38,312 nt of DNA from Clostridia bacterium (GTDB lineage: Bacteria; Bacillota; Clostridia; Oscillospirales; CAG-272). Below are positions 1 through 38,312 of the stretch, piece after piece. The notes below the pieces were generated by a model, which saw only the letters and a list, made by a program, of their open reading frames with translations, did not search any database and was not told the DNA's origin. Where the stretch lies: assembly GCA_017461765.1 (NCBI GenBank), contig JAFTXO010000020.1, positions 1 through 38,312 of the forward strand, written 5' to 3'. A program made the translations under genes and the position numbers. Within the stretch, counting starts at the first letter, position 1. The number at the start of each line of letters is the position of its first letter.

Positions 1-66
1 ACCTTTTCCGGTCTGCTTGTGTATCTCTACTATTTTCTTCTTGAATGCATAATCGTATTTATACAT
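1..66 (-). CDS. IS3-like transposase, N-terminal fragment (runs off left edge)
   Basis: Only the first 22 codons are inside the window. They read MYKYDYAFKKKIVEIHKQTG, which resembles the N-terminal helix-turn-helix start of IS3/IS150-type transposase OrfA proteins (aromatic start, then FKxKIVE). The ATG at 66-64 has an AAGGGG Shine-Dalgarno at 79-74, seven bases upstream. That site forms the 3' arm of a long hairpin (71-133). Family assignment rests on a short stretch and is tentative; the gene continues beyond the window. Confidence 0.6.
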   Translation of the reverse strand, partial: MYKYDYAFKKKIVEIHKQTGKG

Positions 67-70
67 AAAA

Positions 71-133
71 AATCCCCTTAAAGTATTCTCGAAAACTTTT
101 TTTGTTTTTTCGAGTGTATACTCTAAGGGGATT
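71..133 (-). promoter_or_regulatory. Hairpin sequestering the transposase ribosome binding site
   Basis: The arm at 124-133 (AATCCCCTTA on the minus strand) pairs perfectly with 71-80 (TAAGGGGATT), which contains the AAGGGG Shine-Dalgarno of the transposase. Pairing continues inward for six more pairs and then, past a small internal loop, for eight pairs (CTCGAAAA/TTTTCGAG) around an A-rich loop. A long transcript from the jag side would therefore hide the ribosome binding site. On the minus strand the hairpin is followed by six T residues, so it might also terminate transcripts. Confidence 0.75.
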
Positions 134-136
134 ATA
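131..136 (-). promoter_or_regulatory. Possible -10 box of the insertion sequence
   Basis: A perfect TATAAT lies on the minus strand. No good -35 is seen 17 bases upstream. Transcription from it would start near 124, just after the outer 5' arm of the hairpin, giving an mRNA in which the Shine-Dalgarno is free. Confidence 0.4.
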
Positions 137-160
137 TCAAACGGAGACAGTCTCTTTTGA
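137..160. repeat. Imperfect palindrome, possible IS end
   Basis: GAGACAGTCTC (144-154) is a perfect palindrome flanked by TCAAA (137-141) and TTTGA (156-160). It sits between the jag stop and the IS hairpin, so it may mark the IS terminus or act as the end of the jag transcript. No T-run follows on either strand. Confidence 0.35.
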
Positions 161-173
161 TTTATAATGTAAT

Positions 174-1088
174 TTATTTCTTTTCTAAAGAAATTACGAT
201 TTTACGGTTTTCGTCGTAACCGATTGAGTGAGTTGTAACTCCGGGGATCTTTTGAACCTCAGAGTGAACTATTCTTCTCTCATAGGGGTTCATAGGCTCA
301 AGATGAACGCTTCTTTGCTGACGAATTGCCTTTTCGCTCATCTTTCTTGCCAAGGTACGCAAGGTCTGCTCGCGCTTTGCACGGTAATTTTCTATATCTA
401 CGATCACCTTTACATATTCCTTGTGATCGCCCTCGCTCTTTCTTGCAAGGCAAAGATTTGCAAGATACTGAATAGAATCAAGCGTTTCGCCGTGATGTCC
501 GATAAGAGCTGATGCGTTTTCACCCTCTACCGTAACTATTCTCGATACATATCCCTGGCTATCCTCTGTAAGATCTCCCTTTACCTCGCAGTTAAGTCCG
601 AGACCCGAAACGAACGATTTCAAAAATCCGATAACGATCTGCTTTTCAGCTGCCGTTACCTTGATATCCTCGTCCTTTATAGGCTCGCTCTGCTTCGGCT
701 TGGGTTGTGCCTTGGGCTGAGGCTTGGTAGCTTCCTGAGCCTGAACGGGCTTTTCTGCCTGAGGCTTAGGCTGAGGCTTTTCGGTCTTTTTCTTCTGCTG
801 TTGAGGTCTTTCAACAAGGTGCGCCTTAGCGGTGCTTTGCTGAGGCTGAGATTGAGGTTGAGGCTGAGGCTTTTTCTCCTTTTTTATCTGAGGCTTTTTT
901 TCTTCCTTGCCGTCGTCGACAGAGATCCTTATCTCAGCAGGAACCGAGCCAAACACACCGAGAAATCCTTTTTTGCCACGGGAGATTATCTCCTCCATAG
1001 CGATCTCTCCGTACGAGGAATAAAGCTCAACGGCTTTTTTGTAAGCCTCTTCAACTGTTTTTCCTGTTACTGTATATTCGATTTTCAT
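174..1088 (-). CDS. jag: Jag/KhpB RNA-binding protein (Jag_N, KH, R3H)
   Basis: 304 aa. Residues 1-55 form the Jag N-terminal domain (KTVEEAYKKAVE, then the KKGFLGVFG signature). Residues about 57-140 are a low-complexity Gln/Pro/Lys linker. A KH domain with the GHHGETLDSIQYL loop follows, and the C-terminus is an R3H domain (LARKMSEKAIR...MNPYERRIVH). Jag, also called KhpB or EloR, partners KhpA in RNA binding and is linked to cell elongation and division in Gram-positives. It is the last gene of the rpmH block, 11 bases after yidC, the standard arrangement. The linker is longer than in short homologues. Identity is certain; the linker's role is unknown. Confidence 0.95.
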   Translation of the reverse strand: MKIEYTVTGKTVEEAYKKAVELYSSYGEIAMEEIISRGKKGFLGVFGSVPAEIRISVDDGKEEKKPQIKKEKKPQPQPQSQPQQSTAKAHLVERPQQQKKKTEKPQPKPQAEKPVQAQEATKPQPKAQPKPKQSEPIKDEDIKVTAAEKQIVIGFLKSFVSGLGLNCEVKGDLTEDSQGYVSRIVTVEGENASALIGHHGETLDSIQYLANLCLARKSEGDHKEYVKVIVDIENYRAKREQTLRTLARKMSEKAIRQQRSVHLEPMNPYERRIVHSEVQKIPGVTTHSIGYDENRKIVISLEKK

Positions 1089-1099
1089 AATAATCCTTC

Positions 1100-2071
1100 T
1101 TATTCGTCGTCTATATGATGGAGCGAACGAATTTCTTTTTGTGCATAATCTTTAGGCACGGGAGTCGGTTTTTTATTCTTCATATCTCTTTCAGCCTGCT
1201 TGAAATCCTCATCAGTGAATACGGGCTGCGGCATAAGCTTAGCAAGCAATAGCTGCTGTGCTATTGAATAGATAGTTCTGATTATCCAATATACACCGAG
1301 TGCGGCTGCGTATTTAAATGAGATCCAGAAGGTGATGAGAGGAAGAACGATCATCATGATCTTCATCGATCCGCTCATTTGTGCCTGCTGTTGAGTCTGT
1401 GGAGCAAATTTTCTTGACAAAAATTGCGAAAGGTACATAAGTCCGAGGTTGAGTATCGGGATGAATATGAGCCACCACAAGCTTGTACCCCAAGCTTCGA
1501 TAGGCGAAGTACCGAGATCGGCACCGAAAAGTGTCATATCGAAGAGCTTGCTTCTGTCAGAAAGCAACGCGGAATATTCTCCGCTTGTGCTTATGATAGA
1601 CGGATCGCGAAGAGCCGTCAAAAGCTTAACCTGAGGCGCATTTCCCGAGGGCGCTGTTCCGAATACCTCAAAGTAAAGCTTATTACATGAGGTTGCGCTA
1701 AGACCGAACATGATCTCAAGCGGACGGGTAAGAAGCTGCCATACGGGCAAAAGCAAAATAATTTGAATTATCATCGGAAGACATCCCGCAGCAGGGCTGA
1801 AGCCTTCTTTTTGATACATTTCCATTATTTCCTGTTGACATTTTTGTTGCGACTTTTGATCGTTTCTGCCTGCATATTTCTTGCGTATAGCCATTTCCTT
1901 AGGACGCATAGACGCTTGCTTTATTGTGTTCTTCTGTTGCTTGATTGCAAAAGGAAGTAGCAAAAGCTGAAGTGCGAGGGTGAACAAAATAATTGCTGCG
2001 ATATAGTTTTTTGTTATAAAATAACAGCCTTGTAAAACGTAGCCGAGCAATTTAGCCAAAAAATCAAACAT
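1100..2071 (-). CDS. yidC: Membrane protein insertase YidC/OxaA/SpoIIIJ
   Basis: 323 aa. It inserts and folds membrane proteins, alone or with SecYEG. It shows the YidC core: a first hydrophobic segment (about 10-40), a cytoplasmic basic loop ([23 protein letters not shown]), and the conserved [20 protein letters not shown] segment leading into the second membrane span. Further spans lie near 195-215 and 235-270. A hydrophilic insertion of about 60 residues follows the [11 protein letters not shown] segment, making it longer than the roughly 260-aa SpoIIIJ. The start overlaps the yidD end by 8 bases, which suggests translational coupling. The C-terminal tail is basic, as in ribosome-binding YidC tails. 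Confidence 0.95.
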
Positions 2072-2327
2072 TTTCGTTATTTTCTCCTATATTTTTTTGC
2101 CTTTTGAAAGTAAATTTCTCCGGCACCGGATCGTATCCGCCCTTACCGAAGGGATTGCATCTTAAAACCCGCCATATGGCAAGGAGCATTCCTCGTATTG
2201 CACCGAAGCGGTCAATAGCATCAAGCGCGTATTGAGAGCAGGTCGGCGTAAATCGGCAGCACGGACGCTTTAATGGGGATATAAATTTACGATATCCCTT
2301 TATGAAAAATTTAAATATTCTTTTCAT
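2064..2327 (-). CDS. yidD: Membrane protein insertion efficiency factor YidD
   Basis: 87 aa, the usual length. It has the family signature: [11 protein letters not shown] at the amphipathic N-terminus, a Cys-rich [15 protein letters not shown] segment and the [14 protein letters not shown] motif. YidD is a small membrane-associated protein that assists YidC-dependent insertion. The gene overlaps rnpA by 17 bases upstream and yidC by 8 bases downstream, so the three are almost certainly translated from one mRNA. Confidence 0.95.
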
Positions 2328-2700
2328 CGTTGATCATTTTTAAGACACGCATCGCGTGAATTATTTCTTTCTTTATGATGTCGCTCTTTGCGCTTACCGC
2401 AGAGTTTCTTGCGACTAAAACGACTAAATATCCCTTTTTCAAATTATAGTCTTTTTCTGCTTGTCTTAAACCCTCACGCAAAATTCTTTTAACTCTGTTT
2501 CGTACAACGGCGCCGCCCAATTTCTTGGAGACGGTTATGCCGACTCTGTTGACGTAAGCCTTCTTTGGGTTGTCCTTCATAAGCTTAAAAGCCTTGAGGT
2601 CCTTCAAAACATACACCACAAGATCCTTGCAGATGAATTTTGAGCCTTTTGCGTAAGTCTTGGAAAATAAATGGTTTTCACATATTGCGATATGTTTCAT
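2311..2700 (-). CDS. rnpA: Ribonuclease P protein component
   Basis: 129 aa. It is the protein subunit of RNase P, which helps the catalytic RNA cleave tRNA 5' leaders. The diagnostic RNR box is present ([14 protein letters not shown]), as is the N-terminal [12 protein letters not shown] segment for substrate leader binding. It lies downstream of rpmH, separated by an attenuator-like hairpin at 2771-2815, which fits the common excess of L34 over RnpA expression. Confidence 0.95.
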
Positions 2701-2770
2701 CGGCTACCCTTTCTACAGGCCAATTCCTGTACTTGATATCACGATTCTAATTGCCCTTTCGGGACTTTTG

Positions 2771-2815
2771 CTTTCGTTTTAACGAAAAATCCTCCGAACT
2801 TTTATGGTTCGGAGG
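2771..2815 (-). terminator. Terminator/attenuator between rpmH and rnpA
   Basis: On the minus strand, CCTCCGAAC (2815-2807) pairs with GTTCGGAGG (2799-2791) across a 7-base loop and is followed by ATTTTT. A second small inverted repeat (TTTCGTT/AACGAAA, 2771-2787) follows immediately. Likely a partial terminator that lets some transcription continue into rnpA. Confidence 0.75.
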
Positions 2816-2836
2816 AGTCAATGCACTAAATGAGCA

Positions 2837-2971
2837 TTAGTATGTGAGTCTTGCTCTGCCTTTTGCGCGTCTTCTTTTCAAAACTTTTCTGCCGTCAGCA
2901 GTTCTCATTCTCTTTCTGAAACCATGTTCTTTTTTTCTTTGACGTTTCTTAGGTTGGTAAGTTCTTAACAT
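2837..2971 (-). CDS. rpmH: 50S ribosomal protein L34
   Basis: 44 aa, too short for many gene finders. It reads [20 protein letters not shown] and ends in KGRARLTY, with the full L34 signature ([16 protein letters not shown]). The start at 2971 has a near-perfect AAGGAGGTG ribosome binding site seven bases upstream. It is the first gene of the block under a consensus promoter at 3065-3094. In most bacteria dnaA lies on the other side of rpmH; here that position is taken by ygiQ. Confidence 0.97.
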
Positions 2972-3064
2972 GTTTTGCACCTCCTTAATTTATAAATTGG
3001 AAGCCGTATAAAATACGTCGTTTTGAAAGCCAATTTATTTGTATGCGATTTCAAGACAAGGTAT

Positions 3065-3094
3065 ATTATACACGCACAAGGCGTGATTTGTCAA
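3065..3094 (-). promoter_or_regulatory. Sigma-A promoter of the rpmH block
   Basis: On the minus strand, TTGACA (3094-3089), an 18-base spacer and TATAAT (3070-3065). Both boxes are perfect. The predicted 5' UTR of rpmH is about 90 nt. Confidence 0.88.
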
Positions 3095-3130
3095 GAGTTT
3101 TTTTGCACTTGTCTTACTTTTTTCGAAGCA

Positions 3131-5104
3131 TCATCCTCGTTTTTTGCCTTTTTTAGCGAGGGAGTGTCTGTTATCCTTGCTAAAATTTTTTTGATTTTTT
3201 TGCTTTGATACCGAAGATTTTGCGTTTTTTTGAGATTTTTGATAAGGATTTTTCGTCTTATTCGAGCGTTCCTTCTTCACGGTATTCTGATTAGCGCCGA
3301 CTCTCATATCGGGCTTTACAAGACATTCCGAGCCAAAGCCGATCAGATCCTCGCGTCCCGCTTTTATAAGCGCTTCTCTTACGAGATTTCTGTTTTCGGG
3401 ACGCTTATACTGCAAAAGCGCGCGTTGCATAAGCTTTTCGCGGTAATCGTCGGGCGAGTAAACGCTTTTCATATCAAGTGGATTTATACCCGTATAGTAC
3501 ATAACGGTGGAAGCCGTACCCGGTGTGGGATAAAAATCCTGCACCTGCTCGGGATTACAGCCTTGATTTTTAAGATAGAGCGAAAGCTCGATGGCGTCGT
3601 TCAGCGTGCTGCCCGGATGCGAGGACATAAGGTACGGAACTATATACTGTTCAAGACCGAATTTCTCACACAGGGTGAAGTATTTTTCTCTGAATTTATC
3701 GTACACCTTAACGCTTGGCTTGCCCATATATTTTAGCACGTTATCGGAGCAATGCTCGGGAGCTACCTTTAGCTGACCGCTGACGTGATCACGAACGAGC
3801 TTTTTAAAAAATTCGTCACTCTTATCAGCCATCATGTAGTCAAATCGGATGCCCGATCTTATAAATACCTTTTTGACCTTCGGCAACGCCTCGACCTGCT
3901 TTAAAAGCTCTATGTATTCACTGTGATCAGCCTTCAAATTCGGACACGGGGTCGGCACAAGACACTTTCTCGAGCTGCAAACTCCGTCCTTTAGCTGTTT
4001 ATCGCAAGCGGGATATCTGAAATTTGCCGTAGGCCCGCAGATATCGTGAATATAGCCCTTGAAATCACTCATTTCGGTGATAAGCTTAGCTTCTCTCACC
4101 ACGCTTTCTATACTTCTTGAACGAACGCTCCTGCCCTGATGAAAGGCAAGCGCACAGAAATTACATCCGCCAAAGCAGCCTCTGTTATGCGTTATTGAGA
4201 ATTTAACCTCCGATATTGCAGGCACTCCGCCCTCTTTTTCATACACAGGGTGGTATGTTCTTGTGTACGGAAGGGCGTAAACTGCATCAAGCTCCTCTCT
4301 TTCAAGCGGATATGCGGGAGGGTTTTGAACGAGCTTTTTGTTGTCGTAATATTCGACGATTGCCTTGCCGTTTATAGCATCCTGATTTTTATATTGGATA
4401 CCGAAGGCGCGTGCGTATTCACGCTTGTCCTCTTTGATCTTATTAAAGTCGAATTCCGCGGCGACGGGGTAATTTACATCGTCATCCTTCGAGCAAAGAT
4501 AGACACATCCCCGCTCGTTTCTTATTTTTTTAACAGGAACTCCGCGGTCAAGAAGCTTGGCTATCCTTAAAATTATGCTTTCGCCCATACCGTATGTAAG
4601 AATATCGGCACGGGAGTCCACCAAAACGGAGCGTCTTATTTTATTATCCCAATAATCATAATGTGCAAATCGGCGAAGCGAAGCTTCAAGACCGCCGATA
4701 ATTATCGGCACATCACCGTATGCTTCTCTTATTCTGTTGCAATAAACTATGACCGCACGGTCGGGACGCTTGCCCATTTTGCCGCCTGCGGAGTAGTAAT
4801 CGTATGAGCGTTTTTTCTTGGAAGCGGTATAGTGCGCCACCATTGAGTCGATATTTCCCGCGCTTACTAAAAATCCGAGACGGGGTCTGCCGAATTTTTT
4901 GAATTCATCGCACGATTTATAATCGGGCTGAGCCAAAACAGCCACTCTGAAGCCCGCATTCTCCAAAACTCTCGTTATTATAGCCGTTCCGAACGACGGA
5001 TGATCGACGTATGCGTCGCCGCTGACGTACACGAAATCAGGCACGTCCCAGCCATTTTGCGCACACTCCTCCCTCGATATCGGTAAAAATTTATTGTTTT
5101 CCAT
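3131..5104 (-). CDS. ygiQ: YgiQ family radical SAM protein
   Basis: 657 aa from the ATG at 5104. The alternative ATG at 5110 leaves only one base after the GAGGTG ribosome binding site, so 5104 is preferred. It matches the YgiQ/UPF0313 family: an N-terminal segment with [14 protein letters not shown], a long B12-binding-like region, and the radical SAM cluster motif CFGGCNFCA (CxxxCxxC). Cys-rich segments ([20 protein letters not shown]) and the Lys/Ser/Gln-rich C-terminal tail are typical. Substrate and reaction are unknown for the whole family. It lies 26 bases upstream of the rpmH promoter on the same strand, with no clear terminator between, so some readthrough into rpmH is possible. Confidence 0.93.
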
Positions 5105-5248
5105 TATCATTCACCTCTGAGCGTGAGTATATAATTTATTTTACCATACATCGAACAAAATATCAACCGCAAGATACTCTATTTTTTCTTTTTTCACACT
5201 TAGATCATTTTCTTTTCACAAATTATCAAATAAATTTCACAAAATATA

Positions 5249-5280
5249 TTGACAATTTAAATTTCTCGTGCTAATATAAT
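5249..5280 (+). promoter_or_regulatory. Promoter of the zinc-ribbon membrane protein
   Basis: TTGACA (5249-5254), a 17-base spacer and TAATAT (5272-5277); an overlapping TATAAT (5275-5280) has a 20-base spacer. It lies about 30-60 bases before the gene at 5311. Confidence 0.75.
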
Positions 5281-5310
5281 TATAACTTAAAGAAAGGAAA
5301 TTTTTTAGTT

Positions 5311-6888
5311 ATGGATCAACAACAAAACATCACATGTCCATCATGTGGCGTGGACAATCCTGCAGAAACTAAATTCTGCCGTAGCTGCGGTACTAAATTG
5401 ATCGCAGACGCACCTAAGCCACCAAAGGAAAAGAAACCGAAAAAAGAAAACGGCTTCTTTGCTAGATTTCCCCTTATGCGCCTCATTCGTAGCGGAGTTA
5501 TGCTTATTCTTGCAATAGTTATCTTCGCGACATCATTCTCATCCGTTCTTACATATAACCAAGAGCTCGACAAGGAAGATGCTGAATTCTTCAAGGAACT
5601 TTATGACATCAAAGCAAGCGCAGGCGACAAGATCAGCGTTAAGATCTCTCCCCTTGACACAGTAGTTCTCTTCTTTGACTCTATGGCAAGCAAGGACGAT
5701 GACAAGCTCTATGAAGATTGGAAAGAAAAAATCGAAAAGCTTGAAGAAAAGTATGAAAACTTTGAACCCAAGTCATTGAACGATCTTGCAAAATACACTA
5801 AAGACGAAATGAAGGTATCACTTCGTATGGATCTCCAAAGCGAAGATGAGCCTATAAACATCGGTCTCGGTATCGCTGCTCTCGTAAGCTTGACATACTT
5901 GGCTATCGGCCTCGTACTTCTCATCCTCGCAATCATCAACTTCATTTTCTTCTGGGTAGGCAAAGGCTCTTACCTCAACGGATGCACAAAGGCTCTTACA
6001 GTAATGCCTGTTCTTGCATTCCTTGCTCACTACACAACAAAAGCAGGTATGGCTTCTGTTTACAATGCAGCAAGCAATGGTCTTACAGTTGGCATGGGCA
6101 GCGCTCTCGGAGTACTTATTGTTGCTCTTATCGGTATCGTTGCATTCATCGTATTGCGCTTTATCTTCGCTGCTAAGACTATCGTTCTTAAGAAATTCAT
6201 CTTCAATGCAATCTCACTCGTTATCTCAGTTGCTTGCTTGATGATGGTATTCGTTGGTGCGCTTTCTGTAAACATCAAAACAGAATTCGAAGGCTCAAGC
6301 AAAGCCACAACAGCTTCAACAACAGTATCTCCCGATTACTTCGGAAGCATCGAAAAGCCGGTAGAGGTTGAAGACGATTACGATTATAGCGACTATGTAG
6401 ACCACTCTTACATGAGAGAATACTACAAAGAGATCGGTGATAACTTCTCTAAATATAAGAAGTCCGAGATCGAAGACGGCACAGCTGATGCTCAGATCCA
6501 ATCTGTAATCACAGAGGTTGTTTCTTTTGCTACTGACGATTCCGTTGCATATGTATTCGGTCTTGCAACAAGCCTCTACTACACACTCGTTGCTATCTTC
6601 ATTTCTATGGTTGTATGGCAGAACATCAACTATCTCGCAACAGGAGACAAGAGCAAGGCTCTTAACCGCGTAGGTAAGATCTTCTCTATCATTCTCTCTT
6701 CATTCATTCTCTTGTTCGTTATCATATTCTTCGTATTCACAGCTGATTACCTCACAGGTAACTTCACAGTTGGTCTCGGAGTTGGTCCTATCCTCCTCCT
6801 CATCCTCTCTATAGTGATGACAGCATTCCCCAACGGTGGAAAGAAAAAGGTTGTTCAATACGTTAGACAAGAGTACGTTGAAGAATAA
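5311..6888 (+). CDS. Zinc-ribbon polytopic membrane protein, function unknown
   Basis: 525 aa. The N-terminus is a zinc ribbon with two CxxC pairs (CPSCG near 9-13, CRSCG near 23-27), then a Lys/Pro-rich linker. About eight membrane segments follow, near residues 58-80, 185-215, 230-245, 255-285, 290-315, 410-440, 450-475 and 490-512. A charged, Glu/Lys-rich extracytoplasmic loop lies after segment 1, and an Asp/Tyr-rich loop (about 335-385) before segment 6. Zinc-ribbon-led membrane proteins of this type are common in Clostridia but have no assigned role. Codon use is clean, with a strong bias to frequent codons, hinting at good expression. It stands alone with its own promoter and terminator. 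Confidence 0.8.
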   Translation: MDQQQNITCPSCGVDNPAETKFCRSCGTKLIADAPKPPKEKKPKKENGFFARFPLMRLIRSGVMLILAIVIFATSFSSVLTYNQELDKEDAEFFKELYDIKASAGDKISVKISPLDTVVLFFDSMASKDDDKLYEDWKEKIEKLEEKYENFEPKSLNDLAKYTKDEMKVSLRMDLQSEDEPINIGLGIAALVSLTYLAIGLVLLILAIINFIFFWVGKGSYLNGCTKALTVMPVLAFLAHYTTKAGMASVYNAASNGLTVGMGSALGVLIVALIGIVAFIVLRFIFAAKTIVLKKFIFNAISLVISVACLMMVFVGALSVNIKTEFEGSSKATTASTTVSPDYFGSIEKPVEVEDDYDYSDYVDHSYMREYYKEIGDNFSKYKKSEIEDGTADAQIQSVITEVVSFATDDSVAYVFGLATSLYYTLVAIFISMVVWQNINYLATGDKSKALNRVGKIFSIILSSFILLFVIIFFVFTADYLTGNFTVGLGVGPILLLILSIVMTAFPNGGKKKVVQYVRQEYVEE

Positions 6889-6901
6889 TTAAAAACACAA
6901 A

Positions 6902-6928
6902 AACACGAGGGCAACCTCGTGTTTTTTT
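6902..6928 (+). terminator. Rho-independent terminator
   Basis: AACACGAGG (6902-6910) pairs with CCTCGTGTT (6915-6923) across GCAA, followed by a run of seven T. It ends the gene at 5311-6888. Confidence 0.93.
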
Positions 6929-6974
6929 GTATAACGAAAATCACGCGATAATCGCGTGTGTTCCTTTTACTTAA

Positions 6975-7006
6975 AAAAGACTGCTTATTTTCCGAAGCAG
7001 TCTTTT
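6975..7006 (-). terminator. Terminator of the five-hydrolase run
   Basis: AAAAGACTGCT (6975-6985) pairs with AGCAGTCTTTT (6996-7006). On the minus strand it is followed by more T residues, so it ends the leftward operon that finishes at 7025. It may work in both directions. Confidence 0.85.
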
Positions 7007-7024
7007 ATCTTTACGTATTTATTT

Positions 7025-7741
7025 TTATTTCACTATTTCAAAGCATTCAAAACGATTTTCCTTACCCTCGCACATAGCAGGCAGGGTATGATATCTTACG
7101 TTATTTATAATTTCGTCATGTCCGGGATGATAATGACCCTGAATAACCTCTGTCACCCTTCCGCACGAGCTTATAAGCGCTCTTATATCCTTTGCATTTC
7201 TTACAGTATGATTATTGTCAAGTCCCTCTTCAATGATCTGGTGTGAGAATATAATGATATTTTTTTCGCTATCCTTGCTTAATACTTTTTCAAGACTCAA
7301 AAGCTGATCGTTTGGCAAAAAGGTATTCGTCCAATCGACCTTACCAACCTCGTAGATTTTACCGGTATCCTCGTAATTGCAATCAAGAAAAACGAGAATC
7401 GCATCATCAAGCTCAAGCGAAAAGGGCGGATACGCGCCGTTTGTGTACCTATTAAATTCCTCTCTTGTGAAGTTTTGATAATCGTGATTTCCCATAAGAG
7501 AATAAAATTTTATTCCGTACGAGTCTATAAGCTCGGTTATCTTTTTTATGCTTCTTATATTTTCTTGCTCGTTTCCACAATCGTCAACAAGATCGCCAAG
7601 ACAAATAACAAGCCCGACGCCTTCTTTTTTGAAGCTATCCATAGCTTCCTTTATTTTACCGTAGGAAAGCGCGTGATATCTACCCCCGCTCACCATGTCC
7701 TTATCGCAATAATGCGGATCAGAAAAAAGTCCTATTTTCAT
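7025..7741 (-). CDS. Calcineurin-like metallophosphoesterase
   Basis: 238 aa from the ATG at 7741, which has GGAGGT seven bases upstream; a longer frame to 7777 overlaps the previous gene and lacks a site. It shows all metallophosphoesterase motifs in order: SDPH (DxH, residues 8-10), LGDLVDD (GDxxD), MGNHDY (GNHD), a central SHQ and C-terminal GHYHPGHDE (GHxH). These residues bind a dinuclear metal centre that hydrolyses phosphomonoesters or diesters. It is soluble with no signal peptide. It starts one base after the stop of the MBL gene, so the two are coupled. The substrate is not deducible; a CpdA-like phosphodiesterase is one option. Confidence 0.88.
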   Translation of the reverse strand: MKIGLFSDPHYCDKDMVSGGRYHALSYGKIKEAMDSFKKEGVGLVICLGDLVDDCGNEQENIRSIKKITELIDSYGIKFYSLMGNHDYQNFTREEFNRYTNGAYPPFSLELDDAILVFLDCNYEDTGKIYEVGKVDWTNTFLPNDQLLSLEKVLSKDSEKNIIIFSHQIIEEGLDNNHTVRNAKDIRALISSCGRVTEVIQGHYHPGHDEIINNVRYHTLPAMCEGKENRFECFEIVK

Positions 7742-7742
7742 T

Positions 7743-8528
7743 TTAAACCTCCATATCAAGTCCGTCGTATGACACAAAAGCTCCGAATTCCTTCGCTATA
7801 AGCTCAGTTTCCTTATGAGATTTATGAAGTGAGGGAGCTATATGAGAAAGATATATCTTCGTTTCGTTATTTATTATTTTAGCACTCATAAGCGACGGGA
7901 GCATAAGTCTTATCATGGGAATACTGTTATGCTCCGCCATACGCCAATCGCCCTCATAGTCGCCGACCGTACAGTCAAGAACCGCAAGCGAGAGCTGAGC
8001 GCCCTTTAAATAATTATAGGTTTCATTCAAAAGCCAAGCTCCGTCACAGCCGTAGAATATTTTTATCCCGTTCTTTTCGAAAAGAAAGTGCGACGGCGCG
8101 GTTTCGGGATCGTGATTTGCCTTCAAAGAGGTTACAAAAAGCCCCGTTCCTGCGGAATATTTCTGATACGGCTTCATCCTGATCACCGTAACGTTCGGTA
8201 TAGCGTCAAGCATAGCATCCTCTCTTATATAAAGGCGAAGCGGCTCTTTTTTCTCATTGGCGATAATGGATATATTTTTGATATCAAAATGATCACTGTG
8301 CATATGCGTGATAAAAAGATCGGTAATATCACGCGCATTTATATCTGCGATTCTGAGTGAATCAATTATATGTACGCCAGCATCAACAAGGTAATTTCCG
8401 TTTATCAGAACAGCGGAAGCTCTGCGCGCATCCTTATCAAAGCTGTTTTTGAATTCCGTTTCAAGCTTGCTTGAAAAATCGCAAGCGCAAGTGCCGAGAA
8501 ATTTTATATCAAATGCTTTTTCACACAT
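7743..8528 (-). CDS. MBL-fold metallohydrolase
   Basis: 261 aa. It has the metallo-beta-lactamase fold metal site HMHSDH (HxHxDH), a later histidine in LKANHD, the GCDGAW aspartate and a C-terminal YLSHIAPSLH histidine. The layout is closest to PhnP-like phosphodiesterases, but this is inference. AAGGAGATATT precedes the ATG. It is nine bases after the GH78-like gene and one base before the metallophosphoesterase gene. Two different phosphoesterase-type folds side by side suggest the pathway includes a phosphodiester or phosphate ester. Confidence 0.85.
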   Translation of the reverse strand: MCEKAFDIKFLGTCACDFSSKLETEFKNSFDKDARRASAVLINGNYLVDAGVHIIDSLRIADINARDITDLFITHMHSDHFDIKNISIIANEKKEPLRLYIREDAMLDAIPNVTVIRMKPYQKYSAGTGLFVTSLKANHDPETAPSHFLFEKNGIKIFYGCDGAWLLNETYNYLKGAQLSLAVLDCTVGDYEGDWRMAEHNSIPMIRLMLPSLMSAKIINNETKIYLSHIAPSLHKSHKETELIAKEFGAFVSYDGLDMEV

Positions 8529-8537
8529 AATATCTCC

Positions 8538-10424
8538 TTATTTTGCAAGTCCGAGCTTATGATAAATATAAACAGGGACTGCACTCCAGCCGTGGCAAAG
8601 ACTGCCCGCGTTATCAAAATCAGATGCACCAACTATCGTTTCCCACACGGTATCCGAGCCATAATCAAGCATCTTTTTGTAGCTTGTACGTATCTCCTCG
8701 ATAACGAGCGGAGCATATTTTTCCTTATCCGTTTGAAGAAGCGCTTCGTATTTAAATATTTTCATGCTAAGCGACATTTCGGTAAAATCACCGTTTGCAA
8801 GCCTTTGGCAAAGCAATTCGGCGTTATCCCTCTCAACACCCGAAAGAATTGCAAGAGAGTTACCGAGCGCAGTATATTCCTCGGAATCCGTATGTATAGT
8901 ATAACCTTTCCTTGTAAGAAATGCTTCCCTTATTTTACCTCTTAGCTCGTTTGCTTTTTCGGGATACGGAAATTTTTCTCCTATCAGGATACACATTTTT
9001 TCAAGAGCATCAAGTGCCATTATAAAAAGGCAATTTATAATAAGATCCGCCCCGATTTTATTGCCGTATCCGTCAAGATATTCCGACCAATCGTAAAAGT
9101 TCCAAATGCCATCTGCTCTTTTTTTCGAAACGAGTCCGTTTTGCATATTATTAAAAAATTCGTCGCAAACGGATATCATTTTAGGGAGCATCTCTTTTGC
9201 AAGAGATATATCGCCCGTATTCTCCATATATTCCTTCATTGAGATAAGGTAATACAGCGAGAACGACGGTATGGCAAGCGATGTTCCGCAGGGATAGCAT
9301 ATCGAAAGCAAGCCGTCATCTCGGCGGTCGTTGCCTATGAGCTTCAAATTTGCGCGCGCATATTCTGCGTTTTTATCCTCAAAGGCATAATATCCGCAAA
9401 GCATCTGATTTCTTGAATCAAATGTATAAAGCGCCTGCTCTCGCCAAGGACAGTCAACATAATGCTCCATCATACAAAGCCTTAAGGTATTTACGCAAAT
9501 TCGGTATATATCCCTATCAAGCTCGTTATCAAGCCTTACGGTCTTTTCCTTCACCTCATAAACCTGTGGCAGGATGCCTACGTAATTTATTCTTATAGCG
9601 TTTTCTGCAAAGATCTCAAGATACCGGCATCCGAGTCTGAGCATATAATCCGTAAATCTGTTTTGACCGATTTTAGCCCTATATTCAAAGGAAAAGGTTC
9701 TGTTTCCTATTATCTCTCGTACTCCGCCGTCATCAATATGCTCACCAAAGGCGATTTTTATATTCTGCTCTGTTTCCGATATTATATCAAGCGTTGCAAA
9801 GCCAACCGTCTCACTTCCAAGATCGATAAGATAGTGCTCATCCGAATGCCTTACCGTGCTTTTTACAGGATGCTTTTCAAGCACGGCGTGCTTTTTTATA
9901 GGGCGGGGATAAAGCTCCGCATTTTTCTCAACACATACACTTGGCAAGTATCCGTAATTATTTTCCTTTGTCGCATCGTAGAAAAAGGTAAAGCCAAGCT
10001 GTGTGGAAACGAATTTGCATCTGCCGCTTAAATAGGTCAGGCTGAGGCGTGATTTCGTATTCTGCGTGCTTTTAGCAAGTATGTTACCGTCTGATACGAT
10101 CTCGTATATGAGCCCCGCTTTATAAGGGCGGTATCTTTGCGTTGCGACGCCGCAGTGGTACGCAAGGATATCAACTCTGTTCTCGCCCTCCTTTAAGAGC
10201 GCGCCAATATTGACAGTATCATATATCTTATAATGCTCAAAGTCGCCGTATTGGCTTGATGAAGCGTATTTTCCGTTTATATAAAGGGTGTAATCCGAAT
10301 CGCAGGAGATATTCACGATCGCATTTTTGCCACTGCAAACGAATGTATCGCAAAATTCGACATACTGATCCTTACCCTCGCAAGAATACCATATCCAATT
10401 ACTGTTTTCAAATGCTTTTCTCAT
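8538..10424 (-). CDS. GH78-like (alpha-L-rhamnosidase family) protein
   Basis: 628 aa with no signal peptide, so probably cytoplasmic. An N-terminal beta-sandwich region (about 1-280, with an LYINGKY jelly-roll segment) precedes an (alpha/alpha)6 barrel. The barrel opens with the family hallmark VDCPWREQALYTFDSRNQML (the DCPxRE box that carries catalytic carboxylates). A NFYDWSEYLDGYG aromatic segment and a C-terminal HGWSAVPVYIYH segment match the family. At 628 aa it is shorter than the 900-1000 aa of multi-domain rhamnosidases and lacks extra carbohydrate-binding modules. Substrate is unknown: rhamnose, or another deoxy sugar or glycoside. The start follows the Nif3-like gene by four bases with only a weak ribosome site. 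Confidence 0.82.
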   Translation of the reverse strand: MRKAFENSNWIWYSCEGKDQYVEFCDTFVCSGKNAIVNISCDSDYTLYINGKYASSSQYGDFEHYKIYDTVNIGALLKEGENRVDILAYHCGVATQRYRPYKAGLIYEIVSDGNILAKSTQNTKSRLSLTYLSGRCKFVSTQLGFTFFYDATKENNYGYLPSVCVEKNAELYPRPIKKHAVLEKHPVKSTVRHSDEHYLIDLGSETVGFATLDIISETEQNIKIAFGEHIDDGGVREIIGNRTFSFEYRAKIGQNRFTDYMLRLGCRYLEIFAENAIRINYVGILPQVYEVKEKTVRLDNELDRDIYRICVNTLRLCMMEHYVDCPWREQALYTFDSRNQMLCGYYAFEDKNAEYARANLKLIGNDRRDDGLLSICYPCGTSLAIPSFSLYYLISMKEYMENTGDISLAKEMLPKMISVCDEFFNNMQNGLVSKKRADGIWNFYDWSEYLDGYGNKIGADLIINCLFIMALDALEKMCILIGEKFPYPEKANELRGKIREAFLTRKGYTIHTDSEEYTALGNSLAILSGVERDNAELLCQRLANGDFTEMSLSMKIFKYEALLQTDKEKYAPLVIEEIRTSYKKMLDYGSDTVWETIVGASDFDNAGSLCHGWSAVPVYIYHKLGLAK

Positions 10425-10428
10425 ATTC

Positions 10429-11211
10429 TTATTTATCCGTATACATATATACCTCGCCGCACTCTATGTATTTGGTTTCGAACGATGTATATTTTTCTTG
10501 CATTCTCTTTGCAAGAAGACGCATTCCGTCTCTTTCCGAGCCTATATGTCCCATTACGATGAGTGATTTGTTAATTCCGAGCGCCGCCGCATCTCTTGCA
10601 TATTCCGCAAGCTTCCATTCGCAAGCCTCGCCTGTTAAAACGATCTCTACGTTTTCATCACGCAAAAGCTCGTAAACTCCGTCGGGTGTACCGAAGCAAG
10701 CGGCGATCGTGCTTGATTTTTTATCTCTTTCGCCCGCTATTCGAACGTGAGCTATACCAAGCTCTTTTTCCATTCTTTTTGCAAGCTCAAGCGCGTTTAT
10801 CGGGGTTTTCGTTTTAAGAATATATGATGCGGAATACGGTGTTCTTTCGAAATCACCCTCAAGTCCGAGATAGTGAAGCTCTCCCTCCGTTATCTGATCC
10901 TTTTCCCTATGATGCATATGATCGTGATAACGGTAAATAACGATGCCGCTCTCTTCAATAAGAGCTTTTTTTCTTTCCTCTACTATCGACGGAATTATTA
11001 CCTCCATATGATCATAATAAGTCGGCTCGTGTACGATTATCATATCCGCGCCCCAGGATTTTGCGGCGCGCACAGTATCAACGGTTGCAAACATAGTTAC
11101 CGCTACCTTTTTAAGCTCCGTTTCCGGATCTCCCGATTTTACGGTGTCGCAGGTTATCTCAGGCGCAAAGCCGCCTATATTCAATTCTTCAATAAGCTCT
11201 TTCGCTTTCAT
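10429..11211 (-). CDS. Nif3-like dinuclear metal centre protein (DUF34)
   Basis: 260 aa. Matches the Nif3/YbgI/DUF34 family: N-terminal DTVKSGDPETELKKVAVTMFAT, the metal-binding VHEPTYY (HEP), and the C-terminal GHIGSERDGM (His and Glu ligands). Metal ligands at both ends with a central insertion are typical. Some relatives are annotated GTP cyclohydrolase I type 2, but the function of the family is unsettled. AAAGGAGAAGGAAA precedes the start. Its place between a glycosidase and a nitrilase-GDPD fusion points to a catabolic metal hydrolase here, which is inference. Confidence 0.82.
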   Translation of the reverse strand: MKAKELIEELNIGGFAPEITCDTVKSGDPETELKKVAVTMFATVDTVRAAKSWGADMIIVHEPTYYDHMEVIIPSIVEERKKALIEESGIVIYRYHDHMHHREKDQITEGELHYLGLEGDFERTPYSASYILKTKTPINALELAKRMEKELGIAHVRIAGERDKKSSTIAACFGTPDGVYELLRDENVEIVLTGEACEWKLAEYARDAAALGINKSLIVMGHIGSERDGMRLLAKRMQEKYTSFETKYIECGEVYMYTDK

Positions 11212-11270
11212 TTTCCTTCTCCTTTTAGTCTAATTCAAAATATGTTAAATATGCACATATAATCATATGT

Positions 11271-12887
11271 TCATAGTTTATGTTCAATAGCATTGTATAC
11301 GGTTAAATAATCATTTGTCAAAACCGTGTCAATTCCCATATCAAGATAGCGTATTGCCTCGTTAGGATCGTCAGCCCAAAACACGTTACACAAAATGCCG
11401 TGTGCATGAGCCTTCTTCACAGTATCCTCGTTGAAATACGGCTTAAAGAGCTGCACCTTATAAGCACCAAGCTCGATTGCCCTGTCCACGATCGACATAG
11501 GCTCTTTATTTCCGTCCCAGCCGACGCAGCATTTTAAATCGGGAGCGTATTCGTGTAGCTTTCTTATGATGCTATCGTTTGTAGTCATAAAATAGATATG
11601 CTTTTCGCAATCGTATTTTCGGATAAGCGCGACAGCTTCCTCGATCTTAGGATCATCAAATCTCTCATCCCATATTTTCATATGGATATTCATTATCACG
11701 CGACCTGCAAATTTCTCCAATATTTCTTGAAAGGTGGGAATTTTAAGGTCCTTGAACCTTTCTCCGTGCTTTATGCCAAAGTCAAGCTCAAGAAGCTCGG
11801 AATATGTATGCTCGTAAATCTTTCCGTTTCCATTGCTAACGCGCTCAAGGGTGCTATCGTGGCACGAAACCAAAACTCCATCCTTTGTTGACCAGATATC
11901 AAATTCGATCTCCTGAGCTCCAAGTCCGACAGCCGCTCCGAACGCTACCATACTGTTTTCGGGCGCGACGGTACTAAATCCGCGGTGCGCGCAAATTCGG
12001 GGATATTTCATAACGTCGTCAAACGGAACAACCGACGCTCCGCCGTTACGGTAAAGCCACGGTCTGCGTCCCTCCTCGATATATTCATAATGAGATTTGA
12101 GCTTGCCCATATGACCAGCCGGCTTGTAATATTTATTTTTCGGATCAAATTCGCAAATTCCGAGTCCGACCTTGTTTTTCATATTAATAAGCTCCTTTCC
12201 GCAAGGAGCTACTATCATACTGCAACCGCAAGCTTCCGAGCTATCGCCAAGCGACACTGATGCACGGAGAAGATATGCGTTTGTATTATAGCAAAGAAAT
12301 TTATTTATTATGGAAAGCGCTTCATGACTGTCAGTACGTTGCAAGGAGCAGCCGATAATTATATCGAGCTTCTCACGGGCAAGTCTTGCAAAATTTTCAT
12401 AGAAATAAAAATCGTAGCAGGTAAGAAATCCGAAGCGAAGCCCTTCAAGCTCGATAACATAAGGCTCGCTTATATCATAGCTGTAAGCTACGTCAAGCTC
12501 GTGTCCGCCGTCTTTATCCGATCTTACCTCGCTCGGCGCGGGATGAGATTTAAAATACCGACCGACAATATTACCGCTTCTGTCGATTGCGTGCGTGGTG
12601 TTTCTGATCCCGTTTTCCGTTTTATAGCCCGAATTTACAAAAACAAGCGCATTACACCGCTTAGCCGTTTCTTTCGCCTTTTCAATAGTGACATTTCCGT
12701 ATTTGTCCACGGCATTATAAAAGCCATCCTTGCCCTTTACGTCAGCGAGAGCATCGCTATATTCGGGAAGCACGATAATATCAAGACCATCGTCGCACTC
12801 ATCAAGCAGCGAAATAAGCTCATAAAAGCACTTATCTATATCATTCTCATCAAAAGAATATCTCGGTTGAATAACACAAGCTCTCAT
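11271..12887 (-). CDS. Fusion: nitrilase-type C-N hydrolase + glycerophosphodiester phosphodiesterase
   Basis: 538 aa from the ATG at 12887 (AAAGGAGC seven bases upstream; the frame extends 10 codons further but without a site). Residues about 1-285 are a nitrilase-superfamily domain with the Glu-Lys-Cys triad: LPEYSDA (Glu42), RYFKSHPAP (Lys113) and LTCYDFYF (Cys157). Residues about 295-535 are a GDPD TIM barrel with AHRGFSTVAPENS, EIEFDIWSTKDG, SCHDSTLER and a C-terminal VLTNDY. Both active sites look complete. Separately these act on amides or nitriles and on glycerophosphodiesters. One protein doing both suggests a substrate carrying an amide and a phosphodiester, for example an N-acyl glycerophospho-compound; that is inference. 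No signal peptide. Confidence 0.88.
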   Translation of the reverse strand: MRACVIQPRYSFDENDIDKCFYELISLLDECDDGLDIIVLPEYSDALADVKGKDGFYNAVDKYGNVTIEKAKETAKRCNALVFVNSGYKTENGIRNTTHAIDRSGNIVGRYFKSHPAPSEVRSDKDGGHELDVAYSYDISEPYVIELEGLRFGFLTCYDFYFYENFARLAREKLDIIIGCSLQRTDSHEALSIINKFLCYNTNAYLLRASVSLGDSSEACGCSMIVAPCGKELINMKNKVGLGICEFDPKNKYYKPAGHMGKLKSHYEYIEEGRRPWLYRNGGASVVPFDDVMKYPRICAHRGFSTVAPENSMVAFGAAVGLGAQEIEFDIWSTKDGVLVSCHDSTLERVSNGNGKIYEHTYSELLELDFGIKHGERFKDLKIPTFQEILEKFAGRVIMNIHMKIWDERFDDPKIEEAVALIRKYDCEKHIYFMTTNDSIIRKLHEYAPDLKCCVGWDGNKEPMSIVDRAIELGAYKVQLFKPYFNEDTVKKAHAHGILCNVFWADDPNEAIRYLDMGIDTVLTNDYLTVYNAIEHKL

Positions 12888-12923
12888 ATTCAAAGCTCCT
12901 TTCAAAATTATTTTCACATTATT

Positions 12924-13169
12924 TCACTTGTTTTTATATCCGCAAATCGTGGCTATTACCACACCTAACAGCAAGCTCGAAGCAAGCATACCGAAGCTTA
13001 AAATCGTTTTAACACTGTCATTAAAGCGAACCAATGCTAAAACAAATAATATAACTTCAATAATCACATTAATTGCAAGCAGAAGATTTCCTGTCAAAGT
13101 TTTAAGATATATTTGCGGTGATTTCCTGTCAAACTTAAGTAAAAATCTGAAAATCTTTAATTCAAGCAT
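12924..13169 (-). CDS. Small membrane protein with two hydrophobic segments
   Basis: 81 aa. A basic N-terminus (MLELKIFRFLLKFDRKSP) leads to two predicted membrane helices, NLLLAINVIIEVILFVLALV (about 29-48) and ILSFGMLASSLLLGVVIATI (about 57-76), and a Lys-rich tail. No family recognised. It lies between the 30-aa membrane peptide (24 bases upstream) and the nitrilase-GDPD gene (36 bases downstream), all in the same direction. No good ribosome site is seen before the ATG, which lowers confidence in the exact start. Confidence 0.5.
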   Translation of the reverse strand: MLELKIFRFLLKFDRKSPQIYLKTLTGNLLLAINVIIEVILFVLALVRFNDSVKTILSFGMLASSLLLGVVIATICGYKNK

Positions 13170-13193
13170 CTTGCCATAGGCATTTTGCTTATA

Positions 13194-13286
13194 TCACTTT
13201 TTGTCTCCGTCATATATATTTATAGCAGAGACCGCATTTATAAATAAAGACAGAATAAAAAGCCAAATTATTACGCCATATGTCAT
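13194..13286 (-). CDS. 30-aa single-span membrane peptide
   Basis: Reads MTYGVIIWLFILSLFINAVS and ends in YDGDKK. It has one membrane helix (about 3-22) and a charged tail. The ATG at 13286 has AAAGGAAA seven bases upstream, a good ribosome site. Nothing identifies a function. The good site and clean hydrophobic profile support a real small gene. Confidence 0.45.
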   Translation of the reverse strand: MTYGVIIWLFILSLFINAVSAINIYDGDKK

Positions 13287-13334
13287 TATTTTTCCTTTCA
13301 ATATCTTAAGAATCGTTGCAGTAAAGGGTATATT

Positions 13335-13582
13335 TTAGAACCAATATTTTTGCATTTCTTCTAAAAATTCTTTTGTAATCGGATAGCCTGAGCTTTCACC
13401 AATTACGGAATCAATACCGCAATAAGGACAAGTGCTGTTCCTTCCGTATCTTTTATCCACTCTGTAATTTTCGTTGGAGAAAAAATCTTGAGGCAGTAAA
13501 AGCAACCACAAACAGAATCTCTCTGTAGGCTCTCCTTGTTGTTCGTACAATATTCGTGTGCAGCAATAATGTCTTTTTTCAT
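13335..13582 (-). pseudogene. Frameshifted two-CxxC small protein (CPYCGIDSVIG family)
   Basis: The start at 13582 (AAAGGAGT ribosome site) opens MKKDIIAAHEYCTNNKESLQ, then GCFYCLKIFSPTKITEWIKD. The family's second half, CPYCGIDSVIGESSGYPITK through EFLEEMQKYWF, lies in the next frame and ends at 13335. Adding one T in the CACTTGTCC segment (plus strand 13426-13434) restores a continuous 82-aa protein (TALCPYCGIDS). The intact family is a small cytoplasmic zinc-binding-type protein with two CxxC pairs and no known role. This is either a recent one-base deletion or a homopolymer sequencing error (TTT read as TT). Confidence 0.75.
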
Positions 13583-13630
13583 TTGTGACTCCTTTCTAAG
13601 CAAACAGCACTCCTTACATATGTCAAGACT

Positions 13631-13683
13631 CCAAAAGGTATAAAAATCGATCAAAAACTGGGGCTGTAAAGCCAAAAGGTATA
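13631..13683. repeat. Pair of 12-bp direct repeats
   Basis: CCAAAAGGTATA occurs at 13631-13642 and 13672-13683, between the frameshifted gene and the lipoprotein gene. Possible remnant of a duplication or a short mobile sequence; no function visible. Confidence 0.4.
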
Positions 13684-13691
13684 TTTTTACT

Positions 13692-14255
13692 TCAATTATT
13701 GATGTACGCAATAGAGATTTCCGTATTGGGCGGAACATCATTAAGGTACCAGAAATCAAGCGTCCATTCTTTTCCTTGGCAGGCAAAAGAATGCGCTTCT
13801 TTGCTCGGTGTTTTTCCATTTACCGTAAATGAAGCACTTGAATAGCACCAGCCGAAAACCTTGGAGTTATACTGCTGATACGGGAACAACACAAATTGTT
13901 CACTATCGCCGTTTAACACAAATTCCGTAGGGTCACTTAAAAGCCCTTCCTCAGTACAACCGTGGTAATGATACTTTCCCTCATCGTTTGTAACAAATGT
14001 AGCAGTTACAAGTGTATCGCCCTTTGACACAAAAGTCATTATCGCAATATCATCTATATATCTCGTTTCAAGCAAATGCTTAACGGTCAACATCTGCTCG
14101 GTTTCTGCCGTGCCATTTGCCGCTTGCACCAATGCCAGTTCGGGAGTATCTTGCCAACCGTCACCTATATATAGGCAACCGCCATCAAGCAAACTGCACG
14201 AGTTAAAGCAGAAAATTGATATTATTATAGCGACTGTCAAAATAGTTTTTTTCAT
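13692..14255 (-). CDS. Putative lipoprotein, function unknown
   Basis: 187 aa from the ATG at 14255 (AAAGGAAT ribosome site). A Lys-Lys N-terminus and hydrophobic stretch (TILTVAIIISIFCF) end at NSC, a plausible lipobox, so the mature protein would be lipid-anchored outside the membrane. The exported part is about 165 aa with no recognised domain; it includes an HYHGCTEEGLLSDPTEF segment and several Trp/Tyr-rich patches suggesting a beta-rich fold. The frame continues upstream to 14417 but lacks a start with a ribosome site, and that extension resembles non-coding sequence. Confidence 0.65.
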   Translation of the reverse strand: MKKTILTVAIIISIFCFNSCSLLDGGCLYIGDGWQDTPELALVQAANGTAETEQMLTVKHLLETRYIDDIAIMTFVSKGDTLVTATFVTNDEGKYHYHGCTEEGLLSDPTEFVLNGDSEQFVLFPYQQYNSKVFGWCYSSASFTVNGKTPSKEAHSFACQGKEWTLDFWYLNDVPPNTEISIAYINN

Positions 14256-14322
14256 CTCTATTCCTTTCGATATGTTATCCATTACTGCTGTAAAATGAAC
14301 TTTTGAGTTTTTCTCAAAATCA

Positions 14323-14691
14323 TCATTTGTCTTCAGCCGTTCCCTTTGCAGTGGTGATTGAGGCGATGAGCAACTTACGAATTTTACTACACTTTGCAAA
14401 CATATCCTTGTATTCATTCTCGGTTATCATATGGGTATCTTTGAACAAACCGAGCCAATAATCGGTTTCGTAGCACTCTTTAAGTGCAATTTGAAATTTA
14501 TTGATAAAGTCTACCTTGCTTGCGGCATAGTTGGCTTCGTGAATGTTTGCACCAACACTTGTGCCGCTACGCAGAACTTGATTTAATAGCACATTGCTTT
14601 TTCTATTCTCTTTGATATCTGTGCAAAGATTGACGATATCAACGGCAAATTGCTTTGATAAATCGACAAGAAAATTTTCTTTAATTATAAT
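14323..14691 (-). CDS. Four-helix-bundle protein (S23/IVP family), N-terminus disturbed
   Basis: The frame encodes LLNQVLRSGTSVGANIHEAN, then an AASKVDFINKFQIALKECYE segment and DYWLGLF, the hallmark of the TIGR02436 four-helix-bundle family found in 23S rRNA intervening sequences and as stand-alone genes. The open frame reaches family length (about 122 aa) only if extended to 14691, where the available start codons are ATT/ATA. An ATG at 14726 opens MTRSIKSLKNEG in another frame. Inserting one base near 14692 joins it to IIKENFLVDLSKQFAVDIVN, giving about 134 aa. So it is either frameshifted or starts at a rare codon after GAGGG. The protein family is small, helical and suspected to bind nucleic acid. 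The hairpin array at 14712-14824 touches its 5' end. Confidence 0.75.
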   Translation of the reverse strand: MIIKENFLVDLSKQFAVDIVNLCTDIKENRKSNVLLNQVLRSGTSVGANIHEANYAASKVDFINKFQIALKECYETDYWLGLFKDTHMITENEYKDMFAKCSKIRKLLIASITTAKGTAEDK

Positions 14692-14711
14692 CCCTCATTT
14701 TTTAATGATTT

Positions 14712-14824
14712 GATGCTTCGCGTCATGAATTGAATTGCCGTGTTCTCCTTATGCCCCGCAGGGCAATTCATGACCGAAGGTCAATTCATGCACGCCAGTG
14801 CAATTCATGCCAACGGCAATTCAT
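14712..14824. repeat. Array of covarying mini-hairpins joined by AATTCAT linkers
   Basis: On the plus strand: GATGC-TTC-GCGTC (14712-14724), ATGAATT, a 21-base insert, GCCC-CGCA-GGGC (14753-14764), AATTCAT, GACC-GAA-GGTC (14772-14782), AATTCAT, GCAC-GCCA-GTGC (14790-14801), AATTCAT, GCC-AAC-GGC (14809-14817), AATTCAT (14818-14824). The linker is constant at 7 bases; the stems differ yet remain self-complementary. An outer pair GAATTGCC/GGCAATTC (14732-14739, 14762-14769) encloses the second hairpin. A larger perfect hairpin inside rlmD (14827-14847, nine-pair stem) follows directly. The array abuts the four-helix-bundle gene and overlaps the rlmD stop codon. Confidence 0.85.
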
Positions 14825-16100
14825 TGTGTCGTGTGAGACACACGACACTTTCAATGTGTGCTGTTTTCGGAAACATATTGAACGGATAGACCTTTGATGA
14901 AAGGTTATATTCTTTAGCGAGGAGTGCGATATCGCGTGCGAGGGTATCGGGATTGCACGAAACGTAGACGATCCGTTGCGGCTTCAGGCGCAGAAGTGTT
15001 TCGGTCATGAAGCTTGAGAGCCCCTTGCGCGGGGGATCAACTATGCAAATATCGACACGTCTATCGAAATTTTTAGCGTCGCCCTCGAAAAATTCTATGT
15101 TTTTTATTTTGTTTATCTGTGCATTCCGCTTGGCATCGGAAACCGCGCTCGGCTCTATCTCAACTCCTATGACGCTTGCGCCTGTTTTTGATGCCAATAT
15201 AATTCCTATCGTACCCGTTCCGCAGAACAGATCCGCGACACTGCTGTCCTTAGTTGCATCTGCAAGCTCAATCGCCTTTTCATAAAGAAGCTCGGCGCAG
15301 GCGTGGTTTACCTGATAAAATGCCTTCGGAGAAATTTCAAAATCAAGCGAGCAGAGCCTGTCCTTTAGCTTTTTCTCTCCGTAGAGTGTTTTAAAATTAC
15401 ATTTCTCCAAAACGAATTCCTTCTCCGTTGAAATGCCGAGAATCACACCCGTTATGCTCGGAAATTCATTCACGAGCTCGGATGCGTATTTAAGAATATC
15501 GCTCTCTCTTGAAAAAATCGGGCAAACGGTAATTTCGGGCGTCTTAGCGCTTGACTTCCGCATAAAAAGTGCGACCAGGTGTCGTTTATCTTCGATATTT
15601 TCTTCAGTAAAGCGCGCTATTCTATCAAATATTTCATCATTTAAAATACATCTTTCGTGCTTCACTATCTCGTTTGATTTTTGTTTTTTATAGCCGAAAG
15701 CGGTTCCGTTCCAGAATAAAACGATCTTATTTCTGTACTTCCTATCGACAGGGCAAGCCACATCCGCCACGTCTGCGTCTATTTTTGATTTTTTCAAGAC
15801 GCTTTTTACATATTCACGCTTAATTCTGTTTTCTTCCGCTATACTAACATTTAAAAATGCACAACCGCCGCACCCGTACGCATTACATTCTCTTTTTACC
15901 CTGAGGGGCGAGGGAGTGTTTATTTTTACGATCTTTGCAAGAGCATATTTCGGATAAAGCTTCGTTATTTCGATCTCTGCGACATCACCCGTCACACCCC
16001 CAAGGACAAAAACGACCATACCGTCGATATGGCACACAGCGTTTCCGAGATTATTCATTTCCTCCAAGGTCACGGTGTATTTTTCTTGTTGCGCGATCAT
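14805..16100 (-). CDS. rlmD: 23S rRNA (uracil-C5)-methyltransferase, RlmD/TrmA family
   Basis: 431 aa. SAM-dependent m5U methyltransferase. It has an N-terminal TRAM domain (1-60), the iron-sulfur cysteines CNAYGCGGC, motif I DLFCGTGTIGI, the IVDPPRKGL motif, and the catalytic cysteine in YVSCNPDTLARDI. Slightly shorter than the 450-460 aa norm. The protein ends VVCLTRHNELPLA: the last residues are encoded by the hairpin array, and the TGA stop lies in one of its ATGAATT linkers, so the natural C-terminus has probably been replaced. In many Clostridia paralogues are called RlmCD; which uridine is modified cannot be told here. Confidence 0.92.
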   Translation of the reverse strand: MIAQQEKYTVTLEEMNNLGNAVCHIDGMVVFVLGGVTGDVAEIEITKLYPKYALAKIVKINTPSPLRVKRECNAYGCGGCAFLNVSIAEENRIKREYVKSVLKKSKIDADVADVACPVDRKYRNKIVLFWNGTAFGYKKQKSNEIVKHERCILNDEIFDRIARFTEENIEDKRHLVALFMRKSSAKTPEITVCPIFSRESDILKYASELVNEFPSITGVILGISTEKEFVLEKCNFKTLYGEKKLKDRLCSLDFEISPKAFYQVNHACAELLYEKAIELADATKDSSVADLFCGTGTIGIILASKTGASVIGVEIEPSAVSDAKRNAQINKIKNIEFFEGDAKNFDRRVDICIVDPPRKGLSSFMTETLLRLKPQRIVYVSCNPDTLARDIALLAKEYNLSSKVYPFNMFPKTAHIESVVCLTRHNELPLA

Positions 16101-16118
16101 AAAATTCCCCCAAAATAC

Positions 16119-16147
16119 TTGCTTTGTCTTTATTTTTATATTATAAT
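16119..16147 (+). promoter_or_regulatory. Promoter of rlmA
   Basis: TTGCTT (16119-16124), a 17-base spacer and TATAAT (16142-16147), about 39 bases before the rlmA start, in the space between the divergent rlmD and rlmA genes. Confidence 0.6.
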
Positions 16148-16185
16148 TATATTACATATTATCGGAAAAATCAAGGAGGTTTTGA

Positions 16186-17007
16186 ATGATAGAGCTTCTT
16201 AGGTGTCCAATCTGCTCTCTTCCGCTAAAAAAAGTCGCATCGAGCTTGAAATGCGATCAAAATCACTCGTACGATTTTGCCAAAAGCGGATATATAAATC
16301 TTTTGAATCCCGGCAAGAAAAACAACGCCAAAGCGGGCGATTCCAAGGAAATGATAAACGCGCGCACCTCGTTTTTCTCGTCGGGCGCTTATGCTCCTAT
16401 TCGCGATTTTCTTTGCGATACCGTATCCTCACTCTCCCCTTCGGTCATAGTTGACGCAGGCTGTGGCGAGGGGTATTATTCAGAAAAGCTCGCTTCTATC
16501 GACACATCTGTCAAGATTTTTGGCTTTGATATGTCGAAATTTGGTGTCGAGCACGCAGCCAAGCTTGCAAAAGCGAACGGATATCAAAATTCGTTTTTCT
16601 CGGTATCAAACATTTTCGCTCTGCCACTTTGTGACGAATGTGCTGATGTGGTTGTCAGTATGTTTGCGCCCGTTGCGCATGAGGAGTTTTCAAGAGTGCT
16701 CAAAAAAGGCGCTTATCTCATCGTTGGAGCGGCAGGAGTGTCGCATTTAAAGGGCTTCAAGGCGGCAATCTACGATAACGTATATTTAAACGATGAAAAC
16801 GATCTTGCCTACGAGGGCTTTGAGCTCATATCAAGAAAAAAGTGCGAGTATGTGGCTGAAATTTGCGGAAATGAGAACATAAACAACCTTTTCAAAATGA
16901 CTCCTTACTATCACCGCACCACGCTTCACGACAAGGAAAAGCTGACACATCTTCAAAAGGTCACAACAGAGATCGAGGTAGACTTTTTTATTTTCAAAAA
17001 GATTTAA
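16186..17007 (+). CDS. rlmA: 23S rRNA (guanine-N1)-methyltransferase, RlmA family
   Basis: 273 aa. It has the family's N-terminal zinc finger (CPICSLPL...CDQNHSYDFAKSGYINLL), a conserved AGDSKEMINAR segment, the SAM-binding motif VDAGCGEGYY and the SMFAPVAHEEFSRVLKKG catalytic region. Members methylate N1 of a guanine in 23S rRNA helix 35; the Gram-negative (G745) and Gram-positive (G748) types differ, and the position is not assigned here. AAGGAGG precedes the start by six bases. It shares an intergenic region with rlmD, another rRNA methyltransferase. Confidence 0.9.
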   Translation: MIELLRCPICSLPLKKVASSLKCDQNHSYDFAKSGYINLLNPGKKNNAKAGDSKEMINARTSFFSSGAYAPIRDFLCDTVSSLSPSVIVDAGCGEGYYSEKLASIDTSVKIFGFDMSKFGVEHAAKLAKANGYQNSFFSVSNIFALPLCDECADVVVSMFAPVAHEEFSRVLKKGAYLIVGAAGVSHLKGFKAAIYDNVYLNDENDLAYEGFELISRKKCEYVAEICGNENINNLFKMTPYYHRTTLHDKEKLTHLQKVTTEIEVDFFIFKKI

Positions 17008-17050
17008 GCCTTGACACCACCATGATGGCGACTTTCGTTTCAAAATTAAA

Positions 17051-17095
17051 AAGCAGACTAAGGATAGGGTAATGTCCTTACTCTGCTTTGTTTTT
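17051..17095. terminator. Bidirectional terminator between rlmA and the kinase-PqqD-peptidase operon
   Basis: AAGCAGACTAAGGA (17051-17064) pairs with TCCTTACTCTGCTT (17075-17088), with one mismatch, and GTTTTT follows on the plus strand. The convergent peptidase gene ends inside it (stop at 17078), so the structure closes both transcription units. Confidence 0.82.
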
Positions 17096-17554
17096 CTTTC
17101 CGAAAATAATACGCTTAAGCTTTGAAATTGCTGCTTTGAATTTGATTTTTCTGCGATGCTTTGGCAAGCGCTTTATATATTTTTTATATTCTTCGTTTTC
17201 CCCGTCCACAAAAAGGTCGTCGCGCCAAAAGCCACTCACACGCGCAAGAAGATTTTCTTCTCTTATTCCATACTCAAGGCGAAACTGATTATCTCCGCAC
17301 ATCACGTATTCGCCGTTTTTGATTTTTATAACCCTGTGCAAAACGAACTGCCCGTTACTTCTCTTATATAAAACTATGTCGTTTTTCGACACTCCCTCGG
17401 GCTTTTTGAGCAAAACGGAGTCTATCCCTTCCCTTAAAAGCGGCATCATGCTTGTTCCGCGCGGATAAAGGCGGAACTCTCCGTCTGAGGATATTGCTTC
17501 CTTTATGAGCTCCCAAGAAATACTCAACTCCAAAGATAACTTATTCAAGCACGC
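17078..17554 (-). CDS. S24/S26-type peptidase (signal peptidase-like)
   Basis: 158 aa from the ATG at 17554; the frame continues to 17587 inside the PqqD gene. The core is YPRGTSMMPLLREG, with the catalytic Ser of the SM box, then DIVLYKRSNGQFVLHRV, where the Lys of a Ser-Lys dyad is expected, and a CGDNQF segment. There is no clear N-terminal membrane anchor, unlike classical signal peptidase I. The C-terminus is very basic (KHRRKIKFKAAISKLKRII). Such peptidases often sit beside PqqD and HprK-like genes in RiPP-type clusters, where a leader-cleaving or export role is suspected. The start overlaps the PqqD gene by 14 bases, implying coupling. Confidence 0.78.
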   Translation of the reverse strand, partial: ACLNKLSLELSISWELIKEAISSDGEFRLYPRGTSMMPLLREGIDSVLLKKPEGVSKNDIVLYKRSNGQFVLHRVIKIKNGEYVMCGDNQFRLEYGIREENLLARVSGFWRDDLFVDGENEEYKKYIKRLPKHRRKIKFKAAISKLKRIIFGKKNKAE

Positions 17555-17804
17555 CATCCTTTTCGAGCTTTTCGATAAAGGTGTCAACGTCGTTTTCGAC
17601 AGTCGCTCTTTCAGCCTCGTATTCGCTAAGTATCTTCTCGATTATCTCATCTCTTGTCGCGCCCTCGGTAAGGCTTTGCCATATAAGCTTGCCTGTTTCG
17701 TTAAGGGTTATTATGCCGTTGAATTTCTTGCTCAATGCTCCTGTGGCAACAACATATGTGTTGCCTGCCATATCCTTTAATACAAATCCCTTTTTTATCT
17801 TCAT
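17541..17804 (-). CDS. PqqD-like (RiPP recognition element) protein
   Basis: 87 aa from the ATG at 17804 (GAGGAGTG ribosome site); ATGA overlap with the kinase gene. It reads as a PqqD-family winged-helix: GFVLKDMAGNTYVVATGALS, then FNGIITLNETGKLIWQSL and TRDEIIEKILSEYE. In RiPP systems this fold binds the leader peptide of a precursor and delivers it to modifying enzymes. Here it links an HprK-like kinase and a peptidase. No precursor peptide is identified nearby, so the partner is unknown. Confidence 0.85.
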   Translation of the reverse strand: MKIKKGFVLKDMAGNTYVVATGALSKKFNGIITLNETGKLIWQSLTEGATRDEIIEKILSEYEAERATVENDVDTFIEKLEKDGVLE

Positions 17805-18523
17805 TTTACACTCCTCGACATCGCGTCGTGCGATATAATTGCGGCTTCCTCCGAAATATTGCAGTAAAGAAGCCATGTATCAACCGTTTTAAGAAATTCG
17901 TCCATAAGCTCAAAGGTGCGTTCAACACCCTTTTCGTCCTTTGGAATAAGTATCTGCTTAAGAAGTCTCGGTGCTGAAAGCTTCGGAGAAATAGGAGAGA
18001 TCTCGTTTATCTCGCCTCTTTCGAGAAAGCAAATTGCCGCAAGCCTTGAGCGCTTATTCTCGCCCCAGCCCTCTTTTCCGCACCACGGAGTGCCGTATGC
18101 GTAAAATGCGCCGTCGATTTTTCGGATTATCGGCTTATCGCCGTTCACGACAGATACCTCGTTTGGAAATGCCTTTGCCCAAAGCTTTATATGCGTACTC
18201 TTTCCCGTGCCGCTACGAGCCAAAAAGGCGTATGCGCGCTTATCCTTTTCGATCACTGCCGCATGAAGCACGAATGCATCCTTTTCGGGCAAGGAGAGAC
18301 AGATGTGTCGATAAACGCACACACTCTCAACGTATCCTTGGCTCATTCCGTCGCCGTATTCGGCAATGCAGGCCTTTGTTTCCTCGGCCAGCTCCTCGTC
18401 AGTACAGCAAACAGTCAGGCAGGCATCGTTATCATCGGTGATATAGTCCTTACAAAGGCGCTCCACGAACTCATATTTATTGTCTATACAGATAACGAAA
18501 TCCGCTATTTTTACATTAAACAT
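17801..18523 (-). CDS. HprK-related kinase (P-loop, PEPCK-fold-like)
   Basis: 240 aa. It has a P-loop FLARSGTGKSTHIKLW near residues 115-130, preceded by FVLHAAVIEKDKRAYAF, and VVNGDKPIIRK plus YGTPWCGKEGWG in the positions typical of HprK-related kinases of lasso-peptide and other RRE clusters. True HPr kinase is about 310 aa with an N-terminal regulatory domain; this protein is shorter and lacks the HprK signature for HPr, so another Ser or peptide substrate is likely. CGGAG lies six bases before the ATG. It heads a kinase-PqqD-peptidase operon with overlapping genes. Confidence 0.82.
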   Translation of the reverse strand: MFNVKIADFVICIDNKYEFVERLCKDYITDDNDACLTVCCTDEELAEETKACIAEYGDGMSQGYVESVCVYRHICLSLPEKDAFVLHAAVIEKDKRAYAFLARSGTGKSTHIKLWAKAFPNEVSVVNGDKPIIRKIDGAFYAYGTPWCGKEGWGENKRSRLAAICFLERGEINEISPISPKLSAPRLLKQILIPKDEKGVERTFELMDEFLKTVDTWLLYCNISEEAAIISHDAMSRSVK

Positions 18524-18549
18524 ATTATACTCCGTTAAATGTCAAAATA

Positions 18550-18582
18550 TTAAACAGGGCTGCTGCCGTAAGCAACAACCCT
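18550..18582 (-). terminator. Terminator-like hairpin after the Ser-rich lipoprotein gene
   Basis: On the minus strand, AGGGTTGTTGC (18582-18572) pairs with GCAGCAGCCCT (18566-18556), eleven pairs including two G-T, followed by a weak T-rich stretch. It may partly separate the lipoprotein gene from the kinase operon or act as an attenuator. Confidence 0.65.
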
Positions 18583-18594
18583 TTACTTCATTGA

Positions 18595-18864
18595 TCAAAA
18601 ATCGGAAGGATAGAACGGCGACCAGCCTTCACCGAGTTGTTCATTTCTACCTGCACCCTCTACAAAACGAGAGCTTTCTTCCTCCGCGGTAGAGCTTTCA
18701 TCCTCTTTCGACGAGGATTCCTCCGAAGCAATATCGGTACTCGTTTCCTCATAAGCGGTGGACGAGCTTTCGTTTGTCGTTTCATCGCCCTTGTTACACG
18801 ATACAAACGCAAAAAGCGCACACACGCAAAGTGCTATCAAGAGTATCTTAAAAAGTTTTTTCAT
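18595..18864 (-). CDS. Ser/Glu/Thr-rich small lipoprotein
   Basis: 89 aa. The N-terminus MKKLFKILLIALCVCALFAF ends in VSCN, a good lipobox. The mature part is a disordered stretch of Ser, Glu, Asp and Thr (about residues 28-65), ending in a distinct tail, VEGAGRNEQLGEGWSPFYPS then DF. CGGAGGT lies five bases before the ATG, with a good promoter at 18900-18928. It precedes the HprK-like kinase gene by 71 bases in the same direction. A Ser-rich exported protein beside a Ser-type kinase and a peptidase makes it a possible substrate, but this is inference; it may be an unrelated surface lipoprotein. Confidence 0.75.
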   Translation of the reverse strand: MKKLFKILLIALCVCALFAFVSCNKGDETTNESSSTAYEETSTDIASEESSSKEDESSTAEEESSRFVEGAGRNEQLGEGWSPFYPSDF

Positions 18865-18899
18865 GCGACCTCCGATTTTTACATTCTTTCATATTATAT

Positions 18900-18928
18900 A
18901 GTTTACCACAAAGAAACAGCTTTGTCAA
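18900..18928 (-). promoter_or_regulatory. Promoter of the Ser-rich lipoprotein gene
   Basis: TTGACA (18928-18923), a 17-base spacer and TAAACT (18905-18900) on the minus strand; a TATAAT-like stretch follows slightly downstream. Confidence 0.75.
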
Positions 18929-18971
18929 TACTGTATTTTCTATCAAAAACAAGATGCTTGATGAAACAAAG

Positions 18972-19008
18972 AGGGGCTGTGCTCGTTAAGTAGCGCAACC
19001 CCTTTTTG
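18972..19008. terminator. Terminator between the acyl-CoA synthetase gene and the lipoprotein gene
   Basis: GGGGCTGTGCT (18973-18983) pairs with AGCGCAACCCC (18992-19002) with one mismatch, followed by TTTTT on the plus strand. The MarR/acyl-CoA synthetase operon, coming from the right on the minus strand, ends just before it at 19015. Confidence 0.7.
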
Positions 19009-19014
19009 CAATTT

Positions 19015-20751
19015 TTATTTTATTGTGTGACGCTTGATCTTACGTGAGGTCGTCTTTTCAAACGGCTCATCGCGAAGCTCGAGCTTGTTTACGTGCTTAT
19101 AAGATGCGAGCATCTTGTTTATATTCGTTATCTCGCTATTGATAGCATCGTAGATTTGCTCCTTGGTTTCGAGTCCTGCTGCCTTACATTCATCCGCATC
19201 GGGATATACGAGAGCAACTACGGAAACGACACCTGTTTCCTTATCCTCTCTGCCTGTTACAACAACCTCTCCTATGAGATTTACTCTTTCAAGATATTCC
19301 TCGATCTCCTCAGGGAATACATTTTTACCGCCCTGTAATACGATAACGTTCTTCTTTCTTCCCGTTATGTATATATATCCCTTGCTGTCGATATAGCCGT
19401 AGTCACCCGTTCTGAACCAGCCGTCATCGGAAAGGACCTTAGCGGTTTCCTCGGGATCGTTATAATAACCGAGCATTACGTTATCGCCCTTAACGACGAT
19501 CTCGCCGTATTCAGCGTCGGGAGCATCCTTATCGATGTATATCTGCATACCGGGCATGAGCTTTCCGCATGAAGCGGGATTATATTCATTGAGCGGAACA
19601 ACCGAGATAAGAGGCGCACATTCCGTGATACCGTAGCCCTGCGAAACATGGATACCGAGATCCTTGAAGCTATCTACAATAGCGGGATTGAGTGCAGCTC
19701 CGCCGACGATAAAATTGCTGATATTTCCGCCAAGGCCCTCAAGAACCTGTGAAAAGAGCTTTCTTCTTATATCTATATGAAGCTTCAAAAGGAAGTTGCT
19801 TATCTTTATACCCTTCTTAAGCGTCTTTTCCTTGCCCTGCTTCTGAACGGATTTTTCAATTGTTTTGTAAAGCTGGTTTGCAAAAAGGGGAACGAGCGTC
19901 ATAACAGAGGGCTTAAATTGCTTTATATTCTTGCCAACGTATTTGATACCGTCGCTTATGGCAATCGTACAGCCGTAAAGCATAGGAGCCAAGATACCTG
20001 CGCTCATTTCATATGTGTGATAGATAGGAAGCACGGAAAGTAAGCTATCCTCTTCGGTTATATGATAAAGTATAGGATAAATACCCTCCATAACCGCACA
20101 GATATTTCTTTCGCAAAGCATAACGCCCTTACTTGAGCCTGTTGTTCCGGAGGTAAAGAGAAGTATAGAAAGCTTCTTTACGTCTCTGCCCTCTTCCATA
20201 ACTGTCATGTCTGTGTTGTTTTTCAAGTAATTTCCGAGAGAAAGGATATTGTTAAAGGTCGTGAATTCCTCATCAACGTACGCATCCTCGGGAGAAAGAG
20301 TAAAGGTCTCCTTATCCATAGCGATGAATTTTTTCACAGTAGTAAATTCAGCGTGTCTTTCGCTGAAGAGCTTTTCAAAATTTTTAGAATAGATTATAGC
20401 CTCAGCCTCGGTCTTTGCCGCAAATTTTATGATCTCATCCTCCAAAAGAAGCGGATCAAGCGGAACTATTATTCCGTTTGCTGTAACCGTAGCTATGTAT
20501 GAGGCTATCCACTGAACACTCGTTTCTCCGAGAAGAAGAATCTTCTTGCCCTCAAATCCGAGCTTGGTAAACGAGAGTGTCATCTTAGTGATAAGCTCGA
20601 GCATTTCCGAATAGGATACCTGAGTTTCAGTCGTCTTTGTCTGATTAAATCTATAAAGCGCTTTGTCTCCGTACTTTACTTTTCCTCTCTTAAAAAGAGC
20701 GTAAAGGCTATCAAGCTTAAAGTCTTTTTCCAATACTGTTACTTTTTTCAT
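19015..20751 (-). CDS. AMP-forming long-chain acyl-CoA synthetase-like protein
   Basis: 578 aa. Adenylate-forming enzyme that activates a fatty acid to acyl-AMP and then acyl-CoA (or another thioester). Visible motifs: P-loop LLFTSGTTGSSKGVM, the A5 motif GYGITECAPL, the hinge and A8 region DDGWFRTGDYGYIDSKGYIY leading into ITGRKKNVIVLQGGKNVFPE, and a C-terminal TSRKIKRH with the catalytic Lys. The start directly follows the MarR stop and has AAAGGAGGAGA upstream, so the two genes form one operon. The pairing suggests the regulator senses a fatty acid or acyl-CoA; that is inference. Confidence 0.9.
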   Translation of the reverse strand: MKKVTVLEKDFKLDSLYALFKRGKVKYGDKALYRFNQTKTTETQVSYSEMLELITKMTLSFTKLGFEGKKILLLGETSVQWIASYIATVTANGIIVPLDPLLLEDEIIKFAAKTEAEAIIYSKNFEKLFSERHAEFTTVKKFIAMDKETFTLSPEDAYVDEEFTTFNNILSLGNYLKNNTDMTVMEEGRDVKKLSILLFTSGTTGSSKGVMLCERNICAVMEGIYPILYHITEEDSLLSVLPIYHTYEMSAGILAPMLYGCTIAISDGIKYVGKNIKQFKPSVMTLVPLFANQLYKTIEKSVQKQGKEKTLKKGIKISNFLLKLHIDIRRKLFSQVLEGLGGNISNFIVGGAALNPAIVDSFKDLGIHVSQGYGITECAPLISVVPLNEYNPASCGKLMPGMQIYIDKDAPDAEYGEIVVKGDNVMLGYYNDPEETAKVLSDDGWFRTGDYGYIDSKGYIYITGRKKNVIVLQGGKNVFPEEIEEYLERVNLIGEVVVTGREDKETGVVSVVALVYPDADECKAAGLETKEQIYDAINSEITNINKMLASYKHVNKLELRDEPFEKTTSRKIKRHTIK

Positions 20752-21207
20752 TTATTTCTCCTCCTTTAAAATGTCTGCTATATTGTTGTCGAATACCTCG
20801 AGAATTTCATAAAATGTTCTTTTTTTGTGATCGGGGATATTTCCCGCAACCTTTTTTACAACACCCGATATTTTTTCATATATTACCGATGTAACGTGTA
20901 CACCCTTTTCGGTAAGAACGAATTTGCATTTGTATATACTGCCCTGAGAGTTTTTATCTCTTGTGATATAATTTTTCTCCTCAAGCTCAGCAGTGGTTCT
21001 TGAAATAAAGGATTTATCTACTCCACAAGCCTCGGAAAGCTGCTTTGAGTTAAGACCGCCATCATGCTTAGCTATATTGAAAAGCACGATAACGTGTGAG
21101 CTTTTGAGTCCAAAGCCCTCCATCTCCTTATCCTTGATTCTTTTTATGTTCTTTGATATTCTGTCGATCGAAAGAACAAACGTTGAAAAATGTCCTACGT
21201 TTTCCAT
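20752..21207 (-). CDS. MarR family transcriptional regulator
   Basis: 151 aa from the ATG at 21207 (GGAGGGAAC ribosome site); a longer frame to 21264 overlaps the promoter and is rejected. Winged helix-turn-helix: LKSSHVIVLFNIAKHDGGLN, then SKQLSEACGVDKSFISRTTA (recognition helix) and ELEEKNYITRD with a wing KNSQGSIYKCKFVLTEKG. Long helices at both ends serve dimerization. The promoter region carries several TTGA/TCAA inverted repeats, as expected for autoregulation. First gene of the operon with the acyl-CoA synthetase. Confidence 0.9.
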   Translation of the reverse strand: MENVGHFSTFVLSIDRISKNIKRIKDKEMEGFGLKSSHVIVLFNIAKHDGGLNSKQLSEACGVDKSFISRTTAELEEKNYITRDKNSQGSIYKCKFVLTEKGVHVTSVIYEKISGVVKKVAGNIPDHKKRTFYEILEVFDNNIADILKEEK

Positions 21208-21232
21208 GTTCCCTCCAAATTTCGAAAAAGTT

Positions 21233-21281
21233 GTTGAGTTGTCAACGCTTTGATTATACATCAAGCCTTTGATTTTGTCAA
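21233..21281 (-). promoter_or_regulatory. Promoter and likely MarR operators
   Basis: On the minus strand, TTGACA (21281-21276), a 17-base spacer and TATAAT (21258-21253), a consensus promoter. Just downstream is GTTGA-CAAC-TCAAC (21246-21233), a perfect inverted repeat, and AAAGCGTTGACAAC near it echoes AAAGCATTGACAAA at the -35. Dimer sites overlapping both ends of the promoter fit autorepression. Confidence 0.75.
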
Positions 21282-21337
21282 TGCTTTTTTATTGATTTGT
21301 CAATTTTTTTGCTTTTTTCGCAGAAATATGCTAAAAA

Positions 21338-21364
21338 CGGACAGGTCTTGTCGACACCTATCCG
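21338..21364 (-). terminator. Terminator of the nitroreductase gene
   Basis: On the minus strand, CGGATAGGT (21364-21356) pairs with ACCTGTCCG (21346-21338), with one mismatch, followed by TTTTT. Confidence 0.85.
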
Positions 21365-21375
21365 CTTTTGTTTGA

Positions 21376-21894
21376 TCACTTTACATAATAAATATAATTT
21401 TCTTTTCTCGGCTTTGCCTCGGGAGCTGTATCGGCGTAACCGATTATGCAGTTTCCAATGCCCTCATAATCGCCCTCAATACCGAGCCTTTTAAGTATTG
21501 CCTTTCCTCTTTCGCTCTCAAAGGTCTCCTTTGCTCTGTGTATCCAGCACGAGCCAAGTCCCAAAGCATTTGCGCTAAGCATAAGATTTTCCATCACCAA
21601 CGAGCCGTCGTAGATGTATGTCGGAAATCTTTTATCGGCAAGAACGACAATCACGCATGGCGCACCGTAAAACGGATCAGTGTCAGAGCTCATTATATCG
21701 GCGTTTATTTTCGAAAGCTCATCACGAAGAGCCTTATCCGTCACCGCTATTATTATCGGAGATTGATTTCCTCTGCCGTTCGGAGCATACGAGCCCGCTT
21801 GGGCGATCTTTTCGACAAGCTCAAAGGGAACGGGGATGTCCTTGTATTTTTTTATACTTCGTCTTTCTATTATATTTTTATATATATCGTTCAT
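21376..21894 (-). CDS. Nitroreductase family protein
   Basis: 172 aa from the ATG at 21894 (AAAGGAGAGA upstream). FMN-dependent nitroreductase fold: ERRSIKKYKDIPVP (phosphate-binding Arg-Arg-Ser), AGSYAPNGRGNQSP, GSLVMENLMLSANALGLGSC and WIHRAK, and the C-terminal GIGNCIIGYADTAPEAKPRK. Members reduce nitro groups, quinones or enones with NAD(P)H; some dehalogenate or act in cofactor metabolism. Single gene with its own terminator and an unusually long leader (about 200 nt). Confidence 0.88.
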   Translation of the reverse strand: MNDIYKNIIERRSIKKYKDIPVPFELVEKIAQAGSYAPNGRGNQSPIIIAVTDKALRDELSKINADIMSSDTDPFYGAPCVIVVLADKRFPTYIYDGSLVMENLMLSANALGLGSCWIHRAKETFESERGKAILKRLGIEGDYEGIGNCIIGYADTAPEAKPRKENYIYYVK

Positions 21895-21954
21895 GTTTAT
21901 CTCTCCTTTCACGTTATATTTTACTATAAAATTTAAGAATATTCAATATTCAGT

Positions 21955-22092
21955 GCAAAATAAAAATGAAATAGACTGTACCCAAGCGAAAAGTACAGTC
22001 TATTCCACATTTTATTTAGAGAGAAAACATTTCAGTCATGCATCGAATTTCAGGTCGATAAGAGCTTTTTAACCGTTTCTGCCCCTTTCGAC
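21955..22092 (-). ncRNA. Candidate structured leader or small RNA upstream of nitroreductase
   Basis: A consensus promoter at 22099-22127 starts a transcript that runs about 90 nt without a sensible ORF. It then meets a perfect 11-pair hairpin, ATAGACTGTAC (22003-21993) with GTACAGTCTAT (21981-21971), followed by a T-rich but not uniform stretch, before reaching the nitroreductase start at 21894. The early part also contains GTCGA...TCGAC complementarity and a GGGGCAG stretch. It could be a riboswitch-like leader, a terminated small RNA, or a plain long UTR. I cannot match it to a known class. Confidence 0.4.
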
Positions 22093-22098
22093 AGACAT

Positions 22099-22127
22099 AT
22101 TTTATCACATATTTTTATGTATGTCAA
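22099..22127 (-). promoter_or_regulatory. Promoter of the nitroreductase leader
   Basis: TTGACA (22127-22122), a 17-base spacer and TAAAAT (22104-22099) on the minus strand. Confidence 0.75.
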
Positions 22128-22273
22128 ATATAAATTTAATGTGTAAGGTATATCATTTTTAATATAGCAAGATCTGCTTGGTAAGAGCGCTTTTTGCAAA
22201 AATCGTGCGTCTTATTGACTATTTACTCTTTTTGTGATACAATAAACTATGCCAAAACAGAGCCTAAAAAAGA

Positions 22274-22295
22274 AAAACACTCTTTCGAGTGTTTT
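22274..22295 (-). terminator. Terminator of tRNA-Thr
   Basis: On the minus strand, AAAACACTC (22295-22287) pairs with GAGTGTTTT (22282-22274) across a GAAA loop, followed by T residues. Confidence 0.88.
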
Positions 22296-22370
22296 TGGAG
22301 CTGATGATGAGATTTGAACTCATGACCTGCTGATTACGAATCAGCTGCACTACCACTGTGCTACACCAGC
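22296..22370 (-). tRNA. tRNA-Thr (CGT anticodon), CCA encoded
   Basis: A full cloverleaf on the minus strand: acceptor GCTGGTG pairs with CATCAGC, D stem GCAC/GTGC, anticodon stem CTGAT/ATCAG around the loop TTCGTAA (anticodon CGT, reads ACG), T stem ATGAG/CTCAT with loop TTCAAAT. The discriminator is T, and CCA is encoded at 22298-22296. It has its own promoter (22384-22412) and terminator. Confidence 0.96.
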
Positions 22371-22383
22371 AATTTGCTCTACT

Positions 22384-22412
22384 ATTTTACTATTATTATT
22401 TTATTTTGTCAA
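22384..22412 (-). promoter_or_regulatory. Promoter of tRNA-Thr
   Basis: TTGACA (22412-22407), a 17-base spacer and TAAAAT (22389-22384) on the minus strand. It ends ten bases before the rsmA start codon, so tRNA transcription and rsmA initiation share this space. Confidence 0.8.
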
Positions 22413-22421
22413 GAGGTTTTT

Positions 22422-23333
22422 ATGAATTTGTGTAATTTGGGCGTTATAAGGAGCATTCTTTCCGAGCACGGCACTGATACGAAAAAGAGCTTTGGTCAAA
22501 ATTTTCTCATAAACCCCCAGATCCCGTTTGATATCGCAGAGGAAAGCTATAATTATCACGTAGCTACCAAGGGAGCTTGCGCCTCTTGCGTTCTTGAGAT
22601 TGGTCCCGGCATCGGCGCTCTTACAAACGAGCTTTGCCAAAGATACGAAAAGGTTGTCTGTGTTGAAATAGACAAAACGCTCATTCCTATCCTTGACAAA
22701 ACACTTGCGGAATACTCAAACGTAAGCGTTATAAACGAGGATTTTTTAAAGCTTGACTTAAAAAATTTCATAAAAGAGAATTTCGGCTCATCACCAGTAT
22801 CTGTCTGCGCCAATCTTCCATATTATATCACTACTCCGATCATAATGAAGCTACTTGAGGAGTCAAGAATCGGAAAGCAATGCGCTCTCACCTCTCTTAC
22901 GGTAATGGTTCAGAAGGAAGTGGCAGAGCGTCTTTGCGCATCGGAAAAGGACAGCGAATACGGCGCTATTACTGCAAGCGTAAGCTATTACGGCAAGGTA
23001 AAAAAGCTTTTCAACGTTGCCCCCGGCAATTTTCATCCCGCGCCAAGCGTTACATCAAGCGTTATAAGGATCGAGCTTTATAAGGAAAATCCGCACACAG
23101 TGATCGACGAAAAGACGTTGTTTTCCGTAATTACGGGCGCGTTTGCTCAGAGGAGAAAAACGCTTCTTAATTCCCTCTCGTCGTATTTTTCAAATATAAG
23201 CAAGGAAAAGATATCCGAAATAATAACCTCTCTCGGCTTTGATATAAACATTCGCGGCGAGCGCCTTTCGATCGACGATTTTTGCCGCTTGGCTGATGAA
23301 TTTTATAAATTTAACAAGGAAAACAAAAAATGA
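22422..23333 (+). CDS. rsmA: 16S rRNA dimethyladenosine transferase
   Basis: 303 aa from the ATG at 22422, which has AAGAGG upstream; the frame opens earlier at 22374 but overlaps the tRNA promoter. RsmA/KsgA dimethylates two adenines in the 16S helix 45 loop. Motifs: KKSFGQNFLIN, SAM-binding ExGPGIGALT (LEIGPGIGALT), VNEDFLK-like acidic motif INEDFLKLD, catalytic NLPYYITTP and the C-terminal FAQRRKTLLNSL. It overlaps the DUF554 gene by four bases (ATGA). Confidence 0.95.
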   Translation: MNLCNLGVIRSILSEHGTDTKKSFGQNFLINPQIPFDIAEESYNYHVATKGACASCVLEIGPGIGALTNELCQRYEKVVCVEIDKTLIPILDKTLAEYSNVSVINEDFLKLDLKNFIKENFGSSPVSVCANLPYYITTPIIMKLLEESRIGKQCALTSLTVMVQKEVAERLCASEKDSEYGAITASVSYYGKVKKLFNVAPGNFHPAPSVTSSVIRIELYKENPHTVIDEKTLFSVITGAFAQRRKTLLNSLSSYFSNISKEKISEIITSLGFDINIRGERLSIDDFCRLADEFYKFNKENKK

Positions 23334-24097
23334 TCTTTTTAGGAACTATCGTGAATGCTCTGGCGGTATGCGTAGGCTCCCTTATCGGAGTTTCATCGTC
23401 AAAGCTTCTTACCAAAAGCAAAAGATTTGAACAGATACCGAATGTTATCATGAAGGCTGTCGGCATCTGCGTTATATACATCGGTATATCGGGTATGCTC
23501 TCAAATAACACGAAGGTAGAGAGTACTCTCGGCTCATACGCGCTTCTTGTAATGATAGGCTGTATTGCTATCGGAACACTGATAGGTGAGCTGCTTAATA
23601 TCGATGGGGCACTTGAGCGTCTTGGAAAAGCAATCGAAAGCAAGATAACGAAAAAGAAATACGACGAAAACGGAAACGAGATAGCACAGGAAAAAACTAT
23701 CGCAAAGGGCTTTGTCAGCGCTACTCTGCTTTTCTGTGTCGGTGCTATGGCGATAACGGGCGCTATCGAAAGCGGTCTTTCGGGGGGAGAAATGCAATCT
23801 ACTCTCTTTGCGAAATCAACTCTTGACTTTATAAGCTCTATCGTATTCGGTGCTACTCTTGGTATTGGCACGATCTTTTCAGCAGTTGCCGTATTGGTTT
23901 ATCAGGGACTTATCGAGCTTATAGCTATTTTCGTAGGAAACTTTTTGCCGTCTGCCGTGGTTGCCGAAATGAGCGCTACGGGCTCTGCACTTATTTTTGC
24001 ATTGGGTCTTAATATGGTCGGCGCGACCAAGATAAAGGTAGCAAATATGCTCCCCGCTATATTTTTGCCCCTTATCATGTGTATTTTCATACGCTAA
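23330..24097 (+). CDS. DUF554 family membrane protein
   Basis: 255 aa. Seven or so membrane segments. Matches the DUF554/YdfK/YqgA family: MIFLGTIVNALAVCVGSLIG at the N-terminus, a central LLFCVGAMAITGAIESGLSG and the C-terminal ALGLNMVGATKIKVANMLPA. A charged cytoplasmic loop lies near residues 95-125. Function of the family is unknown; a transport role is often guessed. Start overlaps the rsmA stop. Confidence 0.88.
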   Translation: MIFLGTIVNALAVCVGSLIGVSSSKLLTKSKRFEQIPNVIMKAVGICVIYIGISGMLSNNTKVESTLGSYALLVMIGCIAIGTLIGELLNIDGALERLGKAIESKITKKKYDENGNEIAQEKTIAKGFVSATLLFCVGAMAITGAIESGLSGGEMQSTLFAKSTLDFISSIVFGATLGIGTIFSAVAVLVYQGLIELIAIFVGNFLPSAVVAEMSATGSALIFALGLNMVGATKIKVANMLPAIFLPLIMCIFIR

Positions 24098-24113
24098 GAT
24101 AAATATTTAAAGC

Positions 24114-25004
24114 ATGAAAAAACTAAAAAAGATTTTATACCGTCTCACGCACGTCGGTCTTTTCCTCAATGTCGCGCTCGTTCTCGGTGCGGGAATACTC
24201 ATAGTCTTAGCTATTCTTTTCAAATGGACTCCCTTTCCCGTTGTTATGATCTCGCTCTTTTCTGTATACGTGATCATAACTACGCTCCTTTCCCTGACGG
24301 GCGATATTGATACTGTAATAAAGATCATCAGAAAAAACAGCTTCGCGACGAAATATGTTTTCGATTACGAATACAGAATGAATATTCTTTTGAACGTGGG
24401 CTTTGTAATGAATTTCGCATACGCTGCTCTCAACGCTCTTTTCGGAATTATCAACCTCTCTCTTTGGTTTGTTTCTATATTCGTTTTTTACGCAATTTTC
24501 GGTTTTCTTAAGGTCTCGCTTATCAAGGAGCAGCATCTTATAGAATCAATGACGAACGAAACGCTTCGTGATATCCGCGGGCTAAAAACAAGGCGCTTTG
24601 TCGCGTACTTCCTTCTGATAATCACTATCCCGCTCGGGATAATGGTCTTTCTTATGGTCAAGGAAAACAGAAATTATTACTACGGAACACTCTTTACATA
24701 CGGCTTTGGCTTTTGTACTGTAATTTACATTATTGCCGCGGTAGTAAAAATGATACTTTCCAAAAAGCGCGACAATCATATTTTTACCGCATTTTCGATA
24801 ATAAGTCTTTGTGGCGCTCTTATGTCGATTCTTTCGTTTCAAACGGCTATAATTTCGGAATTTGATATAGAGCTTCACACAAGACAGATATGTAACGCGA
24901 TAACGGGCGCATTTGTTATATCGGCATTTTTATATATAGCTCTGTATTCCATAATAAGCTCAACCGTAAAAATAAACAAATTCAAGATAAATAATAAGGA
25001 TTAA
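24114..25004 (+). CDS. Eight-span membrane protein, unknown
   Basis: 296 aa. A basic N-terminus (MKKLKKILYR) is followed by about eight hydrophobic segments, near residues 15-35, 42-62, 88-112, 118-140, 160-180, 190-215, 222-245 and 262-285, and a Lys-rich tail. No motif or family recognised. It follows the DUF554 gene by 16 bases with a weak ribosome site, so it is likely the third gene of the rsmA operon. The clean alternation of hydrophobic segments and Lys/Arg loops supports a real membrane protein. Confidence 0.7.
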   Translation: MKKLKKILYRLTHVGLFLNVALVLGAGILIVLAILFKWTPFPVVMISLFSVYVIITTLLSLTGDIDTVIKIIRKNSFATKYVFDYEYRMNILLNVGFVMNFAYAALNALFGIINLSLWFVSIFVFYAIFGFLKVSLIKEQHLIESMTNETLRDIRGLKTRRFVAYFLLIITIPLGIMVFLMVKENRNYYYGTLFTYGFGFCTVIYIIAAVVKMILSKKRDNHIFTAFSIISLCGALMSILSFQTAIISEFDIELHTRQICNAITGAFVISAFLYIALYSIISSTVKINKFKINNKD

Positions 25005-25061
25005 AACGGTCTTTCGGTGCGATAGCAAGATTTTCGCTCCGTATTCAAGACCGTTTTGTTT
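25003..25061 (+). terminator. Terminator of the rsmA operon
   Basis: AAAACGGTCTT (25003-25013) pairs perfectly with AAGACCGTTTT (25047-25057), with a long loop, followed by GTTTT. Confidence 0.8.
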
Positions 25062-25118
25062 TATTTGTCAACATTTTTGTTGATTTATTTGATTTTTCAA
25101 GATCACTTTTTGTATATA

Positions 25119-25158
25119 TTGCACAAAAATACCCCCCCCCCCCTAATTTTTTGTGCAA
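25119..25158. repeat. C12 tract in the loop of an inverted repeat
   Basis: TTGCACAAAAAT (25119-25130) and ATTTTTTGTGCAA (25146-25158) are inverted copies. Between them lie an A, twelve consecutive C (25132-25143) and TA. The tract ends 21 bases before the -35 box of the BspA-like gene. C or G runs of this length are prone to slipped-strand change. Confidence 0.9.
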
Positions 25159-25164
25159 TTTGTA

Positions 25165-25193
25165 TTGATTTTTCACGCGCGCGAATGTATAAT
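25165..25193 (+). promoter_or_regulatory. Promoter of the BspA-like gene
   Basis: TTGATT (25165-25170), a 17-base spacer containing CGCGCGCG, and TATAAT (25188-25193). The 5' UTR is about 55 nt, and TAAGGAGGAC precedes the ATG at 25253. Confidence 0.8.
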
Positions 25194-25252
25194 ATATCTA
25201 TAAAGGCATCACTATACAAGCTAACCTTTAAAAAATATTTTAAGGAGGACAT

Positions 25253-28200
25253 ATGAAAAAGAAACTATTTTTATTTATCTCAACCGTATTTGCGTTGATC
25301 TGCCTCTTTGCGGTTTCGTCGTCGGCTTTACATACTTATACGCCGCTTACTGAGGATGATCTTGCAAATTTAGACGTCAAGATAACGTTGACTGACGGTA
25401 CAAAAGAATTTGATTCTACAATAAAATTCACCGACTTATTCAACTACACCTTGACACAAGAGCCGTATTCCTTGGAGCTTACAGGCATCAAAGCTACCGC
25501 AACTACCGTTAACGAAGTTGAATACACCTTGAAAAGCTCTATGGTAGCGCTTTATTTTCCTGACGGAGTAACGCATTTGGGCAGTGATTTCATGAAAAAT
25601 TATTCTACCGTTATTTCAAGGGTTCATTTGCCTGACAGTATTGAGTCGATTGCAGATGAGTTCTTGTATAAGGCAGGAGAAATGACTCTCGTTGACATAA
25701 ACGGCAACGCAGACAACTTCCTTCCCGAAAATCTTACCGTAATAGGTGACCAAAACGGAACGGGCGACAGCCATTTCATGAGCGGATGGAATCTTCAAAA
25801 CGATATGCTCGTATTCCCTGAAGGCGTTACAAGCTTCGCTTCTTCATATGCGTTCAACGACGGATTTTCTCAAAAAGACAACAAGCTTACTCTTGTATTT
25901 CTCGGCAAAATGACAACTGTTAATTTGCCGAATACTCCTCAAAACTCTGCTAAAATGAGCTTATACTTTGCAAAAAATAACGCAAGTGATGCGTACGTTA
26001 CTGCAAATGGCTCTGTTTGCAACAAAGTCGAGGTACGTCTTATTGAGGATTCCTGGTATTACGTATATAAAAACGCTATAACAGGCGCTGACATTTCTAC
26101 ACCTGTTGACACTACATCAAAAAAATTAAAGATCAACATAGCCAACAACGACCCGAACTCTTCATCAAACGAACAAACTATTGATGAAAAGGCTTGGTAT
26201 AAATTCTCTTCACAAGCACCTGTTTTCTATTTCTGCTCGGGAGAAATGATCTTAACAGCCCGTAACAGCACTTTTGATTGGAAGGTTTATGCTTCCGATC
26301 CTATTGCATCAAACGACGTGCATCCTTATAATGACGGCGGAAAAACAGTTGAGCCTACCTGTGAAATAGGCGGCGGTACAAGATATTCCTGCGGTGTTTG
26401 CGGAGCATTCTTATATCTTGAGGATTCAACAGAAGATGCATTAGGTCACGATTATGATGAAAGCGATTTTATTTCCTCTAAAGAGCTCACCTGTACACAG
26501 GATGAAACAAAAACATACAAATGCACCCGTTGCAACGAAGATGTAACGGTTATTATCAAGGAAGCGCAAGGTCACAGCTATTCCGTTATCACATACCCTG
26601 TTGAAGCTACATATACGTCGTTAGGTATTAAAAACGTAAAATGTGCTAATTGTGACGCATTTAAGGAATACGAATACCGTCTTGATCCCGGCGGAGCTAC
26701 AATGACCGTTATTATGGACGATGATACCGAGCTTAGCGTTTTGGCTTCGTTGATATTCAATTACACATTTAACGAGGAAAGCCAATTAGCATCCATTTCA
26801 GGCTTTAACAGCGCATTTACTGTGGACGAAAAAACTTATTCCACAAACGACATTAAGAAGATCGTTGTTCCTTTCGGATTTAATCACGTAGGTTACGGCT
26901 TTGCTAACTCTTACGCGATAGAAATTTTCGATTTTTCTCTCACAAACAGTCTTTCTGTGGGAGAAGGAGCTTTCAGAGATAACAAATATATCGAACAGGT
27001 TATTTTGGGTGACAACATGACCATTCAAGCAGATGCATTCCGTTGCCCTGCAAAGATGACATCTCTTATAATTCCCGACAATGCTACCGTTGTATTTTCA
27101 ATCAACGCAAATGTTTTTAACGATAACAGAACCCTTGAGGAGATCATAGTCGGCAAAAACGCAAACGTTAACTTTGCAAGAAGCAATTTAATTACCGATA
27201 ACATGAAGAAGACTCTTGTTAAGCTTGAAATAGGCGACGGATCAACGGTTTCGTTTGGTTCTTCCTCTTTCTTATATACAACGGCTCTTGAGCAATTTAC
27301 AATCGGTAATAACTGTACTGTTAACTTCGGCTCATCCTCATTCAGCGGATCCGCTATATCGCAAATTCAAATCGGAACGGAATGCGACATAACGATCGGT
27401 TCAAATGCATTCAAAGGCTCAGGACTTACATCCTTTGAATTTTCGAAGGAAAATACATATTCTTTAGGAGCAAGAGCTTTTGAAAGCGCTAAAAGCCTTA
27501 AGACGGTTATCTTTGAAGATAATTCTAAGGTTTCTTTGACAGGCGACCAAGCATTCTACTCTTCAGGCGTTGAATATGTATACTTCGGTAAAGGATACAC
27601 AACACTTAACAATAAATTGTTCGACTGTGTTCCGACGCTTAAGACAGTAATCTTAATGAATGTTACATCTATTGGCGAATATTTCTTCTGCACAGGCACT
27701 GATTCGAGCACAGCTGAAATTGAGGGCTATGATGCTTTGACAGTTTATTCACACGCAAGCGCTGATCTGAGCATCAATTCAAATACCTTCGCAAACAGAA
27801 CAGCAAACGGTGTTATTCTCTATACAAATGCTACAAATATAACATCACTTAATAAAGTTCCTTATACGATCTACTGCGGTATTCCTCACGAGCAATACGA
27901 GCATACAGAAGCTGAGACCTGCTTGGCTAACGGATATATAGGATATAAAACAGACTGCCCCTGCGGCACTGCGGTTTACGATGTAACATATACGGTTTAT
28001 ACAAGCGCATCGGAAGAAGCATCTACGGGCTCGTTCGATTCAATCACAGTAATCGATGAATTTGACGGACATGATGTTATCGTTACAATTAAATACGATG
28101 ACGGATTTGATAAAGCAGGCTCTAAGACTACAACCTGTTCAAGATGCTCCGATATAGACTCTACCGCAACTGCTTCAGCTATCTTCACAGCAAACGGATA

Positions 28201-28717
28201 CTCTGTAAGCGAGAACGGAAAGGCGCTTCTTGGCGGATACAGTATAAACTCCGAGGCGCTTAAAGAATACAATAAGTATAACAAAGCTCTCACCTACGGT
28301 ATAATAATGTCCAATGCTTCCAATGTTACGATCTCGGACGGCAAATACACCGGCGGCAAGGGTGTTATGGTAAGTGAAACAAACGAAAATTATTCGACTG
28401 TACAGTACGTTATCAGCGGATATACCGCTACTCAGCAGCTTGTTGATCTTCAACTCGTTATAACTCTTTATGTTGTAGACGGAAATGGCAACATGTCATT
28501 TATCCAGAACGATACCGCCTACACAACAGCACCGGCAAGCGTTGACGATAATAGCGTATCTCTTAATTCAATCACCCTCGGATATATCGCTAAATTGACT
28601 CTTACATCTGATAAATCTCTTACAGACACTCAAAAGGATGTGCTTAATACCATCGTATCGGCTTCTGATATTGTTGCTCTTCCCGTAACAACCTCCGACG
28701 ACGAAGAAAACCAATAA
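25253..28717 (+). CDS. Large secreted BspA-like leucine-rich-repeat protein
   Basis: 1154 aa. A clear signal peptide (1-26, MKKKLFLFISTVFALICLFA then VSSSA) directs export. Residues about 90-130 and 555-830 hold BspA/LRR_5-type repeats (for example HLPDSIESIADEFL, YIEQVILGDNMTIQADAFRC, LEQFTIGNNCTVNFGSSSF). Cys-pair modules with a GHxY tail lie at about 363-460 (CGVCGAFLYLED...LGHDY, CTRCNEDV...QGHSY), with related ones near 872-910 and 962-965. The C-terminal 170 residues form a beta-rich region starting FTANGYSVSENGKALLGGYS. No LPxTG anchor, membrane tail or dockerin is visible, so attachment is unclear. Such proteins in gut Clostridia are thought to bind surfaces, matrix or other bacteria. 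Single gene with its own promoter. Confidence 0.85.
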   Translation: MKKKLFLFISTVFALICLFAVSSSALHTYTPLTEDDLANLDVKITLTDGTKEFDSTIKFTDLFNYTLTQEPYSLELTGIKATATTVNEVEYTLKSSMVALYFPDGVTHLGSDFMKNYSTVISRVHLPDSIESIADEFLYKAGEMTLVDINGNADNFLPENLTVIGDQNGTGDSHFMSGWNLQNDMLVFPEGVTSFASSYAFNDGFSQKDNKLTLVFLGKMTTVNLPNTPQNSAKMSLYFAKNNASDAYVTANGSVCNKVEVRLIEDSWYYVYKNAITGADISTPVDTTSKKLKINIANNDPNSSSNEQTIDEKAWYKFSSQAPVFYFCSGEMILTARNSTFDWKVYASDPIASNDVHPYNDGGKTVEPTCEIGGGTRYSCGVCGAFLYLEDSTEDALGHDYDESDFISSKELTCTQDETKTYKCTRCNEDVTVIIKEAQGHSYSVITYPVEATYTSLGIKNVKCANCDAFKEYEYRLDPGGATMTVIMDDDTELSVLASLIFNYTFNEESQLASISGFNSAFTVDEKTYSTNDIKKIVVPFGFNHVGYGFANSYAIEIFDFSLTNSLSVGEGAFRDNKYIEQVILGDNMTIQADAFRCPAKMTSLIIPDNATVVFSINANVFNDNRTLEEIIVGKNANVNFARSNLITDNMKKTLVKLEIGDGSTVSFGSSSFLYTTALEQFTIGNNCTVNFGSSSFSGSAISQIQIGTECDITIGSNAFKGSGLTSFEFSKENTYSLGARAFESAKSLKTVIFEDNSKVSLTGDQAFYSSGVEYVYFGKGYTTLNNKLFDCVPTLKTVILMNVTSIGEYFFCTGTDSSTAEIEGYDALTVYSHASADLSINSNTFANRTANGVILYTNATNITSLNKVPYTIYCGIPHEQYEHTEAETCLANGYIGYKTDCPCGTAVYDVTYTVYTSASEEASTGSFDSITVIDEFDGHDVIVTIKYDDGFDKAGSKTTTCSRCSDIDSTATASAIFTANGYSVSENGKALLGGYSINSEALKEYNKYNKALTYGIIMSNASNVTISDGKYTGGKGVMVSETNENYSTVQYVISGYTATQQLVDLQLVITLYVVDGNGNMSFIQNDTAYTTAPASVDDNSVSLNSITLGYIAKLTLTSDKSLTDTQKDVLNTIVSASDIVALPVTTSDDEENQ

Positions 28718-28815
28718 AACCATAAAAGGGGATGTTGCAATAAGCACAGACCAAAAACAGACACATTCCTGACGAAAAAGCTAAATAAAAGCATATTTTT
28801 AGAAAAAATAAGGTC

Positions 28816-28850
28816 GAGATGCTGCGATTTATCGCAGCATCTCCTCTTTT
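28816..28850 (+). terminator. Terminator of the BspA-like gene
   Basis: GAGATGCTGCGAT (28816-28828) pairs perfectly with ATCGCAGCATCTC (28831-28843), followed by CTCTTTTT. It lies about 100 bases after the stop; the space between holds no gene I can support. Confidence 0.9.
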
Positions 28851-28924
28851 TATGTCTGTTTTTTAGGCGCGACTGTTACTCTACCGTACAAAGTAGCGTT
28901 CGAGGTAAAAAAGCAAAATAAAAA

Positions 28925-28953
28925 TAGGGATTTTGCATTTTGCGAAATCCCTA
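28925..28953. repeat. Inverted repeat in the 28718-29166 gap
   Basis: TAGGGATTTTGC (28925-28936) pairs with GCGAAATCCCTA (28942-28953) with one mismatch. No T-run follows. The rest of this intergenic stretch is AT-rich up to 29040, then turns GC-rich. Confidence 0.5.
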
Positions 28954-29049
28954 CCTATTATTTAATTTATAAATATAATTTTATTGCTATTTTGATATAT
29001 TTTTCGCTTTTTGTTTTTGCATTTTAAGAGAACAAGCTTTAGATGCGTA

Positions 29050-29146
29050 TAGAAGGCACGAGCTTTCACGAAGGCGTACATCGGCGTACGCCGAGAGGAA
29101 GGCCGAGACTAAAAAAGAGAGCTTTAGAAAAGCTCTCTTTTTGTTG
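29050..29146 (+). ncRNA. Candidate GC-rich structured small RNA
   Basis: A GC-rich island of about 60 bases (29050-29110) in AT-rich surroundings contains the hairpin GGCGTAC (29074-29080) with GTACGCC (29087-29093) and GGCCGAGACT-type sequence. It ends at a terminator (29114-29142). A weak promoter, TTGCAT at 29017-29022 with 17-base spacing to TAGATG, could start it. Could instead be the tail of a lost gene. Not matched to a known class. Confidence 0.35.
29114..29142. terminator. Bidirectional terminator before the sugar kinase end
   Basis: AAAGAGAGCTT (29114-29124) pairs with AAGCTCTCTTT (29130-29140) and is flanked by T-runs on both strands. It closes the leftward kinase gene that ends at 29167 and possibly the candidate RNA from the left. 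Confidence 0.85.
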
Positions 29147-29166
29147 TATACGTATATAAAAGCTTG

Positions 29167-30192
29167 TTAGCGTTGTACGCGTCCTGATCCGCCGCCCTTA
29201 ATAAGCCCCTCAACCTCGCTAACCGAAACAAGATTGTAGTCGCCTATAATGGTGTGCTTAAGACAAGATGCAGCTACCGCAAATTCGATAACATCCTGAG
29301 GTGCTTTGTTCATGAGAGATGCGTAGATAAGTCCGCCGCCGAACGAGTCGCCGCCACCAACACGGTCAACGATATGTATATTATATGAGCGTGAGAAGAA
29401 ATATTCGTTCTCGTTTGCATCATAAAGCATAGCCGCCCAAACATTATCGTTTGCAGAAATACTTGTACGAAGCGTGATAGCTACTCTCTTAAAGCCAAAT
29501 CTTTCGGAAAGCTGCTTTGCAACGCTCTTGTAGCCCTCGTGATTTACAACTCCCTTATCAACGTCGGTGTTTTCCGCCTTGATTCCAAATACCTTCTCGG
29601 CATCCTCCTCGTTTGCGATACATACATCAACGAGCTTCATAAGCTCGCCCATTGTCTTGCCTGCCTGCTCACTTGTCCAAAGGTTCTTTCTGAAGTTAAG
29701 ATCGCAGCTCGTTGTAATTCCCTTTGCACGGCAAGCCTTAAGAGCATCCATACAAATTTCAGGAAGCTCTCCGCCAAGAGCGGGTGTAATGCCTGTGAAG
29801 TGGAACCAATTTGCTCCGTCAAGGATCCTTTCCCAATCAAAATCGCTTCTCTTTGCAAGAGCTATTGCAGAATAAGCACGGTCGTAGATAACCTTGGACG
29901 GACGCTGTGATGCGCCTGTTTCAAGATAGTAAATACCTACTCTGTCGCCGCCTCTTACGATATCGCTTGTGTTGACACCGAATTTACGAAGTGAATTTAC
30001 TGCGCTTTGTCCTATCTCGTGTGTAGGAAGCTTTGTAACGAAGGAAGCATCTATGCCGTAGTTAGCCAAGGAAACCGCAACATTTGCCTCACCGCCGCCG
30101 TAGGTCGCACCGAGTGTATCCGCTTGAACAAATCTTGTATAGCCTTGCGGATTAAGTCTTAACATTATTTCGCCGAAGCATACTGTTTTCAT
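29167..30192 (-). CDS. kdgK: PfkB family sugar kinase, 2-keto-3-deoxygluconate kinase-like
   Basis: 341 aa from the ATG at 30192 (GAGGA nine bases upstream). Ribokinase-fold: N-terminal FGEIMLRLNPQG, the GGGEANVAVSLANYG glycine-rich sugar-binding segment, a YDRAYSAIALA segment, SCDLNFRKNLW, and the catalytic GGGDSFGGGLIYA near the end (Asp base in the GxGD box). The MLRL start, YDRAYSA and DLNFRKNLW fit KDG kinases, which phosphorylate KDG in pectin or uronate breakdown; other keto-acid or sugar substrates remain possible. No KDPG aldolase or uronate gene lies nearby, so the pathway context is missing. Confidence 0.8.
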   Translation of the reverse strand: MKTVCFGEIMLRLNPQGYTRFVQADTLGATYGGGEANVAVSLANYGIDASFVTKLPTHEIGQSAVNSLRKFGVNTSDIVRGGDRVGIYYLETGASQRPSKVIYDRAYSAIALAKRSDFDWERILDGANWFHFTGITPALGGELPEICMDALKACRAKGITTSCDLNFRKNLWTSEQAGKTMGELMKLVDVCIANEEDAEKVFGIKAENTDVDKGVVNHEGYKSVAKQLSERFGFKRVAITLRTSISANDNVWAAMLYDANENEYFFSRSYNIHIVDRVGGGDSFGGGLIYASLMNKAPQDVIEFAVAASCLKHTIIGDYNLVSVSEVEGLIKGGGSGRVQR

Positions 30193-30255
30193 ATTGAAAA
30201 TCCTCATTTCTCATATTATTTTTCAAGGATATTTTACATCATAATTTATTTATAG

Positions 30256-31137
30256 TCAAGGGTTTTGGACATATTTCTCGTAGTAAAAAAGATATTGCTG
30301 AGCTATTCCAGCCGTAGCTCCGAGCGCGTCAAGATCTATTCCGTCGGGAAAATATTTGGAAAGAGCGCGTTTCATCCACACATCTATCGGAAAAGCCTGC
30401 GTTTTTTCAAATCCGAAAAGGAGCGCGCACGACGCCACCTTAAGACCTATTCCTTTTATTTTGCAAAGCTCGTCAACGCATTTTTCAAAATCAGCTTCAT
30501 CATATATTTTTTTAAGATCAATCTCGCCGCTTGATATTTTATATGCGGCGTCCTTTATGTATTTTGCTCTAAAGCCCGTTTTAAGCGCGAATATATCGTC
30601 CTCGCTCACCGTGTTTAGCGTATCGGCATCGGGAAAATCGTAATATGTGTTTTCCAAAAATTCAAGCTTTTTTCCATATTTTGCGCACAAGGTGTCGATT
30701 ATTTTCTTTATTCTCGGAATGTTATTGTTCTGCGAAATTATAAAAGAACAGACACTCTCCCACCTGTCTTGCCTCAAAATTCGTATTCCGTTGCCGAACG
30801 ACACTGCCCTTTGCATATCATCCGAGGGGCAAGCCATAATGATTTTTAAATTTATCTTATCATAATCGACATCAAGAGCAAGATAGCTTTTCCAGATATT
30901 CAGATAATCATCCTTCGTTGCACCGTAAATTATAAGCGAGCTTTCATCGTTTTGCCCGAACACGACATAGCGTCCCTTGGCTACTCCGCCGAATTCATAT
31001 TTATTTCCGAATATCGACACAGGGTCGAACCTGAAGCACTGTCCGCAGTCGAATGTTTTAAAAATACTGAGTCGCGGAATATTGCTTATCTCGACACAGG
31101 GTAGGGTGTTTATATTAAATTCCCGTATTTTCTCCAT
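30256..31137 (-). CDS. 8-oxoguanine DNA glycosylase (OGG1-like)
   Basis: 293 aa from the ATG at 31137 (GAAGGAAGG upstream), overlapping the ribU end by 23 bases. An N-terminal OGG domain (FKTFDCGQCFRFDPV, about 25-45) precedes an HhH-GPD domain: SFIISQNNNIPRIKKIIDTL, then KIKGIGLKVASCALLFGFEK leading into TQAFPIDVWMKR. The Lys in GIGLKVAS and the Asp in PIDVW are the expected Schiff-base lysine and catalytic aspartate. It removes 8-oxoG and cuts the strand in base excision repair. Frequently annotated as DNA-3-methyladenine glycosylase 2 by distance. Confidence 0.9.
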   Translation of the reverse strand: MEKIREFNINTLPCVEISNIPRLSIFKTFDCGQCFRFDPVSIFGNKYEFGGVAKGRYVVFGQNDESSLIIYGATKDDYLNIWKSYLALDVDYDKINLKIIMACPSDDMQRAVSFGNGIRILRQDRWESVCSFIISQNNNIPRIKKIIDTLCAKYGKKLEFLENTYYDFPDADTLNTVSEDDIFALKTGFRAKYIKDAAYKISSGEIDLKKIYDEADFEKCVDELCKIKGIGLKVASCALLFGFEKTQAFPIDVWMKRALSKYFPDGIDLDALGATAGIAQQYLFYYEKYVQNP

Positions 31138-31726
31138 CGTTTCCTTCCTTCTCTTCTGTTTTCCTGATCTCACGCTCTTCTACAAGACGCATACGTCTTA
31201 AAGCCTTAACGAGCGGTTTATATAAAATAACTGTAAGAATAGCGTTTATTGTACCCTTTGCAAGATTGAACGGTATAAACACCGTGGGTAACATTCCTAT
31301 AACGGTCTCTCTCGGCACGTGCATATAGTAAGGTGTGACTATCACGTTCCAAAGCACCATCGCAGCCGTCATAAATAAAACTCCGACAACAAGACCGATT
31401 ATTGCTTTTTTGAAGGTTCTCTTCCGTTTATATATAAATGCCGCGGTGCAGGCAAAGGATGCTGTCGATATAACATTCATAAAAAATCCGATAATTCCCG
31501 ACGAGCCAAACCAGATAAATTCTATAAACGATGAAATAAGAGACACCGCAAAGGAATATATCGGGCCTAACATAAATCCGCATATACACACGATCACGTC
31601 CTTTGGATCGTAATCAAGAAATCCCGCAACGCTCGGTATTACCTTTCCAAGGAGCGCAAGCACCGTTCCGAGCGCAGAAAACATACCTATAACCGCTATT
31701 TTTTTAGCACTGATCTTCTTTTTCAT
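31115..31726 (-). CDS. ribU: Riboflavin ECF transporter S component RibU
   Basis: 203 aa from the ATG at 31726 (CGGAG six bases upstream); a longer frame to 31747 runs into the riboswitch terminator and is rejected. Five or six membrane segments. Family features include KIAVIGMFSALGTVLALLG, FLDYDPKDVIVCICGFMLGP and FFMNVISTASFACTAAFIY. RibU binds riboflavin in the membrane and works with the shared EcfAA'T module, encoded elsewhere. The FMN riboswitch upstream (31805-31912) directly supports riboflavin as substrate. Confidence 0.95.
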   Translation of the reverse strand: MKKKISAKKIAVIGMFSALGTVLALLGKVIPSVAGFLDYDPKDVIVCICGFMLGPIYSFAVSLISSFIEFIWFGSSGIIGFFMNVISTASFACTAAFIYKRKRTFKKAIIGLVVGVLFMTAAMVLWNVIVTPYYMHVPRETVIGMLPTVFIPFNLAKGTINAILTVILYKPLVKALRRMRLVEEREIRKTEEKEGNDGENTGI

Positions 31727-31743
31727 ATTTTTCTCCGTAAAAA

Positions 31744-31774
31744 ACAAAAAATTGCCTGAAATACTTCGGGCAAT
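31744..31774 (-). terminator. Riboswitch expression-platform terminator
   Basis: On the minus strand, ATTGCCCGAA (31774-31765) pairs with TTCAGGCAAT (31760-31751), ten pairs including one G-T, followed by TTTTTTG. It sits between the FMN aptamer and the ribU ribosome binding site, the arrangement for FMN-triggered premature termination. Confidence 0.88.
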
Positions 31775-31804
31775 TCATAAAAGCGCACAGACGCAATATA
31801 TGAT

Positions 31805-31912
31805 ACTTCTTCCATCCAGACTTTAACTGTCGGTCTTGGAATTACACCAAGTCTTGCCCTGAGGCTCGCGGACTTTACCGCCGATCGGGAATTGCACCCT
31901 ACCCTGAAATAT
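31805..31912 (-). promoter_or_regulatory. FMN riboswitch (RFN element)
   Basis: On the minus strand the aptamer carries the RFN consensus blocks in order: AGGGTAGGGTGCAATTCCC, GATCGGCGGTAAAGTCCGCG, GAGCCTCAGGGCAAG, a variable hairpin (CTTGGTGTAATTCCAAG), GACCGACAGTTAAAGTCTGG and ATGGAAGAAG. The 5' and 3' ends pair to close P1. It controls ribU through the terminator at 31744-31774: FMN binding should stop transcription. Confidence 0.96.
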
Positions 31913-31924
31913 CTCTTTGTATAA

Positions 31925-31953
31925 ATTATATGCTTTAAATCCATTTTTGTCAA
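31925..31953 (-). promoter_or_regulatory. Promoter of the ribU-OGG transcript
   Basis: TTGACA (31953-31948), a 17-base spacer and TATAAT (31930-31925) on the minus strand, both boxes perfect. It lies just upstream of the FMN aptamer. Confidence 0.9.
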
Positions 31954-32011
31954 TAGTTTTTATAATATTTTCCGTTTTTTTAAAAAATGTCGATTTTTTT
32001 GTTGAAATTTA

Positions 32012-32040
32012 TTGATATTAAAAAAAAGATGTGATAAAAT
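32012..32040 (+). promoter_or_regulatory. Promoter of the GMP synthase gene
   Basis: TTGATA (32012-32017), a 17-base spacer and TAAAAT (32035-32040), about 35 bases before the ATG at 32075. No purine riboswitch is seen between. Confidence 0.75.
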
Positions 32041-32074
32041 ATTTTTATTCTTAAAGAATATTTGGAGGTACTTT

Positions 32075-33061
32075 ATGAATTTGAACTCAAATGTAAGACC
32101 CGAAGAAATGACTCGTATAACGACCCCTGAGCTCGCAAATGCTTTTATCGACGAACAGGTTAAGCTCGTAAGAGAGCAGGTTAAGGACAAAAAAGTCTTG
32201 CTCGCACTCTCGGGCGGTGTTGACTCAAGCGTTGTTGCCGCGCTTCTTATTAAGGCTATCGGCAAGCAACTCGTTTGCATTCACGTAAATCACGGACTTA
32301 TGCGTAAGGGCGAAAGCGAACAGGTTATCGATGTGTTCCAAAAGCAGCTCGATGCTAACCTTATATATATCGACGCTACCGACCGCTATCTTGACAAGCT
32401 TGCAGGAGTTAGCGATCCTGAAACAAAGCGTAAGATAATCGGCGGAGAGTTTATCCGTATATTTGAAGAAGAAGCAAGAAAGCTTGAAGGTATTGATTTC
32501 TTGGCTCAAGGTACTATATATCCCGATATTCTTGAAAGCGACGGAGTTAAGGCTCACCACAATGTAGGCGGACTTCCCGAGGATCTTAAATTCGAGCTCG
32601 TTGAGCCCGTCAAGCTTCTTTTCAAGGACGAGGTGAGAGTTGTAGGTAAGGCTCTTGGCTTGCCCTCTCAAATGGTTGATCGTCAGCCCTTCCCCGGACC
32701 GGGTCTCGGAGTTCGTTGCCTTGGCGCTATCACTCGCGACAGACTTCATGCGCTCAGAGAGGCTGATGCTATTCTCCGTGAGGAATTTGATAAAAACGGA
32801 CTTAACGGCAAGGTATGGCAGTACTTCATCGTAGTTCCCGATATGAAGAGCGTGGGCGTAAAAAATAGCGCTCGTTACGAGGGCTGGCCCGCAATCATCC
32901 GTGCCGTAAATACAACAGATGCAATGAGCGCAACTATCGAGGAAATTCCCTACGCGCTCCTTCACCATATAACAAATCGCATCACAAGCGAGGTAGAAGG
33001 CATCAACCGTGTCCTCTATGACCTCACACCCAAGCCCGTTGGAACGATAGAGTGGGAATAA
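32075..33061 (+). CDS. guaA: GMP synthase, ATP-pyrophosphatase/dimerization part only (no glutaminase domain)
   Basis: 328 aa from the ATG at 32075 (GGAGGT upstream). It covers the ATP-PPase P-loop LLALSGGVDSSVVAALL, VNHGLMRKGESEQV, the QGTIYPDILES segment, HHNVGGLPEDL, RQPFPGPGLGVRCLGAITRD and the C-terminal YDLTPKPVGTIEWE. Ordinary bacterial GuaA is about 510-525 aa with an N-terminal class I glutamine amidotransferase; that domain is absent and there is no reading frame for it upstream. The protein would need a separate amidotransferase subunit, as in archaea, or use ammonia. A mobile element starts right after its stop codon. Confidence 0.93.
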   Translation: MNLNSNVRPEEMTRITTPELANAFIDEQVKLVREQVKDKKVLLALSGGVDSSVVAALLIKAIGKQLVCIHVNHGLMRKGESEQVIDVFQKQLDANLIYIDATDRYLDKLAGVSDPETKRKIIGGEFIRIFEEEARKLEGIDFLAQGTIYPDILESDGVKAHHNVGGLPEDLKFELVEPVKLLFKDEVRVVGKALGLPSQMVDRQPFPGPGLGVRCLGAITRDRLHALREADAILREEFDKNGLNGKVWQYFIVVPDMKSVGVKNSARYEGWPAIIRAVNTTDAMSATIEEIPYALLHHITNRITSEVEGINRVLYDLTPKPVGTIEWE

Positions 33062-33072
33062 TTAACGCAAGT

Positions 33073-33102
33073 CGAAAAAGCCTTATATATCAAGGGTTTT
33101 CG
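33073..33102 (+). terminator. Possible guaA terminator
   Basis: CGAAAA (33073-33078) and CCTT (33081-33084) pair with AAGG (33092-33095) and TTTTCG (33097-33102). There is no strong T-run, so its strength is uncertain. Confidence 0.5.
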
Positions 33103-33116
33103 GCTCTCAAAGCGGA

Positions 33117-33138
33117 TTTTTGATACCGTTTTGATACC
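33117..33138. repeat. Tandem TTTTGATACC repeat, possible integrase site
   Basis: Two adjacent 11-bp copies of (T/G)TTTTGATACC at 33117-33127 and 33128-33138, about 60 bases past the guaA stop. GATACCGTT occurs again at 34871-34879 in the element's promoter region. These could be arm-type integrase or excisionase sites near the attachment site. Confidence 0.5.
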
Positions 33139-33174
33139 AATGGAATTATTCTCATAACAAATTCAATATAAGAG

Positions 33175-33224
33175 ATAGCCTCTCTTGTTTGAACGCTTAA
33201 GTTCAGCAAGAGAGGCTATTTTTG
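33175..33224 (+). terminator. Strong terminator inside the element's left end
   Basis: ATAGCCTCTCTTG (33175-33187) pairs perfectly with CAAGAGAGGCTAT (33207-33219), then TTTTTG. The loop holds a further TGAAC/GTTCA pair. It could insulate the element from guaA transcription and also close the DUF6076-like gene from the other side. Confidence 0.88.
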
Positions 33225-33231
33225 TATTCTG

Positions 33232-34773
33232 TTAGGTTTTAGGCGTTCTGTTCGGGAAATAACCTTCCATCCAAGCGATGTATTCCGTGGCGGTGATTTT
33301 ACCGTCCGAACACTCATCGCGCTTGGAGAGTGCTTGGAACTTCCATTTCTTGAAGTCGGGTTCTTTGATCTGACGGGAGCGAACACGAGCTGCATAACGC
33401 TTGTAGTATTTGCTGTAAATCGCAAGTGCCGGGTTCTCGGCTGCTTTCGCTTTGTAATTCTCTTGTGCGGCAAGATCTTGGCACGTGCGTGTTTGTCCTT
33501 CTGCCACTCTGTCACAGTAGTTCGTATCGTAGTTGCCTTTCATAATGAAGTATCTGCCACAGCGTTTGCATTTTTTGAAGCGAATATCTTGTTCAAGCAT
33601 CTTGGTAAATTCTAATTCCAAAATATCCGCAACGGTGCGAAACTCATATTTGAACGATATAAAATGCGGAAAACGGAGATATGGTTCAAGCTCTTTGTGT
33701 GTGATGTTATATTTTTCTTCAAAAGCGATATGATGTTCCGTTTTATCAATTTTGGTGTTTATACGGCGAGCAACCTCTGTTGGAGGCAATCCATAAGGCA
33801 TAACATTTCCACTAAGCTTCATTGTACTGAAGGTTAAAGACTCTTTTCGATATGACACGGAACTTAAATTGTGAAGTCTTTTGAAAACGAACCATCGTTC
33901 AGATGGTGCTAAATGACCGAGGACTTCGGGATAGTAGTTTTCATCGAAGCAAAACTCTATCATATCCAAATACTCTTTTTGAAGCATCAAAAGCACATTG
34001 CAATATGATTTTAAGGCTTTCGCACTCGTGCGAAATTCCTTAAACAACGGAGGACAAACAGTGGTATAAAGAGAGGCGTATGCGACCTGTTTAATGTTTG
34101 ACATCGTGTCCTGATATCTGAAATAATCTTCAACAATTAACTGATTGCGATTATACACCTTCTCCGGCGCACGTGCTTGAATTTCTTCTTCTGTCGGTTT
34201 TGTTTTTCCGCTTTGTTCTCCAATAAAGTTTCCTAATGCATTCATAAAATTGTAGAACTTCATTGCCTCGATGGCAGGCGTTTTGAAATCAGCGTACACA
34301 AAATCAAGGATTCCCTCACCATATCTCATTTTGATTCTTGCGCCACTCAGAACATTGTTGAGGGGAATGCGCTTGATTTGTGGATTGTCGATATAGTAAT
34401 TGTTTTCCTCGTTGTCTATAAGATCCTTTGAGATAATGTATTTGGAATTCATACGAGCGAGAACCTCGGCATTATACTCCAAATCGCGCAAGCGGCTTTC
34501 TTCTCTCTGTTGGATTTCTTCTTCGCTCAGAATATCCTCGTGAATTTCTCTGCGCTTGGCTTCGTCCTCATTATATTGGTCGATGGCTTCTTGCATAGTG
34601 AAATCTTCGTTGCCTGAATCAACGGTTATCACAAATGTTCGCTCGTCGGGATCAAAGCTTACATCGTTGAAGAAAAAATCATAGGAAACAGTTTGATTTC
34701 CTCTTAAAGTGGAGCTTCGTTTTTCTGTATGTGACATCTCGTATTCCGAGAAATCATATTTTTGTTTTGCCAT
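33232..34773 (-). CDS. DUF6076-like mobile-element protein
   Basis: 513 aa from the ATG at 34773 (GGTGAGGTG upstream). The protein is acidic in its first third (residues about 60-100, Glu/Asp-rich and probably coiled) and has a C-terminal zinc-finger-like region KCKRCGRYFIMKGNYDTNYC then CQDLAAQENYK, with four spaced cysteines, followed by a basic stretch (YYKRYAARVRSRQ). This resembles DUF6076 proteins common in Firmicutes integrative elements; the name is from memory. Function is unknown. It is transcribed away from the integrase genes from an overlapping divergent promoter, the usual place for a cargo or regulatory gene. Confidence 0.65.
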   Translation of the reverse strand: MAKQKYDFSEYEMSHTEKRSSTLRGNQTVSYDFFFNDVSFDPDERTFVITVDSGNEDFTMQEAIDQYNEDEAKRREIHEDILSEEEIQQREESRLRDLEYNAEVLARMNSKYIISKDLIDNEENNYYIDNPQIKRIPLNNVLSGARIKMRYGEGILDFVYADFKTPAIEAMKFYNFMNALGNFIGEQSGKTKPTEEEIQARAPEKVYNRNQLIVEDYFRYQDTMSNIKQVAYASLYTTVCPPLFKEFRTSAKALKSYCNVLLMLQKEYLDMIEFCFDENYYPEVLGHLAPSERWFVFKRLHNLSSVSYRKESLTFSTMKLSGNVMPYGLPPTEVARRINTKIDKTEHHIAFEEKYNITHKELEPYLRFPHFISFKYEFRTVADILELEFTKMLEQDIRFKKCKRCGRYFIMKGNYDTNYCDRVAEGQTRTCQDLAAQENYKAKAAENPALAIYSKYYKRYAARVRSRQIKEPDFKKWKFQALSKRDECSDGKITATEYIAWMEGYFPNRTPKT

Positions 34774-34841
34774 ATACACACCTCACCGTTAGAAAATGCA
34801 AATTGGATTGATTTTAGACAATCAACATCACTCCAATAAAC

Positions 34842-34925
34842 ATTATACAATTCTATTGCAATTTTGTCAAGATACCGTTATAATCTATTTAGACAATTCA
34901 AATCCAACTCATCGTAATTGTCTAA
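34842..34925. promoter_or_regulatory. Overlapping divergent promoters with repeated operator half-sites
   Basis: Plus strand: TTGCAA (34856-34861), 17 bases, TATAAT (34879-34884). Minus strand: TTGACA (34870-34865), 17 bases, TATAAT (34847-34842). The two promoters interleave, so RNA polymerase can hold only one at a time. TTAGACAATT (34889-34898) and its inverse AATTGTCTAA (34916-34925) follow the plus -10; a third near-copy, TTAGACAATC, is at 34814-34823 beyond the minus -10. This is the layout of a switch deciding between integrase genes and the leftward gene. Confidence 0.8.
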
Positions 34926-34947
34926 TATCTTGAAAGGAGGCGGTTTT

Positions 34948-35016
34948 ATGAAATTAACACTACTGAGGGAAGGAGGTACACTGAATGGAGAGAACTTTAA
35001 TGGTCACCGCCGTTGA
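34948..35016 (+). CDS. 22-aa leader peptide overlapping the HTH gene
   Basis: Reads MKLTLLREGGTLNGENFNGH then RR and stop. It has the strongest ribosome site of the region (GAAAGGAGG, eight bases before ATG) and overlaps the next gene's start by 32 bases in another frame; that gene's own AAGGAGGT site lies inside it. Translation of the leader could expose or block the downstream site. No conserved motif is known to me. Confidence 0.45.
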   Translation: MKLTLLREGGTLNGENFNGHRR

Positions 35017-35185
35017 GATCGCTGCTGATCTCGGCGTGTCCAGAGCTTTCGCATACAACCTTATCAAGAGACTCAACGCCGAGCTTGAAGAAAAGGGTTA
35101 TATCACGATCGCCGGAAAGGTCAGCCGTAAGTTTTACGAAGAGAAGCTCTACGGTATGCAGCAGAACAATATGAAAGGAGCGTAA
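34985..35185 (+). CDS. Small helix-turn-helix protein (excisionase-like)
   Basis: 66 aa. MVTAVEIAADLGVSRAFAYN, then LIKRLNAELEEKGYI, is a winged or MerR-like helix-turn-helix, as in excisionases and small regulators encoded just before integrases. AAGGAGGT lies seven bases upstream. The gene ends two bases before the integrase start, so they are cotranscribed and likely coupled. It may bind the TTAGACAATT repeats, the att region, or both; that is inference. Confidence 0.8.
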   Translation: MERTLMVTAVEIAADLGVSRAFAYNLIKRLNAELEEKGYITIAGKVSRKFYEEKLYGMQQNNMKGA

Positions 35186-35187
35186 TA

Positions 35188-36258
35188 ATGCCTGCTTATA
35201 AGGAAAAAGACAGCAAAACTTGGTATGTGTCCGTTCGTTACGAGGATTGGACGGGCAAAAAAACACGAAAGGTCAAGCGCGGATTTCAAAGCAAGCGCGA
35301 GGCTCTTGAGTGGGAGCGAAAGTTCCTTCTGAAAGAGAACGCAAGCCTTGATATGACCTTCGAGTCCTTCTTGGAGCTTTACAAGGAAGATTTGAAGGAC
35401 AGACTCAAGCTCAGCACTTGGATTATGAAAACAAGCGTGATCGATCAAAAAATCCTCCCTTATTTCAAAAATAAGCGTATGTGCGACATTAAGCCTTCCG
35501 ATGTGATCGCTTGGCAGAAAGTAATAATGGCGCACAGAGATGAGAATGGGAACGCCTACACGCCGACCTATCTCAAAACCATTCACAATCAGCTCAGCGC
35601 GATATTCAACCACGCTGTTCGCTACTATGAGCTTTCAAGCAACCCTGCCGCCAAGGCTGGCAATATGGGTAAAGAGAAAACGAGAGAGATGCTCTTTTGG
35701 ACGAAGGACGAATATACGACCTTTGCCGAGGAGATTATGGACAAGCCGATCTCCTTCTATGCCTTTGAAATGCTCTATTGGTGCGGACTCCGTATGGGTG
35801 AATTGCTCGCCCTGACACCGAACGATTTTGATCTTGAGGACGGCATCGTCCGCATCACAAAATCCTATCAGAGAATACACGGCGAGGATGTTATTACAGA
35901 TCCCAAGACCGACAAAAGTATTCACAATATCAAAATGCCCGATTTTCTTGTGGACGAGATACAGGACTATCTCAAAGCCTTGTATAGTGTTGAGGGCGAT
36001 ACTCGCATCTTCCCAATCACGAAGGGATACCTTCACCGTGAAATGACGAGAGGTTGCAACGCCACGGGTGTGAAGCGTATCCGTATTCACGACCTTCGCC
36101 ACTCGCACGTTTCCTTGCTTATCAATATGGGATTTTCAGCCGTTGCTATAGCAGACCGTGTCGGTCACGAAAGTATCGATATCACCTACCGCTACGCACA
36201 CCTTTTCCCGACCACACAGAAGGAAATCGCAAACAAATTAAACACAGAGAGAGGTTAA
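35188..36258 (+). CDS. Tyrosine recombinase (integrase)
   Basis: 356 aa. Arm-binding N-terminus (SKTWYVSVRYEDWTGKKTRK, about 8-30), core-binding SAM-like domain (about 55-150) and catalytic domain. Catalytic residues: Arg in WCGLRMGELLAL, HDLRHSH (His-x-x-Arg), His in VGHES and the nucleophile Tyr in ITYRYAHLF. The Tn916-like layout fits integrative elements of Firmicutes. AAAGGAGCG lies seven bases before the ATG. It probably recombines at the guaA side (33040-33140). Confidence 0.95.
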   Translation: MPAYKEKDSKTWYVSVRYEDWTGKKTRKVKRGFQSKREALEWERKFLLKENASLDMTFESFLELYKEDLKDRLKLSTWIMKTSVIDQKILPYFKNKRMCDIKPSDVIAWQKVIMAHRDENGNAYTPTYLKTIHNQLSAIFNHAVRYYELSSNPAAKAGNMGKEKTREMLFWTKDEYTTFAEEIMDKPISFYAFEMLYWCGLRMGELLALTPNDFDLEDGIVRITKSYQRIHGEDVITDPKTDKSIHNIKMPDFLVDEIQDYLKALYSVEGDTRIFPITKGYLHREMTRGCNATGVKRIRIHDLRHSHVSLLINMGFSAVAIADRVGHESIDITYRYAHLFPTTQKEIANKLNTERG

Positions 36259-36262
36259 TATT

Positions 36263-36589
36263 ATGTCAGCAAAAAACAGAGATAAGTATCAGAGATGGCG
36301 TTGCCACACAATCGCATTCAGAATGTCACCCGAGGAAAGCCGTCAGCTTGATATTGCCGTGAAGCTTTCGGGACTCACGAAGCAAGATTATGTGTGCAAC
36401 CGTTGCCTTGAGCGTGATGTGGTTGTACAGGGCAATCCGAGGGTTTACAAGGCTCTCAAGGGGCAGTTGGCAGAGGTGCTCGCCGAGCTGCGCAAACTCG
36501 CCACAGCGTGCGAAATTACGCCCGAACTGCTCGAAACAATCAACCTTATCACCGTTACGATGGAAGGAATGAAAGGAGAGAGCGTATGA
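36263..36589 (+). CDS. MobC-like mobilization protein
   Basis: 108 aa. The N-terminal segment TIAFRMSPEESRQLDIAVKL then SGLTKQDYV is a ribbon-helix-helix motif, with a longer helical tail (GQLAEVLAELRKLAT), as in MobC or relaxosome accessory proteins and related mobile-element regulators. It starts four bases after the integrase stop and overlaps the next gene by four bases (ATGA). A role with the MobV relaxase downstream is likely but inferred. Confidence 0.7.
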   Translation: MSAKNRDKYQRWRCHTIAFRMSPEESRQLDIAVKLSGLTKQDYVCNRCLERDVVVQGNPRVYKALKGQLAEVLAELRKLATACEITPELLETINLITVTMEGMKGESV

Positions 36590-37737
36590 CGGAAAAAGAA
36601 ATGACCGCCCTTGCAACATCTGTTGGCGCAGATGCAGGACAGTCATCTCAAAGTATTCACACAGATAGTATATCACAAACAGAAGAAGAAAACAAGGGGT
36701 TTGACGATTTTTCCTACGATTTTCGCAGAGAGTGGATTTTGGCGAATGACACCTCTTATTTGAAAACCGTAACAATGGACGAGCTTTATGACACGACCTT
36801 CGATGTGAGCCTGCCGATTATTGACGGTGTGCTTTATCCGGGCACGTACCTTTTCGCAGGGCCGTCGAAGGTAGGCAAGAGCTTTCTGATGGCTCAGCTC
36901 GCCTACCACGTTAGCACAGGCACAGAGCTGTGGGGCAACGCCGTGCGAAAAGGCACGGTGCTGTACCTCGCTCTTGAGGATGATTACGCAAGACTCCAAC
37001 GCAGGCTCTACCGTATGTTCGGTACGAACAGCGCACCGAATTTGCATCTCGCTACCGAGGCGAGAGTTCTCGGCAACGGCTTTGACGAACAAATCAAAGC
37101 CTTCATTCGCAACCATCCCGACACACGCCTGATCATTATTGATGTGCTTCAGCGTGTGCGTGATATGGGCGGTAAGGATTACAGCTACGCAAGCGATTAC
37201 GAAATCGTTGCGAAGCTGAAGGCAATGACCGACGGAACGGGCGTTGCTCTCCTGATTGTCCACCACACGAGAAAGCAACAAGCGGACGATATTTTTGATA
37301 TGATTTCCGGTACGAACGGTCTGATGGGTGCCGCCGACGGCGCGTTTATTATCAGCAAGGAAAGGCGAACGGGCAACGGCGCGACCATTGATGTGGTCGG
37401 CAGAGATCAGCCCGATCAGAAATTTTACCTCAACCGTAATGTTGAAACACTTGTGTGGGAGCTTGAGAAAGCAGAGAACGAACTATGGGTAGAGCCGAGC
37501 GATCCCTTGCTCGACTCCGTTGCTTCTTTTCTTTCTGCCGGTAGGTCAAGTTGGGTGGGTTCGCCCACCGAACTTGCAACGCTTCTCTGCGTTGATATGA
37601 AGCCGAACGTACTCACGCTTAGGTTGAACATCAATGCAGGACGGCTGCTCAAGGAATACGGCATCCGATATAAGAGCAGCCGTTGTCACGACGGGCGCAA
37701 GGTGAGCTTATCACTTGCAGAGCCGAGTCCGGCGTGA
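36586..37737 (+). CDS. RepA-like AAA ATPase (hexameric helicase type)
   Basis: 383 aa from the ATG at 36586, overlapping the MobC-like stop; the frame opens earlier at 36508 but that part overlaps the previous gene. RecA-like core with Walker A FAGPSKVGKSFLMAQ, LYLALEDDYARLQRR, Walker B LIIIDVLQRVRD and LLIVHHTRKQ. This matches RSF1010-RepA-type and AAA_25 ATPases common in mobilizable elements, where they are thought to assist replication. A C-terminal wHTH-like region follows. It sits before the palindrome-rich segment at 37738-37949. Confidence 0.85.
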   Translation: MTEKEMTALATSVGADAGQSSQSIHTDSISQTEEENKGFDDFSYDFRREWILANDTSYLKTVTMDELYDTTFDVSLPIIDGVLYPGTYLFAGPSKVGKSFLMAQLAYHVSTGTELWGNAVRKGTVLYLALEDDYARLQRRLYRMFGTNSAPNLHLATEARVLGNGFDEQIKAFIRNHPDTRLIIIDVLQRVRDMGGKDYSYASDYEIVAKLKAMTDGTGVALLIVHHTRKQQADDIFDMISGTNGLMGAADGAFIISKERRTGNGATIDVVGRDQPDQKFYLNRNVETLVWELEKAENELWVEPSDPLLDSVASFLSAGRSSWVGSPTELATLLCVDMKPNVLTLRLNINAGRLLKEYGIRYKSSRCHDGRKVSLSLAEPSPA

Positions 37738-37949
37738 CGCTCCGTGACGGTCGTGTCGGTGTTAGTGGGGGTGTGTAAAACACCGTCACCACCGACACGC
37801 ATCGACACGGTGCCGGGGTGCAGGGGCAGCGTCCCGCCCCCTCGGGAGAGCGCAATAGCATCTTTTGATGGCCTTTAGGCTGTCAAAAGTGCTTTTGCGT
37901 TACTTTTGGCAAAAGTAACAAAACCGCTACCCTTACGGGCAGCAGATAG
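37738..37949. other. Palindrome-rich segment, candidate oriT or replication origin
   Basis: GTGACGGT (37744-37751) pairs with ACCGTCAC (37782-37789), and CGTGTCGGTG (37752-37761) with CACCGACACG (37790-37799), in crossing order; GGTGT/ACACC (37770-37784) nests inside. A long imperfect hairpin (37858-37892) and the perfect palindrome GTTACTTTTGGCAAAAGTAAC (37899-37919) follow. The stretch lies directly before a MobV relaxase frame, where MobV oriT sites are normally found. No long ORF is present. Confidence 0.6.
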
Positions 37950-38312
37950 GAAGGTACGATTATAGAAAGAACGATAAGCGCAGAAGTAGGAAAAGGTTCG
38001 GTTGCTCATAATGGGCGCGTATTCCACGCCAAGAACACCGATCCCGAAAGAAGTCATTTGAACCGCTGCTATTGTAGCGAAAATATAAAGACGGTATATC
38101 AAGAGCTGTTCGGTGAAGCACTCAAAAAGTACAACGCCAAGCAAACACGCTCTGACAGAAGGATAAGCAATTACTATGAAAAGATACGGTCGGGAAAACA
38201 AGAGAAGCCGTTTCACGAGCTGATACTTCAAATCGGTAATTGCAACGACACCAACGCACAGAGTGAGTTCGGTGCGGAGGCGGCAGAGATGCTCGACGAG
38301 TATATGAAGGGA
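37950..38312 (+). CDS. MobV/Pre-family relaxase, N-terminal part (runs off right edge)
   Basis: The open frame reads EGTIIERTISAEVGKGSVAH, then NGRVFHAKNTDPERSHLNRC and YEKIRSGKQEKPFHELILQI. These are the N-terminal motifs of MobV-type relaxases, which nick oriT and start plasmid or element transfer. No ATG starts the frame: the codon before EGT is TAG at 37947-37949, and removing one A would give ATG GAA GGT. So the start is disrupted by one base, or a rare codon (ACG/ATT/ATA) after AGGAAGG is used. The rest lies outside the window. Confidence 0.82.

Follow-up and report, generated by a model that had tools for sequence, protein, structure and literature searches.

Genes of the S23 protein family occur in intervening sequences (IVSs) of the 23S rRNA genes of Coxiella, Leptospira and Brucella and, to our knowledge, neither IVS elements nor the S23 protein has had a known function for decades. 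In one report (PMC4990558), the Coxiella rRNA IVS has GACAGAT heptamers upstream of S23p in a strain-dependent copy number, the IVS is bordered by a complementary stem and takes the place of a small loop in an rRNA helix, and the Xanthomonas S23 is a homopentamer. The loci described here share with these IVSs the S23 protein family, upstream short repeats and a complementary border stem; however, they sit at the ends of protein-coding or tRNA genes and not inside an rRNA gene, and they have features of their own: hairpins separate the repeats, cargo genes and a right-end motif are present, and the elements stack in tandem. Cyanobacterial heptamer repeats, which we take to be those named STRR, are alike in that 7-bp tandem repeats adjoin S23 genes in Nostocales plasmids, whereas these units have no hairpins between the repeats. 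No paper connecting STRR with S23 was found in the open-licence literature.

Integron cassettes are likewise small, carry accessory genes, stand in tandem and share a repeated site at which they are joined; their attC is read by structure. The present loci differ from them in that no integron integrase was identified (no PF00589 match within 20 kb of the right-end motif or the window array in 21 genomes, the integron type being undistinguished), in a left end that bears its own gene (S23) and array, and in having gene 3' ends as targets. ICEs and phages in rumA, the 3' end of which is an ICE hotspot, and islands at tRNA 3' ends use the same target genes and also restore the gene end; however, the element described below is ~1.2 kb in length, and no integrase was present among 20 cargo proteins.

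An earlier sequence-only reading of a 38,312-nucleotide stretch of DNA from a Clostridia bacterium (hereafter, the window) had pointed out an array of mini-hairpins beside a four-helix-bundle gene. This array probably forms the structured left end of a small mobile element, here called the S23 element, which is site-specific and carries cargo. It looks like the front end of a small and so far undescribed type of mobile cassette of gut bacteria, built around a single small ring-forming protein; no named element of such architecture was found in the open-licence literature. An S23 element consists of a terminal hairpin, the two-armed array, S23, at least one accessory gene and a right-end motif ending in CA. 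It follows CA at the 3' end of a gene for RNA uracil methyltransferase, or directly follows the CCA of a tRNA or tmRNA, and provides a new gene end or a terminator-like hairpin, the native end being moved to the right side. S23 elements are stacked in tandem and are present or absent between relatives, and their mobility is read from sites and copies compared at the sequence level. The earlier suggestion that hairpin array and helical-bundle protein may form a small mobile system fits the unoccupied sites, tandem copies, exact targets and variable cargo reported below.

The array and its neighbours in the window

The window lies in a 1.65-Mb draft genome (55 contigs, 81% complete), which its S23 gene places near ruminant-gut Clostridia/Oscillospiraceae MAGs. 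The features of the locus are collected in Table 1, where the position of the left junction was deduced from relatives.

Table 1 Positions of the parts of the S23 element and its host gene in the window
Feature	Position	Strand	Remarks
Host gene, RNA (uracil-5-)-methyltransferase of the RumA/RlmD/TrmA kind	14805..16100	-	PF05958
Putative left end (sequence after CA)	14835..14856	-	Encodes replacement host-gene end; holds left hairpin arm
Terminal hairpin	14826..14848	-	10-bp perfect stem, TCT loop; 12-19 bp in many relatives
Two-armed array	14705..14824	-	Four ATGAATTG linkers with hairpins, centre, then reverse CAATTCAT/AATCAT linkers
S23/IVP four-helix-bundle gene	14323..14685	-	Directly 3' of the array
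Spacer between S23 and cargo	14262..14291	-	ACAGCAGT...TAACATATCGAAAGGA; shared by many elements at the methyltransferase site
Cargo gene, lipoprotein-like ORF	13692..14255	-	MKKTILTVAIIISIFCFNSCSLL...
Right-end repeat 1	13660..13682	-	ATACCTTTTGGCTTTACAGCCCC
Right-end repeat 2	13619..13642	-	TATACCTTTTGGAGTCTTGACATA; form of the right-end motif, which was found in relatives
Decayed native 3' end of host gene	13589..13620	-	Reads YVRSAVCLER; far side of the element (by eye)

Four AATTCAT linkers, one inverted ATGAATT copy and five stems (GACC/GGTC, GCAC/GTGC, GCC/GGC, GCCC/GGGC and GATGC/GCGTC) had been described, and all of them were confirmed in their place, with CAATTCAT at 14764, 14782, 14801 and 14817 and ATGAATTG at 14725. 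The hairpins and linkers of that description stand, but the array, which runs from 14824 to 14705 in the orientation of S23, is two-armed, with forward and then reverse linkers, and has a terminal hairpin: a further 10-bp hairpin, absent from the earlier list, precedes it in this orientation. Selection had also been read from pairing that is kept despite sequence change; the argument is weak from one array alone but gains support when copies and relatives are compared.

The array score, defined as the number of "linker + hairpin" units in the 400-nt region upstream of S23, was 3 for the window locus, a level reached by none of 545 shuffles. The window array is no chance pattern. The pattern CAATTCATGN{6,20}CAATTCAT gave 14 matches in the 1.65-Mb genome of the window, and the same pattern read backwards gave none. 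When folded alone, the window array was only moderately stable (z -3.0), and some of the mini-hairpins were missing from its minimum-energy fold because the linkers pair with one another.

The neighbour of the array is an S23/IVP-type four-helix-bundle gene, as had been proposed: the protein matched 23S_rRNA_IVP (PF05635) at 86.4 bits against a cut-off of 33.8, the second match to the S23 family profiles (PF05635, TIGR02436) scored 97.9 bits against a curated cut-off of 24, and PDB 2RLD was matched with E 2e-25. The start codon of the window copy (14683-14685) is ATT, whereas that of relatives is ATG, and this copy may therefore be poorly translated. The element appears to provide the final codons of the window methyltransferase, from HIESVVCLTR onwards, and the longer frame of the lipoprotein-like cargo ORF had no match in Pfam.

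Beyond the element, two more small ORFs (12924-13582), which are possibly older cassettes, separate it from a GDPD/carbon-nitrogen hydrolase gene (11271-12917); at another locus (L057), a gene resembling the latter comes after the restored gene end. A tyrosine recombinase and its neighbours near the end of the window (35188-36589) are perhaps another integrated element. No rRNA gene was found in the window, for which Rfam at the gathering threshold gave only one tRNA and one FMN riboswitch (31800-31915; RF00050, 110.5 bits).

Arrays upstream of other S23 genes

Array scores were determined for 109 of 116 S23 loci, six being unplaced (L021, L022, L023, L046, L092 and L094) and one having a short flank (L103). 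A score of at least 3 was observed in 71 of the 109 upstream regions, none of 545 shuffles and 7 of 288 control pieces from the same loci; for a score of at least 2, the corresponding numbers were 91, 11 and 15. The link between arrays and S23 genes lies far above the controls. Since most of the 109 loci are relatives of the window S23, 32 placed loci (of 36) form a more independent set, in which the score was at least 3 in 16 and at least 2 in 23. The hairpin array was missing at seven of these 32 (L003, L024, L025, L027, L032, L036 and L048), some of which carry short tandem repeats. Throughout, the genomes are mostly drafts, the loci are mutually related, the controls are simple and covariation was counted by scripts. 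S23 proteins at least 95% identical were present in 13 of 80 loci from different genomes.

The genome of the window has six S23 genes, and all but one (L003) have an array upstream, each with a different linker (by eye). Across S23 families the linkers are 7-9 nt long and vary: ATGAATTG, AGTGATATT, GCTAAATT, ATGAAGC, GTGAAG, GTGATG, AATGATGT, ATATCATC, GTATGGAAT and others were observed. The single linker AATTCAT is accordingly true of the window but not of other S23 families. Among arrays having two or more linkers in each direction (linkers assigned per locus by eye), all forward linkers stood ahead of the reverse linkers in 71 of 74 cases, over 7 linkers; the same order was found in 15 of 16 arrays whose linkers differ from that of the window. 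Stems of at least 4 were present in 135 of 316 inter-linker segments, against 11 of 309 random pieces and 13 of 316 shuffled ones, whereas a stricter test of pairing between the first four and last four bases gave a weak result (17/199 own, 1200/39402 crossed). Furthermore, the folding z of the upstream regions had a median of -5.2 (45 loci, 31 below -4), and that of the control pieces -1.07 (41 pieces, 5 below -4).

Among five array copies in the genome of the window, some differences are the gain or loss of a complete hairpin unit and others are stem changes under which pairing persists; the earlier reading had proposed to map hairpin gain and loss between strains. Nor is the pattern unique to the contig, as it recurs elsewhere in the same genome, among relatives and on two gut phage contigs. 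In the latter, hairpin and array lie upstream of S23, in one case behind a tRNA-like sequence (by eye); a table of phage regions in another report (PMC5524665) contains four-helix-bundle genes.

The pairing of array and S23 requires correction, in that the array also exists without S23 in dispersed repeats. In the genome of the window, S23-less ATGAATTG arrays (L010, L012, L015, L016 and L019 on C18, C19, C35, C36 and C48, and L014 on C19) sit in six dispersed elements of roughly 430 nt each. These copies gain and lose hairpin units relative to one another, and some bear AGAGGTTGTC-like inverted ends (by eye), which may or may not be terminal inverted repeats of the MITE kind. The six dispersed places would agree with REP/BIME-like palindromes spread by a Y1 (RAYT/IS200-like) transposase, with S23 as a passenger; the arrays recall BIMEs, whose palindromes bear a constant short motif in either orientation, and dispersed palindromes in both orientations are also common to MITEs. 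On the other hand, the array is tied to S23 genes, each S23 family has a linker of its own, and the repeats kept beside distant S23 genes are different ones. We regard such a palindrome origin as improbable.

Insertion sites, ends and cargo

A methyltransferase C-terminus was located just ahead of the ATGAATTG array in 42 of 67 cases, these being the window and the 66 of 80 S23 loci with at least two [AG]TGAATTG upstream. Two same-genus loci (L132 and L133) represent the unoccupied site, in which the methyltransferase ends natively (HVESVVCLSRK*) and hairpin and array are absent. Allelic sites with and without the array, a comparison that the sequence-only reading had called for, therefore exist here and likewise at tRNA-Leu. 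Behind the methyltransferase, L132 and L133 have a ACAAATGTGA...ACAGCAG spacer and other ORFs with neither S23 nor array; because spacer and ORFs occur without S23, S23-less cassettes seem to exist at this site, in these two loci and in others.

Of 20 larger loci, 18 had a long hairpin in the region upstream of S23, with a stem of 11-21 bp. A terminal hairpin score of at least 9 was found in 28 of the 42 methyltransferase loci, 8 of the 25 other loci and 2 of 1340 random positions; the score is ungapped and penalises bulged stems, and several of the loci below 9 carry a one-base bulge. The stems covary between relatives, as had been predicted. Among loci preselected for a score of at least 9 and similar arm length, 16-base arms paired at 15.75 of 16 positions with their own partners and at 6.79 when crossed (12 loci, 9 distinct arms), and 11-base arms at 10.77 of 11 and 4.21, respectively (13 loci, 9 distinct arms). 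In tandem elements the left arm follows another element's right end and is therefore element-borne; its origin from host DNA copied by snap-back was dropped.

Quasi-palindrome template switching is a process that perfects stems, and the hairpins might be its neutral products with no user. The terminal hairpin loop is found in both orientations (TCTACCGA in L198, TCGGTAGA in L211 and L255), as if flipped, which is expected of strand switching, and the gain and loss of entire hairpin units between copies points the same way. Nevertheless, this process explains neither the conserved linkers and the two-armed order found with 7 of them nor the constant position 5' of S23 and the exact targets, and we consider it highly improbable.

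At the second class of target, an element with the ATATCATC linker in the genome of the window starts at the first base after the CCA of tRNA-Leu. This junction was searched in 29 same-genus genomes, 27 of which gave a match; same-genus tRNA-Leu sites were also found with other terminators and without the array, and the same hairpin and array recur behind other RNA genes elsewhere in the genus. CA preceded all of 14 hairpin starts (counted by eye, with reverse palindrome readings left out), and nine of the 14 hairpins began exactly after a tRNA or tmRNA called by ARAGORN (Leu, Gln, Cys, Arg, Ser and tmRNA), one of the nine (L202) having no array behind it. The right end of this class, ACCTTTT....CGTTTAAGRCA, resembles that of the methyltransferase class and is followed by another element or a simple terminator. 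A second copy of the left hairpin stem on the far side was seen in only 1 of 20 larger loci, and target duplication at terminators was rejected on this count.

A promoter-like box at a fixed place between array and S23 was observed in 11 of 23 terminator-site loci, namely the array loci outside the ATGAATTG group, against 1 of 79 ATGAATTG loci and 38 of 1100 control pieces. With the box between them, the S23 transcript at terminator-site loci may leave out the array, and the result favours a DNA role of the array. The same box bears on two other explanations. In one of these, the hairpins serve as a device for the transcription of S23 and its cargo, be it a terminator, an insulator or an attenuator, and ordinary phage or ICE integrases sharing att sites move the element. 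The box itself would suit such a device, and the terminal hairpins behind tRNAs resemble strong symmetrical terminators; however, a simple insulator requires neither identical linkers nor a forward-then-reverse order. Taken with the evidence on integrases given below, this explanation is unlikely, although it retains an appreciable chance. The other is a form of type III toxin-antitoxin system, in which tandem RNA repeats lie upstream of the protein that they bind. A repeat array directly 5' of a gene for a small oligomeric protein has this arrangement, but the box suggests that the array is outside the S23 transcript, and expression of the Coxiella S23p did no harm to Escherichia coli according to the IVS report (PMC4990558); we find this form scarcely credible.

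The cargo downstream of S23 varies between elements. Pfam matches were obtained for 12 of 20 cargo proteins scanned, the other eight having none, and comprised GNAT acetyltransferases, small P-loop ATPases, histidine phosphatase, peptidase S51, ADP-ribosylglycohydrolase, MazG, a C_GCAxxG protein, pyrophosphatase and a SAP-domain protein. No recombinase or integrase was among the 20. A defence reading of S23 and cargo was rejected, as PADLOC gave no match for S23 or eight cargo proteins.

The right-end motif, ...ACCTTTTGGAGTCTTGACCCA, ends in CA, after which comes the native methyltransferase end or the hairpin of the next element. In eight loci the distance from the start of the motif to the matched native gene end was 26 nt. 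Allowing up to one mismatch, the motif was present in 29 of 395 family genomes and the pattern read backwards in none, and up to four copies stood in a row (G104 and G387). A gene-end-like start, NRTNGA, follows all 37 distinct motif places (30 loci). A second ACCTTTT-like repeat before the motif was discarded as a criterion, being not sharp (30 of 37 places, 899 of 2000 random ones). S23 was slightly more frequent in motif genomes (26/29) than in controls (19/29), which were picked by the author from motif-less genomes, and this enrichment weakly supports a role in trans.

Candidate recombination enzymes and the wider S23 family

Enzyme families were searched in 21 genomes, consisting of 20 of the 29 motif genomes and the genome of the window. 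PF00589 (tyrosine recombinase, the Xer type not being told apart) was the only one of three families present in all 21, with a single member each in G104, G115 and G258 (98%, 76% and 56% complete, respectively). The mover may therefore be an Xer-type host enzyme, which we name as a candidate only. PF00239 (resolvase-type) was present in 14 and absent in 7 of the genomes, and a serine recombinase as the general mover was rejected for this absence.

Movement by phage or ICE integrases, the second part of the transcription-device explanation, would agree with the rumA 3' end as an ICE hotspot and with a G364 gene of the resolvase type situated 2.4 kb from the right-end motif (C76, 48542 and 50983), the sole recombinase so close in the 21 genomes. 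However, no PF00589 match lay within 20 kb of a right-end motif or the window array in these genomes, the nearest lying ~21 kb from the window array on its contig and, in G002, at a distance of ~54 kb. The single tyrosine recombinase of G104, G115 and G258, the lack of the resolvase type in 7 of 21 and the cargo free of recombinases also speak against it. A shared ICE or phage integrase is nevertheless a possible mover of the S23 element.

A retroelement would be a further alternative, in which a trans-acting reverse transcriptase copies a folded RNA in the manner of a diversity-generating retroelement (DGR) or of group IIC introns, which insert behind terminators. Two reports show that Avd of DGRs resembles PF05635, making it an S23-related four-helix-bundle protein (PMC10053308), and that DGR homing requires a DNA hairpin by its structure and not its sequence (PMC3240598). 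In contrast, RVT_1 was present in only 2 of 21 genomes, with none in G104 (98% complete) or the genome of the window (81% complete), and neither template nor variable repeat was seen. With RVT_1 absent in 19 of 21 genomes, the reverse-transcriptase model is disfavoured, and only a very slight chance is left to it.

For the S23 element, we propose that pentameric S23 binds the repeated 7-9 nt linkers, which would be presented on an extruded or single-stranded branched structure; forward linkers could pair there with reverse linkers, with the hairpins projecting between them. S23 may in this manner assemble the element end for recombination, and strand exchange would be carried out by a host or trans-acting enzyme. 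Both the binding of S23 to the array and the mover enzyme are inferred here. A recombination end that is conserved in structure while its sequence differs by family would offer a clean model for structure-read DNA. In addition, S23 is now seen to recur in cassettes whose ends, targets and cargo can be defined; its role is thereby open to direct test, and cassette shuffling is suggested as a route taken by accessory genes in gut Clostridia.

S23 units on plasmids were compared in 15 of 25 matching records (cyanobacteria, Bacteroidota, Spirochaetes and Monoglobus). Upstream of S23, a period-7 tandem repeat exceeded all 200 shuffles in 11 of 15. Downstream of S23, the same heptamer was inverted in six records and lay on the same strand in three, while two records had a different one and four could not be assessed. 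We infer that gut-Clostridia arrays, plasmid heptamer-S23 units and rRNA IVSs belong to one family, of which rRNA IVSs with S23 genes would be a branch; the cassette reading suggests what these S23-bearing "intervening sequences" may be. More broadly, S23 proteins may define a widespread class of mobile elements without a catalytic protein of their own, in which the pentamer and a two-armed array of 7-9 nt repeats, bare or separated by hairpins, form a structure-read DNA end and the host provides strand exchange, with rRNA IVSs, cyanobacterial units and gut-Clostridia cassettes as three branches. We put this forward tentatively, as a possibility somewhat short of probable.

At four occupied cyanobacterial loci, in three kinds of place, S23-less relatives carry other DNA of ~60 to 328 nt, so that replacement rather than clean insertion is the reading obtained from these sequence comparisons. 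S23 with inverted heptamer arms replaces 188 nt (an HNH-like segment by eye) in L246 relative to L277/L278, and 328 nt of the relatives' gene in L269 relative to L280/L281. In two Nostocales plasmids (L268 and L273), the S23 gene lies between cas2 and cas1, which are adjacent with no S23 between them in the relatives L282 and L283, the boundaries of the insert being approximate. In Monoglobus (L242), the hsdS and hsdR genes of a type I restriction system flank an S23-like gene.
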